A DNA stretch of 64,000 nt from Streptomyces cavernae (lineage in GTDB: Bacteria; Actinomycetota; Actinomycetes; Streptomycetales; Streptomycetaceae). The stretch covers positions 372,001 through 436,000 of the forward strand of contig NZ_RPDJ01000001.1 of the NCBI RefSeq assembly GCF_004023625.1, in the 5' to 3' direction. This document shows positions 1-64,000 of the stretch, piece after piece. The notes under the pieces are model-generated. The model ran no database searches. It was not told where the DNA came from and worked only from the letters and a program-made list of their open reading frames with translations. Both the position numbers and the translations under genes were made by a program. Within the stretch, counting starts at the first letter, position 1; every line of letters starts with the position of its first letter.

Positions 1-831
1 GTGCTGGGGCCCGGCCGTGCGCTGCTCACCGAGGGCAGGTGGCCGCCGCCGGAACGGACCTGGTTCACGAGCGATGGAGGGCGCAGCTGGCGGCAGGGTT
101 CCAGCCGTCCCCCGGGCACGACCGCGGTGGTGCCCGAGGGCGGTGCCCTGGTCGAGGGCTGCTTGCGGGTGGACCGGGAGGGAAACGGATGCGAGCGGTC
201 TCCTCTGCTGGCGGTCCTGCCTGCCACCGGGCAGTTCCGGACGCTGGCCACCCAGCCCCCGCTCAAGGGCGTGATCAGCCCGGCGGGGGAGAGCGCGGCG
301 AATTGGCTCTTCGTCTTCGGCCGTGACCCGCGCTCCGGCCAACCCGCGCTCGCAGTCAGCGAGGACCGGGGGCGTAGCTGGCGCACGTCCCGGTTGCCGG
401 GGGCCCAGGGGGAGGGGGGAGCGGCGCGGGTCGTCGCTGCCGGGAAGGTGCTGTACGCGGCCCGGCCGGGACCTCTGCCCGACGAGACCGACGTGAAGAA
501 CGGCCTGCTGAGCCTGCACCGCAGTACCGACGGCGGGCACACCTGGGAGCAGGTCTTCGTGCACCGCAAGGGCGTGGAACCGCGTTCGATCCTCGGCGTA
601 CCGGTCGCCGGCGCCGACGGCAGTCTGACCATCCACAGCGAGGACGGCGTCTGGCGCAGTACCGATGGCGGTCGTTCCTTCGCGCGCCGCGCGGGCTCTG
701 GAGGAATGTCGGGCTGGGTGACCACGACAGCGCTCTTCTATCTGTGGGGCGACAGCTTCGGCGCCGGAAACTGGCGCCTGTCCGCCGACGGTGTCCGCTG
801 GGCATCGTTCGACCTGGGCGGCGGGACGTGA
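1..831 (+). CDS. Asp-box (BNR) repeat beta-propeller protein, 5' partial
   Basis: The reading frame is open from the first base, so the true start probably lies upstream and only the C-terminal 276 residues are visible. At least four Asp-box repeats of the form S/T-x-D-x-G-x-x-W/F can be seen (TSDGGRSW, SEDRGRSW, STDGGHTW, STDGGRSF), spaced as in sialidase- or Vps10-type beta-propellers. Such folds bind or cleave glycans or act as structural propellers. No catalytic sialidase residues can be assigned, so the function is unknown. The stop is followed by about 120 bp without a gene, then a convergent regulator gene. Confidence 0.7.
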   Translation: MLGPGRALLTEGRWPPPERTWFTSDGGRSWRQGSSRPPGTTAVVPEGGALVEGCLRVDREGNGCERSPLLAVLPATGQFRTLATQPPLKGVISPAGESAANWLFVFGRDPRSGQPALAVSEDRGRSWRTSRLPGAQGEGGAARVVAAGKVLYAARPGPLPDETDVKNGLLSLHRSTDGGHTWEQVFVHRKGVEPRSILGVPVAGADGSLTIHSEDGVWRSTDGGRSFARRAGSGGMSGWVTTTALFYLWGDSFGAGNWRLSADGVRWASFDLGGGT

Positions 832-952
832 CCGAAGCTGCCGGCGTGCGCCTGAGCGCCTGTGACCTCGTGTCCGGCAGGAGCGATCCGAGCTTCACAA
901 GGGTGTTTGTGCCCGTCGCCCAGGATCGTCTCCACGTGCCCCGGCGGGTGGG

Positions 953-1669
953 TCAGAGGCGCCTTTCCGGTGCACCGGCGGTCCCGGGCGGGGAGGGCGC
1001 CGGCTCCAGACGGACGCAGCAGTGGCCGGGGGCGGGGGCCAGGCGAGCCTGGAGGGTTCCTTCACCGAGCCCGTCGAGGACGCCGCCGAGCAGGTGGAGG
1101 TTCATGCCGCACACCGTCTGGGTGTGCTCGCGGGCGAGGGCGTGGAAGGGGCAGTTGCCCAGGACGATGGCGTCGGCGTCATGGCGGGGCTCGAATCCGT
1201 GGCGCTCCAGCAGATCGAACACATCCGCCTGGTCCTGCGCGGCGAGCTGTGTGCCCAGTTCCCGGGCCTTTCGGTGCAGGACCGTCCGAACCGGTTCACC
1301 GGTGACCTCCGATTCCTCCAGGGCCTGGGCGAGGAGCCGTCCGGCCAGTTCGTAGTGCCGCTCGGGCAGGCTGACGGTGACCTGCCTGGTGGAGCGCTGG
1401 TAGAGCTTGGCGGGCCGGCCCGCTCCCGGACCGGTGCGTCCACTGCGCCGCTGGTAGACGACGTCGAGCAGTGACTCGTCGGCCAGACGGTCCAGGTGGA
1501 AGGCAGCGGTCTGCCGGGTGAGGCCCAGCGCCTCGGCGGCTTCGTCGCGGCTGACCGGTCCCGGCCGGCGCACGACATGGTCGTAGAGCCTCCGGCGGGT
1601 CGGCTCGTCCAGAGCGGCGACGGCGGAGACGTCGGTGCGGGGTGCTTCCGTCGAGTGGTCCACGAACAT
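953..1669 (-). CDS. HTH transcriptional regulator with C-terminal cysteines (SufR/ArsR-like)
   Basis: An N-terminal winged helix (about residues 12-85, with DEPTRRRLYDHV and TRQTAAFHLDRL) is followed by a C-terminal sensory half holding NCPFHALAREH, a second Cys about 13 residues on, and a late CC pair. That arrangement resembles the cluster-binding cysteines of SufR-type regulators; metal or Fe-S sensing is inference. The start is uncertain: ATG at 1669 gives an N-terminus MFVDHSTE, and an in-frame ATG at 1690 adds seven residues but overlaps a palindrome. Neither has a clear ribosome site. It is divergent from the DoxX gene across a short, highly symmetric region, so it probably controls both itself and DoxX. 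Confidence 0.75.
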   Translation of the reverse strand: MFVDHSTEAPRTDVSAVAALDEPTRRRLYDHVVRRPGPVSRDEAAEALGLTRQTAAFHLDRLADESLLDVVYQRRSGRTGPGAGRPAKLYQRSTRQVTVSLPERHYELAGRLLAQALEESEVTGEPVRTVLHRKARELGTQLAAQDQADVFDLLERHGFEPRHDADAIVLGNCPFHALAREHTQTVCGMNLHLLGGVLDGLGEGTLQARLAPAPGHCCVRLEPAPSPPGTAGAPERRL

Positions 1670-1684
1670 CAGTGTAAAACCAAC

Positions 1685-1743
1685 AGTCATTGACTAAAGA
1701 AGCTGTGCGCGCTTCTATAGATGGTGAGAGTTGTCTATAGAAG
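1685..1743. promoter_or_regulatory. Symmetric operator region between the regulator and doxX
   Basis: Two inverted repeats lie in the divergent promoter region. One is the compact palindrome AGTCATTGACT at 1685-1695. The other is a perfect pair of 10-bp arms, CTTCTATAGA at 1712-1721 and TCTATAGAAG at 1734-1743, separated by 12 bp, giving a centre-to-centre distance of 22 bp or about two helical turns. This is the layout expected for a dimeric winged-helix repressor. The right arm lies just before the doxX ribosome site, so bound protein would block that promoter. Assignment to the neighbouring regulator is inference. Confidence 0.6.
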
Positions 1744-1757
1744 AAAGGACGTGCGTC

Positions 1758-2195
1758 ATGGCGTCCGCAACCACAACCACCACTCCGGCGCCCTCGCGGC
1801 GGGCCGTCCTCACCGACCCCGGCTACCAGGCGTTCGTCATCCTGCGCACCGGATTCACGGTCGCGCCGATCCTCTTCGGGCTGGACAAGTTCGCCAACCT
1901 GCTCGTGGACTGGCCCGCCTACCTCGCACCGTGGATCAACGACATCGTGCCGGGCAGCGCCCAGGCGGCCATGTACGCGGTGGGTGTGATCGAGATCGTG
2001 GCAGGCGTCGTCGTGGGCCTGGCCCCGCGCTTCGGCGGCTGGCTGGTCGCCGCCTGGCTGGGCGGCATCATCGTCAACCTGCTGAGCGTCCCCGGCTACT
2101 ACGACATCGCCCTGCGCGATTTCGGACTCCTGCTCGGGGCGGTCGCCCTGGCCCGGCTCGCCCAGCGCTACCACGGCAAGCGGCAGCAGCACTGA
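1758..2195 (+). CDS. DoxX-family membrane protein
   Basis: A 145-residue protein with four hydrophobic segments (around [52 protein letters not shown] and [14 protein letters not shown]) after a Thr-rich N-terminus, matching the DoxX/DoxD small membrane family. Members have been linked to thiol redox balance, but the reaction here is unknown. The start is ATG at 1758 behind an AAAGGA ribosome site; an upstream in-frame ATG lies inside the operator and is unlikely. It is a single-gene unit, closed by a strong hairpin and divergent from the cysteine-bearing regulator, which suggests redox or metal control. Confidence 0.8.
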
Positions 2196-2207
2196 CCCGG
2201 CGCGGCA

Positions 2208-2259
2208 GGGCAGGTGAGAGGCGGGCGAACCCAGGGGCTCGCCCGCCTCTCACCTGCCC
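2208..2259 (+). terminator. Strong hairpin terminator after doxX
   Basis: Perfect 21-bp arms (2208-2228 and 2239-2259) flank a 10-base loop only 12 bp after the doxX stop. There is no U-tract, as is common for Streptomyces terminators. Confidence 0.85.
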
Positions 2260-2338
2260 GAACAACCGCCTCACGGCGTGTGGGCGCACGAGAACCGGTG
2301 CGCGGGCGGCTGCGGGGAGCGGACGGGAAGGTGGTGGC

Positions 2339-2500
2339 ATGGGAACCGGCAACGGTTCTCCGGCAACCGATCCGAACCTGTCGGCCGGGGGCTCGCGCCT
2401 GGGTGGCTACGCTCCGCTGCGGGAGTACGCGGTGATCGGTGACGGCCGCACGGCCGCTCTGACAGCCCGGGACGGGTCGGTGGACTGGCTGGGCCTTCCG
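2339..2500 (+). pseudogene. N-terminal relic of a GH15-type glycoside hydrolase
   Basis: An ATG at 2339 behind a GGGAAGG ribosome site opens a frame with [19 protein letters not shown] and then SVDWLGLP, the conserved start of the glucoamylase/trehalase-like GH15 family (usual form: YALIGD, TAALV, DGSIDWLCLPRFDS). Similarity stops at about 2500, where the sequence becomes the antisense of another broken gene. Only about 55 of a usual 600 or so residues remain, so this is a truncated relic. Confidence 0.6.
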
Positions 2501-2876
2501 TCCCACTTCCACTCCGTGCGCCGGGCCAGGCGGGTAGCGGGATACGCCCTGTGCACCACAGCAGGGTGTCGGACGGGCTGTGCCCCGGGGGAGCGTCGGG
2601 GAAGAGACGGTTGAGGACGGGGGTGCTGAGGTCGTCGGGCGGGGTCCAGGGCAGGCTGAGGGCCCGGGCGATGTCGTAGGTGTGGACGGCCAGTTCGGTG
2701 ATTCCCATGGCGGCGAAACCGGTGGCGTCGGAGCGGCCCCACGGGTGCCAGGCGCGTGCTTCGGCCGGTGTGTCGCGGACGGTGGAGCTGAGGAGGGACG
2801 CGGCGATCCGCAGACCGTCCAGGCAGGCGGCACGGGGGCCTGGGGGTCGAGCGAGGCGAAGTGGGGGATGTACTCA
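2496..2876 (-). pseudogene. C-terminal relic of a maleylpyruvate isomerase-like (mycothiol/DinB-fold) protein
   Basis: One frame reads GLRIAASLLSSTVRD, then AMGITELAVHTYDIARAL and [12 protein letters not shown], typical of the C-terminal half of mycothiol-dependent maleylpyruvate isomerase-like proteins. The matching upstream piece (EYIPHFASLDP) is in another frame, with a shift near a run of C at about 2835. The expected C-terminal piece ([11 protein letters not shown]) is in a third frame, with a shift near 2535. The N-terminal half is not recognisable. Two frameshifts plus truncation make it a pseudogene unless the base calls are wrong. Its tail abuts the GH15 relic, marking a rearrangement join near 2500. 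Confidence 0.6.
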
Positions 2877-3220
2877 GGTTTGCTCGGGCGCAGCTCCGCG
2901 CTGCGGAGAGCCGTACGGGACGATCGGCATCGGGTACTCGTCGGCTCGTGGGTCGCGAGGGAGCGAGTCCAGGGTCGCGACCTTGTCATGACTCCGCCAT
3001 AAGTGCATGCGCCGATGTTGGCCGAGTTGTTCCGATGTGATCGGGGGGCGTATGGGATCAGGAGGTGTCCGTTCCGTTCGCGTGTTCCCGAACGCGTCCG
3101 TCCCTCCCGAATCGCTGTCAACTCCCGTATTACTAAGCTAAGTTGGGGGCTATCGGTAAATCTTGCGAAACCTCATAGCACTGAAGCATCAGGCACCCTC
3201 CTGACGGGAGACAGCAGCAC

Positions 3221-4033
3221 GTGGACACCACCGGACCACGCACCGCCGAAAGCCTTGCCGCACGCTTCCATGACGTCGATTCCTCCGCCGTCCCCGAGGA
3301 CTTCATCGCCTATCTGCGGAAGATGGAGGAGAGCGAGAGTGGCCGCGCGGTGCGGGAGGCCACCTATCGCGCCGTGGAGGCCGCCGAGAGCAGGGGAGCG
3401 GACATCGGGTGCGGCGCCGGACGCGCCGTCGCGGATCTCGTACGGCTCGGGAAGGACGCCGTGGGGGTCGACAGCAGTCAGGCCATGGTCGACGCGGCCC
3501 TGGCCCGGTTCCCGCACTGTCACGTTGTCAGGGGCAGCGCCTTCGAGTTGCCGTTCGAGGACGCTGAACTGTCGTGGTACCGGTCCGAGCGGACCTTCCT
3601 TCACTTCCCCGATCCCGCCGAGGCGCTGTCCGAGGCCCGCAGAGTGCTGAGGCCGGGCGGGACGATCGTTCTCGCGGACCCCGATCTCGCGTCGATGGTG
3701 GTGAGTTCGCGGATCCCGGAGACGACCGACGCGGTCAAGGACGCGTTCTGCTCGGCCGTCCCGAATCCCCACGCCGGCACCCACAACGCCTACCACCTCG
3801 CCGACGCCGGATTCACCGACATCAAGGTCGTTCCCGTCATGGCGACCCTGAACGACCACGCGTCCGCGTTCGGCGTGGTGCTGGAGCCGGCCCTGACGGC
3901 TGCTCTCACCCAGGGCGTCGTCAGCGAGGAGGCGGCGGCGCGGTGGAAGGACGACCTGGGCGATCTCTCCCGCCGGAACGCCTTCACCGCGACGGCGACC
4001 TTCTTCGTCACCACGGCCCGCCTGGCGTCGTAG
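3221..4033 (+). CDS. Class I SAM-dependent methyltransferase
   Basis: A 270-residue protein with a Rossmann-type SAM site: motif I ADIGCGAGRAVADL (about residues 65-78), the acidic strand end VGVDSSQAMVDAAL, and a post-motif FLHFPDPAEALSEARRVLRPGG typical of UbiE/Methyltransf_11 enzymes. The acceptor substrate cannot be told. The start is GTG at 3221; the roughly 100 bp upstream are distinctly AT-rich and probably hold the promoter. It is transcribed toward the convergent biosynthetic operon and separated from it by 84 bp, so I do not count it as part of that operon. Confidence 0.75.
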   Translation: MDTTGPRTAESLAARFHDVDSSAVPEDFIAYLRKMEESESGRAVREATYRAVEAAESRGADIGCGAGRAVADLVRLGKDAVGVDSSQAMVDAALARFPHCHVVRGSAFELPFEDAELSWYRSERTFLHFPDPAEALSEARRVLRPGGTIVLADPDLASMVVSSRIPETTDAVKDAFCSAVPNPHAGTHNAYHLADAGFTDIKVVPVMATLNDHASAFGVVLEPALTAALTQGVVSEEAAARWKDDLGDLSRRNAFTATATFFVTTARLAS

Positions 4034-4117
4034 GTCATGGTTGCAGGTCGTAGGAGCCTGGTGGTCGGGTTGCCGGGGACGAGTGAGTCTCCCGGGCGAC
4101 CCGACCATCCTCCTCAG

Positions 4118-5800
4118 TCAGCTGAGCGCGGGCCGAAGCCGTTCCCGGAGCAGGTTCTTGCGCACCTTGCCGGTCTCGTTGCGCGGCAGTTGGGGTAGGA
4201 GTTCCAGGCGGGACGGCTGGCACCATTCGCTCATGCCGAGCCCGTCGAGCCAGTCGCGCAGGCCGTCGAGGGTGGGCGTCCCCTCCCCCGGTACGACGAC
4301 CGCGCAGGCGAGTTCGCCGCCGTGGCCGTCCGGGTAGCCGACCAGGGCGACGTCCCGTACGTCGGGGTGGTCCAGCAGCGCCGACTCGACGTCACTGACC
4401 GGGATCATGATGACGCCGATCCGGTCCTCGGCGCGGCCGTGCAGCCGGATGCCGCCGTGGCCGTCCGGCGCCGCCAGGTCACCGGTGTCATACCAGCCGT
4501 CGTCGTGCTCGGTGAGCACGGTCAGCCGGCCGTCGTCCCGGCCCCAGGTGGCCAGGCACAGCGAAGGGCTGCGGACGTAGAGACGCCCGGGTTGCTCGTC
4601 GCTGATCGGGTGGTCGGCCCGCAGGTCGATCTCGTGGCCCGGGGCACAGCGCCCGACGGTGCGGCCGGCCAGCTCCGGGTGCTCTCCGGCGCGGGTGAAG
4701 ACGTTGGCGCCCTCCGTCATGCCCCAGCCCACGTCCAGCGGGATTCCGAAGGTCTCGGTCACCCGCCTGAACAGTGGCTGCGGGACGATGGTGCCTCCCG
4801 CGCGGATGATCCGCACCGTGGGCAGTCGCTGCGACGTGCGTTCCATCGCGTCGATCAGGACGGAGAGGAAGACCGGGACGATGACCATCCAGCTGACCTG
4901 GGCCTGTGCCAGGAAGGGGATGACGGCCTCCGGCTCCCAGCGGTCCGTCACGACCGCGCAGGCCCCGCGGTGCAGCGGCATGAAGATGCCCATGTTGAGG
5001 CCGACGATGTGCGTCGCCGCGTTCGGTGAGTAGACGCGGCTGTCCGGGCCGATGCCGTCGGCGGCTGCCACCGGGGCGTACCAGGCGTACGAGGTGTTGA
5101 GGGTGTGCAGGACGGCCTTCGGCTCGCCGGAGGTACCGGACGTGAACAGCACCAGGGAGACCCGGTCCGGGTCCACGACGGACGGATCCGGCAGGGTGTC
5201 GTGCTCCGTCTGCTCGAAGTACTCGCGGAAGTCCAGTTCGCCGTCCGTGGTCCGCTCGTCCGCGCCAGTGGTCCGTTCGTCCCCGTCCGCGGTCCGCTCG
5301 CCGAGCACCACACGGTGACGCAGTGCGGGCAGCCTGGGTGCCATCTCGGCCAGCGCCGCCGCGTGTTCGAAGTTGTCCCACCGATCGACGGTCATGCAGA
5401 CGACGGCATCCAGCCGGCGGAGCATCCGCTCCAGCTCACGGGGGCGGAACGCGCACATGATCGGCGCCGCGACGGCCCCGAGCCGGGCGCAGGCCAGTAC
5501 CAGCGGTCCGACCTGCCAGACGTTCGGCAACTGCATCGCGACGACCTGACCGCTGCGCACCCCCAGCGCGTGCAGCGCGCCGGCGAAGCGGTCCACGTAC
5601 TCGGCGTACTGCGCGTAGCTCAGCTCCAGGGTGCCCCGGCCGGCCTCCCACACGAGAAGGGCGGGGGCGTCGGGGGTCTCGGCACGCCACCGCGCCAGGT
5701 CGTCCAGGATGGTGCCTGGGCGCCAGTGGTCCTCCTTGCGGTACTGCTCCACGGTGGTGGCGGAGGGGCGCAATGTGGTGATCGGGTTCACAGTCTTCAC
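4118..5800 (-). CDS. AMP-forming acyl/aryl-CoA ligase (ANL superfamily), last gene of the biosynthetic operon
   Basis: A 560-residue adenylating enzyme related to cyclohexanecarboxylate/fatty-acid CoA ligases. Visible are the phosphate loop LVLFTSGTSGEPKAV, the hinge region GWYDTGDLA and the C-terminal catalytic lysine region NETGKVRKN. Around 5233-5310 it carries a short imperfect repeat of the unit D-E-R-T-T. It lies 69 bp after the reductase gene, behind an AT-rich spacer, so it may have its own promoter or belong to the operon. In context it could activate a pathway intermediate, hydrolyse or export-prime the final acid, or be the ATP-dependent diazotase; ligases of this superfamily do diazotization in cremeomycin-type pathways. 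Sequence alone cannot decide. Confidence 0.8.
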   Translation of the reverse strand: MKTVNPITTLRPSATTVEQYRKEDHWRPGTILDDLARWRAETPDAPALLVWEAGRGTLELSYAQYAEYVDRFAGALHALGVRSGQVVAMQLPNVWQVGPLVLACARLGAVAAPIMCAFRPRELERMLRRLDAVVCMTVDRWDNFEHAAALAEMAPRLPALRHRVVLGERTADGDERTTGADERTTDGELDFREYFEQTEHDTLPDPSVVDPDRVSLVLFTSGTSGEPKAVLHTLNTSYAWYAPVAAADGIGPDSRVYSPNAATHIVGLNMGIFMPLHRGACAVVTDRWEPEAVIPFLAQAQVSWMVIVPVFLSVLIDAMERTSQRLPTVRIIRAGGTIVPQPLFRRVTETFGIPLDVGWGMTEGANVFTRAGEHPELAGRTVGRCAPGHEIDLRADHPISDEQPGRLYVRSPSLCLATWGRDDGRLTVLTEHDDGWYDTGDLAAPDGHGGIRLHGRAEDRIGVIMIPVSDVESALLDHPDVRDVALVGYPDGHGGELACAVVVPGEGTPTLDGLRDWLDGLGMSEWCQPSRLELLPQLPRNETGKVRKNLLRERLRPALS

Positions 5801-5869
5801 TTCCGGTAAGGTGAATTTTCTTGCTATATGTCGTCTTTTATTCCGTTTATTTCGTTCCGTGAGCGGCCC

Positions 5870-8089
<2,220 letters not shown>

Positions 8090-8093
<4 letters not shown>

Positions 8094-10153
8094 CTTCTCC
8101 CCGCGCCAGATGTCCGATCAGTGGTCAACCCTTTCGGTCCTGGTCCCGTCTCCAGTCCCAGTACCGCCCGCGCTATCGCGTCCGAGTCCTCCAGCGTCAC
8201 CGAGCCCACGCCCGGTCTGATGCCTACCGCCGTCACCCAGCGAACGCCCTCCGTCGGCACCCCGAACGCGAACCGGCGAGGGTGCGCCCGCCCCGACACG
8301 TCCAGCAGGCGGGGCGCGCCGTCGGTCACCGCCATCCCGCCCGTCTCGTGCGCCTCGTGGCCGCCCGGCCGGTACGGGACGCACCCGCCCTCCGCCAGCA
8401 GCCCCCGCAGCAGCGGGTCGGCGTTGCGCCGCAGGTCGATGTCGGGCAGCCGCGCCTCGACGAGCGCCCTGACCAGCACCGGCGACTCCGACACCCCTTC
8501 CGCGTCCACGAGGAAACCGGGCTCACGGGGATCGCCTTCGTGCGGATCACCCGCACCGTCCGTCGGACGCACCCGCATCCCCGGACCGACCACCTGAATC
8601 ACGTCCGCCTCGATCAGCGCGATCAGCTGCTCGATCCGGAACGCGGGTGGGCCGATCGACGTGAACGCGTTCAACGGCGTGTACCAGCCGTCCAGTTCGG
8701 CCCGGTGCGACTCTCCGGACACCCCTCCGTGGTCGACCACAAGCCGGACCTCGTTGCGCAGGTCCCGCAACGCGTCCAGCGCCGCCTTCAACGGGCCGTT
8801 CACATTGCCGAGTCGGGCGGCGACGACGTCCTGCCGCAGATATCCCAGCAGCCAGCGCCGGAATTCGGCGCGGTCCGTGAAGTGCCGGTCTCCGTATGGG
8901 CGTTCAACGCGCCGCCAGTCCCATCGCTCGTCCGGCGGTACGTCGTACCGGTCGAGGAGCGCCGACTCGTCGTCGCCGTGCGCGAGACGGGACCGTACGA
9001 ACTCGGCTGCCGCCCGTGGGCCTTGGGCGGCCCGGAGCCACGCCTCGTAGTAGACGGTCCGCACCTCGCGGTCGATCAGGGGCCAGATGTCCGCACGGAA
9101 GCAGACGGGGTGACGCCGCAGGCCGGCGATGACCTCCGGGGTCAGGAAGCGGGGGTGGTGGCGGCCCAGCGCACCCTTCTCGTTCTCGCCGCGTGCGTGG
9201 TAGGGCACTCCGCGTCGCGAACCGGCGTACAGCACCGGCTCGTTGCCGCTCGGGATGTACACGAGCCCGGCACCCCGGCCGTCCTCGTCGTGGCCCCGTT
9301 TGAACGTGCCGCCGCGGCCCTCGGTGAGCAGGGCGAGCTGGTCGAAGAAGTTCAGGCCGAGTCCGCGCAGGGCGACCGGGGTGCCGGGGCGGATTCCGCT
9401 CAGGTCGGCGTCGGCCGGGTTGGCGGGCCCCACGTAGGACACACCCGTACCCGTACCTCTGTCTGTACTTGCGTGGCGGGCTGCGAAGGAGCGCAGGGCT
9501 TCTTCCTCCGGGCTCGGGGTCAACTGGCCGTGGCCCAGGGCCAGTACGACCGCGCCCAGGCCGGTGAGCGGTTCGCCGTCCGCCAGGGTCACCGACTGGG
9601 TGCCGTCCGGGTCGTCGGCCAGTGCGATCGCCCTCGTCCGGTGGGTGTGGACCGTGACCTCGGGCGGGGCGGTGCGTAACAGGCGCCCGAAGACCCACTC
9701 CAGGTAGTGGCCATGGAAGGCGCGGGTCGGATAGGTGTCCGGGCCGAGGCGGCGGGCCTCCGCCAGGACCGGGGCCGGGTACACCCCGGGTCCCGGTCCC
9801 GATCCCGTTGCCAGGGTGCGGGCCCACTTGTACAGGCTCGGGCCCGGTACCGACGGGCCCGAGCACGGCACGCTGTCGTCGGTGAACAGGGTCACCTGGG
9901 AGGCGACCGTGTTCATCAGAAGCTCGGACGGCTGGTCGGTGCGCCACACCGCGCCCGGTCCCGGCGGGTACGGGTCGACGAGATGGATTACGACTGGGCG
10001 GTCGGCCTCGCCCGCGTTGGCGCAGAGCCGCTCCAGTACCGAGAGCCCGCGCGGACCGGCGCCGACCACGCACACGACGACGGCATCGCGGGGGTGGCCG
10101 GGGGCGGCCGGCGTACCGGTCGCCCCCGAAGAGCCTGGTTCGGGTCCGGTCAT
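8090..10153 (-). CDS. creE: Large FAD/NAD(P)-binding monooxygenase, CreE-type L-aspartate oxidase candidate
   Basis: A 687-residue flavoprotein starting with a dinucleotide fold (VVCVVGAGPRGLSVLERL, residues about 26-43), then VDPYPPGPGAVWRTDQP and a second motif VVLALGHGQ, as in the pfam13454 FAD-NAD(P)-binding family. Homologues of this type paired with a PcaB-like lyase convert L-aspartate through N-oxidation to nitrosuccinate, the source of nitrous acid in cremeomycin and related diazo pathways. It overlaps the lyase by 4 bp (ATGA) and the upstream dehydratase-like gene by 4 bp. The role is inferred from family and pairing. Confidence 0.75.
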
Positions 10154-11076
10154 TCCTCGCCCAGCCCGTGGCGCCAGCTCGGCCGCAGCGGCTTCCAGCC
10201 GAGTTCCTTACCCGCCCTGGCGTTCGACGCGCCGGCCGCCGCGGTGAGCTGGTGGGCCATGAACCAGCCGAGCAACCGGGGGGCCGACGCCGCGGGGATC
10301 GTGGGCGGCTCCGGGGCCTCCAGGGCCTGGGCGTAGTGGGGCAACCACTGGGCGGCCGGGGCCGGTTCGTCGTCAGTGATGTGGAAGACGCCGGTTGCCT
10401 CCGACTCCACGGCCGCAGCCGCCGCGCCCACGGCGTCCTCCACATGCAGGAACGAGGTGACCCCGGTCCCGCCCTCGGGCAGCGGGACCTTGCCCGCCAG
10501 TACCCATTGCGCGGACGCGCCGGTACGGGCGTACGAGGTGCCGGGGCCGTACAGCGAGCCGTACCGCAGCACTGCGCCGCTCAACTCGGGTGAGGCGCCC
10601 AGGACTTGGGCCTCCAGGTCGGCGACCGCCCGTACGGTGGCCGCCCAGCCGGGGTCTGGGGCGTCCACCCACAGCGGCGCGTCCTCGTCGACGACCGGGT
10701 CTCCGGTCGGCGCGGAGGCGAAGGAGATGGACTGCGCGACCAGCCGCCGGGCACCGGCCGCGCGGGCCGCCGCGATCAGGTTGGCGGTGCCCTCGGTGCG
10801 CAGTCGCGCGGTCCGGGTGAAGGCGTCCGGGGGGTTGTCGAACATCACGCGCAGCGCCGACATCTGGTGGACGACCACCTCGGGGCGTGCCTCCGACACG
10901 GCGGCCAGCAGCGCTTCGCGGTCGAGCGCGTCGGCGACCACGATCGTGTCCGCCTCCGGAGCACGGGTCCGGGACTCCTCCCGTACCAGCGCGCTCACTT
11001 GGTGGCCCCGCGCCCGCAGCGCGCCCACCAGGGGATGGCCGACCACACCGGTGGCACCCGCGACAAGTATCCGCAT
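10150..11076 (-). CDS. NAD(P)-dependent epimerase/dehydratase-family protein
   Basis: A 308-residue extended-SDR protein with the N-terminal nucleotide-binding motif LVAGATGVVGHPLV and conserved blocks VVHQMSAL, LRYGSLYGPG and VFHITDDEPAP. I see no clear Y-x-x-x-K pair, so the catalytic chemistry may differ from true epimerases. It sits between the CreE-type gene and a small protein of unknown family in a tightly packed operon. In nitrite-dependent pathways that remove an aryl amino group, a reductase must replace the diazonium by hydride; this NAD(P)-binding protein is a candidate, but a dehydration or tailoring role is equally open. Confidence 0.7.
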   Translation of the reverse strand: MRILVAGATGVVGHPLVGALRARGHQVSALVREESRTRAPEADTIVVADALDREALLAAVSEARPEVVVHQMSALRVMFDNPPDAFTRTARLRTEGTANLIAAARAAGARRLVAQSISFASAPTGDPVVDEDAPLWVDAPDPGWAATVRAVADLEAQVLGASPELSGAVLRYGSLYGPGTSYARTGASAQWVLAGKVPLPEGGTGVTSFLHVEDAVGAAAAAVESEATGVFHITDDEPAPAAQWLPHYAQALEAPEPPTIPAASAPRLLGWFMAHQLTAAAGASNARAGKELGWKPLRPSWRHGLGEE

Positions 11077-11081
11077 GTCGT

Positions 11082-11678
11082 TCAGTCCTCTTTGTTGTCG
11101 TCTTTGTTGTCGTCGTGCGCAAGGGGGTCGTGATTGAGGGGGGTGCGTACGCGCATCAGCAGGCGACACGCTTTGTCGCCGTCGCGCAGGCACGACTCGG
11201 CGCGGTTCTCCGTCAGGGTGACGCCGAGGCCCTCGGACCAGCCCGCGTGGATGTCGGTGCACGGGCAGCGGTAGCCGTCCAGTGAACCGGCCATCCGCAC
11301 CATGGTGACGGCGAAGCTGCGGCGGAGCGTGAGGACGATCAGACCGTCCCGCTCTGTCACGTCTTCGACCTCCGTGGACGCGTTGCGCAGCTCCGGCGGG
11401 AACATCCGGTCGCCGCAGTCGTCGTAGCGGCGGCGGAGTTCCTCCAGGTCCTTGCCGGTGTCGCCGGTGTCGGGGAGCGGGCCGCAGAGGCGGCCGACGC
11501 GCTGTCCGACGTGCGTCGCGACCTTGCGCAGCGCCTCGGCGTTCAGCTCGTTGGCCGCCTCCTGCCCGAACCGGCTCGCCACCGCCTGGTACCAGTTCGC
11601 GTCGTGCTGCCACCACAGCCGGTACGCCTCGCTCGCCCGGGCACGGTGGTTGACGCCGTCACCCGCACCCGTGCTCAT
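11082..11678 (-). CDS. Small protein of uncertain family (DUF6125 / thiazoline-carboxylate hydrolase-like)
   Basis: A 198-residue protein with an N-terminal helical part (AYRLWWQHDANWYQAVASRF) that resembles DUF6125 or ATC-hydrolase-like proteins, and a C-terminal part with cysteines in YRCPCTDIHAGW and ESCLRDGDKACRLL. The tail is strongly acidic (DDNKDDNKED). No catalytic function is recognisable. It begins inside the stop of the upstream ligase (ATGA overlap), so it is made together with the pathway enzymes. The operon lacks an obvious hot-dog dehydratase or thioesterase, and this protein is a candidate for one of those missing steps; that is speculation. Confidence 0.6.
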   Translation of the reverse strand: MSTGAGDGVNHRARASEAYRLWWQHDANWYQAVASRFGQEAANELNAEALRKVATHVGQRVGRLCGPLPDTGDTGKDLEELRRRYDDCGDRMFPPELRNASTEVEDVTERDGLIVLTLRRSFAVTMVRMAGSLDGYRCPCTDIHAGWSEGLGVTLTENRAESCLRDGDKACRLLMRVRTPLNHDPLAHDDNKDDNKED

Positions 11679-13378
11679 GGCTGCCCCTTGACGGCTGAGG
11701 CGACGGAGGCGGTGAAGCGGTCGCGCATCACTCGCTTGAGGACCTTGCCGGTGGCGCCCTTGGCGACGTCGTCGGGCCTCATGCGCAGGGCGCGGGTGAC
11801 CGGGGGGAAACCGGCGGCCCTGAGGGCGGTGTTGACGCGGTCGGTCAACTCCGCGTCGATGAAACCCTGTTCGGCCACCGCCTCGGCTCCCTCCTCGTCG
11901 GCGAGTTGGAGCAGCGCGTACGCCTCCGCCACTCCGTCGCCGTCCCAGTCGGCCCGTACGCCGTCGTCGGCGACCCCGACGACCGTGCAGTCCGCCAGTT
12001 CGGGCAGTTCGCGCAGCAGGAGTTCCTCGGTGCGGGTGCTGAAGACGACGCCGGAGCTGGTACGGATGGCGTCCGGGGCGCGGTCGAGGTGGTAGAAGTT
12101 GCCGTCCTCGTCCTGGTGGGCGAGGTCGCCGGTGAGCCAGTAGCCGCCGAGTCGCATACGGTTCCAGGTCACCGAGTCGTTCCAGTAACCAGGCGTGAGA
12201 GTGGGGGACTTGAGGCCTAGGCGGCCGATCTCGCCGGGCGGCAGCGGGGTGCCGTCCTCGGCGAGTACGGCGGCCTCGGCGAAGCTGATCGGCCTGCCGA
12301 CGCAGCGCGAGTACGCCGACGTGTCCTTGGTGTGCCGGTTGTGGAAGACGGAGTAGCCGGCCTCGGAGGAGCCGAGCCCGTCGACGAAGACCGAGCCCTC
12401 GACCCGGGTCCTCCGCAGGTCCTTGCCGATCGTCTGGTGGCTGCCGTGCCGCACGAGGGCCCGGATGTGCGCTTCGTGGGCCGCGTCCCCGGTGTTGAAC
12501 CACACCTGCACGCTGGACAGGTCGCGGGTCGTCAGGTCCTCGGCGGCCATCTCGCCGAAGGTCCCGGCGAAGGCCAGCACGGTGGTGGGCCTGAACTCCT
12601 CGATGGCGTCCAGTACGTCGGTGCCGCGCTGGCTGGAGAGCAGCTTGATGTCGGTGCGCAGCAGGAGGCAGTACAGCAGCGTCGCCACCATCGCGTTGTG
12701 GGCGCCCGGCAGTCCGACGAGGGTGCGTTCCATGTCGGTGCCGGTGGAGTAGCGCAGGCGGTGCAGCTGCGCGTACATCAGGGTCTGGTGGGTGTGCGGA
12801 ACTCCCTTGGGCATACCGGTGGTTCCGGACGAGTGCGAGATGAGCACCGGGTCTGTCGGGTCGTGACGGTACGGGTAGGAGGCCGGGAGTGAGGCGCGGT
12901 GTTCGGGGCGGATGTCGGCGGCGGTCGCGCAGAAGCTGAGCGCTGATCCGGGGCCCGCGAGTACGTCGTGGTGGGCGCGGTCCGTGAAGGCGCCCACGGC
13001 ACCCTGCCGTCGTACGTACTCCCGCGCGATGTCGGGCGGCAGGTTGCCGTTGACGAACGACGGGATCGCGCCGAGGGAGGTCAGCGCCAGGAAGTTCACC
13101 GCGAACTCGGCGCTGGAGTAAGAGTGGAGGGCGACGGGGTCGCGGGGACGCACACCCTGGGCGGTGTACCAGCCCGCGTATGTCTCGACGACCTCGCCCA
13201 GCTCCCCGAGGGTGAGCTGGGCGGGGCAACTGCCGTCGGGCGCCTGCCAGTTGCCGTCCACGCGGAGTACGACCTCGTCGCGTGGACGGTCGTACGCCGC
13301 CAGCCGCGCCAGGACGTTTCCGGCGCCCAGCGCGGGGTCGGAGCAGATCCGGGCCCGCTCCTGCCTACTGATGAGCAT
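11675..13378 (-). CDS. AMP-dependent ligase, candidate ATP-dependent aryl diazotase or aryl-acid ligase
   Basis: A 567-residue ANL enzyme: LISHSSGTTGMPKGV (phosphate loop), WFNTGDAAHEAHI, YWLTGDLAHQDEDGN (hinge) and KGATGKVLKRVMRDRF with the C-terminal catalytic Lys. It is distinct from the other two ligases of the operon and is translationally coupled to the gene next to the CreE/CreD-type pair. CreM of cremeomycin and AvaA6 of avenalumic acid biosynthesis are ligase-superfamily enzymes that use ATP to activate nitrite for diazotization, so this is my first choice for that role. Loading of the aromatic acid is the alternative. Start ATG at 13378 overlaps the upstream gene by 14 bp. Confidence 0.75.
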   Translation of the reverse strand: MLISRQERARICSDPALGAGNVLARLAAYDRPRDEVVLRVDGNWQAPDGSCPAQLTLGELGEVVETYAGWYTAQGVRPRDPVALHSYSSAEFAVNFLALTSLGAIPSFVNGNLPPDIAREYVRRQGAVGAFTDRAHHDVLAGPGSALSFCATAADIRPEHRASLPASYPYRHDPTDPVLISHSSGTTGMPKGVPHTHQTLMYAQLHRLRYSTGTDMERTLVGLPGAHNAMVATLLYCLLLRTDIKLLSSQRGTDVLDAIEEFRPTTVLAFAGTFGEMAAEDLTTRDLSSVQVWFNTGDAAHEAHIRALVRHGSHQTIGKDLRRTRVEGSVFVDGLGSSEAGYSVFHNRHTKDTSAYSRCVGRPISFAEAAVLAEDGTPLPPGEIGRLGLKSPTLTPGYWNDSVTWNRMRLGGYWLTGDLAHQDEDGNFYHLDRAPDAIRTSSGVVFSTRTEELLLRELPELADCTVVGVADDGVRADWDGDGVAEAYALLQLADEEGAEAVAEQGFIDAELTDRVNTALRAAGFPPVTRALRMRPDDVAKGATGKVLKRVMRDRFTASVASAVKGQP

Positions 13379-14156
13379 GGGTGTGGCTCTCCGTGTCGGT
13401 GTCGGTGTCGGTGTCGGTGCGGTGGGCGGCGGCCAGTTCGAACAGGCTCCGGATGCTGCCAAGTTGGTCGGCAGCCCCGCTGGTGGAGTTGATCGGCACC
13501 TGTGCCCCGGCGACGGCGACGGCGACGGTGGCAGGGGCGGAGGTGTCGTGGTCGGCGCGGCCGAGCAGGATCGCCGCCGCCAGGCCCGCCTTCGCGGGGA
13601 GGGACGGGACCGGACGCCCGCTGTCGGCGGCCAGTTCGCGGTGTACGGCGGCCACGCGTTCGCCGCCACCGAGTTCCACGCCCAGCACGAGGACCCGGTC
13701 GAGCTCCGGGTCGTCGAGCAACACGTCGGCCATGGCCAGGAGTTCGGTGAGCGGGTCGGCGAGCGTGGAGAGGCTGAACATCTGGCCGGTGATGCCGAAC
13801 TCCCGGCTCATGTGTCCCAGCACGGAGTTGGCGGTGGCCTGCATGAACAGCAGCGGGTTGTGGACCCGCCCGGACACCATGCGCGAGCTGGCCAGGTCGG
13901 CCGTGGTGGTATCGCCCGTCAGGCTCGCCAGCGCGACGGCCGTACGGTCGCCGTCCCCGGGGTGCGCGGTCAGACACCTCGCGGCGACCTCGTACGCCAG
14001 CGGACTGAACGCCGACTCCACGAAGCCCGGCAGCTTCGGCAGCGCGATGTCGTCGTCCCGGCCGGTGCCGTGGCTCGCGGTGGCGGCGGCGAGGACGGTG
14101 AGGGCGGTGGGGGAGGTGAGGGGGGAACGCGGGGCGGTTGTGTGGGTCGTTGTCAC
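13365..14156 (-). CDS. Short ketosynthase-like / chain-length-factor-like protein
   Basis: A 263-residue protein resembling the N-terminal thiolase-fold half found in the Ketoacyl-synt_2 family of aryl-polyene clusters, with FVESAFSPLAYEVA, NPLLFMQATANSVLGHMSRE and GITGQMFSLST. It lacks the full Cys-His-His set of an active KS, so it is probably a partner (CLF-like) of the intact KS whose stop it overlaps (GTG start at 14156). The tail is built from a hexanucleotide run (13394-13421) coding alternating Asp-Thr before an His-rich end. Partner role is inference from size and adjacency. Confidence 0.7.
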   Translation of the reverse strand: MTTTHTTAPRSPLTSPTALTVLAAATASHGTGRDDDIALPKLPGFVESAFSPLAYEVAARCLTAHPGDGDRTAVALASLTGDTTTADLASSRMVSGRVHNPLLFMQATANSVLGHMSREFGITGQMFSLSTLADPLTELLAMADVLLDDPELDRVLVLGVELGGGERVAAVHRELAADSGRPVPSLPAKAGLAAAILLGRADHDTSAPATVAVAVAGAQVPINSTSGAADQLGSIRSLFELAAAHRTDTDTDTDTESHTHAHQ

Positions 14157-15454
14157 GGCCGCTCCAGAACGAGTGCGGTGTTGGCGCCCCCGAAGGCGGC
14201 GTTGACGGTGAGGGCTCGGAGCGGTTCGGTGGGGCGTGGTTCGTTCGGCACGTAGTCGAGGTCGCACTCCGGGTCGGGGCTGCCGAATCCGGCGGTCGGC
14301 GGGAGTACACCGTTCAGCAGGGCCAGCATCGTGATCACGAACTCCACGACGCCCGCGGCTTCCAGGAGGTGGCCGGTGGTGCTCTTCGTCGAGCTGACCG
14401 GTATCGACTCGGCGAACTTCGGGAAGGCGGCGCGCAGACCCCGTGTCTCGGCGCCGTCGTTGTACTTGGTGCCGGTGCCATGGGCGTTGATGTAGTCGAG
14501 GGACGCCCCGTCCGGGTCCCCGGCCAGCCGCATCGCCTGCTGGACGGCGCGGGCGAGGCCGGCGCCCTCCGGGTGCGGCTGGGCGATGTGGTGGGCGTCG
14601 GTGGCGGCGCCCCAGCCGACGACGGAGGCGAGCGGCCGGGCCCCGCGGCGCCGGGCGTGCTCGGCGGACTCCAGTACGACGGCGGCGACCCCGTCGCCCA
14701 GCAGCAGCCCGCTGCGCTCGGCACTGAACGGCCGCACCATGCCGTCCCGCGCCAGCGCCCGCCCGGAGTCGAACTTCCCGAACGTCTCCTCCTCGACCAG
14801 ATACCCACCCGCACAGACGGCGACGTCGATCCGCCCCGAGGAGATCAGCCGACAGGCGTGAATGATCGCGGCGGCGGACGCGACACAGGCATTGGTGAAG
14901 GCAAGCCGGGTCCCGACCAGCCCCAGCCCGTCACCCAACAACTCGGCCAGCTGGGCAGGAACGGCGTCAGCGAGATGTGCCCCGGGGGCACGGGGCTGTG
15001 ACATTTGCGGCTCCGCCGCGTGGGCGCGACGAGCCACATCGGACCCGCGCCCGATGTACGACAGCTCGCCCGGAGAGGCCTCCACAGAACCCCCGGCGCC
15101 CCCCCAATACCGAGTAACGCTCCGATGATCCCCGGCAACACCCAACAGCACCGCCGCCTGGCCATCAGCCCCGAGCCCGGCCATGCCCAGCGCAGCGTCA
15201 CCGCAGCGCTGGAGCGCATCCCGCAGCGCCCACCCGTCGACCCCGTCGGGACTGTCGGACCCAGCCGGATCGGCGGGCGCGACGGCGGCAACCGCCGTCC
15301 GGTACGGCCCCGTGTCGAACCGTGTCGTCGGCCGGAACGCGGGCACGCCCGCGAACACCCCGCGCCGCAGGGCCTCCGGGCCCACGCCGAACGCGGTCTG
15401 TACGCCGTATCCGGTCACCGTCACCGCACGCGCTTCGCGCACTTCACGCGTCAT
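14153..15454 (-). CDS. Beta-ketoacyl-ACP synthase (ketosynthase)
   Basis: A 433-residue FabF-type ketosynthase with an intact triad: Cys190 in AFTNACVASAAA, His325 in NAHGTGT and His362 in STTGHLLEAAG, plus Lys357. It should condense malonyl units with an aryl starter on the ACP, together with the CLF-like protein. Start ATG at 15454 is chosen because the ATG at 15466 would overlap the ACP gene more; 15454 gives an 11-bp overlap. Residues about 136-153 (RRAHAAEPQMSQ) are encoded by a copy of an interspersed DNA repeat and look foreign to the family. Confidence 0.9.
   Translation of the reverse strand: MTREVREARAVTVTGYGVQTAFGVGPEALRRGVFAGVPAFRPTTRFDTGPYRTAVAAVAPADPAGSDSPDGVDGWALRDALQRCGDAALGMAGLGADGQAAVLLGVAGDHRSVTRYWGGAGGSVEASPGELSYIGRGSDVARRAHAAEPQMSQPRAPGAHLADAVPAQLAELLGDGLGLVGTRLAFTNACVASAAAIIHACRLISSGRIDVAVCAGGYLVEEETFGKFDSGRALARDGMVRPFSAERSGLLLGDGVAAVVLESAEHARRRGARPLASVVGWGAATDAHHIAQPHPEGAGLARAVQQAMRLAGDPDGASLDYINAHGTGTKYNDGAETRGLRAAFPKFAESIPVSSTKSTTGHLLEAAGVVEFVITMLALLNGVLPPTAGFGSPDPECDLDYVPNEPRPTEPLRALTVNAAFGGANTALVLERP
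14997..15047. repeat. Interspersed Streptomyces repeat, copy 1, inside the ketosynthase gene
   Basis: About 50 bp with the core GCGGCTCCGCCGCGTGGGCG matches a second copy at 16070-16121 in the same orientation with only a few differences. It contains the self-complementary GCGGCTCCGCCGC. It is read through in frame as part of the KS coding sequence. The motif is of a type I recall as common in Streptomyces intergenic regions; the copy number elsewhere cannot be seen here. Confidence 0.75.
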
Positions 15455-15743
15455 CCTGGGCGCCACCCTTCTGGGCGGTACGCAGGTACTCGGTGAGCCG
15501 GCCGAGCGAGGTCATCCCGGCGATGTCCTCGTCGGAGGGCTCGACGATCAGGCCGTACCGCTCCTCCACCACGTGGAGCAGCCACACCAACCCGAGGGAG
15601 TCCAGGACGAGTTCGGCGTCCTCGCCCAGGTCGTCGGGCAGGCCGGGGAAGACCTTGCGGTCGGAGAGCAGCTCCCGTACGGAGTCGGTGGTGATGTCCG
15701 TGGTGATGTGGTCGGGGCCGGTGGCCCCCGTGCTCGTGCTCAT
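15444..15743 (-). CDS. Acyl carrier protein 1
   Basis: A 99-residue acidic carrier protein with the phosphopantetheine Ser49 in ELVLDSLGLVWLLHVVEE. A Thr-rich leader (MSTSTGATG) precedes the helical domain. It overlaps the second ACP by 4 bp upstream and the KS by 11 bp downstream. Tandem ACPs beside a KS/CLF-like pair suggest that one carries the aryl starter and the other the malonyl extender, or that both share the growing chain. Confidence 0.85.
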   Translation of the reverse strand: MSTSTGATGPDHITTDITTDSVRELLSDRKVFPGLPDDLGEDAELVLDSLGLVWLLHVVEERYGLIVEPSDEDIAGMTSLGRLTEYLRTAQKGGAQDDA

Positions 15744-16015
15744 GCCTTCGCACCCCGTCGGACGACCTCGGCGACGAGCCCGCCCAGGGTCAGCGTGGCC
15801 AGGGGCTCGATGTCGGTGTCGGGGATCTCGACACCGAACCGCGACTCGAGTCGCAGGGTGAGTTCGATCAGGCTCAGGGAGTCGACATCCAGCCCGCCGA
15901 CGGTCACCGGGCTGTCGTCCGTGATGCCGTCGCGGCTGGTCAGGATGTTCATCTCGTCGATGACCGAGGTCAGGACGAACTCGCGGATCTCGTCTTCCAG
16001 GGTCGACGTGCTCAT
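15740..16015 (-). CDS. Acyl carrier protein 2
   Basis: A 91-residue carrier protein with Ser46 in GGLDVDSLSLIELTLRLE as the phosphopantetheine site. It differs clearly from the neighbouring ACP, so the two are not a recent duplication, though both start MSTST. A GAGATATAGATC leader precedes it, and the 140-bp gap upstream to the ligase gene holds an interspersed repeat copy, the largest spacing within the first part of the operon. Confidence 0.85.
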   Translation of the reverse strand: MSTSTLEDEIREFVLTSVIDEMNILTSRDGITDDSPVTVGGLDVDSLSLIELTLRLESRFGVEIPDTDIEPLATLTLGGLVAEVVRRGAKA

Positions 16016-16068
16016 GATCTATATCTCCAGAGAGGGGGGATTCAGAGAGCCCCGACAGGGGCGCGAGG

Positions 16069-16121
16069 ATGTGACATGTGCGGCTCCGCCGCGTGGGCGC
16101 GACAAGCCACAACCGGCCCGC
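16069..16121. repeat. Interspersed Streptomyces repeat, copy 2, intergenic
   Basis: The sequence from TGTGACATGTGCGG to CCGGCCCGCG repeats the element found inside the ketosynthase gene, in the same orientation. It fills most of the gap between the ACP2 and ligase genes and contains the self-complementary GCGGCTCCGCCGC, so the transcript could fold here. It follows CCCGACAGGGGCGCGAGG, a flank often seen with this element. Confidence 0.75.
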
Positions 16122-16155
16122 GGACAGCCGACAACCGGGACCGGCAGTACCCGCC

Positions 16156-17544
16156 TTACACAGCGGAGCGCAACGCCGCGGCCTGCCGTACCAACTTCCC
16201 GTTGGACGTGCGCGGCAGCGCGTCCAACAGCCGTACGACGCGCGGCACTTTGTAGTCGGCCAGCCGTTCGCGGCACCATCGCGACAACTCCTCGGCGGAC
16301 GGCTGATCCGAGCCCGCGCGCACCGCGACGTACGCCTCGGTCACGTCCTCGTGGACCAGGACCGCCTGTTCGACGGCCGGGTGTTCGCGGAGTACGTTCT
16401 CCACCTCGGTGAGGTCCACCTTGAGGCCGCCGATGACGACGAGGGAGTCCGCGCGGCCCAGCACGTGCACCGCGCCGGTGGCGTCCAGCGTGGCCCGGTC
16501 CCGGGTGTGCAGCCAGCCGTCGGCGTACTGGGTGCCGCCCGAGTCGAAGAGGTACGGCGACTCCTCGAGGGCGACGTCCAGTTCGCCCCGGTCGACGCGG
16601 ACGACGACACCGGGCGCCGCCCGGCCGACCGAGGGGCGCAGGGTGCCGCCGACGTCGATGGCGACGATGCCGGTCTCCGTGGTCCCGTAGGCCTCGCCGA
16701 CCCCGACGCCGTACCGCTGCGCGAAGGCGGCGGCGACCTGCGGGGGCATGATCTCGCCGCCCGAGACCGCGATCCGCAGGTCGGGGAGGGCGGGGGGATC
16801 GGTGGCGGCGGTGAGGAGTTCGTAGTGGGTCGGTACGCCGAACACGGCGGTGACCCGGTGTTCCCGTGCGGTCCGCAGGATGTCGCGGGCGGAGACGCGG
16901 GGCGCGAAGACGACGGAGACTCCGGCGGCCAGGGAGTGCAGCAGGCCGCCGATCAGGCCGAAGCTGTGCGCCGTCGAGCTGAGCAGCAGCAGCCGGTCGC
17001 CCTCGGCCGGCATGCCGGGGACCCCGGCGAACCTGTCGACCTCGGTGGCGAGCGACCGGGCGGTCCTGCCGATGACTTTCGGCCGTCCGGTGGAGCCGGA
17101 GCTGAACTGGACGAGGCGGTGCCCGGTGGTGGCGGACCGGCCGGATCTTCGCCGCTCGGTGACGACCTCGTACTCGGACCGGAAACCGAACGTGGCCCGG
17201 ACGTTGGAGCCGGCGCTGACCATGAACTGCGGTCGGCAGGAACCGCAGAGCGCGTCCACCTCCGGCGGCTTGAGCCGGAAGTCGAAGAGCAGCACCTGGG
17301 CGCCGAGCTGCCACAAAGCGAGCAGTACTTCAAGCTGTGTGAAGCTGGGCGGGGTCCGCAGTCCCACGGTGGAGCCCGGCCCGATGCCGTACCCGGCGAA
17401 GACGGCGGCCTGCTTGGCCACGCGCTCCTGTAAATCGCTGCGGGTGAGCGTCTGCTGTTGGTGCGTCAGGTACGGTAGGCGGTCGTCGTGCGCGTCGAAC
17501 AGCCGCCGCACCAGATCGGCGAGGTCTGAGTCGAGTTCGCCCAT
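16156..17544 (-). CDS. AMP-dependent aryl-acid ligase, likely starter-loading enzyme
   Basis: A compact 462-residue adenylating enzyme: RLVQFSSGSTGRPKV (phosphate loop), GEAYGTTETGIVAID and the C-terminal catalytic Lys in RTSNGKLVRQ. It lies between the 3,4-AHBA-forming genes and the ACP genes, so loading of 3-amino-4-hydroxybenzoate onto an ACP is the most likely task, by analogy with stand-alone aryl adenylation enzymes. Six bases separate it from the GriH-type gene. The specificity pocket cannot be interpreted by eye. Confidence 0.8.
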   Translation of the reverse strand: MGELDSDLADLVRRLFDAHDDRLPYLTHQQQTLTRSDLQERVAKQAAVFAGYGIGPGSTVGLRTPPSFTQLEVLLALWQLGAQVLLFDFRLKPPEVDALCGSCRPQFMVSAGSNVRATFGFRSEYEVVTERRRSGRSATTGHRLVQFSSGSTGRPKVIGRTARSLATEVDRFAGVPGMPAEGDRLLLLSSTAHSFGLIGGLLHSLAAGVSVVFAPRVSARDILRTAREHRVTAVFGVPTHYELLTAATDPPALPDLRIAVSGGEIMPPQVAAAFAQRYGVGVGEAYGTTETGIVAIDVGGTLRPSVGRAAPGVVVRVDRGELDVALEESPYLFDSGGTQYADGWLHTRDRATLDATGAVHVLGRADSLVVIGGLKVDLTEVENVLREHPAVEQAVLVHEDVTEAYVAVRAGSDQPSAEELSRWCRERLADYKVPRVVRLLDALPRTSNGKLVRQAAALRSAV

Positions 17545-17550
17545 CGGACC

Positions 17551-18783
17551 TCAGACCTCCTTGCAGAACTCGCCGATGGGCAGCCCCACATGGCGCTTGT
17601 CGGCGGCCAGATAGCCGAGCAACTCGTCGCCCGTCCGCAGCTCGGTGACGTTGAGGACCTTCCCGCCGGGGCCGAGCACCCGTACGTGCCAGTCGTCCTG
17701 CACGGTCAGGCTGACCAGCCGGCCGTCCTCGGCGTGGGTGCGGATCTCCAGGAGCGGCCTGGATTCGAGCTTCGCCCGGCCGACCACGACCCGCCGGGTG
17801 CGCCCGTCGGCGCCGACCGCGAGCAGCGCGCTGCCCGAGCCGACCTCGCTGAGGTAGTTGGTGCGGTTGTCGGGGCCGAGAGTGTACGAATGCAGGGCCC
17901 CCGCGTTGACCCTGAACGGCCTGGTCGGCATGTAGGGCAGGGGGTGGGTCTCGCTGCAGCACAGCACGAACCCGGAGGAGTAGGAGCCGACGAGGATGCC
18001 CTCGTCCTCCTCGAAGTGCGAGCAGGTGTCCACGCAGACCCGGTCGCCCAGTCCGACGTGCCGGATGCTCTCCACGGTGAGGGTGGACAGCTCGAGCTGG
18101 GGCGTCGTCGCCTCCAGCAGGCGGGCCAGCGCGAAGACTTCGTCGGCGCTGCGCGGTGTGAACAGGATGCCGTCCGAGCCGCGCTCCAGCACGTCGAAGA
18201 CGATGGACGCCTCCTCCAGGCCGTCGACGACCGTCACGAGCTTGCCCTCGGCGGACTCGGCCGCGGCGAGCACGATCTCCAGCGGGATCTTGGTCGGGTC
18301 GGCGAAGTGGATGACCGTGTAGGGCAGCACCATGGCGCCCGCGCACGACAGTCGGAGGGTGCGGTCGTCCCGTACGTCGATGAACCCGGAGACGGGAGTG
18401 CCACCAGCGGTGGCGCCCGCGCGGTGGGCGGCGGCGAGGGCGTCCAGCTCTTCCTGGGTGGAGAACTTCCGCAGGAGTACGTCGACTCCGGTGCCGGAGG
18501 GGGAAGTGCCGATCCCGGAGGGGGACTTGGCGTCCTTCTCCGGCGCCTTGCCCTCCTTGTCGCCGGACTTCTTGGCGGTGGCCAGTGACGTATCGGGGGT
18601 CGGCGCCGGAACCGGCGTCTTGCCTCCGGCGACCAGGACCCGGGTGACGGTCGGGGGCAGGGTGCCGAGCAGTTCGGCGTCGGAGGCCACGACTCCGGCC
18701 ATCCGCGCGTGGATTGCCGCGTCCACCACCGCCTGGAGCTGCGGACGGGGAACCTCACGCAGGTCGATCCATGCGAACCTCAT
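17551..18783 (-). CDS. griH: GriH-type dehydroquinate synthase II-like enzyme (3,4-AHBA formation)
   Basis: A 410-residue protein of the archaeal-type 3-dehydroquinate synthase II family: FAWIDLREVPRPQLQ at the start, GSDGILFTPRSADEV, DRVCVDTCSHFEEDEG and SETHPLPYMPTRPFRVNAGA. GriH of grixazone biosynthesis, from this family, converts the GriI aldol product to 3-amino-4-hydroxybenzoate. The neighbouring aldolase overlaps by 4 bp, which makes the pair diagnostic. Unusual is a Pro/Ser/Lys/Gly-rich stretch of about 45 residues (about 55-99, 18487-18621) between two early strands, probably a loop insertion. Shikimate-pathway use is unlikely given the pairing. Confidence 0.88.
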   Translation of the reverse strand: MRFAWIDLREVPRPQLQAVVDAAIHARMAGVVASDAELLGTLPPTVTRVLVAGGKTPVPAPTPDTSLATAKKSGDKEGKAPEKDAKSPSGIGTSPSGTGVDVLLRKFSTQEELDALAAAHRAGATAGGTPVSGFIDVRDDRTLRLSCAGAMVLPYTVIHFADPTKIPLEIVLAAAESAEGKLVTVVDGLEEASIVFDVLERGSDGILFTPRSADEVFALARLLEATTPQLELSTLTVESIRHVGLGDRVCVDTCSHFEEDEGILVGSYSSGFVLCCSETHPLPYMPTRPFRVNAGALHSYTLGPDNRTNYLSEVGSGSALLAVGADGRTRRVVVGRAKLESRPLLEIRTHAEDGRLVSLTVQDDWHVRVLGPGGKVLNVTELRTGDELLGYLAADKRHVGLPIGEFCKEV

Positions 18784-19616
18784 GCCACTCCTGCCACGAT
18801 CGTCGAGTAATTGGCCATACGCATGCCGTCGGCGATGCCGACGCCGTTGTTGCCGTCGCTGTCGCCGTGGACGACCGCCGAGAGGTGTGCCACCAGGGCG
18901 GCGGGCGTGGGGGAGGAGAAGATCCGCCTGCCGACGGCCAGCCCCCGGCAGCCGCTGGCCATCACGGCGGCGCCGTACTCGACGAGGTCGGAGCCGTCGG
19001 GTGGGCCGCCTGCGGCGAGGACGGGTATGGGGCTGCCCGCTACCACCTCCGCCATCCGGTCGATCGGCAGGGCGACCGATGTCTTCACCATGTCCGCGCC
19101 CAGGTCGGCGGCGACGTTCGCCAGGTGTGCGAGAAGGGCGGGATCGCGCGGGTCCTTGATCCGGGGGCCGCGCGGATACACCATCGCGATCAGGGGCATG
19201 CCCCACGCGTCGCAGGAACGGGCCACCGCTCCGAGGTCGGCCAACTGCTGGGCCTCGGTGTCGGATCCGATGTTCACATGGACGCTGACCGCGTCCGCGC
19301 CGAGAGCCAGCGCCTCCTCGACATCGGCGACCAGCACCTTGGCGTGCACATCGGCGGAGCAGGCGGTGCTGGCGCTCAGGTGCACCACCAGCGCGCAGTT
19401 CCTCAGGATGTCCGGCGCGATGGAGCGGGCGCGTCCCTTGTGGACGATGATCCCGTCGGCGCCGCCGGCCACCAGAGCGCGCAGCAGGTCGTCCCACTTG
19501 TCGGCGGGGACGATCGGACCGTCCGAGACGCTGTGGTCGAGTGGGACGAACAGATGTCGGTTGTCACCCGCGAGCGAAAGCCTTCTCAAGCGTAATTGCT
19601 TGCCCGTTCTCAGCAT
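18780..19616 (-). CDS. griI: GriI-type DhnA-family aldolase (first step to 3,4-AHBA)
   Basis: A 278-residue class I aldolase of the DhnA/AroA' family with VPLDHSVSDGP (residues 24-34), Tyr147 in MVYPRG and the Schiff-base Lys178 in DMVKTS. GriI joins aspartate-4-semialdehyde and dihydroxyacetone phosphate to an aminoheptulosonate-like C7 product, which GriH aromatises to 3-amino-4-hydroxybenzoate. It is the first gene of the operon. Codon 8 is TTA (19593-19595 on the complement), so expression should need the bldA tRNA and thus be developmentally timed. No strong ribosome site precedes the ATG at 19616. Confidence 0.9.
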   Translation of the reverse strand: MLRTGKQLRLRRLSLAGDNRHLFVPLDHSVSDGPIVPADKWDDLLRALVAGGADGIIVHKGRARSIAPDILRNCALVVHLSASTACSADVHAKVLVADVEEALALGADAVSVHVNIGSDTEAQQLADLGAVARSCDAWGMPLIAMVYPRGPRIKDPRDPALLAHLANVAADLGADMVKTSVALPIDRMAEVVAGSPIPVLAAGGPPDGSDLVEYGAAVMASGCRGLAVGRRIFSSPTPAALVAHLSAVVHGDSDGNNGVGIADGMRMANYSTIVAGVA

Positions 19617-19638
19617 GGGAATTGCGATTCTCCGTGTC

Positions 19639-19666
19639 CGAGTATCGATGGTTGTAGAACGTTCAA
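19639..19666 (-). promoter_or_regulatory. Possible promoter of the biosynthetic operon
   Basis: On the minus strand TTGAAC (19666-19661) is followed after 16 bp by TACTCG (19644-19639), a weak sigma-70-like pair 22 bp before the aldolase start. The surrounding AT-rich stretch and palindrome GAACGTTC support a control region. The match to consensus is modest. Confidence 0.3.
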
Positions 19667-20152
19667 GTTAAGCGGTCATGAGCATTCTCGCGTGGCTGCC
19701 CGTTGGCAAGATGTGGCGATCAGGAAATTTTTATACGACTCAAGGCATGTTTATTGATAGCAGATCGACAGGTCGCACGGGGTTGACTCCGCCTGGGCGT
19801 ACTGTTCGCGCGATCTATGCGCGTTGGGGCGTTCTGCCCTGCCTGCGAATGCGGCGCTTGTGGAATTTGAATTTCGAGGATTAGGGGGATTAGGGTGACC
19901 CGCTCCGGTCCCCTTCCAGCTTTCCCGTTTTTCCCGCCCAGGATTCGGAAGTGTCCCCCATGCCTGAATTATCGACACTCGACGTGCCGCCGGGCGCGCC
20001 TTCGTGGGGCTGGCGGTCCGATCTGGACGGACGATCCATTGCCGGGCCGGACACGGATCACCTTCAGGGCCATGGTCGGGCGCTCGGTGTATCGACTTCT
20101 GGCGCGCGGCCGACACCCCGCGTCCAGGCCGGGTCCGGCTCGGCGGCTGAAA
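19667..20152. other. Intergenic region upstream of the biosynthetic operon
   Basis: About 490 bp with an AT-rich core (for example GGAAATTTTTATACGACTC near 19722-19740) and no convincing gene. Short open frames on either strand lack ribosome sites and Streptomyces-like codon bias. Probably upstream control sequence plus decayed DNA. Confidence 0.5.
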
Positions 20153-20560
20153 TCAGCCCTGCACGGATACCGAGGCGGTCACGCCGAGCAGGCTCTCCAA
20201 CTCTGATACCGCCTTGTCCTCGTTCGTTGCGAGGACGGTGATGACCCCCAGAGCTTCGGCAGGGGGAAGATTCACCGGGTGGTCGTCGACGAACACGCAC
20301 GCTGTCCCGGGAAGGCCGAGACGATCCAGGGTCAGTTGGTAGATCGCCGGGTCCGGCTTCGCCGTGCCGATCACTTCGGAGATGACGATATACATCGAAG
20401 AGGTCCCAGATGCCGACGTGCTCGTACGGGTTGAAGGGATCCATGCCGAAGCTGTTCGACAGGAGGGCGAGCCGGTAACCCGCCTCCTTGGCCTCACGGT
20501 CAAGCGGCGGGGCGGTGGGGCTGGACTTCGGCATGTGGATCTCCGTAGTGATCGGAGACC
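20153..20560 (-). pseudogene. HAD-superfamily hydrolase relic
   Basis: Two frames together give a HAD hydrolase minus its N-terminus: AGYRLALLSNSFGMDPFNP and IWDLFDV in one frame, then VISEVIGTAKPDPAIYQL and GTACVFVDDHPVNLPPA in the next, covering motifs II (S/T in LLSNS), III (K in TAKPDP) and IV (VDD). The frame changes at about 20395. The catalytic Asp of motif I is missing because the gene is cut by the transposase relic at about 20570. It is a broken gene. Confidence 0.7.
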
Positions 20561-20574
20561 CAGGTGTCAACGGT

Positions 20575-21204
20575 GATCGTCAGTTTTAGAAGTCCTGACA
20601 AAGGCGCTGCAGGTGTCTGTAGGTGATGAGGCAGGTGGCGAGGCCGAGGAAGGCTTCGCGTGGATGTCGTCGCGTCGCTGCCATCGGATGCGCAGGCGAC
20701 GGAAGCCGTGCAGCCAGGCAATGGTGCGTTCGACGACATACCGGAAGTTGCCCAGGCCGGAGCCGTGGGGTTGGCCTCGTTCGGCGATGACCGGGCGGAT
20801 ACCGCGCTGCCACAGCAGGCGCCGGTATTTGTCGTGATCGTAGCCGCGGTCGGCGAGCAGGGCGTCCGGCCGTCGCCGTGGCCGGCCCACGACCCCGGCC
20901 ACCGCCGGGACCTTGTCGAGCAGAGGCGGCAGTTGGGTGACGTCGCCCACGGTTGCCGCCGGTCAGCGACACCGCGAGCGGGACGCCCTGTGCGTCGGTG
21001 AGGACGTGGTGCTTGCTGCCCGGCCGTGCGCGACCGACCGGGCCGGGACCGCTTTTGGGCCCCGCCGGGCGGCCCGCACGTGGGAGGAGTCGATCACCGC
21101 CCGCGACCAGTCCAGCTTCTTCACCGCCCGCAGCTTCTTCAGCAGCACCAGGTGCAGTTCGTCCAACACTCCGGCCTCGTTCCACGCGGCCAGACGGCGC
21201 CGGC
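20575..21204 (-). mobile_element. Degenerate IS5-family insertion sequence (transposase relic)
   Basis: Pieces of a DDE transposase are spread over three minus-strand frames: WNEAGVLDELHLVLLKKL and DWSRAVIDSSHVRA (about 21090-21190), RARPGSKHHVLTDAQGVPL (about 20985-21045), LLADRGYDHDKYRRLLW and NFRYVVERTIAWLHGFRRL (20700-20870), and the end HLQRLCQDF with stop at 20586. At least three frameshifts have occurred and the N-terminal part is missing. The 3' end, near TTTTAGAAGTCCTGACAAAG, probably holds one terminal repeat; the other end is lost at the AraC join. It cannot encode an active enzyme. Confidence 0.8.
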
Positions 21205-21558
21205 AGGGAGGAGTTGGCACAGCGCGCGGCGATGAGCCCGCGGACCCTCCACCGGCGAGTGCAGGCTGCCACCGGGACGCCTCCGCTTCAGTGGCTTCTC
21301 AACCAGCGCATGGCACGCGCCCAAAGCCTGCCAGCGGCAACGGACTTGCCCATCGAGAAGATCGGGGAGCTGAGCGGCCTCGGCACGGCCAACAACCTTC
21401 GCCACCACTTCCTGAAACAGATCGGAGTGTCGCCGAGCAACTACCGGCGGGCCTTCCCACGGACGATGCCCGAGGCGCGACTCCATCGTCCGAGACCCGG
21501 TCGCGTCACCGTGAGGGCCGACAGTGGCAGGACCGCGGCGGGTCCGATGCGCCGGTGA
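21205..21558 (+). pseudogene. AraC/GlxA-type regulator relic (C-terminal DNA-binding domain)
   Basis: The frame from 21205 encodes REELAQRAAMSPRTLHRR, LQWLLNQRMARAQ and DLPIEKIGELSGLGT then GVSPSNYRRAF, the double helix-turn-helix of AraC-type activators of the GlxA group. The N-terminal DJ-1/PfpI-like half and a start codon are absent, because the upstream sequence is the IS relic on the other strand. The IS therefore appears to have interrupted or deleted the gene. The 220 bp after its stop contain nothing recognisable. Confidence 0.7.
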
Positions 21559-21779
21559 CGCCAAGGGCGACGAGTCCGGAAAGCCACAGCGCGCTCCTGA
21601 GCCGGGGAGGATCACCTGCGGATCGGTGATCGAGCCCTGCCGCGCCCCCACGAAGCGCAGTGTGCATGTCCCACGGTCAGGAGGACCGCGGTTCGTCCGG
21701 CAGGCGATATTTCCCGGCGAGCCGGGTCAACGGGGCCTGTCCGGCAGGCGACGGCTACGCGGCGATCCGGGCCGGGGCC

Positions 21780-22640
21780 TCAGGAGGGCTCCACGCCCTG
21801 TACCCGGGCGAGGACGTCACGGATCATGTCGGCACTGATGGTGAAGTGATCGCGGGCTATCTCCTCAGCGCGTTCCGGCTCGCCCGCGGCGATGGCCTCG
21901 TACAGCGCCGTGTGACCCAGCCCGGCCCGGTGGTGGTGGGAGCGTTCGCCCTTGCCCCAGGGCTCCACCGGGAAGCCGAGGCTGATACGGGTCAGCAGGT
22001 CGCGGCTGAGCATGACGATCTGCGGGTTGTGGGTGGCTTCGCAGATGCTGCGGTGGAAGGCACTGTCCGCGGCCTGTTCCTCGCGGGGCGTCCGCGCTGA
22101 CAGATGGGCGGCCAGGGCCTGCCGCATGGGATCGAGGTCTGCGGGCCGCCGGCGTCGGGCGGCGGTCGCGGCCACCATCCCCTCCACCAGCCCACGCAGG
22201 TCGAAGAGTTGCTCCAGCTGTTCCCACCGTGGCAGCAGTGTGCGGCGGACCGCGGCGGCGGAGGATTCGGTCCAGCTCTCGCGCACGAAGGTGCCGCCGC
22301 TGCGGCCGCGGCGTATCTCGACCACGCCCAGAACCTGCAGGCGTCCGACGGCCTCCCGCACGGTGGGGCGGCTCACCCCGAGCAGTCGGGTGAGCTCGCG
22401 TTCGACCGGCAGCCGTTCGCCCGGCAGGAAGTCTCCGACGGCGATCGCCGTGAGCAGCCGGTCGGACACCTCGTCGACGGCCGAGGCCACACGGACCGGG
22501 CGCAGTTCCGGCGAGGGAGCACCACCGAACAGGGCGCGGTCGAGCATCCGGGAGAGTTCGTCCTCCGGCTCCGATGACGGGGGTACGACGGTCAGTTGTC
22601 CTCCTCGGGTCGGCACCGGAGACCGGCGACGTAAACACAT
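21780..22640 (-). CDS. GntR-family (FadR-type) transcriptional regulator
   Basis: A winged helix of the GntR type (GERLPVERELTRLLGVSRP, TVREAVGRLQVLGVVEIRRG) is followed by an all-helical FCD ligand domain with the usual metal-site pattern (LFDLRGLVEGMVAATAARR, AFHRSICEATHNPQ, HTALYEAIAAGEPERAEEIA). The start is uncertain: ATG at 22640 gives about 286 residues and includes a TTA as codon 3, while internal starts would remove the long disordered leader. It is divergent from the hydrolase/peptide importer operon and probably represses it in response to a small acid. Confidence 0.82.
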   Translation of the reverse strand: MCLRRRSPVPTRGGQLTVVPPSSEPEDELSRMLDRALFGGAPSPELRPVRVASAVDEVSDRLLTAIAVGDFLPGERLPVERELTRLLGVSRPTVREAVGRLQVLGVVEIRRGRSGGTFVRESWTESSAAAVRRTLLPRWEQLEQLFDLRGLVEGMVAATAARRRRPADLDPMRQALAAHLSARTPREEQAADSAFHRSICEATHNPQIVMLSRDLLTRISLGFPVEPWGKGERSHHHRAGLGHTALYEAIAAGEPERAEEIARDHFTISADMIRDVLARVQGVEPS

Positions 22641-22774
22641 AGTTACATCTGGAACGGCTCCGGTAAAAGGTCTTGTGGACTGAGCATTTACCCAATCAGT
22701 ATGACAGCCACCCGTCACACCCCCTCGTTTCGGACAAGGACTGGCTGGTTACCAGCCGGTCCGGGAGGCTTCCC

Positions 22775-23671
22775 GTGGCGATTCCCGAACCGAACCACAC
22801 CGGAACCATCGACTTCAACGGCTGGTCCACCTGGTACCGGATCACCGGCGAACCGGGCCGGACACCCCTGGTCGTCCTGCACGGCGGCCCCGGCGCCGGC
22901 CACGACTACACGCTGCGCATCGCGGGCATCGCCCACCAGGGCCGCCCCGTCATCCACTACGACCAGCTCGGCATCGGTCGCTCCACCCACCTGCCCGACA
23001 AGGGCGCCGACTTCTGGACCGTCCAGCTCTTCCTCGACGAACTGGACCATCTGCTCAAGGCGTTGGGCATCGCCGACGCCTATCACATCCTGGGCCAGTC
23101 CTGGGGCGGCATGCTCGCCGCCGAGCACGCAGTACGCCGCCCGCCCGGACTGCGCGGACTGGTCATCGCCAACTCGCCCGCTTCCATGGAGTTGTGGCTC
23201 GCGGCGGCCCACGGTCTGCGGGCCGCACTGCCGCCCGACGTGCAGCGGACCCTGCTCGCCCATGAGGAGGCCGGGACCACCGACCATCCGGAGTACCGGG
23301 CCGCCGAACAGGTCTACAACGAACGACATGTGTGCCGTGTCGTCCCCACCCCGCCCGAGGTGGAGGCCACTTGGGCGAACATCGCGGCAGATCCGACGGT
23401 GTACCACACGATGAACGGGCCCAACGAGTTCCATGTCATCGGCACCCTCAAGGACTGGTCGGTCATCGACCGGCTGCACCTGATCGAGGTGCCGACCCTG
23501 CTGGTGTCCGGGAAGTACGACGAAGCGACTCCCGAGACCATCGTCCCCTTCGCCGACCGCATTCCCGACGTGCGCTGGCACATGTTCGAGCACTCGAGCC
23601 ACATGCCGCACGTCGAGGAGGAAGAGCTCTACCTCCGGGTAGTCGGCGACTTCCTCGACTCCACCGACTGA
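22775..23671 (+). CDS. Proline iminopeptidase-family alpha/beta hydrolase
   Basis: A 298-residue alpha/beta hydrolase with the oxyanion loop VVLHGGPGAGHDY, the nucleophile Ser in LGQSWGGMLAAEH, Asp in GKYDEATPETI and His in SSHMPHVEEEE, so the triad is complete. The HGGPG motif places it with proline iminopeptidases and amino-acid amidases. GTG at 22775 is chosen for its GGGAGG ribosome site; the frame is open upstream to 22673 without such a site. It leads a six-gene operon with a peptide-type importer, which suggests cytoplasmic release of N-terminal residues from imported small peptides. Confidence 0.82.
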   Translation: MAIPEPNHTGTIDFNGWSTWYRITGEPGRTPLVVLHGGPGAGHDYTLRIAGIAHQGRPVIHYDQLGIGRSTHLPDKGADFWTVQLFLDELDHLLKALGIADAYHILGQSWGGMLAAEHAVRRPPGLRGLVIANSPASMELWLAAAHGLRAALPPDVQRTLLAHEEAGTTDHPEYRAAEQVYNERHVCRVVPTPPEVEATWANIAADPTVYHTMNGPNEFHVIGTLKDWSVIDRLHLIEVPTLLVSGKYDEATPETIVPFADRIPDVRWHMFEHSSHMPHVEEEELYLRVVGDFLDSTD

Positions 23672-23692
23672 TCCACCGACGGGAGCTCCCGG

Positions 23693-25417
23693 ATGTCCCG
23701 CACTACGAGACGGACCGCCTTCGCCGCCACCGCCGTCGCCCTCGCCCTCACCGCGGCCGCCTGCTCGTCCTCCGGCGACGGCGGCTCCTCCGATCCGTCC
23801 GCGTCCTCCTCCGGTTCCGGATCGTCCGCCTTCCAGCCGCAGCACAAGGGCGGCACCCTGCGACTGGTCGCCAAGTCGGCCGCGGGGACCTTCGACCCGC
23901 AGGTCAACTACACCCTCCAGTACTGGCAGTTGTACCAGTCGATGTACGACGGGCTACTGGCGTTCAAGAAGGTGGGCGGCCAGGCCTCGTTCACCGTCGT
24001 ACCGGACCTGGCCGAGGCCATGCCCAAGGTGTCCAACGGCGGCAAGACATACACGTTCACGCTGCGCAAGGGCATCAAGTTCTCCGACGGGAAGGCCCTG
24101 ACCAGCGACGACGTGGTGGCGTCCTTCCAGCGCATCTTCAAGGTCTCCAGCCCCACCGCGGGCACCTTCTACAACGGCATCGTCGGAGCGGACGCCTGCA
24201 TCAAGAAGCCCGCCGGATGCATCCTCGACAAGGGCGTCGTCGGGGACGCGTCGGCCGGTACGGTCACCATCAACCTCACTGCTCCCGATCCGGAGTTCGC
24301 GTACAAGCTGGCGGTGCCGCACGCCAGCATCGTGCCCAAGGACTCGCCGGAGAAGGACGCCGGCACCAAACCGCTGCCGACCACGGGCCCTTACATGGCG
24401 GCCTCCTACGACCCCAACCGGCAGCTGAAACTGGTCCGCAACCCGCACTTCAAGGAGTGGTCGCGGGACGGGCAGCCCCAGGGCTACCCCGATGTGATCG
24501 AGTACTCCTTCGGCCAGACCGTCGAATCCGAGGTCACCGCCGTACAGAACGGCGAGGCGGACTGGATGTACGACCCGCCGCCCTCCGACCGGCTGAACGA
24601 GATCGGCACCAAGTACGCCTCGCAGGCACACGTCAATCCGCTGACCGCGTTCTGGTACCTGACGCTGAACGTCAACATGGCCCCGTTCGACAACAAACTG
24701 GCGCGACAGGCCATCAACTGGGCCGTCGACCGCGACGCCGTGGTGCGGCTGTACGGCGGCAAGAACCTCGCCTCCCCCGCCTGCACCGTCCTGCCGCCCG
24801 GCTTCCCCGGGCACGTCGACTCCTGCGCCTACACCAAGGGCGGCGGAAAGACCTGGTCGGCGCCGGACCTCGCCAAGGCCAGGGAACTGGTCAAGCAGTC
24901 GGGCACGGCGGGGCAGAGCGTCGGCATCGTCGTCAGCGACGACGAGGTCAACAAATCGATAGGCCAGTATCTGCAGAGCCTGCTCAACGAGATCGGCTAC
25001 AAGGCGACGTTGAAGCCCCTGTCGGGGAACATCCAGTTCACCTACATCCAGAACACCAAGAACAAGGTGCAACTGGCCCTGACGTCCTGGTACCAGGACT
25101 ATCCGGCGGCCTCGGACTTCCTCAACGTGCTGCTGTCCTGTGCCTCGTTCCACCCGGGCAGCGACTCCAGCATCAACATCTCCGGGTTCTGCGACGAGGG
25201 CATCGACGCGCGGATGCAGGACGCGCTGAAGACCGGTCAGACCGACCAGAAGAAGGCCGACCAGGAGTGGGCCGCGATCGACCAGGACATCATGACCGAG
25301 TCCCCGGTCGTCCCGCTGATCAACCCCAAGATCGTCGATTTCACGTCCAAGCGGGTCGGCAACTACCAGTTCAGCAAGCAGTTCTACATGCTCGTCGGGC
25401 AACTGTGGGTGAAGTGA
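23693..25417 (+). CDS. Family 5 extracellular solute-binding lipoprotein (DppA/OppA-like)
   Basis: A 574-residue lipoprotein: an Arg-rich start, hydrophobic core and lipobox LTAAAC with the acylated Cys at 24, followed by a Ser/Gly-rich linker. The mature part has the SBP_bac_5 features GGTLRLV, FTLRKGIKFSDGKALTSDDV and FDNKLARQAINWAVDRDAV. It would deliver a peptide or similar ligand to the permeases encoded just downstream; its stop overlaps the next gene by 4 bp (GTGA). The ligand is unknown, but the iminopeptidase-like neighbour favours small peptides. Confidence 0.9.
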   Translation: MSRTTRRTAFAATAVALALTAAACSSSGDGGSSDPSASSSGSGSSAFQPQHKGGTLRLVAKSAAGTFDPQVNYTLQYWQLYQSMYDGLLAFKKVGGQASFTVVPDLAEAMPKVSNGGKTYTFTLRKGIKFSDGKALTSDDVVASFQRIFKVSSPTAGTFYNGIVGADACIKKPAGCILDKGVVGDASAGTVTINLTAPDPEFAYKLAVPHASIVPKDSPEKDAGTKPLPTTGPYMAASYDPNRQLKLVRNPHFKEWSRDGQPQGYPDVIEYSFGQTVESEVTAVQNGEADWMYDPPPSDRLNEIGTKYASQAHVNPLTAFWYLTLNVNMAPFDNKLARQAINWAVDRDAVVRLYGGKNLASPACTVLPPGFPGHVDSCAYTKGGGKTWSAPDLAKARELVKQSGTAGQSVGIVVSDDEVNKSIGQYLQSLLNEIGYKATLKPLSGNIQFTYIQNTKNKVQLALTSWYQDYPAASDFLNVLLSCASFHPGSDSSINISGFCDEGIDARMQDALKTGQTDQKKADQEWAAIDQDIMTESPVVPLINPKIVDFTSKRVGNYQFSKQFYMLVGQLWVK

Positions 25418-26442
25418 GCGCCCCCGTGACCGCCCCGGTGACCTCCCGGGCCCGGCGCTCGCCGGGCCCGTGGCGGACGGCCGCCGCCGACCTGCTGCGC
25501 AACAGGTCGGCGGTGGCCGCTGCCGCGGTTCTGCTCGTCGTCGTTGCGCTGAGCCTGTGCGCACCGCTCTACGCGGACCACATCGCACACACCGACCCGT
25601 TCCAGTCCCATGTCTCCGGCACCACGGTCGTGGACGGCAGGACGGTACCGGTGCTCACCCCGAGCACGACCGGCCTCGGACTCGGGGTCACCCCCATCGG
25701 CCCGACCTGGGACACCGGCCACTACTTCCTCGGCGCCGACAACCAGGGCCGTGACGTCATGGCACGGCTGCTTTACGGCGGCCGCACCAGCCTGCTCATC
25801 GGCTTCTCCGCGGCCCTGCTGACCTGCGCGCTCGGCACGTTCGTCGGGGTGGTGGCCGGGTACTTGGGCGGTGCCGTGGACGCGGTCGTCTCCCGCGTCC
25901 TGGACGTGATCTGGGCGTTCCCGGTCTATCTGCTCGCGATCTGTCTGTCGGTCGTCCTGCTCACCAACGGACTGCGGCTCGGTCCGGTCACCGTGGAGGC
26001 GGGAAGTCTCTGGCTGCCGGTGGTCATCATCGCCGCGATCTACGTGCCCTATGTCGCCCGGCCGTTGCGCGGTCAGGTGCTGGTCCTGCGCAACAAGGAG
26101 TTCATCCAGGCGGCCGTCGGCTCGGGCGCACCCACATCGCGCATCCTGCGGCGCGAGGTGCTGCCGAACGTGCTGCCCACGGCGATCGTCTTCGTCCCGC
26201 TGATGACCGCGCTGGCCATGCTCACCGAGTCGGCCCTGTCGTTCCTGTCCGTCGGCGTCCAGCCGCCGGACGCGAGCTGGGGCACGATCGTCCAGGACGG
26301 TCTGGGACTGCTGTACACCCGGCCCGCGGTCACCATCGCCCCCGGTCTGCTGATCGCCCTGACCACCGCGGCCCTCAACGTCCTCGGCGACGGGGTGCGG
26401 GACGCCCTCGACCCGAGTGCCCGGCTGCGCGGAGGGGTGTGA
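25414..26442 (+). CDS. Peptide-type ABC transporter permease (DppC-like)
   Basis: A 342-residue inner-membrane permease with an N-terminal helix (AAAAVLLVVVALSLCAPLYA), a periplasmic loop of about 70 residues, then FLGADNQGRDVMARLLYGGR and the DppC/OppC core. The EAA-like loop is at GSGAPTSRILRREVLPNVLP and the end is LNVLGDGVRDALDPS. GTG at 25414 overlaps the binding-protein stop. The DppC-type gene precedes the DppB-type gene, reversing the usual order. Confidence 0.9.
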   Translation: MSAPVTAPVTSRARRSPGPWRTAAADLLRNRSAVAAAAVLLVVVALSLCAPLYADHIAHTDPFQSHVSGTTVVDGRTVPVLTPSTTGLGLGVTPIGPTWDTGHYFLGADNQGRDVMARLLYGGRTSLLIGFSAALLTCALGTFVGVVAGYLGGAVDAVVSRVLDVIWAFPVYLLAICLSVVLLTNGLRLGPVTVEAGSLWLPVVIIAAIYVPYVARPLRGQVLVLRNKEFIQAAVGSGAPTSRILRREVLPNVLPTAIVFVPLMTALAMLTESALSFLSVGVQPPDASWGTIVQDGLGLLYTRPAVTIAPGLLIALTTAALNVLGDGVRDALDPSARLRGGV

Positions 26443-26445
26443 GAC

Positions 26446-27414
26446 ATGTTGTACTTCGCCGTTCGGCGGCTCGTCTCGGCACTGCTGGTGATGTTCGCGA
26501 TCAGCGTGCTGGTGTTCCTGATCTTCTTCGCGACACCCGGGGTGGACCCCGCGGCACGGATCGCGGGCCGCAACGCCGACCAGGTCACGCTCGCCCAGGT
26601 GCGGCACTCCTTCGGACTCGACCGGCCGCTGCCCGTGCGCTATCTGCTGATGATGCGTCATCTGCTCGTCGACCGTGATCTGGAGTCGTTCGTCAACCGC
26701 GGCTCCCGGGTCATCCCGCAGATCGTGCAGGCAGTGCCCGTGACCCTGTCGCTCGTTGTCGGCGCGGCCGTGCTGTGGATGGCGGTCGGCATCCTCATGG
26801 GCACGGCAGCGGCCGCACTGCGCGGCACCGCCGCCGACCCGGTGATCATGCTGGTGGGAGTGATCGGCGTGTCGCTGCCCGCCTACTGGCTCGGCGAGGT
26901 CGTCAACCTGATCACACAGAAGCAGTTGCACGACACGGTGTTCTCCTGGGTACCACCACCCGGTTACGTCGGGCTGGGCCGGGATCCCGCGCAGTGGGCG
27001 CTGCACATGCTCTTCCCATGGCTGACCCTGTCGTTGCTGTACGCCGGGATCTACGCCCGGCTGCTGCGCGGCGAGGTGGTGACCGCCATGAACGAGGACT
27101 ACGTGCGCACCGCGCGGGCCAAAGGCCTCTCGGAGCGGCGGATCCTCATCCGGCACGCGCTGCGCTGCTCGCTCATCCCGATCGTCTCGCTGTTCGGCCT
27201 GGACTTCGGCGCGCTCGTGGGCGGAGCCGCACTGCTCACCGAGGTGGTCTTCGGGCTGCCCGGGGTCGGCAAGCTCACCTACGACGCGCTGCAGAACCTG
27301 GATCTGCCGGTGATCATGGGGACCGTTCTGTACGCGGCGTTCTTCGTGGTCCTCGCCAACGCACTCGTGGACGTCCTGTACGCACGACTCGACCCGAGGG
27401 CCCGCCATGCCTGA
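26446..27414 (+). CDS. Peptide-type ABC transporter permease (DppB-like)
   Basis: A 322-residue permease with the family start YFAVRRLVSALLVMFAISVL, GVDPAARIAGRNAD and RHSFGLDRPLPVRYL, and the cytoplasmic EAA loop MNEDYVRTARAKGLSERRIL. Six membrane segments can be drawn. It lies 3 bp after the DppC-like gene and overlaps the ATPase gene by 8 bp. With DppC-like it forms the channel of the importer. Confidence 0.9.
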   Translation: MLYFAVRRLVSALLVMFAISVLVFLIFFATPGVDPAARIAGRNADQVTLAQVRHSFGLDRPLPVRYLLMMRHLLVDRDLESFVNRGSRVIPQIVQAVPVTLSLVVGAAVLWMAVGILMGTAAAALRGTAADPVIMLVGVIGVSLPAYWLGEVVNLITQKQLHDTVFSWVPPPGYVGLGRDPAQWALHMLFPWLTLSLLYAGIYARLLRGEVVTAMNEDYVRTARAKGLSERRILIRHALRCSLIPIVSLFGLDFGALVGGAALLTEVVFGLPGVGKLTYDALQNLDLPVIMGTVLYAAFFVVLANALVDVLYARLDPRARHA

Positions 27415-28576
27415 CCAGCCACTGCCACTTCAGGAACCCTCGGATCAGCCAGATCAACCCCTGCTGGACGTACGGGACCTGCGGGTCTCCTTCCGCACCC
27501 GTACCGGCCCGGCCACGGCCGTCGACGGTCTCTCACTGTCGGTGGCCCCGGGCGAGATCCTCGGTGTGGTCGGCGAGTCCGGTTCGGGCAAGAGCGTGTC
27601 GATGCTGGCCGTACTGCGGTTGCTGACCAGCCCGAACGTCACCGTCACCGGCCAAGTGCTGTTCCGCGGCCGGGATCTTCTCGCCCTGACCGACAAGGAG
27701 ATGCGAGCGGTACGCGGCCGGGAGATCGCCATGGTCTTCCAGGACCCGATGACCGCCCTCACCCCCGTCTACACCGTGGGCTGGCAGATCGCCGAGCAGA
27801 TACGGGCCCACGAACCGGTTTCCCGGAAGGAGGCGCACGCCCGCGCCGTCACGTTGCTGTCCGATGTGGGCATCCCGGACGCGGCCTCCCGCGTGAAGGC
27901 CTACCCGCACGAGTTCTCCGGCGGTATGCGGCAGCGCGCGGTGATCGCGATGGCCCTCGCCTGCCGGCCCGCGCTGCTGATCGCCGACGAGCCGACCACG
28001 GCGCTGGACGTGACCATCCAGGCACAGATCCTCGACCTGATGCGAGACCTCAACGCCCGAGGCTCGGCGGTGGTGCTCATCACCCACGACATGGGGGTGG
28101 TGTCCGAAATCGCCCACCGGGTGCTGGTGATGTACGGGGGCCGGGTGGCCGAACAGGGCCCGCGCCGGGCGGTGTTCCACTCCCCGCGCCATCCCTACAC
28201 CTGGGGGCTGCTCGACTCGGTGCCCCGGGTCGGCGGTCCCCGGCTTCGACGGCTGCCCACGATCGCGGGGACGCCCGTGTCGCCGGACAGCCTGCCGGAC
28301 GGGTGTGCGTTCGCGCCGCGCTGCCGGCTGCGGCACGAGGGGTGCGAGGAACGCCCCGAACTCGCCGCATCCCCCGACGACGCGGCACACCATGACGCCT
28401 GTCGGCTGCCCGCCGGCGATCGGGCGGCGCTACGGCTCGGAGCACGGGCGCCGGCGGACGAAACGGCCACGGCGGGTGAGCCGGATCCGTCCGGTGAGGC
28501 GGATCAGTCGGGTGAGACGGACCCGTCCGGTGAGACGGACCCGGTGGACGAGGCAGACAGGGAGATGGCGCCGTGA
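27407..28576 (+). CDS. Peptide-type ABC transporter ATPase (DppD-like) with repetitive tail
   Basis: A 389-residue ATPase: Walker [15 protein letters not shown]-loop VFQDPMTAL, signature [12 protein letters not shown], Walker [14 protein letters not shown]-loop ITHDMGVV, and the oligopeptide C-terminal cluster-type motif [14 protein letters not shown]. After the normal end there is an acidic tail of about 50 residues with five hexapeptide units (G-E-x-D-x-S type). The tail is disordered by composition and not part of the usual family. It overlaps the next gene by 4 bp. Confidence 0.9.
28475..28564 (+). repeat. Five 18-bp tandem repeats in the DppD-like gene
   Basis: Units such as GGTGAGACGGACCCGTCC repeat five times with drift and encode [24 protein letters not shown] and D-E-A-D-R-E. 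The period is a multiple of three, so copy-number changes keep the frame. Confidence 0.85.
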
Positions 28577-29610
28577 CGGCTCACAACACGGTGGCGGACG
28601 CGGAGGCCACCCGGCCCCTCGGCGACGTGCTGCTGCGCGCCACGGACGTCTCCAAGCACTACGCCCTGCGGTCCGACGAGTTCACCCGACGCAGGAAGGT
28701 GCTGCGTGCCGTGGACGGGGTCTCGCTGGAAGTGCGCCGCGGGGAGACGCTCGGCGTCGTCGGCGAGTCGGGGTGCGGCAAGTCCACCCTGGGCCGCTGT
28801 CTGGTCCGGCTCACCGATGTCACCGGCGGCCGGGTCGAGTTCGACGGCCAGGACATCACCGCCCTGTCCGGACGCCGGCTGCGGCGGGTGCGGCCGGGTA
28901 TGCAGTTCGTCTTCCAGGACCCGCATGCCTCACTGAACCCCCGCCGCCGCGCCGGGGACATCGTGGCCGAGCCGCTGCTCATCCACGGCTGCGGGGACGC
29001 AGCCGCCGTCCGGCGCCGGGTCGCCGAACTGTTCGACGTGGTCGGGCTGGCCGCGGCGCATCTGGACCGCTATCCCCACGAGTTCTCAGGCGGCCAGCGC
29101 CAGCGCATCGGGATCGCCCGGGCGCTGGCCACCGACCCGAAGCTGATCGTCGCCGACGAACCGGTGTCCGCGCTGGACGTGTCGATCCAGGCCCAGGTGC
29201 TCAACCTGTTCGCCGACCTCCAGGACGAGTTCGCTCTCACGTATGTCTTCATCGCCCACGACCTGGGGGTGGTCCGGCACGTCTCGGACCGGATCGCGGT
29301 GATGTACCTGGGCGAGATCGTCGAACTCGCCGACACCGAGGGGCTGTACGAAAACCCCGCCCACCCCTACACACAGGCGCTGATGTCCGCGGTCCCGGAG
29401 ATCGACGACGGGTCCGACGGATCGGGAAGACCGTCCCGGGAGCGGATCGTCCTCACCGGCGAGGTCCCCAACCCGGCCGCCAAGCCGACCGGCTGCCCGT
29501 TCCACACCCGCTGCCCCTACGCCCGCGACCGCTGCGCGGAGGAACGCCCCCACCTCACCGCGACGGTCCCCGGCCGCTCGGTGGCCTGCCACTACCCGTT
29601 GACCGGCTGA
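28573..29610 (+). CDS. Peptide-type ABC transporter ATPase (DppF-like)
   Basis: A 345-residue ATPase with Walker [16 protein letters not shown]-loop [12 protein letters not shown], signature [15 protein letters not shown], Walker [14 protein letters not shown]-loop IAHDLGVV and the C-terminal [14 protein letters not shown]. It completes the Dpp-type importer and is the last gene of the operon started at 22775. The 225 bp to the next gene hold no recognisable gene. Confidence 0.9.
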
Positions 29611-29835
29611 CGTCTCGTACGAGCCGGCGACTGACCGGTGGTCCTCTCGCTGCGCGGCATTGACCAGTCGGCGTTCCGGACCGCCGGCCTTCGTTGTGCC
29701 GGTGCCGGTACCGCTCGTTGGTCGCCGCGCCGACCCGTCCCGCTGGTGGCTCACCGCTTACGTCTGCCCCATGCTGATGCTTGGCAGGAAGCTCACCGCG
29801 AAGGCGACGGCAGGTCGCCATGAAAGGACAGAGCA

Positions 29836-30453
29836 ATGACCACGCGTATGGGCAGGGTGACCTGCGACCTATCGATCTCCGTAGACGGGTACTCAGCCGG
29901 GCTCAACCAGAGCGAGCAGCGCCCGTTCGGTGACGACGGCGGCGACGGCTGGGGCGACAAGCTGCACGCCTGGATGACCGATACCGAGGAGAACCGGGCC
30001 GAGCTGGAGCGGATGACGGCGGCCACGGCATTCATCATGGGCCGCAACATGTTCGGTCCAGTGCGTGGAGAGTGGGATCGGCAGTGGAACGGCTGGTGGG
30101 GCGACAATCCGCCGTACCATGCCCCGGTCTTCGTGCTCACTCACCACCCGCGTGATCCGCAGCCGATGGACGGTGGCACCACGTTCCACTTCGTCACCGA
30201 CGGCATCGAATCCGCACTGAAAAGCGCGCGTGAAGCGGCTGGGGACGGCGCGGTCTCCGTCCAAGGCGGAGCGACCACCGTCAACCAGTACCTCGCCGCC
30301 GGCCTGATCGACGAGCTGCGGCTGCACATCGTGCCGATCACGCTCGGTGCCGGCACGCGGCTGTTCGACGGCGTTCCGTCGCTGAATCTCGAGCAGGCGG
30401 AGTCGCGAGCAGCGAGTTCGGTCACGCACCTGACCTATCGCGTGCTGTCCTGA
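29836..30453 (+). CDS. Dihydrofolate reductase-family protein (RibD C-terminal domain-like)
   Basis: A 205-residue protein of the DHFR/RibD-C fold: VTCDLSISVDGYSAG at the start, AFIMGRNMFGPVRGEW, PVFVLTHHPRDP, VQGGATTVNQYLAAGLIDEL and the end HLTYRVLS. This group includes riboflavin-type deaminase/reductase homologues and many uncharacterised stress proteins that bind NADPH. A GGACAGAGCA stretch precedes the ATG. It is a single-gene unit between the peptide importer and the nitroreductase. Confidence 0.85.
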   Translation: MTTRMGRVTCDLSISVDGYSAGLNQSEQRPFGDDGGDGWGDKLHAWMTDTEENRAELERMTAATAFIMGRNMFGPVRGEWDRQWNGWWGDNPPYHAPVFVLTHHPRDPQPMDGGTTFHFVTDGIESALKSAREAAGDGAVSVQGGATTVNQYLAAGLIDELRLHIVPITLGAGTRLFDGVPSLNLEQAESRAASSVTHLTYRVLS

Positions 30454-30612
30454 CACCGAAGATTGTGCGAGACCTCCCGGTCCCGTCGGGCGGACACTGG
30501 AACCAGCCCCTCGGGCTCGTATCGTCCGCGGTCCTGGCCGCGGCGCCGGCACGTACGACAAGCAGCCGTGGGGTACCCGGACACGTGGCGGCGGGGTGTG
30601 AAGGAGGATGCC

Positions 30613-31605
30613 ATGGCTCTGCGACAGATCGATGAGAGGACGGTGGCCGGCCTGGTGGCCGAGGCCGCCGCGGCCCCGTCCATGCACAACGCGCAGCCAT
30701 GGCGCTTCCGCTTCCTGACCGGCGAGCGTGTCCTTCAGCTGCGCGCCGACCCCGAGCGGGCCATGCCCCACTCCGACCCCGACAACCGGGCCCTGCACAT
30801 CGGCTGCGGGGCGGCACTGTTCAACCTGCGCGTCGCGGCCGCGCACGCGGACCTCGTCCCCGAGACGCGGCTGCTGCCGGAACCGCAGGACCCGCTGCTG
30901 CTCGCCGCCGTCCACCTGGCCGACCCCGCCGGGCGAGCGCGGGACGAGGACCTGGCGCGGCTGCACTCCGCCATCCGGCAGCGGCACACCAGCCGCCATC
31001 CGTTCGCCGAGAAGGACATCCCCGAAGACGTGCGGGCCGCCCTGGGGGCCGCTGCCGAGCGGGAAGGAGCCGAGCTGCTGTTTCCCGGTCTCTGGCACGC
31101 CGAGACAGTCCTCGACCTGATCCGCGACGCGGAAAGCCGCGACGCCCTCGACTCCGACGCCGGCGAGGACCTGCGTCGCTGGACCCGCCTCGGACCGGAG
31201 GCGGACACCGCCGTCGACGGCGTTCCCGAGTACGCCTTCGGCCCCCGCAAACGGGACGGCAAGGCTCCCGTACGGGACTTCGCCGGTCGTCGGCCGGTGG
31301 CCGACCGCGGCACCACCACCTTCGAGCGGACTCCGCACCTTGCCCTGCTCAGTACGCGCGGCGACGGCCCCGCCGACTGGCTGTGCGCCGGGCAGGCACT
31401 GGAACACGTCCTGCTGGAGGCCACCCTGGCCGACCTCGCCACCTCCCTGACCTCCCACGCCCTCGAGGATCGCGCGCTGCGGCTGCTGATCCGCGACCCC
31501 TCGTCGGGCACGGGCCAGGTGCAGATGGTGGTGCGGCTCGGTTACGGACCCCGGGGACCGGCCACCCCCCGCCGTCCGGTGGCAGACGTTCTCGACATCG
31601 TCTGA
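30613..31605 (+). CDS. Acg-family nitroreductase-fold protein
   Basis: A 330-residue protein with the family start AAAAPSMHNAQPWRFRF, RALHIGCGAALFNLRVA, RHTSRHPFAEKDIP and the late block LGYGPRGPATPRRPVADVL. Mycobacterial Acg (Rv2032) and relatives have this fold, bind FMN and are tied to hypoxia regulons. An AAGGAGG ribosome site decides the ATG at 30613, although the frame is open from 30463. It lies just upstream of nitrate genes, a grouping that recalls DosR-controlled loci. Confidence 0.85.
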   Translation: MALRQIDERTVAGLVAEAAAAPSMHNAQPWRFRFLTGERVLQLRADPERAMPHSDPDNRALHIGCGAALFNLRVAAAHADLVPETRLLPEPQDPLLLAAVHLADPAGRARDEDLARLHSAIRQRHTSRHPFAEKDIPEDVRAALGAAAEREGAELLFPGLWHAETVLDLIRDAESRDALDSDAGEDLRRWTRLGPEADTAVDGVPEYAFGPRKRDGKAPVRDFAGRRPVADRGTTTFERTPHLALLSTRGDGPADWLCAGQALEHVLLEATLADLATSLTSHALEDRALRLLIRDPSSGTGQVQMVVRLGYGPRGPATPRRPVADVLDIV

Positions 31606-31671
31606 CCGGGCCCGGGACTGGAACACCAGGCCATCGTCTCTGTGGCTGGGGCGGGGGAGAGAGGGCAACCG

Positions 31672-31834
31672 CCCCTGCCCTTCGGGTCCCTGGGCCCCTT
31701 CGGGCTCGCGGACGGCCGATCGCAACCGTTGTTTCACGGGAGCCACGCGGGCAAACCGGTACGGGTGGCTGTGTGGAGGGACGGCCGGTCCGAACCGGGG
31801 GGACCGTCTGCCGGTCGATAGGGCCTCATGGCCC
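31672..31834. promoter_or_regulatory. G/C palindromes upstream of narK, DosR/OsdR-like
   Basis: In the 352-bp gap before narK three elements have the GGGxCC-centre-GGxCCC layout: CCTGCCCTTCGGGTCCC (31674-31690), GGGCCCCTTCGGGCTC (31692-31707) and GGGCCTCATGGCCC (31821-31834). DosR/DevR-type response regulators bind palindromes of GGGACT/AGTCCC kind in genes of hypoxia and nitrate metabolism. The resemblance is partial; GC-rich DNA yields such strings by chance. Confidence 0.3.
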
Positions 31835-31957
31835 ATGCCGCCCGTGATCCCCGGTGCGGACAGTGGTGACGGGACGCCGTTCCGCAGGCAGGGGACCTGT
31901 GGTGCCGAGCGATCTCGGTGGCGCAGTACCACCACGGAGACGAAAGGGACGGACACC

Positions 31958-33241
31958 ATGGTCCAGCCGATGAAGTCGAAGAACGGCAGCTCACCGTCGG
32001 ATGCCCCGGTGTCCGGCCGTGCATGGCTGATGCTGGCCCTGGCCACGATCGGCTTCGCCGTGAACTTCTGGGCGTGGGCCCTGCTCAGCCCGCTCGGCCC
32101 CCGGTTCAAGGACAGCCTCGACCTCTCGTCGTTCGAGCAGTCGCTGCTGGTCGCGGTGCCGGTCGTGGTCGGCTCCCTGGGCCGCATACCGGTGGGCGCG
32201 CTGACCGACCGGTTCGGCGGACGGGTCATGTTCCCGATCGTGTCGGCGGCCACCATCGTGCCGGTCCTCTACCTCGGCCTGGCCGGACACTCCTCCCTCG
32301 TAGGCCTGCTGTTGGGTGGGTTCTTCCTGGGCATCGGCGGCACCGCCTTCGCCGTCGGCGTCCCGCTCGTCAGCGCCTGGTTCCCGCCCGAGCGGCGAGG
32401 ACTCGCCATCGGCGTCTTCGGCGCCGGCATGGGCGGCACCGCGATCAGCGCCCTGACCACCGTGAAGTTGGTCGACGCGAACAGCATGTCCACCCCCTTC
32501 CTGATCACCGCAGCAGTGCTGGCCGTGTACGCGGTGGCCGCCGCACTGCTGCTGCGTGATGCACCCGGCCGGACCGTCCCGACCGAGCCGCTGCCCCGAC
32601 GGCTGGCTGCCACCGCCCGTCTCGGCATCACCTGGCAGGCGTCCGCCCTGTACGCGGTCGCGTTCGGGGGCTATGTCGCCTTCTCCGTCTACCTGCCCAC
32701 CTACCTCAAGACCGGCTACGGCCTGACCCAGGCCGATGCCGCGAACCGGATGGCCGGGTTCGTGCTGCTGGCCGTGGCGATGCGCCCGGTGGGCGGCTGG
32801 CTGTCGGACCGCGTGGGGCCGGTCCGGGTGCTGGCCGGCTCGCTGGCCGTGGTCGTGGCGGGGGCAGTAACCCAGTCCTTCACTCCCGAGCTGGCGCCCG
32901 TGGGCACCATCGCCTTCCTGGCCATGGCCGCCGCGCTCGGTGCGGGCAGCGGCGCGACCTTCGCCCTGGTGGCCCTGCTGACCCCGGCCAACCAGGTCGG
33001 CACCGTCACCGGAGTGGTCGGTGCCGCGGGCGGCCTCGGCGGCTTCCTGCCGCCCCTGGTCATGGGCTCGCTCTACGGCGGGTACGGGACGTATGCGGCC
33101 GGCCTCGCCCTGCTCGCGATCGTGGCCGCCGCCGCGCTGGCCTACACCCTCACCGGTGTCCGCGCCGCGGTAGGAGGCGGCGAGCGCAAGCCGCGCACGG
33201 GCCACCGGCGCCAGCACCGCGCCGCGGGCACCACCGCGTAA
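31958..33241 (+). CDS. narK: Nitrate/nitrite transporter (NarK, MFS)
   Basis: A 427-residue MFS protein with twelve predicted membrane helices. It has the nitrate-porter glycine-rich signatures: GFFLGIGGTAFAVGVPLVSA with WFPPERRGLAIGVFGAGMGG in the N-half and GVVGAAGGLGGFLPP in the C-half. The substrate-binding Arg is likely in LGRIPVGALTDRFGG. ATG at 31958 follows AAAGGGAC. It should bring nitrate in and nitrite out for the downstream nitrate reductase, which is broken here, so it may now serve assimilation or be a leftover. Confidence 0.88.
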   Translation: MVQPMKSKNGSSPSDAPVSGRAWLMLALATIGFAVNFWAWALLSPLGPRFKDSLDLSSFEQSLLVAVPVVVGSLGRIPVGALTDRFGGRVMFPIVSAATIVPVLYLGLAGHSSLVGLLLGGFFLGIGGTAFAVGVPLVSAWFPPERRGLAIGVFGAGMGGTAISALTTVKLVDANSMSTPFLITAAVLAVYAVAAALLLRDAPGRTVPTEPLPRRLAATARLGITWQASALYAVAFGGYVAFSVYLPTYLKTGYGLTQADAANRMAGFVLLAVAMRPVGGWLSDRVGPVRVLAGSLAVVVAGAVTQSFTPELAPVGTIAFLAMAAALGAGSGATFALVALLTPANQVGTVTGVVGAAGGLGGFLPPLVMGSLYGGYGTYAAGLALLAIVAAAALAYTLTGVRAAVGGGERKPRTGHRRQHRAAGTTA

Positions 33242-33272
33242 GGGCGCGGGCACCACTCCGTACTCCCGCAAA

Positions 33273-33308
33273 TCCCGTACTCCCGCTCACTCGAGCGGGA
33301 GTACGGGG
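33273..33308 (+). terminator. Hairpin terminator after narK
   Basis: Arms CCCGTACTCCCGCT (33274-33287) and AGCGGGAGTACGGG (33294-33307) pair perfectly around CACTCG, 32 bp after the narK stop. A second partial copy of the arm occurs just upstream. Confidence 0.85.
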
Positions 33309-33498
33309 CTTTGCAGACGCGGGCATGACGGAGCGGTGCCGGGGTAACCGCCCCGTGCACAAGCGCGATCTTCACCAAGCCCCATGTTGGTCGTGGTGTG
33401 GCTGTTGACCTTCCGGGGGACGGCGGTCGTAGAGTCGATTGCGGCCGGAACCGATCACAATTCGAACGGGCCCGTGGCGCCCGGGGCGGAGTGGCACG

Positions 33499-33955
33499 GT
33501 GAGCACGGAGACCAGCCGGGAACAGACGCGGGCGGGCCTGGACAGCGATCTGGCGGAGGCTCTGGTGCGCAGCCGCCGGTTCTTCACCAGGGCGGAGGTC
33601 TCCGACGATCTTCGCAGCCTTCACAGGAAGGGTGGCCGCCAGGCGGACGAGTTCTACCGGGAACGCTGGTCGCACGACAAGGTGGTGCGCTCCACCCACG
33701 GGGTGAACTGCACCGGCTCGTGCTCGTGGAAGGTGTACGTCAAGGACGGCATCATCACCTGGGAGGCGCAGCAGACCGACTACCCCTCGGTCGGCCCGGA
33801 CCGCCCCGAGTACGAGCCGCGCGGCTGCCCGCGCGGGGCGGCCTTCTCCTGGTACACCTACTCGCCGACCCGCGTGCGCTACCCGTACGTACGCGGCGTA
33901 CTGCTCCAGATGTACCGCGAGGCCAAGGCCCGCCTCGGCGACCCGGTGGCGGGCA
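33499..33955 (+). pseudogene. narG: narG 5' remnant (nitrate reductase alpha subunit, about 150 of 1230 residues)
   Basis: From GTG at 33499 the frame encodes the conserved start of NarG: RFFTRAEVSDD, RERWSHDKVVRSTHGVNCTG with the Fe-S ligand pattern H-x3-C-x3-C, WKVYVKDGIITWEAQQTDYP and RGCPRGAAFSWYTYSPTRVR. At about 33950 the similarity ends in RLGDPVAGTLS and the DNA continues as narJ in another frame. More than 1000 residues, including the molybdopterin domains, are gone, so no nitrate reductase can be made from this locus. Confidence 0.9.
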
Positions 33956-34574
33956 CTCTCTCGCCTGGCAGGCACAGTCCCTGCTGCTCGCCTACCCCGA
34001 CGACCAGCTCCCGCCCCGCCTGGCCCTGGCCCGCCGGGCCGCCGCAGCACTGCCCCCCGAGATCCGGGAACCCCTGCTCCGCTTCACCGGACACGCGGAC
34101 CGCACCACCGTCGACGACCTGGCGGCGGCCTACGTGGAAACCTTCGACCACCGCAAACGCTGCTGCCCGTATCTGACGTACTACGCCCACGGCGACACCA
34201 GAAAGCGTGGCATCGCCCTGCTGCGGCTGAAGCAGACGTACGCCAGAGCCGGCTGGCGCCTGAGCGACGACGAGCTGCCCGACCACCTCGCCGTCGTCCT
34301 GGAGTTCGCCGGCGCCGAACCGATCGCCGGGTACCGGTTGCTCAACGAGCACCGCGCCGGTCTGGAGCTGCTGCGTCTGTCCCTGCACGACGGCAACTCG
34401 CCCTGGGCGCACGTGCTGGGATCCGTCTCGGCCACCCTGCCCGCCCTCGCGGGCGACGATCGGGAAGCCGTGGCCCGCCTCGCCGCCCAGGGCCCGCCCG
34501 AGGAGCAGGTCGGTCTCGACCCCTACACGCCGCCGCAGTACATGCCCGCCCCGCCCGCTGGAGGCCCCCGATGA
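33956..34574 (+). pseudogene. narJ: narJ lacking its start (nitrate reductase assembly chaperone)
   Basis: The frame reads LAWQAQSLLLAYPDDQLPP, YVETFDHRKRCCPYLTYYAH and LSDDELPDHLAVVLEFAG, which is NarJ apart from roughly the first 25 residues and the start codon. Upstream it joins narG sequence in a different frame. The remaining 200 or so codons are intact with good codon use and end in a 4-bp overlap with narI, so the break looks recent. An internal start could give a short product, but its client NarG is missing. Confidence 0.85.
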
Positions 34575-35338
34575 CCGCACCGGAGCAGCACGTCACTGTG
34601 GCGGTGGAGGCCGGCACCGGCGGCATCCTCCTCTGGGTCGTCCTGCCCTACCTCGCGCTCGCGGTCTTCGTGCTCGGCCACATCTGGCGGTACCGCTACG
34701 ACAAGTTCGGCTGGACGACCCGCTCCTCCCAGCTCTACGAGAGGCGGCTGCTGCGCATCGGCAGCCCGCTGTTCCACTTCGGCATCCTCGTCGTGCTGAT
34801 CGGCCACATCGGCGGACTGGTCATTCCCGAGAGCTGGACCGAAGCCGCAGGTATCGGCGAGGACGCCTACCACGTCGCCGCCGTCGTCCTCGGTACCATC
34901 GCGGGCGTCGCCACCGTGGGCGGACTGGCCATCCTGATCTACCGGCGCCGCACCGTCGGCCCGGTCTTCTCGGCCACCACCGTCAACGACAAGGCCATGT
35001 ACGTCTCGCTGACCCTGACCGTAGGGCTGGGGCTGGCCGCCACCGTGGCCGCGAATGTCGTCGGCGGCGGCTACAACTACCGCGAGACGATCTCGCCGTG
35101 GTTCCGCTCGATCTTCTACCTCCAGCCCGACCCCGACCTGATGACCGGCACCCCGATCCTGTTCCAGCTCCACGCCCTCAGCGCGCTCCTGCTCTTCGCG
35201 TTCTGGCCCTTCACCCGACTCGTGCACATGCTCACCGCACCCCTCGGCTATCTGACCCGCCCCTACATCGTCTACCGCAGCCGCGACACCCGGCTCGGCG
35301 CCCGGACTCCGCGACGCGGCTGGGAACGCACCGGCTGA
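34571..35338 (+). CDS. narI: Respiratory nitrate reductase gamma subunit (NarI, cytochrome b)
   Basis: A 255-residue membrane protein with about five helices (LLWVVLPYLALAVFVLGHIW, FHFGILVVLIGHIGGLVI, FQLHALSALLLFAFWPFTRL and others), His residues for the two b hemes, and LVHMLTAPLGYLTRPYIVYR at the end. NarI normally passes quinol electrons to NarH. Here narH is absent and narG is truncated, so this intact gene is orphaned. ATG at 34571 overlaps the narJ stop. Confidence 0.9.
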   Translation: MTAPEQHVTVAVEAGTGGILLWVVLPYLALAVFVLGHIWRYRYDKFGWTTRSSQLYERRLLRIGSPLFHFGILVVLIGHIGGLVIPESWTEAAGIGEDAYHVAAVVLGTIAGVATVGGLAILIYRRRTVGPVFSATTVNDKAMYVSLTLTVGLGLAATVAANVVGGGYNYRETISPWFRSIFYLQPDPDLMTGTPILFQLHALSALLLFAFWPFTRLVHMLTAPLGYLTRPYIVYRSRDTRLGARTPRRGWERTG

Positions 35339-35439
35339 CCGGCGCGGCCGGTCCGTGTCGGGAACCACACCGAACGTTCGAGCCACTACGGCAGCTGAAA
35401 CACTGACCGGCTGCGACCACTGACCTCGGAATCAATCCT

Positions 35440-35524
35440 CTAGAAGACTGCTGAAAATCTTGTCGAGGGGCTGTCCGGCCGCAGGCCGGGCGGCCCCTCG
35501 ACAAGATTTTCAGCAGTCTTCTAG
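35440..35524. repeat. 85-bp near-perfect inverted repeat between narI and the response regulator
   Basis: Arms of 32 bp (35440-35471 and 35493-35524) are exactly complementary, starting CTAGAAGACTGCTGAAAATC. The central 21 bases contain a second hairpin, CCGGCC-GCA-GGCCGG. The right arm includes the stop codon of the minus-strand response regulator. It can act as a terminator for both converging units, yet it is longer than usual and has AT-rich ends, which also fits a palindromic miniature element. Confidence 0.85.
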
Positions 35525-36207
35525 GCGCCCCCGCCGGGGGCGATCAGCCCCGTCTCGTAGGCGAAGACGACGGCCTGGACGCGGTCGCGCAGGTCCAGCT
35601 TCGACAGGATGCGGCCGACGTGGCTCTTGACCGTGGTCGGGCTGAGGAACAGCCGGGAGGCCAGTTCGGCATTACTGAGGCCCGTCGCGAGGAGGCGGAG
35701 CACCTCGAGCTCGCGCGGGGTCAGGCCGGACAGATCGCGGTGCGGGGCGATGGTCCGCGGTTCGTCCTGATGGGCGAAGCGCTCGATCAGCCGACGAGTG
35801 ATCGTGGGCGCGAGGAGAGCGTCGCCGGTCCGCACCAGGCGTAAGGCGGAGACCAGATGCTCGGGGGTTACGTCCTTGAGCAGGAAGCCGCTGGCGCCGG
35901 CCGTGAGCGCGGCGTAGACGTAGTGGTCGAGGTCGTATGTGGTGAGGATGATGACCCGTGTTCCGGCCGGGCCGGCGTCGCCGATGATGCGCCTGGTTGC
36001 CTCGATGCCGTCCATCTCCGGCATCCGGATGTCCATGAGGACGACGTCGGGCCGCGTACGGCGAACCGCTGCGACAGCCTCGGCCCCGTCGGCGGCCTCG
36101 GCCGTCACCTCGATGCCGTCCGCGGCCAGGATCATCTTGAAACCGGTGCGTACGAGGGCTTGATCGTCGGCGATGACGGCGCGCAGAGGTGGCCGGTCCG
36201 CGGTCAT
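35521..36207 (-). CDS. NarL/FixJ-family response regulator
   Basis: A 228-residue regulator: receiver domain (residues 1-125) with acidic pair ADD at 13-15, phospho-acceptor Asp59 in VVLMDIRMPEMDG, Thr in ILTTYD and Lys in FLLKDVTPEH; then a LuxR-type HTH (LTPRELEVLRLLATGLSN, LFLSPTTVKSHVGRILSKL). It overlaps the kinase gene by 4 bp and forms a two-component system with it. The divergent ABC exporter about 1.5 kb away is the likely target. Confidence 0.92.
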   Translation of the reverse strand: MTADRPPLRAVIADDQALVRTGFKMILAADGIEVTAEAADGAEAVAAVRRTRPDVVLMDIRMPEMDGIEATRRIIGDAGPAGTRVIILTTYDLDHYVYAALTAGASGFLLKDVTPEHLVSALRLVRTGDALLAPTITRRLIERFAHQDEPRTIAPHRDLSGLTPRELEVLRLLATGLSNAELASRLFLSPTTVKSHVGRILSKLDLRDRVQAVVFAYETGLIAPGGGA

Positions 36208-37502
36208 ACCGCGCTCCGTGGGATGCGGGCCGTCACCCGGTAGCCGCCGGTCGGCGTCGGCCCGGCCGTCAACTCGCCCTCGTAGACGGCCAACCGCTCA
36301 CGCAGCCCCATGTGACCACGGCCGTTGCCCTGCACGGGCGGGGAATCCTTGGCGCCACCGGTGTCCGTGATCTCGATCTCCAGACAGGCGTCGGTGTAAC
36401 CGATGGCGACGGACGCCTGCGCGCCGCGCGCATGTTTGATCGTGTTGGTCAGCGCCTCCTGTACGACGCGATACGCCGCGAGGTCCACGCCCGGTGGCAG
36501 CGGATCCGGCGGCAGCGACACCCCGACGCTCACGGGCGTACCGGCGGCGCGTACTCGGGCGACGAGCGCGTCGAGCTGCGCGAGCCCGGGCTGGGGCGCC
36601 AGACCGTCGGACCTCTCGTGGTCCGGGGAGGCCAACAGGCCCATAACGTGGCGGAGTTCGGCCATGGCGGCCCGGCCGCCCGCCTCGACGGCCAGCAGTG
36701 CCTCCTTCGACTGCTCGGGCGCCATTTCCATCACTTTGCGGGCCGCGCCGGCCTGGATCACCATCACGCTCACATTGTGGGTCACGACGTCGTGCAGTTC
36801 GGCGGCGATACGGGCACGCTCCTCCTCGACGGCACGGCGCGTGGCCTCCTCCTGAGCCGCCTGCAGTGCTGTCACCCGGTCCCGGCTGGAGGCCAGCCGC
36901 AGTTGCAGAAAGCGGACGAGGCTGGCCAGCATCCCCGCCACAAGGAGCACGAATCCCGGGCTGGACCATCCGGGGAGCATGGGGTCCGCGTTGCGGAAGG
37001 CGAAACCGGACAGCGCGGCGGCGATCACCAGGACGGCGATCGCCGTGATCCGGTAACGGCTGTACACGACGGCGCTGTAGGCGCCGATGACACAGGCCAG
37101 GACGGTGATCCAGGAGGCGGAGCTGCCGATGGCCAGTGCTGCACCCAGCACCACCACGAACGAGGTCAGCGGATACCGGCGCCGGGCTGCCAGCGGCAGC
37201 GTCGACAGGACGACCAGAGCCCGGGGGACGGAGGAGGGGTCCTCCTCCACGGGCACCCGACCAGGGTCGGGCGGCGAGGGCGGGGCCGGGACCCCGGTCC
37301 CGACGTCCACCGCAGGGGGGTTGATGTGCACCGGCCCGTCGCCGGGATAGCGCACCGCCACGAACAGGGCAATGACAGTCAGTACGACCGCCAGCACCAC
37401 ATCGGGGCGCACCGCTCGCCGGGACAGCGGGGCGGCCTTCGCCTCCGGGCGCAGCGCATCGACGAGTTGCTGATGCCGGCCGCGCCGGTCTTCCGTCTCC
37501 AT
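36204..37502 (-). CDS. Sensor histidine kinase (HisKA_3 / DesK-NarX type)
   Basis: A 432-residue membrane kinase with an N-terminal block of hydrophobic segments (about residues 28-185, including VVLAVVLTVIALFVAVRYPG and VLVIAAALSGFAF), a coiled linker, the H-box IAAELHDVVTHNVSVMVIQA with the phosphorylated His, and the ATPase domain with AYRVVQEALTNTIKHARG (N-box), EIEITDTGG and GHMGLRERLAVYEGEL. It has no large extracellular sensor domain, as in kinases that sense membrane stress or peptides together with an ABC exporter. Confidence 0.9.
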   Translation of the reverse strand: METEDRRGRHQQLVDALRPEAKAAPLSRRAVRPDVVLAVVLTVIALFVAVRYPGDGPVHINPPAVDVGTGVPAPPSPPDPGRVPVEEDPSSVPRALVVLSTLPLAARRRYPLTSFVVVLGAALAIGSSASWITVLACVIGAYSAVVYSRYRITAIAVLVIAAALSGFAFRNADPMLPGWSSPGFVLLVAGMLASLVRFLQLRLASSRDRVTALQAAQEEATRRAVEEERARIAAELHDVVTHNVSVMVIQAGAARKVMEMAPEQSKEALLAVEAGGRAAMAELRHVMGLLASPDHERSDGLAPQPGLAQLDALVARVRAAGTPVSVGVSLPPDPLPPGVDLAAYRVVQEALTNTIKHARGAQASVAIGYTDACLEIEITDTGGAKDSPPVQGNGRGHMGLRERLAVYEGELTAGPTPTGGYRVTARIPRSAV

Positions 37503-37722
37503 CCGTGCATTGTGCTGCGCTCTCCGCTCGGCCGCGTCCGCCTGTCCGGCCAGGGCATGGCCCCGGAGGCCTACTTCTCAGGTATGACTCCGCGGCCGAA
37601 CCCTCCGCAGGAAGGGCCTGATGTCGGTTCCGCGGCCGACGCGCCCCGTACGTGGCGGCCTCTAGGTTCGCAGGCCCGGCAACCGTATGTGCCTCTCGCG
37701 ACCGCAAGGACGGACAACTCGT

Positions 37723-38415
37723 ATGCATCAAGTGATCGAACTGGAGAGTGTGGCGAAGCGCTACGACAGCGCCGGCGCGCCGGCGCTCGGACCGCTCACG
37801 CTCAGCGTCGCCAAGGGTGCGGTTTTTGCCGTGACCGGCCCTTCCGGCAGCGGCAAGTCCACGCTGCTGAACCTCGTCGCCGGCCTGGACAAGCCGACCG
37901 ATGGCGCCGTGATCGTGGCCGGGCGACGGATCGACCAGTTGAGCGAGCACGCCCTCGCCAAATTCCGTCGCGAACACATCGGCATGGCCTTCCAGTTCTT
38001 CAATCTCCTCGACGACCTCACCGTCACCGACAACATCCAGCTCCCGGCCCAGCTGACCGGGACCGGACGGCGCAAGGCCGCGGCCCGCGCGGGTGAGCTC
38101 ATGGAAATGCTGGGCATCCAGAAGCATGCCCGCGCCTACCCGGGCCGACTGTCCGGGGGCGAACGCCAACGGGTCGCGGTCGCCCGGGCCTTGGTCAACC
38201 GGCCCGCGCTGCTCCTCGCCGACGAGCCCACCGGTGCGCTCGACACCGCCTCGGGCCACGACGTCCGCGATCTGCTGATGGATCTGCACCGCGCCGGACA
38301 GACCATCGTGCTGGTGACGCACGATCTGACGCTGGCGGAGGCATGCGCGAGCCGCACGATTCACCTGGTCGACGGTCACATCGCCGCCGACTCCTACGCG
38401 CAGGCCGTCCGATGA
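37723..38415 (+). CDS. MacB/LolD-type ABC transporter ATPase
   Basis: A 230-residue ATPase with Walker A TGPSGSGKSTLLNLVAGL, Q-loop MAFQFFNLLDDLTV, signature LSGGERQRVAVARAL, Walker B LLLADEPTGALD and H-loop VTHDLTLAE. The phrase FQFFNLL is typical of the MacB/lipoprotein-release group. ATG at 37723 is taken; an upstream in-frame ATG at 37687 has no ribosome site. It overlaps the permease by 4 bp and is divergent from the two-component system across about 220 bp. Confidence 0.9.
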   Translation: MHQVIELESVAKRYDSAGAPALGPLTLSVAKGAVFAVTGPSGSGKSTLLNLVAGLDKPTDGAVIVAGRRIDQLSEHALAKFRREHIGMAFQFFNLLDDLTVTDNIQLPAQLTGTGRRKAAARAGELMEMLGIQKHARAYPGRLSGGERQRVAVARALVNRPALLLADEPTGALDTASGHDVRDLLMDLHRAGQTIVLVTHDLTLAEACASRTIHLVDGHIAADSYAQAVR

Positions 38416-40829
38416 GCCGGTTCGGCACCGGCGCCTTGGGCCGGGTCGTACGCTCCGGGGTGAGCCGGCGGCGGGTGCAAACAGTGGTGATCGCCATGGC
38501 CACGATGATGGCCGTGGCGTCGGCCGTGGTCGCCGGATCGCTGATGGTCGCCGCGGCCGCGCCCTTCGACCACGCCTTCGGGAAGCAGCGAGGTGCGCAC
38601 ATCACCGCCCAGTTCGATCCGGCCAGGGCGAGTGCGGCGCAGCTGGCAGAGACCGGGAAGTTGGCCGGCGTCACCGCGAGCGCGGGGCCGTACCCGTCCA
38701 CGGCGTTCCGCCCGGTGGATCAGGAGGGCTTCCGACTGCCGACGCTGACCCTGGTCGGGCGGTCCGGCCCGGACGGCGACGTGGACCGCGTGGATCTGAA
38801 GTCCGGCCGATGGGCGCGGAAGCCGGGCGAAATCGTGCTCGCCGCGTCGTTCGAGGGGCCCACCATCGGGATCGGCGCCACCCTGAAGGCCTCGGACACC
38901 CTGAACGCCCCAACTCTTTCGATCGTCGGCTTCGCTGTGTCGGCCGGCAAGACCGCCGACTCCTGGGCGACTCCCGCGCAGGTCGACGCGCTGGCGTCGG
39001 AGGGCAACCCGGTCACGAGTCAGATGCTCTACCGCTTCGACCCCGCGAGCACGAAGGAGCAGATCCTCGCCGACCGGAAGAAGCTCGCCGCCTCCGTGGG
39101 GCCCGCGGCGCTGCTGAGTACCCAGTCCTGGCTGGACACCAAACGCGCCGCTGATCAGGGTGCGGCGGCGACCGTCCCGTTCGTGATGGCTTTCGGCATG
39201 CTCGGCATCGTGATGTCGGTGATCATCGTCAGCAGTGTGATCAGTGGTGCGGTCGGCACCAGCCTGCGCAGAATCTCCATTCTCAAGGCCATCGGCTTCA
39301 CCCCACGCGAGGTCGTACGCGCCTACGTGGCCCAGGCGCTGATTCCGGCCGGTGCCGGCATCGCCCTGGGGGTCGTCCTGGGAAACCTCCTGGCAGTGCC
39401 GCTGCTCTCGGACTCCGAGGCGGTATACGGCACCGTCTCGCTTTCGGTGGCCTGGTGGGTGGACGTCACGGTGCCGGCCGCCGCCCTGGTCGTGGTGGGG
39501 CTCGCGGCGCTGATTCCCGCACTGCGGGCCGGAAGACTGCGTACGGTCGAAGCCATCGCGGTCGGCCGGTCGCCGCGCACAGGGCGCGGCCAGTGGGCGC
39601 ATCGGGCGATGGGGCGGCTGCCGCTGCCGCGACCGGTGACCTACGGTCTCGCCACCCCCTTCACGCATCCGGGCCGTACCCTCGCAATGCTGCTCGCGGT
39701 GGCGTTCGGTACGGTCGCGGCGACCTTCGCAGTAGGACTGACCTCTTCCCTTACCGCGGTCGGCACCTCACAGGACCCCGAGAGCCGTGCACCGGTCACG
39801 GTCACGACCACCAAGCTGAACAACGTCGCTCCCCCTCCGCCTCCTCCTGCGGGGGGCAGCGTGGCAAGCCCGTCCCCCGCGGGCGGCAGCGTGGCGAGCC
39901 CGTCCGAACCCGAGGTCGCCGACCCGGCGAAGGTGCGGTCTGCCATCAAGTCGCAGGCGGGGACGGGGTCGTACTACGGCAGGATGCGGACCGAGGTCGC
40001 CGTGGCGGGGATCTCCGGCTCGGTTCAGGCCGGCCTCTACCAAGGCGATTCGCGCTCCGGCAGCTACGAGATGATTTCCGGGCACTGGATCACCGGTAAG
40101 GGGCAGGTCGTGGTGCCCACGCGCTTCCTGGAAAGGACCAGCACCAAGATCGGTGACACGGTGCGGGTGACCTACGAGAAGGAGACCGCGAACCTGCGGA
40201 TCGTGGGCGAGTCCTTCGACACCTCGGGCAGCGAGCTGGAGATCCACGCGGACATGGCCGACTTCCCGTCGGCCGAGCCCAGTACCTTCCTCGTCGAGGT
40301 GAAGTCCGGCGTCTCCGCCGACGAGTACGCCCAGAAGGTCGCCGCGGTCGTACAGCCGCTGGGCGGCGACGCCACGACCAACGCCCCCTCGGGGCAGGAG
40401 GGCGTCATCCTCATCATGTCCGCGATGGCGGTGCTGCTCACCCTGATGCTGGTCTCCGTGGCCGGCCTCGGCGTACTCAACTCCGTGGTCCTGGACACCC
40501 GGGAACGCATCCACGACCTGGGTGTCTGCAAGGCGATCGGCATGTCGCCGCGGCAGACCATGAGCCTCGTGCTCGCCTCGGTGACCGCGATCGGCGTGAT
40601 CGGCGGGTTGGTCGGCGTGCCGGTGGGGTACGCGCTGCACGGCCTCGTCATGCCGGTGATGGGGCGTGCCGCAGGCACCAGTCTGCCGTCGCCGGTCCTC
40701 GATGTGTACGAGCCTGTGCAGCTGCTCCTGCTGGGGCTGGGCGGGGTCGTGATCGCGGTGCTGGGCGCGCTGGTCCCAGCCGGCTGGGCGGCCAGGGCGC
40801 GCACGGCCACGGCGCTGCGCACCGAGTAG
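38412..40829 (+). CDS. FtsX/MacB-type ABC transporter permease (two FtsX domains)
   Basis: An 805-residue membrane protein with an N-terminal helix (VQTVVIAMATMMAVASAVVA), a large extracellular domain, three helices of the first FtsX domain (about residues 255-390, with SLRRISILKAIGFTPREV), a helix and second extracellular domain, and three C-terminal helices with HDLGVCKAIGMSPRQTMS. Between the halves is a linker with PPPPPP and a direct repeat GGSVASPS. With the ATPase it forms a mechanotransducing exporter of the kind used against antimicrobial peptides or for lipid/peptide release; substrate unknown. Confidence 0.88.
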   Translation: MSRFGTGALGRVVRSGVSRRRVQTVVIAMATMMAVASAVVAGSLMVAAAAPFDHAFGKQRGAHITAQFDPARASAAQLAETGKLAGVTASAGPYPSTAFRPVDQEGFRLPTLTLVGRSGPDGDVDRVDLKSGRWARKPGEIVLAASFEGPTIGIGATLKASDTLNAPTLSIVGFAVSAGKTADSWATPAQVDALASEGNPVTSQMLYRFDPASTKEQILADRKKLAASVGPAALLSTQSWLDTKRAADQGAAATVPFVMAFGMLGIVMSVIIVSSVISGAVGTSLRRISILKAIGFTPREVVRAYVAQALIPAGAGIALGVVLGNLLAVPLLSDSEAVYGTVSLSVAWWVDVTVPAAALVVVGLAALIPALRAGRLRTVEAIAVGRSPRTGRGQWAHRAMGRLPLPRPVTYGLATPFTHPGRTLAMLLAVAFGTVAATFAVGLTSSLTAVGTSQDPESRAPVTVTTTKLNNVAPPPPPPAGGSVASPSPAGGSVASPSEPEVADPAKVRSAIKSQAGTGSYYGRMRTEVAVAGISGSVQAGLYQGDSRSGSYEMISGHWITGKGQVVVPTRFLERTSTKIGDTVRVTYEKETANLRIVGESFDTSGSELEIHADMADFPSAEPSTFLVEVKSGVSADEYAQKVAAVVQPLGGDATTNAPSGQEGVILIMSAMAVLLTLMLVSVAGLGVLNSVVLDTRERIHDLGVCKAIGMSPRQTMSLVLASVTAIGVIGGLVGVPVGYALHGLVMPVMGRAAGTSLPSPVLDVYEPVQLLLLGLGGVVIAVLGALVPAGWAARARTATALRTE

Positions 40830-41236
40830 CGCTTGGGGGAGCGCGCGCCGCTGGAGCGGATCCGCCGGCCAGGACCGCCAACCCTCGTCAGAGGAGGAGT
40901 GAACCAACGCGCGCCGGAACGGCAGGTGTCAGGCCCTTGGGCGGTCGCCGAACCGCGCGCACGTCTCGAACACCCCCGACAAGCGACAATCAGCGGTGAA
41001 GGACCATCAGGTCCGGCCGATCGAGGAACCACCACCATGGTGCGTGCCTGACCTCACAACTTCGTTGGGAGCAAAGCCTGTTGCTGGTGGTATGGCGGCT
41101 GACATGAGGAACACGGTCCCAAGGGCCCTATCCGTCCACAACAACGGTGTGCACAGCGATGCGAGGCACGCTTCGACGGAGCAGTCCGCTCCCGCCGAGA
41201 GTGAGCGTTGCGGCAAGTACTGCTTACACTTGCGGT
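40830..41236. other. Intergenic region upstream of the asnC-like relic, with an operator
   Basis: About 400 bp without a convincing gene. At its end lies a perfect inverted repeat, GCAAGT (41213-41218) and ACTTGC (41228-41233), with a 9-bp spacer, three bases before the regulator start codon. That is the usual place for an Lrp/AsnC autoregulatory site. Confidence 0.5.
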
Positions 41237-41696
41237 ATGTCGGCACCCGTACACCTCGACTCGGTCGATCTGCAGATCCTGGAGTTGCTGCGAGCCGACG
41301 GGCGGCGCATCATTCGCGACATCGCACGTCTGGTGAAGCTCTCACCGGCGCCGGTCCGCCGGCGCATCGCACGCCTCGAGGACTCGGGAGTCATCACCGG
41401 CACACGGTCACGACGGATCAGGCCAAGCTCCGTCAGGGCCTTCAGGCGGTCACCGAGCTGCGTTTCACGGGCGACACCGACATCCACGACATCGTGAGTT
41501 CGCGTCGACGCTGCCGGAGGTCGACGAGGTGCTGACGCTCACCGGTGACGTGGACGCACTCGTGCGGTTGCATGTCGACAACGTCGATGACCTGCAGAAA
41601 GTGGTAAATCGGCTGCGTCGTAAAGGCGTTGGTGTGCTGCAGACGAAGACGCTGATCGTCATCGCGTCCTGGCAGCGCGGAACACCCGTGCCCTGA
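41237..41696 (+). pseudogene. Lrp/AsnC-family regulator with two frameshifts
   Basis: ATG at 41237 opens VDLQILELLRADGRRIIRDI and LSPAPVRRRIARLEDSGVIT (HTH). The continuation HTVTTDQAKLRQGLQAVTEL, RFTGDTDIHDIVS is in the next frame after a shift at about 41400. FASTLPEVDEVLTLTGDVDA, VVNRLRRKGVGVLQTKTLI follows in a third frame after a shift at about 41500, ending at TGA 41694-41696. All parts of the HTH and RAM domains are present in order, so the gene was whole recently. Base-calling errors are the alternative. Confidence 0.75.
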
Positions 41697-42044
41697 GAGC
41701 GGACATCTTCACGCGCGGCGCATCGCCCCGCTTGAGAAGTGTCATCGCAGGAAATGGTCGCGCAGCCGGACTGCGCCGTGGCGGGGTGAGGAGGGAAGAC
41801 GCGGGGCCTCGGGCTCTTCTCGTGCATCAAGGCAAACGCGTGAGGCGCAGTCGGCCAGCCGATTCCAGCGGCACCGACGACGACACGATGGACAGCCCAC
41901 GAGGGCCGCAGTGTTTGCCTGCGCAACAGCAGCGGCCCCGCGGATCCGGCCGACCCCTGCGACCTGCGACGCATGTCAGTACGCCGCAGGTCCGCGCCCG
42001 CCCGGTGCGTCAAAGCCGCGGCGCGGGGGCACGATGGTGGCGGA
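41697..42044. other. Intergenic region with no recognisable gene
   Basis: About 350 bp between convergent units. Open frames on both strands lack ribosome sites and family features. No strong hairpin was seen. Confidence 0.5.
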
Positions 42045-42812
42045 TCAGGTGTCTTCCTTCTCGACAAGAGCGAGCAGCGGACCCTGCTCGCTCTCGGGGA
42101 CGTAGCCGGCGTAGTAGTCGTAGAGCGTGCGCCGCGATATGCGCGCGGCCGCCAGGCCGTCCCCTGCCCTGATCGCCTCGAGCACCTCCTGGTGGTGGTG
42201 GAGTGACTCCCGCATGAGCGCCGTGCTGTTGCCCGCGTGGGAGACCTTGTCCGAGATCAGCGAGAGCACAGCGCCCCGGACGACCTGGTTGCAGACCTCG
42301 ATGAGGGAGTTGCGGCTGGCCACGGCCACCGCCTCATGGAACGCGACGTCCGCCTTGCTGAACTCCTCGTACCCCACCTCGATCGCGTCCGACATCACGG
42401 CAAGCGTCTGTTCCATGGCGGACAGCTCCTCCTCCGACCGCAGCCGGGCCGCCAGCAGGCTCGCCGACCCGTCGAGGATCATGCGGAAGGAGATCAACTC
42501 GGCCATCGACACATTGTCGAACTGGACGAGCCGGGTCATCTCCTTGGCCAGGCCGGCCGACGAGAACGGCAGGATCTCCGGACCGTTCGGGTCCCCCGGG
42601 CGCGAGCGGACCAGGCCGTTGCTCTCCAGCACGCGCAAGGCCTCCCGCACCGTGGGCCGGCTCGCCCCGAACTGCGACACCAACTCCCGCTCGCTCGGCA
42701 GTCGCTGACCGGGCTTGAGGTCACCTCGCGCGATGGCTTGCTCGATCTGCTCGACGATGCGCTGGTAGAGCCGTACCGGCGAGACCTGCCGGAACTGTGC
42801 CCCGTCACTCAC
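42045..42812 (-). CDS. FadR-type GntR regulator of the sulfatase/amidase island
   Basis: A 255-residue regulator: winged helix with GQRLPSERELVSQFGASRPT and VREALRVLESNGLVRSRPG, then an FCD domain (MAELISFRMILDGSASLLAA, DVAFHEAVAVASRNSLIEVC, HHHQEVLEAIRAGDGLAAARI). It overlaps the amidase gene by 8 bp and would be made from the same transcript. A palindrome matching the FadR-subfamily consensus T-N-G-T-N3-A-C-N-A lies upstream of that transcript and near-identically 12 kb away before the sulfatase operon, so it is the likely master repressor of the island. Confidence 0.85.
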   Translation of the reverse strand: MSDGAQFRQVSPVRLYQRIVEQIEQAIARGDLKPGQRLPSERELVSQFGASRPTVREALRVLESNGLVRSRPGDPNGPEILPFSSAGLAKEMTRLVQFDNVSMAELISFRMILDGSASLLAARLRSEEELSAMEQTLAVMSDAIEVGYEEFSKADVAFHEAVAVASRNSLIEVCNQVVRGAVLSLISDKVSHAGNSTALMRESLHHHQEVLEAIRAGDGLAAARISRRTLYDYYAGYVPESEQGPLLALVEKEDT

Positions 42813-44277
42813 GCTTCTTCCCTTCTCGAACCGTGGTTCCTGTCGTCTTCTCCCCGGTCGGCGCCCAGGGGGCGCTGTCCGGCCAGCGCGGAACCGCCTC
42901 TGCAGGCCGGTTCCGTTCGTACCACGCCGCCGCCCTCAAGACGCCGAGATCGTCGAACCGGCGGCCCGCGAACTGCAGCCCGATGGGCCGACCGTCCGCC
43001 GTTAAACCGCAGTTCACGGTCGCCGCCGGCTGCCCCGACATGTTGTACGGCGCCGTGAAGCCGATATGGGACATGGTCTTCCCGTCCTCCATGAACGGCA
43101 TCGGCTGCTCAGCGGGGAACGCTGCCACCGGAGCTACCGGCGAGAGAACCAGATCGTACGGGACCGTCGCCGCCACGGTCTGCGCCTGGATGCGCATGAT
43201 CTGCTGGTAGCACTGGAGTACCCTCGTGCCCGGCACGTCCGCGCCCCCCTGGCACCATTGGATGATGTAGGGGTGGACGCGCAGCCCCGCCTCGGGCGCC
43301 AGTGCTCGGAAGTCGTTCCAGGACCGCACCCGCCAGAACAGATCCAGGTCGTCCAGAAGATCCTGGCTCATGAACGGCTCGACCGGCTCCACGACGGCTC
43401 CCGCCGCCTCGAAGACCGCCGCGGCACGGTTCACCGCGGCGAGGATCTCGGCGTCGCACGGCTCCCCGCAGCCGGCGTCCAGGTGCACGCCCACCCGCAG
43501 TCCGCGTACATCGAGTACATCGACGACCACCGACCAGTCGATGTCCTGCGGCGGCAGGCTCGACCAGTCCCGGGGATCCGGTCGGCTCAGGACACGCATG
43601 AACAGGGCCGCGTCCGCCACGGTGCGCGTCATGGGGCCGGCGCAGCGCCCCAGGTACGGAGTGTCCAGCGGGATCCTCCCGTAGCTGGGCTTGAGCGTGG
43701 CGAGACCCAGCCAGGTGCCCGGCAGCCGGATCGATCCCCCGATGTCGGTGCCGACGTGGAGCGGACCGTACCCCCCGGCGGCCGCGGCCCCCGCACCGGA
43801 GCTGGAACCGCCCGTCGTCCAGGCGGGGTTCCAGGGGCTGCGTGAAATGCCGTGCCGGCTGGAGACCCCCGAGGAGAGCATGCCCCAGTCCGGCATCACG
43901 GTCGACCCGAGTACCACCCCACCGGATTCGACGACCCGCGCGGTGATCGGCGCGTCCACCTCGGGGACGACCGGCTCGACCCCCGCGTTGCCCGAGGGCA
44001 TGGGGACACCCCGGCGGGCGACGTTCTCCTTCAGCGTCACCGGCACGCCGTCGATGGGACCGAGCGGTTCCCCCGCCGCCCAACGGCCTTCGCTGGCCAG
44101 GGCCGCCTTGCGGGATTCGTCCGGGTCCCGCGCCCAGAACGCGTTGAGCACACTCTCGCGAGCCTCGATCACCGCCTGGACGGCGTCGTGGACCTGCACC
44201 GGAGACAACGTGCCGTCAGCGAATCCGGCCACCATCTCCACGGCCGACATTGCGGCCAGGCTTTGTTCCGTGAGCAC
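42805..44277 (-). CDS. Amidase-signature family hydrolase
   Basis: A 490-residue amidase with the Ser-cisSer-Lys triad regions intact: Lys in GVPVTLKENVARRG, the Gly/Ser-rich TTGGSSSGAGAAAAGGYGPL and the nucleophile segment VGTDIGGSIRLPG. Family members hydrolyse amides, ureas and amide bonds of acylated amines in the cytoplasm. GTG at 44277 (after GAAGGGAAG) is preferred; the frame stays open to 44358. It forms a transcript with the FadR-type regulator and is divergent from the import and oxidation genes, suggesting that the substrate of the island contains an amide. Confidence 0.87.
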   Translation of the reverse strand: MLTEQSLAAMSAVEMVAGFADGTLSPVQVHDAVQAVIEARESVLNAFWARDPDESRKAALASEGRWAAGEPLGPIDGVPVTLKENVARRGVPMPSGNAGVEPVVPEVDAPITARVVESGGVVLGSTVMPDWGMLSSGVSSRHGISRSPWNPAWTTGGSSSGAGAAAAGGYGPLHVGTDIGGSIRLPGTWLGLATLKPSYGRIPLDTPYLGRCAGPMTRTVADAALFMRVLSRPDPRDWSSLPPQDIDWSVVVDVLDVRGLRVGVHLDAGCGEPCDAEILAAVNRAAAVFEAAGAVVEPVEPFMSQDLLDDLDLFWRVRSWNDFRALAPEAGLRVHPYIIQWCQGGADVPGTRVLQCYQQIMRIQAQTVAATVPYDLVLSPVAPVAAFPAEQPMPFMEDGKTMSHIGFTAPYNMSGQPAATVNCGLTADGRPIGLQFAGRRFDDLGVLRAAAWYERNRPAEAVPRWPDSAPWAPTGEKTTGTTVREGKKRE

Positions 44278-44366
44278 CCGAACTTCCCTTCGCTCTCGGT
44301 ACCGAAGGCCTTCGCGCCCTTGACAAGAACCGGCTTCAGTCGTCACGGTACCTGACAAGTGAGCTT

Positions 44367-44381
44367 ACTGGTCAGGCCAGT
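44367..44381. promoter_or_regulatory. FadR-type operator in the amidase/ttuC-like promoter region
   Basis: ACTGGTCAGGCCAGT is an inverted repeat with 5-bp arms and a 5-bp centre, placed 19 bp before the start of the dehydrogenase gene and 90 bp before the amidase start. It differs at two positions from the site at 56796-56810. Binding by the local FadR-type regulator is inferred. Confidence 0.65.
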
Positions 44382-44400
44382 TATAGCGAAGGGTGCGTCC

Positions 44401-45474
44401 ATGACGCGGAACACCAACGTTGTGCGGCTCGCCGTCATACCGGGTGACGGAATAGGCCCCGAGGTCGTCGGCGCTACCGTCCCCGTGCTCCAGGCCGCGC
44501 TGGAGGCCGACGGCCATCGGCTCGACACGACCGAATTCGACTGGGGAGGCGAGCGGTTCCTCCGGCAGGGCGCGGCGATGCCGTCGGATGCGGCCGATCT
44601 CGTCAAGAAGACGGACGCGGTGTTATTCGGTGCCGTCGGACGTCCTGATGTGCCGGAACACGAACTGGTCTGGGGCCTGATCATCGGGCTGCGGCAACAA
44701 CTCGACCTCGCCGTGAACCTCCGTCCGGTACGCGCGTTCCCCGGCGTTCCCACCAAGGTGCGCGACACCGACGGCGTGGACCTGGTGATCGTGCGCGAGA
44801 ACACCGAGGGCGAATACGTCGGCGCCGGCGGGGTGGCGCACGCCGGCAGCGGACACGATCTCGGCATCGAGATCGCCGTGCACTCCCGTCGCGTCATCGA
44901 GCGGGCGGCGCACCATGCCTTCACCCTGGCCGGCCGGCGGTCGGGGAATCTGTGCCTGGTGACCAAGTCCAACGCGATGCGATACGGCTATCCGCTGTGG
45001 GACCGGGTGGTGCGCGAGGTCGGCGAGCAGTACCCGGGGGTCCGGCTGGAGACCGTGCTGGTGGACGCCATGGCGGCCCGCATGATCCAGGCTCCGCGAT
45101 CCCTTGACGTCCTGCTCACCAGCAACCTGTTCGGCGACATCCTGTCCGATCTCGCCGCGGTGCTCGCCGGCGGTATGGGCATGGCGCCCAGCGCCAACGT
45201 CCTGCCTGGCGCGGACGTGCCCGGCATCTACGAACCGGTCCACGGCTCCGCACCCGACATCGCCGGGAAGGGCGTGGCGAATCCGGTGGCATGCATGCTC
45301 TCCGGCGCGCTGCTGCTCGACGACCTCGGACACGCGGACGCGGCTCGCCGCATCCGCGACGCGGTGGCGGGCACCTTACGCGATGCCCGGCACCACACGG
45401 CCGACCTCGGCGGCAACGCCACCACAGCGGACGTGACATCCGCCGTCCTGCACACGATGGAAAGCCAGGGGTAG
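44401..45474 (+). CDS. Isocitrate/isopropylmalate dehydrogenase-family enzyme (tartrate/D-malate type)
   Basis: A 357-residue beta-decarboxylating dehydrogenase with VIPGDGIGPEVVGATVPV, IVRENTEGEYVG, VTKSNAMRYGYPLWDRV, FGDILSDLAAVLAGGMG and IYEPVHGSAPDIAGKG. The features fit TtuC/LeuB-like enzymes that oxidise 2-hydroxy acids such as tartrate or D-malate. It is the first gene of a catabolic operon, not a leucine locus, so a LeuB role is unlikely. Two TTA codons (44623-44625 and 45376-45378) predict bldA dependence of its translation. Confidence 0.85.
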   Translation: MTRNTNVVRLAVIPGDGIGPEVVGATVPVLQAALEADGHRLDTTEFDWGGERFLRQGAAMPSDAADLVKKTDAVLFGAVGRPDVPEHELVWGLIIGLRQQLDLAVNLRPVRAFPGVPTKVRDTDGVDLVIVRENTEGEYVGAGGVAHAGSGHDLGIEIAVHSRRVIERAAHHAFTLAGRRSGNLCLVTKSNAMRYGYPLWDRVVREVGEQYPGVRLETVLVDAMAARMIQAPRSLDVLLTSNLFGDILSDLAAVLAGGMGMAPSANVLPGADVPGIYEPVHGSAPDIAGKGVANPVACMLSGALLLDDLGHADAARRIRDAVAGTLRDARHHTADLGGNATTADVTSAVLHTMESQG

Positions 45475-45479
45475 AACAC

Positions 45480-47009
45480 ATGAGACACCAACGGCAGCTG
45501 ACGCGGCACACCGCGACGGTCGCAGCCACGCTCGCATGCCTGCTCCTGGCGGCCTGCTCGGCGGGGTCCACTGCAGACGGAAACGCCGACAGCCCCGACA
45601 AGACCAGCGACACCCTGAAGATCGGTCTCACCGCCGAGCCGGCCAACCTCGACTTCACCAAGACCGCCGGTGCCGCCATTCCGCAGGCACTGCTCTACAA
45701 CGTCTACCAGAACCTGGTGAAACTGGACCAGTCCGGGAAGATGCAGCCCGAGCTGGCCACCTCGTGGACGCTCTCCAAGGACCGCAAGACGTACACGTTC
45801 CAGCTGGTCAAGGACGCCGAGTTCAGCAATGGCGCACCGTTCACGGCCGAGGACGCCAAGTTCTCCATCGAACGCGTCAAGTCCGACTGGACGATTTCGC
45901 TGAAGTCCCAGATGGACGTCGTCGACACGGTGCAGGCGGTGTCGCCCACCGAACTCAAGGTCACCCTGAAAGAGCCGAGCAACGACTGGCTGTACCGGAT
46001 GACCACACGCCTCGGCGCGATGTTCAGCCGGACCGGTGTGGGCAAGCTGGCCACCGAACCGGTGGGCACCGGCCCGTACACGGTGAAGAAGTGGAACCGT
46101 GGCGACTCGATCACGCTGGCCCGTCGTGACGACTACTGGGGGCGCGAACCGCACTTCGCGTCGGTCACCCTCAAGTACTTCAAGGACCCGACGGCCATGA
46201 ACAACGCCCTGCTCACGGGCACCATCAACATGATCGGGCAGATGCAGTCCCCCGATGCCCTGGACCAGTTCAAGAGCAACTCGAAGTACAAGGTCGTCGA
46301 GGGCTCGACCAACGGCGAGGTGGTCCTCTCCCTCAACAACGGCTCGGGCCCGATGCGGAATCCGAAGGTCCGGCAGGCGGTCCGCTACGCCATCGACCAC
46401 AAAGCCCTGGTGGACACCTGCTGGGCGGGCTACGGCAAGCCCATCGGCAGCATGGTCGCCCCGACCGACCCGTGGTACCAGGACCTCACGAACGAGTACC
46501 CGTACGACCGCAGCAAGGCAAGGCAACTCCTCGAGGAGTCCGGCGAAGCCGGCCGGACACTGCGGCTGCGGATTCCGACGCTGCCTTACGCCACCGCGTG
46601 CGGCACCGTGGTCAAGAGCCAGCTCGAACAGGCCGGATTCAAGGTCAAGCTCGACCAACTGGAGTTCCCCGCCGCCTGGCTGAGCACCGTGTTCAAGAAC
46701 GCCGACTACGACATGTCCATCATCGGCCATGTGGAACCGCGCGACATTCAGGCGGTCTTCGGGGACAAGACCTACTACACCCGCTACGACAACCCTCAAT
46801 TCCGCGCGCTGCTGAAGAAGGCGGACCGGGGCACCCAGGAGGAGCAGACCACCTACATGCGGGAGGCCGCCCGGCTGCTGTCCCGCGACGCCGCGGCCGA
46901 CTGGCTGTTCCTGCTGCCGAACCTGATGGTGGCGGACAAGGGCATCACCGGCCTGCCGGTGAACTCCGTCTCCGAGTCACTGGATCTCACCGGCCTGAGC
47001 CGGTCGTGA
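45480..47009 (+). CDS. Family 5 solute-binding lipoprotein of the island importer
   Basis: A 509-residue lipoprotein with lipobox LLLAAC (Cys26) and the SBP_bac_5 features LKIGLTAEPANLDF, TLSKDRKTYTFQLVKDAEFS, VGTGPYTVKKWNRGDSI and NPKVRQAVRYAIDHKALVD. It is shorter than, and clearly different from, the binding protein at 23.7 kb, so the two importers are not a recent duplication. It should capture the substrate of the island outside the cell. Confidence 0.9.
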   Translation: MRHQRQLTRHTATVAATLACLLLAACSAGSTADGNADSPDKTSDTLKIGLTAEPANLDFTKTAGAAIPQALLYNVYQNLVKLDQSGKMQPELATSWTLSKDRKTYTFQLVKDAEFSNGAPFTAEDAKFSIERVKSDWTISLKSQMDVVDTVQAVSPTELKVTLKEPSNDWLYRMTTRLGAMFSRTGVGKLATEPVGTGPYTVKKWNRGDSITLARRDDYWGREPHFASVTLKYFKDPTAMNNALLTGTINMIGQMQSPDALDQFKSNSKYKVVEGSTNGEVVLSLNNGSGPMRNPKVRQAVRYAIDHKALVDTCWAGYGKPIGSMVAPTDPWYQDLTNEYPYDRSKARQLLEESGEAGRTLRLRIPTLPYATACGTVVKSQLEQAGFKVKLDQLEFPAAWLSTVFKNADYDMSIIGHVEPRDIQAVFGDKTYYTRYDNPQFRALLKKADRGTQEEQTTYMREAARLLSRDAAADWLFLLPNLMVADKGITGLPVNSVSESLDLTGLSRS

Positions 47010-47025
47010 AAGGCGGACCCAACCG

Positions 47026-47979
47026 ATGATCGTCCGCCTGATGCAGCGGATCGCGATCCTCCTGGCCAGCCTCGTCGTGAGCTCCGTGATGGTGTTCGCG
47101 TTCATGGCGGTTCTGCCGGGGGATCCGGCCCGCGTCGCCCTCGGAACCAGTGCGTCGGACACGGCGGTTGCCCAACTCCGCGAGGAGTTCGGGCTAGACC
47201 GGCCGCTCGTGGTCCAGTACTTCAACTGGGTACAGGGACTGCTGACGTTCGACCCGGGGAACTCCTACATCTCCCAGGCGCCGATCGGCCCGCAGATTGC
47301 CGACCGCCTCCTGGTCACCCTGTGGCTCGTCGTCACCGGCATGGTGCTCGCCTGCATCCTGGCCATCCCCATGGGCACCCTCATGGCGGTACGGCACCGC
47401 AGACCGTCCGGGCTGATTCTCTCGGCGCTGTCCCAAGTCGGCGTGGCGGTCCCGGCCTTCCTCGCGGGCATCCTCCTGATCACCGTGTTCGCGGTCGGGC
47501 TCGGGTGGCTGCCGGCGAACGGCTGGACACCCCCGGCGGAGGATCCGGTCCTGTTCCTCAAGCAGTTGGTGCTGCCCGCGCTGTCCCTCGGGATGGTGCA
47601 GGCGGCCATGCTCACCCGCTATGTCCGCAGCGCCGTGCTCGATGTCCTCCGGGAGGACTATCTGCGCACCGCTCGCGCCAAAGGACTCCGCCCGACGCAG
47701 GCGCTGCTGCGGCACGGCCTGCGGAACGCGGCGGTGCCCGTGGTCACCGTTCTGGGGTTGCATCTCGCCACGCTGCTGGTGGGCGCCGTCGTCATCGAAC
47801 GGGTCTTCGTCATCCCCGGCCTGGGGAGCCTGCTGCTGGACAGCGTCTCCAACCGGGACCTCATCATGGTGCAGGACGTGGTCATGATCATCGCAATGGC
47901 GGTGCTGCTCGTGAACTTCCTGGTGGACGTCGCCTATCTGGTGATCGACCCGCGCCTCAGGGTGGGTGGTGCGTCATGA
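47026..47979 (+). CDS. ABC transporter permease (DppB-like) of the island
   Basis: A 317-residue permease: MQRIAILLASLVVSSVMVFA, GDPARVALGTSASD, REEFGLDRPLVVQYFNW and the EAA loop LREDYLRTARAKGLRPTQAL, with six membrane segments. It follows the binding-protein gene by 16 bp and overlaps the DppC-like gene by 4 bp. Confidence 0.9.
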   Translation: MIVRLMQRIAILLASLVVSSVMVFAFMAVLPGDPARVALGTSASDTAVAQLREEFGLDRPLVVQYFNWVQGLLTFDPGNSYISQAPIGPQIADRLLVTLWLVVTGMVLACILAIPMGTLMAVRHRRPSGLILSALSQVGVAVPAFLAGILLITVFAVGLGWLPANGWTPPAEDPVLFLKQLVLPALSLGMVQAAMLTRYVRSAVLDVLREDYLRTARAKGLRPTQALLRHGLRNAAVPVVTVLGLHLATLLVGAVVIERVFVIPGLGSLLLDSVSNRDLIMVQDVVMIIAMAVLLVNFLVDVAYLVIDPRLRVGGAS

Positions 47980-48854
47980 GTGCTCTGGACACGGAAACCG
48001 CCGTCAAGTCCGCGGTGCCCGCCGGCCGCCGGCGGCGCCGCCCGATGACGGGCGGCCTCCTCGTGGGCGGTCTCATCGTCTCGGTCGTGCTCGGCATGGC
48101 GCTGCTGTCCTTCGTGTGGACCCCGCACGCCCCGACCCTGGTGAACCCCTCCGCGCGGCTGGAGACGCCATCACTGGAGTACTGGTTCGGCACGGACAAG
48201 TTCGGCCGCGACGTGTTCAGTCAGATCCTGATGGGCTCACGCACCACGCTGTTCGTCGGATTCGTGGCGGTGGGGGTCGCAGCCCTGGTCGGAGTGCCCC
48301 TCGGCATCGTCGCCGGAATGGGGTCCCGCTGGCTCGGCGAACTGCTGATGCGCGGCAACGACCTGCTTCTCGCCTTCCCGGCGCTCCTGTTGGCCATCAT
48401 GTTCGCCGCCGTGTACGGCGCCAGCACACTGGTCGCGATGGTCGCCATCGGTATCGCGTCCATCCCCAATTTCGCCCGGTTGATCCGCGGCGGCACGCTC
48501 CAGGTCATGAAGACCGAGTACGTCATCGCCGCGCGCGCCGCGGGCCGCGGTCCGTTCGCGATCGGCCTGCGGCACGTCCTGCCCAACGTCAGCAGTCTCG
48601 TCATCGTGCAGGCGTCGGTCGGTTTCGCGATCGCCGTACTCGCCGAAGCCGCCCTGTCCTTCCTGGGCTTCGGAACCCCGCCCCCCACACCGTCCTGGGG
48701 CCGGATGCTGCAGGAGAGCCAGGAGATGCTGTCGTCCGCCCCCCGGCTGGCGGTGTTCCCGGGCATCGCGATCGCGGTGGCGGTGCTCGGATTCAACCTG
48801 CTCGGCGACGGCCTGCGCGACCGTTTCGACCCCAAGCTGGAGGACCGCCGATGA
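47976..48854 (+). CDS. ABC transporter permease (DppC-like) of the island
   Basis: A 292-residue permease with an Arg-rich N-terminus, VGGLIVSVVLGMALLSFVW, WFGTDKFGRDVFSQILMGSR, the EAA-type loop AARAAGRGPFAIGLRHVLPN and the end [17 protein letters not shown]. It pairs with the DppB-like protein and is translationally coupled on both sides. Confidence 0.9.
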   Translation: MSALDTETAVKSAVPAGRRRRRPMTGGLLVGGLIVSVVLGMALLSFVWTPHAPTLVNPSARLETPSLEYWFGTDKFGRDVFSQILMGSRTTLFVGFVAVGVAALVGVPLGIVAGMGSRWLGELLMRGNDLLLAFPALLLAIMFAAVYGASTLVAMVAIGIASIPNFARLIRGGTLQVMKTEYVIAARAAGRGPFAIGLRHVLPNVSSLVIVQASVGFAIAVLAEAALSFLGFGTPPPTPSWGRMLQESQEMLSSAPRLAVFPGIAIAVAVLGFNLLGDGLRDRFDPKLEDRR

Positions 48855-49909
48855 CCCCGGTACCTGACACGGCACCGGCCTCCGCGCAGGACTCGCCGGA
48901 CGACGTCCTGGCCGTGCGGAACCTCGAAGTCGCGGTGGGCGGCCGCAAGCTCGTCGAAGACGTCGACTTCACCATCCGGGCCGGCGAACGGGTCGGCCTG
49001 ATCGGCGAGTCGGGATCGGGCAAGTCGCTGACCGCGCTGAGCATCATGGGCCTGCTCCCCGAAGACCTACGGACCACCGGGTCGGTGCGGCTCGCCGGGG
49101 TCGACCACGACCTGGTGGGTGCCGACGAGACGCGGATGTCCCGGGTACGGGGCAAGGAGATCGCCATGGTCTTCCAGGAGCCCATGACGGCTCTCAACCC
49201 CACCATGAGGGTCGGGCGACAGATCGCCGAGGTCCTGCTGATCCACCGGACCAGGCCCGACCGCGCGTCCGCCCGAGCCGCCGCCGTGGAACTGCTCGCC
49301 CAGGTGGGGCTTCCCGATCCCGAGGCCGCCGCGCACGCCTACCCGCACCAGTTCTCCGGAGGCCAGCGGCAGCGGGTGGTGCTCGCCATCGCCCTCGCGA
49401 ACGACCCCGCGCTCCTGGTCTGCGACGAACCCACCACCGCGCTCGACGTCACGGTTCAGGCACGGGTGCTCGACCTGATCGTGCGCGGCGTCGAGGACCG
49501 CAGGTCGGCCATGCTCTTCATCACCCACGACCTGGCCGTGGTGGCCACGGTCTGCGAGCGGGTCATGGTCATGTACGGCGGACGGGTGGTCGAATCCGGC
49601 CCGGTCCGGGAGGTGTTCACACGCCCTCGGCACCGCTACACCCAGGGACTGATCGGCGCGTCGGACCTGTCCGTGGTCGATGACCGCGGTCGCCTGATAA
49701 CGATCGGCGGGTCGGTTCCACCGGCGGGCCACTTCCCCGCCGGATGCGTCTTCCGGAACAGGTGCGATTCCGCGAGCGAGTCGTGCGCCACCAGGCCTGA
49801 CTGGAGACCGACCGGCCCGGACTCCGGCTATGCCTGCTTCCACCCGGTGCCCGAGAACGGCGCACACAGGACCGGCGTCCCCATGAACCAGGAGGCAGGC
49901 CGTGCCTGA
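48851..49909 (+). CDS. ABC transporter ATPase (DppD-like) of the island
   Basis: A 352-residue ATPase with Walker [20 protein letters not shown]-loop [11 protein letters not shown], signature [15 protein letters not shown], Walker [14 protein letters not shown]-loop ITHDLAVV and the terminal [14 protein letters not shown]. It overlaps the neighbouring genes by 4 and 8 bp. Confidence 0.9.
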
Positions 49910-50783
49910 TCAGTCGACGAGCGCCAAACTCGCACCCGGGGCGGGAACCGATCCCGTGGACGCCATCAGCGTCCGCGACGTCACCCGCGACTACCGACGG
50001 CCCCGTACCTCGCTGCGCCACCCCAGCCCGCCGGTGCACGCCCTGCGCGGCGTCAGCTTCGCCGTCCCTCAGGGGCAACGGTTCGGCATCGTGGGCGAGT
50101 CGGGCTGCGGCAAGTCGACCCTGCTGCGGATCCTGGCCGGGCTCGACCGCCCCACCAGCGGCAGCGTCGCCATCGACGGCCGGGACATCACCGGGCTCCG
50201 GGAGAGACAGCTCCGGTTCGTCCGTGAGCGACTCCAACTCGTGTTCCAGGACCCGATGAGTTCACTGGACCCGCGTATGCGCGTCGGCGACATCGTGGGC
50301 GAGCCACTCGTCGCCCAGGGGCACCCGAACCGCCGGGAGCGAGTGGCCGAGTTGCTCGAGGCCGTCGGCCTGCCGACCGATGTGGCGGACCGGTATCCGC
50401 ACCAGTTCTCCGGCGGCCAGCGGCAGCGCATCTCGATAGCCCGCGCGCTCGCCCCCCGACCGAAGATCATTGTGGCCGACGAGCCGGTGAGCGCCCTGGA
50501 CGTGTCCGTACGGGCCCAGGTGCTCAACCTCATCGCCGACCTCGTCGACGAGTTGTCCCTCACGCTGGTCTTCGTCTCCCACGACCTCTCCGTGGTCCGT
50601 CATGTGTGCGACCGGGTCGCGGTCATGCACGACGGACAGATCGTGGAGACGGGGCCCACCGAGCAGGTGTACGAGGAACCACAACATCCCTACACACGCA
50701 GGCTGATCGCCGCCGTTCCGACTCTGGGCAAGGCACTGTCCGGAGTGTCGGCGGCCGACCTCAACCGGGAGTACCGACCGTGA
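49902..50783 (+). CDS. ABC transporter ATPase (DppF-like) of the island
   Basis: A 293-residue ATPase: Walker [19 protein letters not shown]-loop LVFQDPMSSLDP, signature [15 protein letters not shown], Walker [14 protein letters not shown]-loop VSHDLSVV. It lacks the C-terminal cysteine motif usual in the family and is therefore shorter. GTG start at 49902; its stop overlaps the aldehyde dehydrogenase start. Confidence 0.88.
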   Translation: MPDQSTSAKLAPGAGTDPVDAISVRDVTRDYRRPRTSLRHPSPPVHALRGVSFAVPQGQRFGIVGESGCGKSTLLRILAGLDRPTSGSVAIDGRDITGLRERQLRFVRERLQLVFQDPMSSLDPRMRVGDIVGEPLVAQGHPNRRERVAELLEAVGLPTDVADRYPHQFSGGQRQRISIARALAPRPKIIVADEPVSALDVSVRAQVLNLIADLVDELSLTLVFVSHDLSVVRHVCDRVAVMHDGQIVETGPTEQVYEEPQHPYTRRLIAAVPTLGKALSGVSAADLNREYRP

Positions 50784-52273
50784 CCACCCACGTCAAACCC
50801 GCCGCCGGCGAAAGCCCCGTGACGGGAGAGTTTCCCGAGGGGCTTCCCATCGGCGACCACTGGGTGGAGGCACCCGCCGCCGAGGACATCCGCTTTCCCT
50901 ACGACGGAACGCTCGTGGCGCAGGCGCCGGTCGGGGACCCCGGCCTCGCACGCCGGGCGGTGGACGCGGCCGTCGCGGTGCGCGAGCAGGTCGGCCGACT
51001 CCCCTCGCACACCCGCAGGTCGGCGTTGCTCGCGACGCACGACGCGGTCGCCTCCCGACGCGCTGACTTCGAGCGGCTCCTGGTCCTGGAGACCGGCAAG
51101 CCGCTGGTGGACTGCCGTGTCGAGGTGGATCGCACCCTGCTGACCCTGCTGACGGCCGCCGAGGAAGTGGCCCGACTGCACGGGGAGACGGTGCCGCTGG
51201 ACCTGCTGCCGTCGGGCGAGGGTCTGCTCGGCTTCTGGACCCGCAAGCCGATCGGCGTGGTCGTGGGCATCGCGGGATACAACTACCCGCTGCTGCTCGC
51301 CACGCACAAGATGGCGCCGTCGCTGGCCGCCGGCTGCCCGGTCATCGCCAAACCCGCCCCGCAGACACCGCTCGCCACCCTGTGGCTGGTGCACCTCCTC
51401 CGCGAGGCACTGCACGCCGCCGGCGCGCCGCAGGCAGCGGTGCAACTGGTGACCGGGGGCCCCGAAGTGGGCGCCGCACTGACCACCGACCGCCGGATCG
51501 GGGCGGTGTCCTTCACCGGTTCCGCCGCCGTGGGCCACCGGATCGCCCGGGACGCGGCACCCACCAAGGTACTGCTCGAACTCGGCTCCAACGCCGCTCT
51601 GGTGGTGGCCGCCGACGCCGACCTCGACGCCGCCGCCGACGCGGTGGTACGAGGCGGTTACTACGCGTCCGGTCAGGCGTGCATCAGCGTGCAGCGCGTC
51701 ATCGTGGTGGACTCCGTACGGGAGGAGTTCGTGGCCCGTTTGACGGAGCGAGTGGCCCAGGTGGTCGTGGGCGACCCCCGGGACCCGGCGACGAGAGTCT
51801 CGGCACTCATCGACGAGCGGTCGACCGAGCGGGTGTGCGCCTGGCTGGAGGAGGCGGTGAAGGCGGGGGCGTCCCTGGCGGCCGGAGGCGGGGTCACCGA
51901 CGGGGTGATCGAGCCCACCGTGCTGCTCGACGTGGACCGCTCCCTCGCCGTCTGGGGCGAGGAGGTCTTCGGCCCCGTGGTCGCCGTACGGTCCGTCCCC
52001 GATCTTCAGACGGCCTTCGACGTGGTCAACGACTCGCGCTACGGACTCCACGCGAGCGTCTACACCAGCGCACTCGACACGGCGTTCGCCGCTCTCGACC
52101 GCCTGGAGGTGGGCGGAGTGGTCGTCAATGAGGTTCCCGGCTTCCGTTCCGACGTGATGCCGTACGGCGGCGTGAAGGACTCCGGGGCAGGAAGGGAGGG
52201 CCCCAGGTTCGCCATCGAAGAGCTCACCGTGACCCGTATGGCAGTGATCCGTCCGACGACAACGAAGCCGTGA
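50780..52273 (+). CDS. NAD(P)-dependent aldehyde dehydrogenase
   Basis: A 497-residue ALDH with IGVVVGIAGYNYPLL (catalytic Asn), the cofactor site SFTGSAAVGHRIA, the Glu in VLLELGSNAALVV, the nucleophile Cys in YASGQACISVQRVI and EEVFGPVVAVRSV. All catalytic residues are present, so it should oxidise an aldehyde to an acid in the cytoplasm. GTG start at 50780 overlaps the importer ATPase, tying uptake to oxidation. The specific aldehyde is unknown. Confidence 0.9.
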   Translation: MTTHVKPAAGESPVTGEFPEGLPIGDHWVEAPAAEDIRFPYDGTLVAQAPVGDPGLARRAVDAAVAVREQVGRLPSHTRRSALLATHDAVASRRADFERLLVLETGKPLVDCRVEVDRTLLTLLTAAEEVARLHGETVPLDLLPSGEGLLGFWTRKPIGVVVGIAGYNYPLLLATHKMAPSLAAGCPVIAKPAPQTPLATLWLVHLLREALHAAGAPQAAVQLVTGGPEVGAALTTDRRIGAVSFTGSAAVGHRIARDAAPTKVLLELGSNAALVVAADADLDAAADAVVRGGYYASGQACISVQRVIVVDSVREEFVARLTERVAQVVVGDPRDPATRVSALIDERSTERVCAWLEEAVKAGASLAAGGGVTDGVIEPTVLLDVDRSLAVWGEEVFGPVVAVRSVPDLQTAFDVVNDSRYGLHASVYTSALDTAFAALDRLEVGGVVVNEVPGFRSDVMPYGGVKDSGAGREGPRFAIEELTVTRMAVIRPTTTKP

Positions 52274-53076
52274 GGACCATGCAAGCAAAGGACCGCACCG
52301 ATGCGGTGGAGGCGTACTCCCGCCTGTTCAGGCTCGACGGCCGCAGGGCCGTCGTGGTGGGCGCGGGCAGCGGAATCGGCCGGGAGAGCGCCCTGGCCCT
52401 CGCCGCACACGGCGCCACGGTGGTATGCGCCGATCGTGACCTGACGGCGGCCGAGGCGTCGGCGTCGCTGGGCCCGGGCCTTTCGGCGTACGCCCTCGAC
52501 GTGCTCGACGGCGAGGCGGTCACGCGTGCCGCCGAGGAACTCGGACCCGTCGATGTGCTCGTCTTCACCGCCGCGACGAACGTGCGCAAGGCTCTGCTCG
52601 ACTACACGGCGGAGGAGTTCGAGCGGGTCGTGGCGCTCAATCTGCGCGCGTCCTTCGACCTGGTGCGGGCGTTCGGCCGTGGCATGGCCGAACGCGGCAG
52701 GGGAAGCATCATCGGCTTCAGCTCGATTCGAGCGGTGGCCGTCGAGCCCGGACAGGGCGTGTACGCGGCCACGAAGGCCGGCCTCGTCCAGCTGCTGCGG
52801 ACCGCGGCGGCCGAACTGGGCCCGTCGGGCGTGCGGGTGAACACCATCGCCCCCGGCATCGTGGACACACCGCTGACCGCTCAGATCAGGGCTGTGCCGG
52901 AATGGTCGGAGGCCTACGCGACCAAGAGCGCCCTGGGCCGCTGGTCCCGGGCGGAGGAGCTGGCCGGCGCCGTCGTCTACCTCGCGTCCGACGCGTCATC
53001 CTTCGTCACGGGAAGCCAGCTCTTCGTGGACGGAGGCTGGACGGCGATCGACGGACGCTACACGCCGCCCAACTGA
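52270..53076 (+). CDS. Short-chain dehydrogenase/reductase
   Basis: A 268-residue SDR with VVVGAGSGIGRESALALA, CADRD for cofactor choice (Asp favours NAD), VFTAATNVRKA in place of the usual NAG motif, Ser in IIGFSSIRAVAVEP, YAATK as the catalytic pair, and the C-terminal FVDGGWTAIDG. It is the last gene of the operon and overlaps the ALDH stop (GTGA). It could oxidise the alcohol released by the neighbouring sulfatase to the aldehyde or ketone used by the ALDH; this order is inference. Confidence 0.88.
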   Translation: MRTMQAKDRTDAVEAYSRLFRLDGRRAVVVGAGSGIGRESALALAAHGATVVCADRDLTAAEASASLGPGLSAYALDVLDGEAVTRAAEELGPVDVLVFTAATNVRKALLDYTAEEFERVVALNLRASFDLVRAFGRGMAERGRGSIIGFSSIRAVAVEPGQGVYAATKAGLVQLLRTAAAELGPSGVRVNTIAPGIVDTPLTAQIRAVPEWSEAYATKSALGRWSRAEELAGAVVYLASDASSFVTGSQLFVDGGWTAIDGRYTPPN

Positions 53077-53167
53077 CCCGACGTCGAGCGGGCGGGGCCA
53101 CGCGCCGGGAGCCGGGGGATCAGTTGCTCAGAAGGCTCCGTGTCGCTCCCAGCCCCGAAAACGGTAG

Positions 53168-53199
53168 AGGCCGCCTCCGCTGATCCGCGGAGGCGGCCT
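53168..53199. terminator. Bidirectional terminator between the SDR and sulfatase genes
   Basis: Arms AGGCCGCCTCCGC (53168-53180) and GCGGAGGCGGCCT (53187-53199) pair perfectly around TGATCC. It lies between convergent operons, about 90 bp after the SDR stop and 43 bp after the sulfatase stop. Confidence 0.85.
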
Positions 53200-53241
53200 T
53201 CGCCCTGTGCTCTGGTTTCAGCCACGGCGAGCGGGAGCGGG

Positions 53242-55509
53242 TCAGTCGATCCGCTCGAAGGCTTCCTCGCCTTCCTCGTCCGGGGCGACCGTGAAGACGA
53301 CCTTTTCCATCTTTCCGGTGAACGCGAATTCGCCGTCATAGGTGGATGACGAGGGAGACAGGGTGTCCCGGCCGATGTCGAGGCCCTGCCACCCCAGGAA
53401 GTGCGGGAGGACCCGCGGAATCGCCTCGGTGCCCACACGCTTGTCCGACACGTAGAGGTGTCCCACGCCCCGCATGTCACCGGTCTTGACGAATTCGAAG
53501 GTCAACTCAGCCGGGCCGATGGGGAGTTCTTCCGACGAGGTCACCGTGTAACGGGTGCCGAGGAAGTTGTACTCGTAGACCAGCCGGTTGTCCTTGACGT
53601 ACAGGACGTATCCGCTGCTGATGTTGCCCAGGGACACCAGCACACCCTCGTCCGACTCGGCGGCCCGGTCGACGAACGCGGTGATGCGGTGCCCGCGATT
53701 CATCACCGGCGGCACCGCGGCGCCGGGCAGATGGGCCATGCCGGGGTAGTAGGTGAAGGTGGTGCGCCTGCGCGGAGAGCCGGGACGCGGAATCTTCGCC
53801 CGGTACGCGAATCCCTGGTCGTCCAGCGGCAGCACATCGTATTTCCCCGCCTCCACCCAGAAGCGGGAGATCATCTTCTGCAGTTGGTCGGGCCGCGCCT
53901 GCGCAAGATCGTTGCATTCCGAGAAGTCGGTGTCGTGGTGGTAGAGCTCCCATTGATCCGCGTCGAAGGACGTTCCGCGCTGGTGGTAGGTGACGGCCTT
54001 CCAGCCGTCGTGCCAGATCGCGCGGTGCCCGAACATCTCGAAGTACTGGGCGTCCTTGCGCGTCGGCGCGGTCGGCTCGTCGAAGGTGTAGGCCATGCTG
54101 ACACCGTGGATCGGCAGTTGCGGGATGCCGTTGTAGACCGCGGGAGCCTGCACACCGAGCAACTCGAACAGGGTCGGGACGATGTCGGTGACATGGTGGA
54201 ACTGCTGCCTGATCTCGTCGGTGCGCGGCAGACCCCGGGGCCAGTTCACGATGAGCGGGCAGCGGACGCCGCCTTCGTGGGTGTTCTGCTTGTAGCGCTT
54301 GAACGGTGTGTTGCCCGCCTGCGCCCAGCCCCAGGGGTAGTTGGAATGGGCGCGTGTGGTGCCGATCTCATCGATCCGCGCGACCATCTCGTCGAGGTCC
54401 TCCGGGATGCCGTTCTGAAATGCGGTGGGGTTGAGTGAACCCTTCTGCCCGCCTTCCTGGCTGGCCCCGTTGTCCGACAGCAGGATGGTGATGGTGTTCT
54501 CCATCCGGCCTATCCGCTCGAGGAACTCCATGAGGCGGCCGATGTGGTGGTCGGTGTGGTCGACCATCGCCGCGTAGGCCTCCTGGAGGCGTACGGACAG
54601 CTTGTTCTCGTCGTCGGACAGCTCGTCGAAGGGCAGGACCCCGGGGTTGCGCGGCGCCAGTTCGGTGCCGGGCGGCAGGATGCCCCGTTCGATCTGGCGC
54701 GCGTGCCGGGTGGCGCGTTCGACATCCCAGCCGTGGTCGAACCGGCCGCGGTACTTCTCCAGGTATTCCTGCGGGGCCTGGTGCGGGGCGTGTGCCGCGC
54801 CGAACGCCAGGTACAGGAAGAAGGGTTTGTCCGGAGTGACCGACGTCTGGTCCGTGACGAACTGGATCGCCCGGTCGACGAGGTCCTCACTGAGGTGATA
54901 GCCCTCTTCCGGACTCTTCGGCGGAGCCACCGCGTGGTTGTCGTAGAACAGTTCCGGATAGAAACTGTCCGTCTCGGCCTCCAGGAAGCCGTAGTAGCGC
55001 TCGAATCCGCGGGACAACGGCCACTGGGTGTACGGCCCGGACGGGGTGGTCTGCTCCATCGGCGCCAGGTGCCACTTGCCCACGGCCATGGTGTTGAAGC
55101 CGCTGTCGCGCAGGACCTCGGGCAGTGTCGCGGCGGCCTTGGTGATCCGTCCGCGACCGCTGGGGAAACCGGTGTCGAAGTTGGACAGCATGCGCATACC
55201 GACCGAGTGGTGGTTCCGGCCGGTCAGCAGGCAGGCACGGGTCGGTGAACACAGCGTGGTGGTGTGGAAGTTCGCGTAGCGAAGGCCGCCGGCGGCGAGG
55301 GCGTCCATGGCCGGGGTGTCGATGTCCGAGCCGAAGCAACCGAGGTCGGAGAAGCCGACGTCGTCGAGCACGATCACCACGACGTTGGGTGTGCCCTCGG
55401 GAGGCGAGGGCTGATCGGGCCACCACGGGGTCGACTCCTCGTAGGTCGTGCCGATCTTGCCTTGGAAAGCGGCGCTCGCGGACGGTGAATCCGGAGAGGC
55501 GGTGGTCAT
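53242..55509 (-). CDS. Formylglycine-dependent sulfatase (arylsulfatase family)
   Basis: A 755-residue type I sulfatase. The signature CSPTRACLLTGR starts at Cys87, the residue converted to formylglycine. Metal-site residues are visible in VIVLDDVGFSDLG and LLSDNGASQEGG, and substrate-pocket residues in VGKWHLAP and FGAAHAPHQ. The C-terminal 200 residues form a jelly-roll-like extension as in large arylsulfatases. No signal peptide is present, so it acts in the cytoplasm on an imported sulfate ester. The formylglycine-generating enzyme is encoded just upstream in the same direction. ATG at 55509. Confidence 0.9.
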   Translation of the reverse strand: MTTASPDSPSASAAFQGKIGTTYEESTPWWPDQPSPPEGTPNVVVIVLDDVGFSDLGCFGSDIDTPAMDALAAGGLRYANFHTTTLCSPTRACLLTGRNHHSVGMRMLSNFDTGFPSGRGRITKAAATLPEVLRDSGFNTMAVGKWHLAPMEQTTPSGPYTQWPLSRGFERYYGFLEAETDSFYPELFYDNHAVAPPKSPEEGYHLSEDLVDRAIQFVTDQTSVTPDKPFFLYLAFGAAHAPHQAPQEYLEKYRGRFDHGWDVERATRHARQIERGILPPGTELAPRNPGVLPFDELSDDENKLSVRLQEAYAAMVDHTDHHIGRLMEFLERIGRMENTITILLSDNGASQEGGQKGSLNPTAFQNGIPEDLDEMVARIDEIGTTRAHSNYPWGWAQAGNTPFKRYKQNTHEGGVRCPLIVNWPRGLPRTDEIRQQFHHVTDIVPTLFELLGVQAPAVYNGIPQLPIHGVSMAYTFDEPTAPTRKDAQYFEMFGHRAIWHDGWKAVTYHQRGTSFDADQWELYHHDTDFSECNDLAQARPDQLQKMISRFWVEAGKYDVLPLDDQGFAYRAKIPRPGSPRRRTTFTYYPGMAHLPGAAVPPVMNRGHRITAFVDRAAESDEGVLVSLGNISSGYVLYVKDNRLVYEYNFLGTRYTVTSSEELPIGPAELTFEFVKTGDMRGVGHLYVSDKRVGTEAIPRVLPHFLGWQGLDIGRDTLSPSSSTYDGEFAFTGKMEKVVFTVAPDEEGEEAFERID

Positions 55510-55655
55510 CCAGGACGCTCCCTTGCGTAAGACATTCGAAAGACGTGCGCTGTGCCTGTAGCGGGGTCCGCACTCGTCGCAGCTGCTGGGCGGCGTGCCC
55601 GCCGGGCGCCAGGGGCCGCTGAGCCGAGCGTGGAGGGGGCCGATCGTGCGGTCCA

Positions 55656-56633
55656 TCAGCGCGACCGGGGAAGGTCCGCCGCGCAGCGGAACCCCATGTG
55701 CCCGGTGCTGCTGTCGGGTGTGTTGGACGTGCGCGCGGCGACGCGGTAGCGGTTGCAGTACGACGCATGGCACAGGTAGGAGCCGCCGCGGATCACCTTC
55801 GCCTCCCCCTCGGGAGGTCCGGCGGGGTCCCGGCGGGTCTCGGGGCGGTCGGCCGCGTGCCATGTGGTGCTCCACCAGTCGGAGCACCATTCCCACACGT
55901 TGCCCGATGTGTTGTACAGGCCGAAGTTGTTGGGCCGGTAGGTCTTGACCGGCGCGGTTCCCAGATATCCGTCCTCACCCGTGTTGACCTCAGGGAACTT
56001 CCCCTGCCAGATGTTGCAGCGGTGCTGTCCCCTGGGCAGCAGCTCGTCCCCCCAGGGGAAGCGGGCGCGATCCAGACCGCCACGCGCCGCCATCTCCCAC
56101 TCCGCCTCCGTGGGCAGGCGCTTGCCCGCCCAGGCCGCGTAGGCGGACGCGTCGCGCCAGGAGACATGGACGACAGGGTGGTTCGACAGACCGGTCCATG
56201 ACGACCCCGGTCCGTAGGGTGCCTGCCAGGACGCTCCCTCGACAGCGAGCCACCAGGGCGCCTGCTCCACCGTGCCGTCGAGCACCAGGTGCCGGGCGTC
56301 AGGGTGAACGAGTGCGTAGAACACGAAGGACCAGCCGTAGCGCTCGGCATCGGTCCGGTAGCCGCTGTGGCGCACGAACGTCGCGAACTGTCTGTTGGTG
56401 ACAGTGGTCGCGTCGATGAGGAACGGCGACACCTCCACGGCTCGGACCGGGCCTTCACCGTCCTCCGGAAACGCGTCGGCATCGTCGCCTCCCATCAGGA
56501 AGGTGCCTCCGGGGATGCGCACCATGGCGCGCAGCCCCTGTGCCCGGTCCCGCCCCGAGTCCTGGATCCGTGCGGCGGACGGCTCGGTGCCCCGGTCGCC
56601 CCCTGACGCGGGGGCGCAACATGCGCCTGACAT
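55656..56633 (-). CDS. Formylglycine-generating enzyme (sulfatase-modifying factor)
   Basis: A 325-residue protein of the SUMF1/FGE family: MVRIPGGTFLMGGDD, DATTVTNRQFATFV, RLPTEAEWEMAARGG, GNVWEWCSDWW and IRGGSYLCHASYCNRYR, which holds the copper-binding, catalytic Cys288 and Cys293, followed by NTPDSSTGHMGFRC. It oxidises the sulfatase active-site Cys to formylglycine before folding. It is 146 bp upstream of the sulfatase gene on the same strand and so is probably its dedicated activator. ATG at 56633; N-terminal 30 residues are Cys/Ala-rich and not conserved. Confidence 0.93.
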   Translation of the reverse strand: MSGACCAPASGGDRGTEPSAARIQDSGRDRAQGLRAMVRIPGGTFLMGGDDADAFPEDGEGPVRAVEVSPFLIDATTVTNRQFATFVRHSGYRTDAERYGWSFVFYALVHPDARHLVLDGTVEQAPWWLAVEGASWQAPYGPGSSWTGLSNHPVVHVSWRDASAYAAWAGKRLPTEAEWEMAARGGLDRARFPWGDELLPRGQHRCNIWQGKFPEVNTGEDGYLGTAPVKTYRPNNFGLYNTSGNVWEWCSDWWSTTWHAADRPETRRDPAGPPEGEAKVIRGGSYLCHASYCNRYRVAARTSNTPDSSTGHMGFRCAADLPRSR

Positions 56634-56707
56634 CGCTCCTCCGACCGCGGCTGCTGTTCCTCGCCCGACCGACCACACCTTCGCCCGCGAGTTCGAGAGT
56701 ACGGCCC

Positions 56708-56761
56708 GCCGTGCGCGCCGTGTCCGCCGTGCGCGCCGGGCCCGCCGTGCGCGCCGTGCCC
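56708..56761. repeat. Three 18-bp tandem repeats upstream of the FGE gene
   Basis: GCCGTGCGCGCCGTGTCC, GCCGTGCGCGCCGGGCCC and GCCGTGCGCGCCGTGCCC follow each other between the FGE start and the operator at 56796. They would lie in the leader of the sulfatase operon transcript. Confidence 0.8.
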
Positions 56762-56795
56762 GCCTCGACCGGCGGCCGGGGCGGCTCTCGAGGTG

Positions 56796-56810
56796 ACTGG
56801 TCAGACCAGC
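56796..56810. promoter_or_regulatory. FadR-type operator upstream of the FGE-sulfatase operon
   Basis: ACTGGTCAGACCAGC contains TGGTCAGACCA, an exact match to the FadR-subfamily consensus T-N-G-T-N3-A-C-N-A, and nearly equals the site at 44367-44381. It lies 163 bp before the FGE start. The same regulator (42045-42812) probably binds both. Confidence 0.65.
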
Positions 56811-57452
56811 TTCCTATTCTGCCTAGTTGAAAGAGTTTGTTTCGGTCCGGAGACTGTTGTCAAGGGACAGCGTGAAGCCCAGGGGCGTTACGGGGAGCGG
56901 CAGTTCGACCGGTACCGACAGCTTCAGCGTCCGATCCGTGGCCCTGCGAGGCGATCGTCGAGCAGGTGGAGACCGCTGTCTTCTTCGGCTCAAGACGGCC
57001 TGCCGCCGCACGCGTTACGGCCGGGTCCCCGAGTTTGCGAGCAGGCGGGAGATGTGGTTCTTGACGGGTCAACAGGGCAACCTTTTAGGCGAGTTGTGCG
57101 AGTCCCACAGCGCGTCACCAGAGGATCGTCCACGCACGGGCCCCCGGCCTCACCGGATGCTCACCGCATCATCCGATGTATACCGGGGCTATTGGCGTGT
57201 AGCGGAACCGCTGACTTCTGATCGCGTCAAGTTCCCTCCCCGGTGTGCCATCCAACGGAACCAACTGCGCGCTGTGGACATTGCTCACGCCAGTGGCCCT
57301 ACTTGGGGTCGGTGGAGTATCGGACAACCGTCGGCAATCCTCTTCCACGGCACTCCGGCGAGGCCTACCGTAAGGGCGATCGCGAGATGACGCGTACATG
57401 CAGTCATCCAATCTTTCGTCTTCAACTTTCGCGAACACGGAGGTACGTAACG
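56811..57452. other. Intergenic region upstream of the alpha-galactosidase gene
   Basis: About 640 bp without a supportable gene. A plus-strand open frame from 56827 has no ribosome site or family features and irregular codon use. The part near 57160-57200 (ATCCGATGTATACCGGGG) is AT-richer and may hold a promoter for the alpha-galactosidase. Confidence 0.45.
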
Positions 57453-59489
57453 ATGCGTCACCTTCCCGCCCGCAAAGCCGGCCGAAGAGTGGTCGGAGCG
57501 TTGGCCGCAGGACTGTTGTGCGCCGCCGGGCTCGCCACCCCGGCCGCCATGGCAGCACCACCCCGGGCACCAGCGGGACCCACCCTGGACGACGGCCTCG
57601 CGCTCACCCCGCCGATGGGCTTCAACAACTGGAACTCCACACACTGCCGCGCCGAGTTCAACGAGGCCATGGTCAAGGGGATCGCGGACATCTTCGTCTC
57701 CAAGGGCCTCAAAGCCGCGGGCTACGAGTACGTCAATCTTGACGACTGCTGGGCACTGCCGGAGCGCGACGCCGACGGCAAACTCGTACCGGACCCTGTC
57801 CGATTCCCGAGCGGAATCAAGGCGATCGCGGACTACGTACACGCCAAGGGCCTGAAACTCGGCATCTATACGAGCGCCGGGACCAAGACCTGCAACAGGG
57901 CGGGCTTCCCGGGCGCGCTGGGCCACGAGTACAGCGATGCGCAGCAGTTCGCGGACTGGGGCGTCGACTACCTCAAGTACGACAACTGCAACAACCAGGG
58001 CGTCGACGCCAAGCTGCGCTACACCACCATGCGTGACGCCCTCAGGGCCGCCTCCGAGAAAACGGGTCGCCCCATCGTCTACAGCATCTGCGAATGGGGC
58101 CAGAACAAGCCCTGGGAATGGGCCGCCGACGTCGGCCACCTGTGGCGTACGACCGGGGACATCAGCGACAGCTGGGGTTCGATGCTGTCGATCCTCAAGA
58201 AGAACCTGCCACTCGCGCAGTACGCCGGACCGGGCCGCTGGAACGACCCCGACATGCTGGAGGTCGGCAACGGCGGCATGACCGACACCGAGTACCGCAC
58301 ACACTTCTCGATGTGGTCCGTGATGTCCGCGCCGCTGCTCATCGGCACTGATCTGCGCAAGGCGTCCGACGCGACCTTCGACATCCTCGGCAACAAGGAG
58401 GTCATCGCCGTCGACCAGGACCCGCTGGGCAAACAGGGCACCGTGCTCTCGTCAGAGGGCGGGCGCTGGGTCGTCGTCAAGGAGATGCGGGACGGCAGCC
58501 GCGTGGTGGCACTCTTCAACGAGACCGGCAGCGCCCAGCGCATCGCCACCACCGCGGAAGCCGTCGGGCTGCCGAAGGCGCCCGCGTATTCGCTGCGCGA
58601 CCTGTGGCAGCACAAGGGCTTCGAGACGGCCGGCCAGATCTCGGCGTCCGTCCCCGCCCACGGCACCGTCCTGTTCCGCGTCTCGGCCGACCGCCGCTGG
58701 GTCAAGAACCCGCCCGCCGCCGAACTGGCCGTCCAGGGAAGTGCGTTGCTCGAAGCGGGAAAGCAGACCGTGCTGACGACTACGCTGACCGACCTCGGCC
58801 GCGCCCCGGCCACACGCGCCTCCGTGGCCCTCACCGGCCCCGAGGGCTGGACGGTACGGGCGACCTCAGGGACCTCCGCGCCCCTGCTGCCGAGCGGCAG
58901 GACGCTGCGGACGACATGGAAGGTGACCGCTCCTGCGGACACGCCCCCGGGCTCGTACGACCTGTCGCTCGAGTCCGCCTACCGCTCCCTGACCGGGCAA
59001 CGGATCTCGATGAGCCTGCCCGTGACGACATCGGTCGTCGTCGCACCGCCGACGGGCACCTCCGCGCTCGGTGACCTGCAATGGCTCACCGCGGCCAACG
59101 GATTCGGGCCGGCCGAACGCAACACGAGCAACGGCGAGAGCGCTGCCGGTGACGGGCATCCGATCACCATCGGCGGAGCCGTGTACGCAAGCGGGCTCGG
59201 CGTGCACGCCGAGAGCACCATCGACTACTACACGGGCAAGACCTGCGAGACGGTCACCGCGGACGTGGGCGTCGACGACGAGAAGGGCACCCGGGGAACG
59301 GTCTCGTTCGAGATCTGGGCCGACGGCACGAAGGTGGCGTCGACCGGGATCCTGACCAACGCGATGCCCGCACAGCCGCTGTCGGCGGACGTGACCGCCG
59401 CGCAGGTCGTGCGCCTCCGCGTCACGGACGGCGCCGACGGAATCGACTCGGACCACGCGGACTGGGCGGACGCAAAGCTGAGCTGCTGA
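57453..59489 (+). CDS. Secreted GH27 alpha-galactosidase with NPCBM domain
   Basis: A 678-residue exoenzyme. A signal peptide with Arg/Lys start and hydrophobic core ends near AAMAAPP (about residue 35). The GH27 barrel starts LTPPMGFNNWNS, with nucleophile Asp177 in YLKYDNC and acid/base Asp236 in WRTTGDISDSW, plus RWNDPDMLEVGNGG. A NEW3-type domain follows (about 490-580), then a C-terminal NPCBM carbohydrate-binding domain (about 590-678). It releases alpha-galactose from plant galactosides outside the cell. ATG at 57453 has a GGAGG site 10 bp upstream. Not obviously linked to its neighbours. Confidence 0.92.
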   Translation: MRHLPARKAGRRVVGALAAGLLCAAGLATPAAMAAPPRAPAGPTLDDGLALTPPMGFNNWNSTHCRAEFNEAMVKGIADIFVSKGLKAAGYEYVNLDDCWALPERDADGKLVPDPVRFPSGIKAIADYVHAKGLKLGIYTSAGTKTCNRAGFPGALGHEYSDAQQFADWGVDYLKYDNCNNQGVDAKLRYTTMRDALRAASEKTGRPIVYSICEWGQNKPWEWAADVGHLWRTTGDISDSWGSMLSILKKNLPLAQYAGPGRWNDPDMLEVGNGGMTDTEYRTHFSMWSVMSAPLLIGTDLRKASDATFDILGNKEVIAVDQDPLGKQGTVLSSEGGRWVVVKEMRDGSRVVALFNETGSAQRIATTAEAVGLPKAPAYSLRDLWQHKGFETAGQISASVPAHGTVLFRVSADRRWVKNPPAAELAVQGSALLEAGKQTVLTTTLTDLGRAPATRASVALTGPEGWTVRATSGTSAPLLPSGRTLRTTWKVTAPADTPPGSYDLSLESAYRSLTGQRISMSLPVTTSVVVAPPTGTSALGDLQWLTAANGFGPAERNTSNGESAAGDGHPITIGGAVYASGLGVHAESTIDYYTGKTCETVTADVGVDDEKGTRGTVSFEIWADGTKVASTGILTNAMPAQPLSADVTAAQVVRLRVTDGADGIDSDHADWADAKLSC

Positions 59490-59689
59490 ACACGACGACG
59501 CCGGGGCCGCCTCCTTCGCTTGCGGCGGCGCCCCGCGAACACCGGCCGCGCCGCACCCTCCACTGAGTACGGCTACTCATGCCGACCCGCACCCGGCCGG
59601 GGACGATGGGCTGTGTCGACATCCGGACGGGGGCGGGGGCATGGGCAGGTTTCTGGGGGCGGTGGCCAGCCGTCGTGGCGGCGGCCGGC

Positions 59690-60066
59690 CACCTGGATGT
59701 TGAACCTGTGAGATCCCAGACCGTTCGCAATGCCCATGAAGAGCAGCGCGAAGTGCTCCTGTCCGCCGCGGTGGTGATGCCGCCGATGTCCAGCTGGGAC
59801 GACGGGGGCCCGCCAAGGTCGGTGAGCAGCCGGTCGGTGGTCCGTTTGGCTTCGGCGTCGTCGCCGGACAGGAAGACGGTGCTTGGGCCGTCAAGACTGT
59901 CCGGGGCGACCATCACGGTGCAGTCCAATCCAACCCCGACGTCGATCAGCAGGGTGCCGGTCAGCGCCGGTGCCCCGATGGAGCGCAGTAACTCCACGGA
60001 GACGGTTCCCGGTGTGGCGATGACGACTACCTTCGCGTGGGCGGCTGTCTCGTTCAGACCCGCCAC
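59690..60066 (-). pseudogene. F420-dependent NADP reductase-like relic
   Basis: The frame from 60066 reads HAKVVVIATPGTVSVELL, ALTGTLLIDVGVGLD, PSTVFLSGDDAEAKRTTDRL and SSQLDIGGITTA, the middle of a coenzyme-F420/NADP oxidoreductase-type protein. The continuing conserved piece GIANGLGSHRFNIQV appears in another frame, so there is a frameshift at about 59760. The nucleotide-binding N-terminus is missing. It is a decayed gene. The gap of about 275 bp to the next gene shows nothing. Confidence 0.6.
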
Positions 60067-60340
60067 GGGGAGACCGAGGTCTGTCCGCTTCTACGGCTCA
60101 CGCGAACCGAGGAGCACGTCGTGTCCCAAGTGCGCGGTATTGCATCCGATGCATGATCCGACTGAGCTTCAAGCCTCTGATCTCGGACAACGCTCGACCT
60201 CTCCGTCGCCGCACACCAAGCCTGTGACCTGGTGATTTACTGACAACTTCCCACCTGATACAAGATGCGTGCAAAAAGAGTGAAATGGGGGCCATTCGGT
60301 GGGGTAGTGGGTTGGGATCAGTGGGCGGGCGTGCGGCCCG

Positions 60341-61312
60341 TCAGTGGTGCGGGGCGGAGATGGCGGCGAGGTGCGTGCCGGGGCGGACGGAGAGTCCGTT
60401 CATGCCGTAGATGATCTTTCCGGTGGCGATGGCGGTGATCTTGTGCTCGGTGCCGTCGACCGGGTCGATGATGCGGCCGATGGTCTGTCCCTCGGTGACC
60501 TCGTCGCCGGTGACCGCGTCCGGGTACCAGAGGCCTGCGGCCGGAGATTCGACGTCGCCCGCCCAGATCCAGTCGCGCGGCTGCACGGTAGCCGGCTTGA
60601 CGTGCTGCGACGCTTCGATGACGCCGAGGTGGTGCAGGATCCGGTACAGGGCGTCGAGCAGCCTGCGCACGGTGGCGGGGTCGCGGTCGCCGAGTTGGCC
60701 GGTCTCGACGAGGATCGCGGGGATACCCTGCCGGTTCGCCGCGGCGTGGCTGTTGCCGCCGTCGGCGCTGGTGCCGAAGATGACCAGCTCGTATCCGACC
60801 GCGTGGGCCATCGCCTTGTTCTTCGCGTCGAGCTCGTCGTCGCCGGTCAGGCGGTAGCCGACGAAGTCGAGCAGATGCTGGTCGATGCCGCCGCTGTGCA
60901 GGTCGATGTAGGCGTCGGCGCCGTCGATCAGGTGCTCGAACAGCCAGGCCGCCATCCGGTCGGTGGGGCCGCCGTCCTTGTCGCCGGGGAAGACGCGGTT
61001 GATGTTGACGCCGTCCAGCGGGGAGATGTTGAGCCTGCCCCCGTAGACGGCCGGGGGGTTGGCCACGGGGCAGATCACCAGCTGGCCGGCGACCTCGTCC
61101 GGTTCCAGCAGCCCGGCCAGGCGGGTGGTGGCGTCGAGGCTGATGAACTCGCCGCCGTGGACACCGCCGGTGATCACCACCCTGGGGCCGGGGCGGGAGC
61201 CGTTGACGAGGATCAGGGGCACCTCCGCCGTCGTGGTGCCGAGGTCGGCGGACAGGCTCCCGCGGGTCTTCTGGCCGGGCTCGGCCCTCAGCGCGCCGAT
61301 GGTCAGGGTCAT
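60341..61312 (-). CDS. Succinylglutamate desuccinylase/aspartoacylase-family zinc hydrolase (DoeB-like)
   Basis: A 323-residue zinc deacylase with the metal site in ITGGVHGGEFISLDA (His and Glu) and the second His in AYIDLHSGGIDQHL, then ILVETGQLGDRDPATVRRLL. The C-terminal beta domain (about residues 235-320) is present. Family members remove acyl groups from amino acids; DoeB deacetylates diaminobutyrate in ectoine use. The neighbouring FAD-oxidase relic and class III aminotransferase support an amine/amino-acid catabolic set. Exact substrate unknown. Confidence 0.82.
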   Translation of the reverse strand: MTLTIGALRAEPGQKTRGSLSADLGTTTAEVPLILVNGSRPGPRVVITGGVHGGEFISLDATTRLAGLLEPDEVAGQLVICPVANPPAVYGGRLNISPLDGVNINRVFPGDKDGGPTDRMAAWLFEHLIDGADAYIDLHSGGIDQHLLDFVGYRLTGDDELDAKNKAMAHAVGYELVIFGTSADGGNSHAAANRQGIPAILVETGQLGDRDPATVRRLLDALYRILHHLGVIEASQHVKPATVQPRDWIWAGDVESPAAGLWYPDAVTGDEVTEGQTIGRIIDPVDGTEHKITAIATGKIIYGMNGLSVRPGTHLAAISAPHH

Positions 61313-61330
61313 GTGTTTCCTCTTTCTGAC

Positions 61331-61480
61331 TCAGGCCGCGGAACGGCCGTTTGTGGTGATGCAGTCGATCGACTGGGAGGTGCGGCGCTCCAGGCTGAGG
61401 TCCGCGGCGATGCCGCCCATGGGCGGCGAGAGCTTGAAGCCCTGGCCGGAGAGGCCGGCCCGCGGGGCACTTCTCGCTTT
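61331..61480 (-). pseudogene. C-terminal relic of a sarcosine oxidase/DadA-type FAD oxidase
   Basis: The minus frame ending at TGA (61331-61333) reads RAGLSGQGFKLSPPMGGIAA then DLSLERRTS, the conserved FAD-binding end of monomeric sarcosine oxidase/N-methyl-amino-acid oxidase proteins. Upstream of about 61480 the similarity ends, so only the last 45 or so residues remain. It marks a deletion between the deacylase and the aminotransferase genes. Confidence 0.6.
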
Positions 61481-61524
61481 CGCGGGCCACTCTCGTTCAC
61501 TGCCTCAGTGGACGGTTGACCGTC

Positions 61525-64000
61525 TCAAGACTGAACGGCCGAGCGCAGCTCGGGCAGGGACAGGACCTCGTCCAGCACGTCGACGTAGAGATCCACGTGC
61601 TCGCGGCGGAAGGTCATGGGCGGTTTGATCTTCAGTACGTTGTCGTGCACGCCATTGGGGAAGACGATGACACCTCGCTCCTTCGTGAGCTCGGTGACCA
61701 TGAAGGCCTGCTCAGTGGCCGGCATCTTGGTGGAGCGGTTGCGGACCAGTTCGACGCCGAGGTAGAGCCCTTCCGCCCGCACGTCACCGATGAGCGGTTG
61801 GCGCTGCTGGAGCTCGCGCAGCGACTGGGCGAAGTACCCGCCCACGCTCACGGCGTTCTCCCTCAGCCCGTCCTGCTCGACGATGTCGAGCACGGCCTCG
61901 CCGATCGCGCAGGAGACCGGGTTGCCGCCGAAGGTGTTGAAGTACTTCATGCCTGTGTCGAACGCGTCGGCGATCTCCCGGGTCGTGACCACCGCCGCGA
62001 GGGGATGCCCGTTTCCGAGCGGCTTGCCCATCGTGACGATGTCCGGGACCACCCCCTGGAGCTCGAACCCCCACCAGGGCCCGAGTCGTCCGACACCGAC
62101 CTGGACCTCGTCGGAGATGCACAGGGCACCCGCTCGCCTGGCAGCGGTGAACACGCCGTCGAGGTAGCCGTCGGGGAACACGATGTTCCCACCCGATCCC
62201 ATCAGGGACTCGGCGATGAAGGCGGCCGGGGGTCGGCCGTCGGCCGTGATCCGCTCGATGACAGCCGCGGCGTCGCGCGCGTACTTGACTCCGGCGTCCG
62301 CGTCGTCGTACCCGTAGGTGCTGCGGTAGCGGTCCGGGATGACGACCTCGTGGGTGGTCGCGGGTGCACCGGCGCCGCCGGGGCCCTTGTAACGGTTCGG
62401 GCTGATCCCGGTCACCACGCCGGTGTTTCCGTGGTACGCGCCGTCGATGTTGACGATGTGCTGACGACCTGTCACCTGGCGGGCGATCCGCAGCGCCAGG
62501 TCGTTTGCCTCGCTGCCGCTGCATACGAGGAAGACGACCTCGAGCGGGTCGGGCAGCGTGGCTACCAGCTTCTGTACGTAACTGGCGATCTGCGGGTAAA
62601 CGAAACGGCTGTTGGTGTTGAGCTTGCGCATCTGCCGGGTGGCGGCGGCCGTCACCCGTGGCTCGGCATGGCCGACGTGGGTGACGTTGTTCAGCGAGTC
62701 CAGATAGGCCAGGCCCTCCTCGTCGTGGAACCACACGTCCCGCCCACGCACAAGGTTCATCGGGGTGCGGTAGTAGTTGCGCTGGGAGCGAGCGATGTGG
62801 CGACGGCGCACTGAGACGACGTCGTCGATGGTGGGGACCGCGGCGGGGGATTCGGTGAACCCGAGGAGCCGGGCGGGGTCGGGTGACAGGTGGCTCCACA
62901 CCTGCCGTGCCGAAGGCGGCACGACACGAGGCGGCGGCCACGTGGCCATCCGCGCGGTGCGGTGGACCTGCACCTGGACGCAGGATCCGAGCGGGTCCTT
63001 CTCCTCGCTCGCGGCGGCGCGTCCCAACGGCGCCCCGGCCGGGACCGTCGCCGCAACGGGTGGCGTGTCGTCGAGTCCCCACCAGCACGTCCAGAACTCC
63101 AGCCCCTCGACCGCATGTCGCAGTACCAACGGCATCCCGGCGCCACCGCGGGCTTCGACGACGCCGGACAGCGGGCTGGCAACCTCCTCGGCGTCGGCCA
63201 CGATCAGCGAGCCGCCGACCTGAACCGTCGCGGGCTCGTCGGCTCCCGGGCGGCGCCGGCCCCCCAGGAGCAGCGATGCGCTGAGGTGGGGCACGTAGCC
63301 CCGTCGCCGTCGTCCGTCGAGGACGTCGTCGATGCTCGCGCGCACCGCCCTCGCGTCGTGCCAGTCGACTTCGTCGTAGAGATCACTTGCCGGTCGCAGG
63401 TCGAGCAGTTGCGGGGCCGGTGCGTACGGGGCACCGTCTCGGGCCGCCTCTGCCAAGACCTCTTCCAAACCCCGCTGCTCCCGCGTCGGGGGGAGCCCAC
63501 ACGCGACCCGGAACGTCGCCTCGGCGACGTCGGGGCAAACCTTGGCCACCTGCGTGATCGCCGGCCACGTGTGTTGCATGCGGGTCCGCCCGTACGGCGT
63601 GTCGCTCTCGGCGACCCGGCGCGTCCACGTCACGGCGTTCATGCACAGCCGGGCGGCCGCCAACGGATAGACAGCCGCCAGTTCCTCAGCCGTGAGGGGG
63701 AGCACCGAGTGGAAGCCGGCCACGACTTCGGCCGCGGCAGCGAGCGGGTCGGCCTTTCGGACCATGGCGTAACCCGCCGCGATCGCCACCTCCGCCGCGC
63801 GCACACTGTAGAGCGAGTCGCCCAGGTCGACGATGCCCGAGATCCGCAGCACCCCGTCCTCGTCAGCGTCGGCCAGGACGTTGGCGTCATTGAGATCCTG
63901 GTGTACGACGCTCCGCGGCAGTCGGTCCCAGGCCGGCAGGAGATCGTCGTACCAGCCCATGATCGTGCGCACCGACTCCCGCCGGTCCGTGTCCTGTACA
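61525..64000 (-). CDS. Fusion of APH-type kinase, M23-like domain and class III aminotransferase, 5' partial
   Basis: The frame is open to the window edge, so the N-terminus is missing; 825 residues are seen. The first part is the end of an aminoglycoside-phosphotransferase fold (SVVHQDLNDANVLAD with the catalytic Asp and Asn, GIVDLGDS). The middle (about 250-340) looks like an M23/lysostaphin-type domain (SPLSGVVEARGGAGMPLVLR), and the last 430 residues are a PLP class III aminotransferase (SGSEANDLALRIAR, ISDEVQVGVGRLG, DIVTMGKPLGNGHP with the PLP Lys). Such fusions occur in actinobacteria and resemble AGXT2L-type phospho-lyases that act on phosphorylated amino alcohols. Kinase then lyase would be a self-contained route. 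Confidence 0.88.
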   Translation of the reverse strand, partial: VQDTDRRESVRTIMGWYDDLLPAWDRLPRSVVHQDLNDANVLADADEDGVLRISGIVDLGDSLYSVRAAEVAIAAGYAMVRKADPLAAAAEVVAGFHSVLPLTAEELAAVYPLAAARLCMNAVTWTRRVAESDTPYGRTRMQHTWPAITQVAKVCPDVAEATFRVACGLPPTREQRGLEEVLAEAARDGAPYAPAPQLLDLRPASDLYDEVDWHDARAVRASIDDVLDGRRRRGYVPHLSASLLLGGRRRPGADEPATVQVGGSLIVADAEEVASPLSGVVEARGGAGMPLVLRHAVEGLEFWTCWWGLDDTPPVAATVPAGAPLGRAAASEEKDPLGSCVQVQVHRTARMATWPPPRVVPPSARQVWSHLSPDPARLLGFTESPAAVPTIDDVVSVRRRHIARSQRNYYRTPMNLVRGRDVWFHDEEGLAYLDSLNNVTHVGHAEPRVTAAATRQMRKLNTNSRFVYPQIASYVQKLVATLPDPLEVVFLVCSGSEANDLALRIARQVTGRQHIVNIDGAYHGNTGVVTGISPNRYKGPGGAGAPATTHEVVIPDRYRSTYGYDDADAGVKYARDAAAVIERITADGRPPAAFIAESLMGSGGNIVFPDGYLDGVFTAARRAGALCISDEVQVGVGRLGPWWGFELQGVVPDIVTMGKPLGNGHPLAAVVTTREIADAFDTGMKYFNTFGGNPVSCAIGEAVLDIVEQDGLRENAVSVGGYFAQSLRELQQRQPLIGDVRAEGLYLGVELVRNRSTKMPATEQAFMVTELTKERGVIVFPNGVHDNVLKIKPPMTFRREHVDLYVDVLDEVLSLPELRSAVQS

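What the first reader, a model, noticed from the sequence alone, without database searches (positions are those of the whole stretch)
11675..13378. Candidate diazotase among three unlike ANL ligases
The operon has three ligases of 462, 567 and 560 residues with little visible similarity. One should load the aryl acid; that leaves two for other ATP-dependent steps. The 567-residue protein is translationally coupled toward the CreE/CreD-type pair, so nitrite activation is plausible. The third, at the end of the operon, has no obvious job.
Basis: inference. Interest (0 to 1): 0.6.

Follow-up and report, generated by a model that had tools for sequence, protein, structure and literature searches.

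The report
Avenalumate diazotase plus unexplained third ligase
The suspected enzyme does look like a known type that uses nitrite and ATP to turn an aromatic amine into a diazo group, inside an avenalumic acid gene cluster; the less expected part is a third ligase that, with a methyltransferase, seems to take the place of the cluster's usual export pump in some Streptomyces.

Summary
In detail: three minus-strand ANL ligases of 462, 567 and 560 aa, 20-23% identical pairwise. The reading of the 567-aa protein is supported, but the enzyme type is known. It scores 1031.8 (cut-off 975) on NCBIfam's AvaA6 '3-aminoavenalumate diazotase' model, is 65.9% identical to CmaA6 and 50% to Tri17, and groups with them in a tree. 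The operon has counterparts of the 13 non-transporter genes tabulated for the avenalumic acid cluster; the 462-aa ligase stands where AvaA1, the aryl-acid loader, stands.

Not in that table are the third ligase (4118-5800, 'LIG3') and a convergent methyltransferase ('MT', 3221-4033). LIG3 lies beside A7 or A8 in all 13 genomes where I found it. In 38 genomes collected by A6 alone, LIG3 (10) and an AvaC-like exporter (25) never co-occur (Fisher p=6e-7). The contrast recurs in independent pairs on a tree (sign test p about 0.03). G350, outside the 38, has both. Seven loci keep A7-LIG3-MT intact without a full ava operon around them. I propose that LIG3 activates the finished aryl-dienoic acid; that step is inference.

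The parts
11675..13378 (-). A6: AvaA6/CmaA6-type ATP-dependent diazotase, 567 aa
   Evidence: NCBIfam NF058622 1031.8 bits vs cut-off 975; 65.9% to CmaA6, 50.0% to Tri17; clade 100/100 with both
16156..17544 (-). A1: counterpart of AvaA1, the ligase that loads 3,4-AHBA on a carrier protein, 462 aa
   Evidence: place in the gene series of the ava/cma table and in relatives; separate clade; not compared with the AvaA1 sequence itself
4118..5800 (-). LIG3: third ANL ligase, 560 aa, not in the published ava/cma gene table
   Evidence: AMP-binding PF00501 and PF13193; beside A7 or A8 in 13 of 13 genomes where found
3221..4033 (+). MT: class I SAM methyltransferase, convergent with LIG3
   Evidence: PF08241; in 3 of 199 genus genomes, the same three as close LIG3
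10150..11076 (-). A7: 3-diazoavenalumate denitrifying reductase
   Evidence: NCBIfam NF058621 508.9 bits vs cut-off 400
8090..10153 (-). E: CreE-type aspartate monooxygenase of the ANS nitrite pathway
   Evidence: PF13454; place between A7 and D as in the table and relatives; no NCBIfam match
6579..8093 (-). D: nitrosuccinate lyase (CreD type)
   Evidence: NCBIfam NF052556 651.4 bits vs cut-off 650
5870..6586 (-). A8: FabG-like ketoreductase
   Evidence: FabG-type SDR models, e.g. NF009466 236.7 vs 222
11082..11678 (-). B: AvaB counterpart, unknown function, 198 aa
   Evidence: no Pfam match at 1e-5; conserved between A6 and A7
13365..14243 (-). A5: chain length factor (start approximate)
   Evidence: place between KS and A6; conserved in relatives; no Pfam match at 0.001
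14153..15466 (-). A4: ketosynthase (start approximate)
   Evidence: PF00109 and PF02801
15444..15743 (-). A3: carrier protein, by place only
   Evidence: conserved in relatives; no Pfam match at 0.001
15740..16015 (-). A2: acyl carrier protein
   Evidence: PF00550
17551..18783 (-). H: 3,4-AHBA synthase (DHQ synthase II family)
   Evidence: PF01959; NCBIfam DHQS II subfamily 569.1 vs 375
18780..19616 (-). I: 3,4-AHBA pathway aldolase (DeoC/LacD family)
   Evidence: PF01791

Best explanation
The 567-aa protein is the diazotase of an avenalumic acid (ava) cluster. By the published scheme it uses ATP to AMPylate nitrous acid made by E and D. The activated nitrite is attacked by the aromatic amine of 3-aminoavenalumic acid, giving 3-diazoavenalumic acid, whose diazo group A7 replaces by a hydride. 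A1 (462 aa) loads 3,4-AHBA on a carrier protein, and A2-A5 with A8 build the diene. LIG3 (560 aa) is an accessory enzyme that, with MT, most likely acts on the finished acid by adenylating it for conjugation. This would make a product other than free exported avenalumate and explain why such clusters have dropped the AvaC-like exporter. The diazotase identity is shown by homology; its activity and the whole LIG3 role are inferred. I put the diazotase part at about 0.95 and the LIG3 role at about 0.4; the confidence field refers to the first.
For: Diazotase: curated equivalog score above cut-off; best solved relatives are CmaA6 and Tri17 (titles; Tri17 also named in the review passage); clade 100/100; P-loop, Glu339, Asp418 and Lys545 are invariant in 22 sequences, the window's included, and aligned with CmaA6 and Tri17. 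Context: counterparts of the 13 non-transporter ava genes. LIG3: beside A7 or A8 in 13 of 13 genomes where found; intact with A7 and MT in 7 of 7 loci without a full ava operon; dN/dS median 0.257, range 0.17-0.425, for those copies; never together with AvaC in the 38 genomes collected by A6.
Against: No enzyme activity was tested. The third nearest solved relative, 9xb8, is deposited as 'Fatty-acid-CoA ligase FadD' and no call told its function. D passes its cut-off by only 1.4 bits. The model of A6 is poor (mean pLDDT 51.2). For LIG3: nothing shows its substrate. Its nearest relative outside ava lies in what looks like a 3,5-AHBA operon, which could point to an aminohydroxybenzoate instead. 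G350 holds both LIG3 and AvaC. S. neyagawaensis (L088) has neither.
Confidence: 0.93

Rival explanations
1. LIG3 is a second loader for the aryl starter (3,4-AHBA), parallel to A1.
For: Its closest relative outside ava in the tree (L007, 44.5%) sits at the end of an operon with a RifM-type gene above cut-off and DAHP-synthase-, DHQ-synthase- and shikimate-dehydrogenase-like genes, so the clade may read amino-hydroxybenzoates. That this is the 3,5-AHBA pathway is recalled.
Against: A1 was seen in 35 of 38 named loci; the other three (L057, L061, L065) begin downstream of it. LIG3 stands beside A7, not beside H, I or A1, in the seven loci without a full operon (in G401 A8 and E fragments stand between).
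Confidence: 0.2
2. LIG3 is the nitrite-activating enzyme and the 567-aa protein a CoA ligase.
For: Only the logic that three ligases need three jobs.
Against: Tree, family score and nearest structures all place the 567-aa protein with diazotases and LIG3 elsewhere.
Confidence: 0.02
3. The LIG3-AvaC exclusion is positional: a segment A8-LIG3-MT recombines into clusters and removes AvaC, with no link in function.
For: In L056 AvaC lies between D and A8, next to where LIG3 lands in other clusters, and a gap of similar size stands before A8 in many LIG3-free clusters. G350's A8 is 94% to the window's while its A7, E and D are 75-80%. A8 fragments lie beyond MT in L059.
Against: AvaC is also gone, or a fragment, in main clusters whose LIG3 lies elsewhere in the genome (L067, L068, L072, L073, L090).
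Confidence: 0.3
4. LIG3 is a plain CoA ligase for recycling or breaking down the product.
For: Match below cut-off to the cyclohexanecarboxylate-CoA ligase model (314.1 bits, cut-off 792.3); fold matches to aryl-AMP and aryl-CoA ligases, Z about 38.
Against: Its A8 stretch is two residues shorter than in the DhbE, salicylate-AMP and feruloyl-CoA ligases aligned, and lacks their Gly-Gly. The few neighbours scanned include no beta-oxidation gene.
Confidence: 0.25

Closest known systems
AvaA6 of the avenalumic acid cluster, Streptomyces sp. RI-77
   Same: Passes the curated AvaA6 equivalog model; same partner genes, in the order in which the table lists them
   Different: Its sequence was not fetched here, so no identity was measured; nothing functional known to differ
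CmaA6, ATP-dependent diazotase, Kutzneria albida (8ztz, 9ijf)
   Same: 65.9% identity over 552 residues; same core motifs
   Different: Natural substrate 3-aminocoumaric acid; its cluster has cmaG and cmaR and lacks avaA8 and avaC
Tri17 of triacsin biosynthesis (9bq0, 8tf7)
   Same: 50.0% identity, same clade
   Different: Acts in a different pathway, triacsin (review passage)
ava and cma clusters as tabulated in PMC10777205
   Same: Counterparts of the 13 non-transporter ava genes are in the window
   Different: Window genome has no AvaC match at E 1e-150 and the window no match to the MFS gene that I take for avaF; it has LIG3 and MT, which the table does not list
DhbE, salicylate-AMP and cyclohexanecarboxylate-CoA ligases (for LIG3)
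   Same: ANL fold and core motifs; 26-28% identity to DhbE and the salicylate-AMP ligase
   Different: A8 stretch two residues shorter than in DhbE and the salicylate-AMP ligase; separate clade

Membership tests
AvaA6-type ATP-dependent diazotase | Score above the curated NCBIfam equivalog cut-off | tested here: met
   NF058622: 1031.8 vs 975
AvaA6-type ATP-dependent diazotase | Clusters with characterised N-N forming ANL enzymes, not with CoA ligases | tested here: met
   15-row clade, 100/100, with CmaA6 and Tri17; it also holds 9xb8, of function not told by any search; several branches were flagged as long; CreM not included
AvaA6-type ATP-dependent diazotase | ATP-site residues: P-loop, Mg-binding Glu (assumed counterpart of CreM E352), ribose Asp, C-terminal Lys | tested here: met
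   Invariant in 22 sequences, aligned with CmaA6 and Tri17; role of E352 from the review passage
AvaA6-type ATP-dependent diazotase | Nitrite- and ATP-dependent diazotization in vitro | not testable with these tools
   needs protein
avenalumic acid (ava) cluster | H and I, KS-CLF pair and diazotase (the search criteria in PMC10777205) | tested here: met
   the CLF by place and conservation only
avenalumic acid (ava) cluster | A7 reductase, A8 ketoreductase, ANS genes E and D | tested here: met
   E by Pfam and place, no NCBIfam match
avenalumic acid (ava) cluster | MFS transporters avaF and avaC (not biosynthetic) | tested here: not met
   No AvaC-like match in G000 at E 1e-150; no avaF-like match in the window (rest of genome not searched for it). 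Both queries are L056 genes named from family and place
avenalumic acid (ava) cluster | Makes avenalumic acid | not testable with these tools
   needs expression
acyl/aryl-CoA ligase (for LIG3) | P-loop, Glu, Asp and C-terminal Lys of ANL enzymes | tested here: met
acyl/aryl-CoA ligase (for LIG3) | A8 stretch with Gly-Gly, as in the feruloyl-CoA and aryl-AMP ligases aligned | tested here: not met
   GRAEDRIGVIMIPVSDVE, two residues shorter; that this loop touches pantetheine is recalled
cyclohexanecarboxylate-CoA ligase (for LIG3) | Curated score cut-off | tested here: not met
   314.1 vs 792.3

The most novel reading that the evidence does not exclude
A7, LIG3 and MT form a movable tailoring unit of avenalumate clusters. 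It turns the free acid into an undescribed conjugate or methylated product and so replaces export by AvaC. LIG3 belongs to an ANL branch with a shortened A8 stretch and may hand its acyl-adenylate to an acceptor other than CoA.
Probability: 0.3. Interest if true: 0.6.

Novelty: new variant of a known kind. Interest (0 to 1): 0.4.

Why it matters
The diazotase itself adds one more member to a known family and suggests that this cluster runs the diazotization-dependent deamination route. The LIG3-MT unit matters more: it predicts that a subset of avenalumate clusters, including those of S. scabiei, S. stelliscabiei and S. europaeiscabiei, make something other than free avenalumic acid, and names the two genes to test. 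Why bacteria take the costly diazo route to simple phenolic acids is called unclear in the review (PMC11705231, passage); a different end product in some lineages would bear on that.

Tried and rejected
Reading LIG3 as the diazotase and A6 as a CoA ligase: rejected by tree and family score. Structure as evidence for A6: model too weak to use (mean pLDDT 51.2); from its search I used the entry titles only. LIG3's model is moderate (65.8) and its fold matches do not separate AMP from CoA ligases; no pocket was read from it. Neighbours of ten distant LIG3-like genes were listed as ORFs only and gave no clear substrate. In the second locus of G139, six ORFs besides MT were scanned: four had matches (mandelate-racemase-like, glycosyl hydrolase 95, GntR, binding protein) that look unrelated, two had none. 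A solved-structure search with MT gave distant methyltransferases, best E 2e-10.

Papers. PMC10777205: text parts 1 and 2 of 4 and passages; its supplementary Figures S1-S2 with the 134 clusters could not be opened and may show LIG3 or MT. PMC11705231: passages. PMC13061610 and PMC11429834: passages. Searches: listings; none of the listed titles and abstract beginnings speaks of LIG3 or MT in an ava cluster, and for only the top 20 and 12 of many were listed. The primary AvaA6 paper (Angew. Chem. 2022) was not seen.

Limits and dropped rows. Four of 38 named loci (L057, L065, L078, L093) end too early to score AvaC locally; the genome-wide search covers them, but a copy cut by a contig end can be missed. 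L093 also fell out of the concatenated tree (43 of 44 rows), which is a quick tree (LG+G4, SH-aLRT only); G377 is not in it because its ava cluster was not fetched. The AvaC-like gene of G396 (L060) has one internal TGA and was counted as present; fragments in L072 and L073 were counted as absent. G397 (L061) was counted as without LIG3 although a remnant lies there. WIN, G350 and G377 entered through LIG3, and G091, G108, G128 and G007 through an A6 search, so the unbiased count is the 38. Fisher's test ignores relatedness; the paired test is the safer figure. MT of G350 is matched over 47% only. Across all 78 LIG3 pairs dN/dS ranges from 0.17 to 0.805, median 0.33. The ANL tree carries warnings on long branches, 9xb8 and Tri17 among them. 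My note gives the A8 loop as 3-4 residues shorter; recounted, it is two shorter than the reference ligases and three shorter than A6.

Full report
What is there. The operon lies on the minus strand from about 19616 down to 4118. The three ligases are real ORFs of 462, 567 and 560 aa with 20-23% pairwise identity. The genes follow the order in which the ava/cma table of PMC10777205 lists them: I, H, A1, A2, A3, A4, A5, A6, B, A7, E, D, A8. A3, A5 and B have no Pfam match above cut-off and are named by place and conservation. I read parts 1 and 2 of 4 of that paper and passages by search.

The 567-aa protein. It passes the curated cut-off of NCBIfam's AvaA6 3-aminoavenalumate diazotase model (1031.8 vs 975) and A7 passes its own (508.9 vs 400); D passes narrowly (651.4 vs 650). 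E has no NCBIfam match and is named from Pfam and place. Its nearest solved structures are CmaA6 and Tri17 (Tri17 also in a review passage), then 9xb8, deposited as a fatty-acid-CoA ligase, of function not told by any search. In a tree of 51 ANL proteins it groups with these three at 100/100, while LIG3 and A1 fall elsewhere. Core ATP-site residues are invariant in 22 sequences, the window's included. The mechanism, AMPylation of nitrous acid and attack by the amine, is taken from PMC10777205; no activity was measured here. In the window's own genome the next best hit to A6 is 31% identical.

Which species carry it. A scan by A6 gave 38 named loci, 37 titled Streptomyces and one a Streptomycetaceae MAG. 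Among the titles are S. scabiei, S. turgidiscabies, S. stelliscabiei, S. europaeiscabiei, S. caniscabiei and S. ipomoeae.

The third ligase. Close LIG3 (86% or more; the next hits are 45% or less) was found in 7 of 392 genus genomes and in 10 of the 38. Four genomes are in both sets by identical coordinates, so there are 13. In all 13 it lies beside A7 or A8 (in G401 beside A8 fragments), with MT convergent to it; in G350 MT is partial. MT was found in 3 of 199 genus genomes, the same three as close LIG3. In seven genomes (G377, G401, G403, G404, G408, G409, G426) the LIG3 locus has no full ava operon around it, and A7, LIG3 and MT are there without internal stops. Three of these loci hold matched fragments of other ava genes: A2 in G403 and G408, and I, B, E and A8 in G401; the other four showed none. 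LIG3 copies of these seven show dN/dS 0.17-0.425, median 0.257. In S. scabiei the only A7 found at E 1e-100 is the one beside LIG3.

LIG3 against AvaC. AvaC here means the MFS gene between D and A8 in L056 (PF07690), taken as avaC from its family and place. I had seen that LIG3-bearing clusters lacked it and expected AvaC-poor clusters without local LIG3 to have LIG3 elsewhere; this was written down only afterwards. Of six such clusters (L067, L068, L072, L073, L088, L090) five have LIG3 elsewhere, but two (L067, L090) were already known, so three of four were true predictions. In the 38 genomes AvaC is in 25 and LIG3 in 10, never both; 3 have neither, one of them with a LIG3 remnant (Fisher 6.0e-7). 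Seven further genomes, chosen by LIG3 or A6, add one with both, G350. On a quick tree of 43 clusters each trait changes at least 9 times; in 8 independent pairs AvaC goes the opposite way in 5.8 on average and never the same way, sign test median p 0.031.

Movement of the unit. G350's A8 is 94% to the window's while its A7, E and D are 75-80%; L088, which lacks both LIG3 and AvaC, has A8 at 90% against 72-79% for A7, E and D. This fits an A8-LIG3 segment that recombines between clusters, and is also the main non-functional reading of the exclusion.

What LIG3 may do. It keeps the P-loop, Glu, Asp and Lys, but its A8 stretch is two residues shorter than in the DhbE, salicylate-AMP and feruloyl-CoA ligases aligned and lacks their Gly-Gly. 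Its closest relative outside ava is in an operon with a RifM-type gene (348.3 vs 246.65) that looks like a 3,5-AHBA pathway (recalled). Standing with A7 rather than with the AHBA or loading genes favours a substrate late in the pathway. I therefore prefer activation of the finished acid, at about 0.4, against a second AHBA loader, a CoA ligase for recycling, or a merely positional link.

Verdict. The variant with LIG3 and MT in place of AvaC is not in the gene table I could read, and the listings show no paper on it; the primary ava paper and the supplementary cluster figures were not available, so it may have been seen before.

Noticed in passing
window 2910-3008 (-); L058 20487-21542: Remnant of a Rieske-type oxygenase gene that is near full length beside several related ava clusters (L058, L060, L061, L062, L063, G091).
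   Followed up: partly
window 20567-20950 (-): Transposase DDE-domain fragment upstream of the ava operon (PF01609).
   Followed up: no
L012, L015, L016, L017: LIG3-like proteins in which the aligned P-loop is lost and the C-terminal catalytic lysine is replaced; possibly ANL pseudoenzymes.
   Followed up: no
L090 and L101 (S. scabiei): A7 is missing from the main ava cluster; the only A7 found in the genome sits beside LIG3 and MT about 1 Mb away.
   Followed up: partly
L131 (S. europaeiscabiei): Eroded ava locus: fragments of I, B, E and A8 around intact A7, LIG3 and MT.
   Followed up: partly
L063, L066, L067, L068, L069 and others: A number of ava clusters lack E and D locally, as PMC10777205 also reports for about half of its set.
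   Followed up: no
L059 20622-20800: Two short A8 fragments lie beyond MT, as if A8 had been partly duplicated when the LIG3-MT segment arrived.
   Followed up: no
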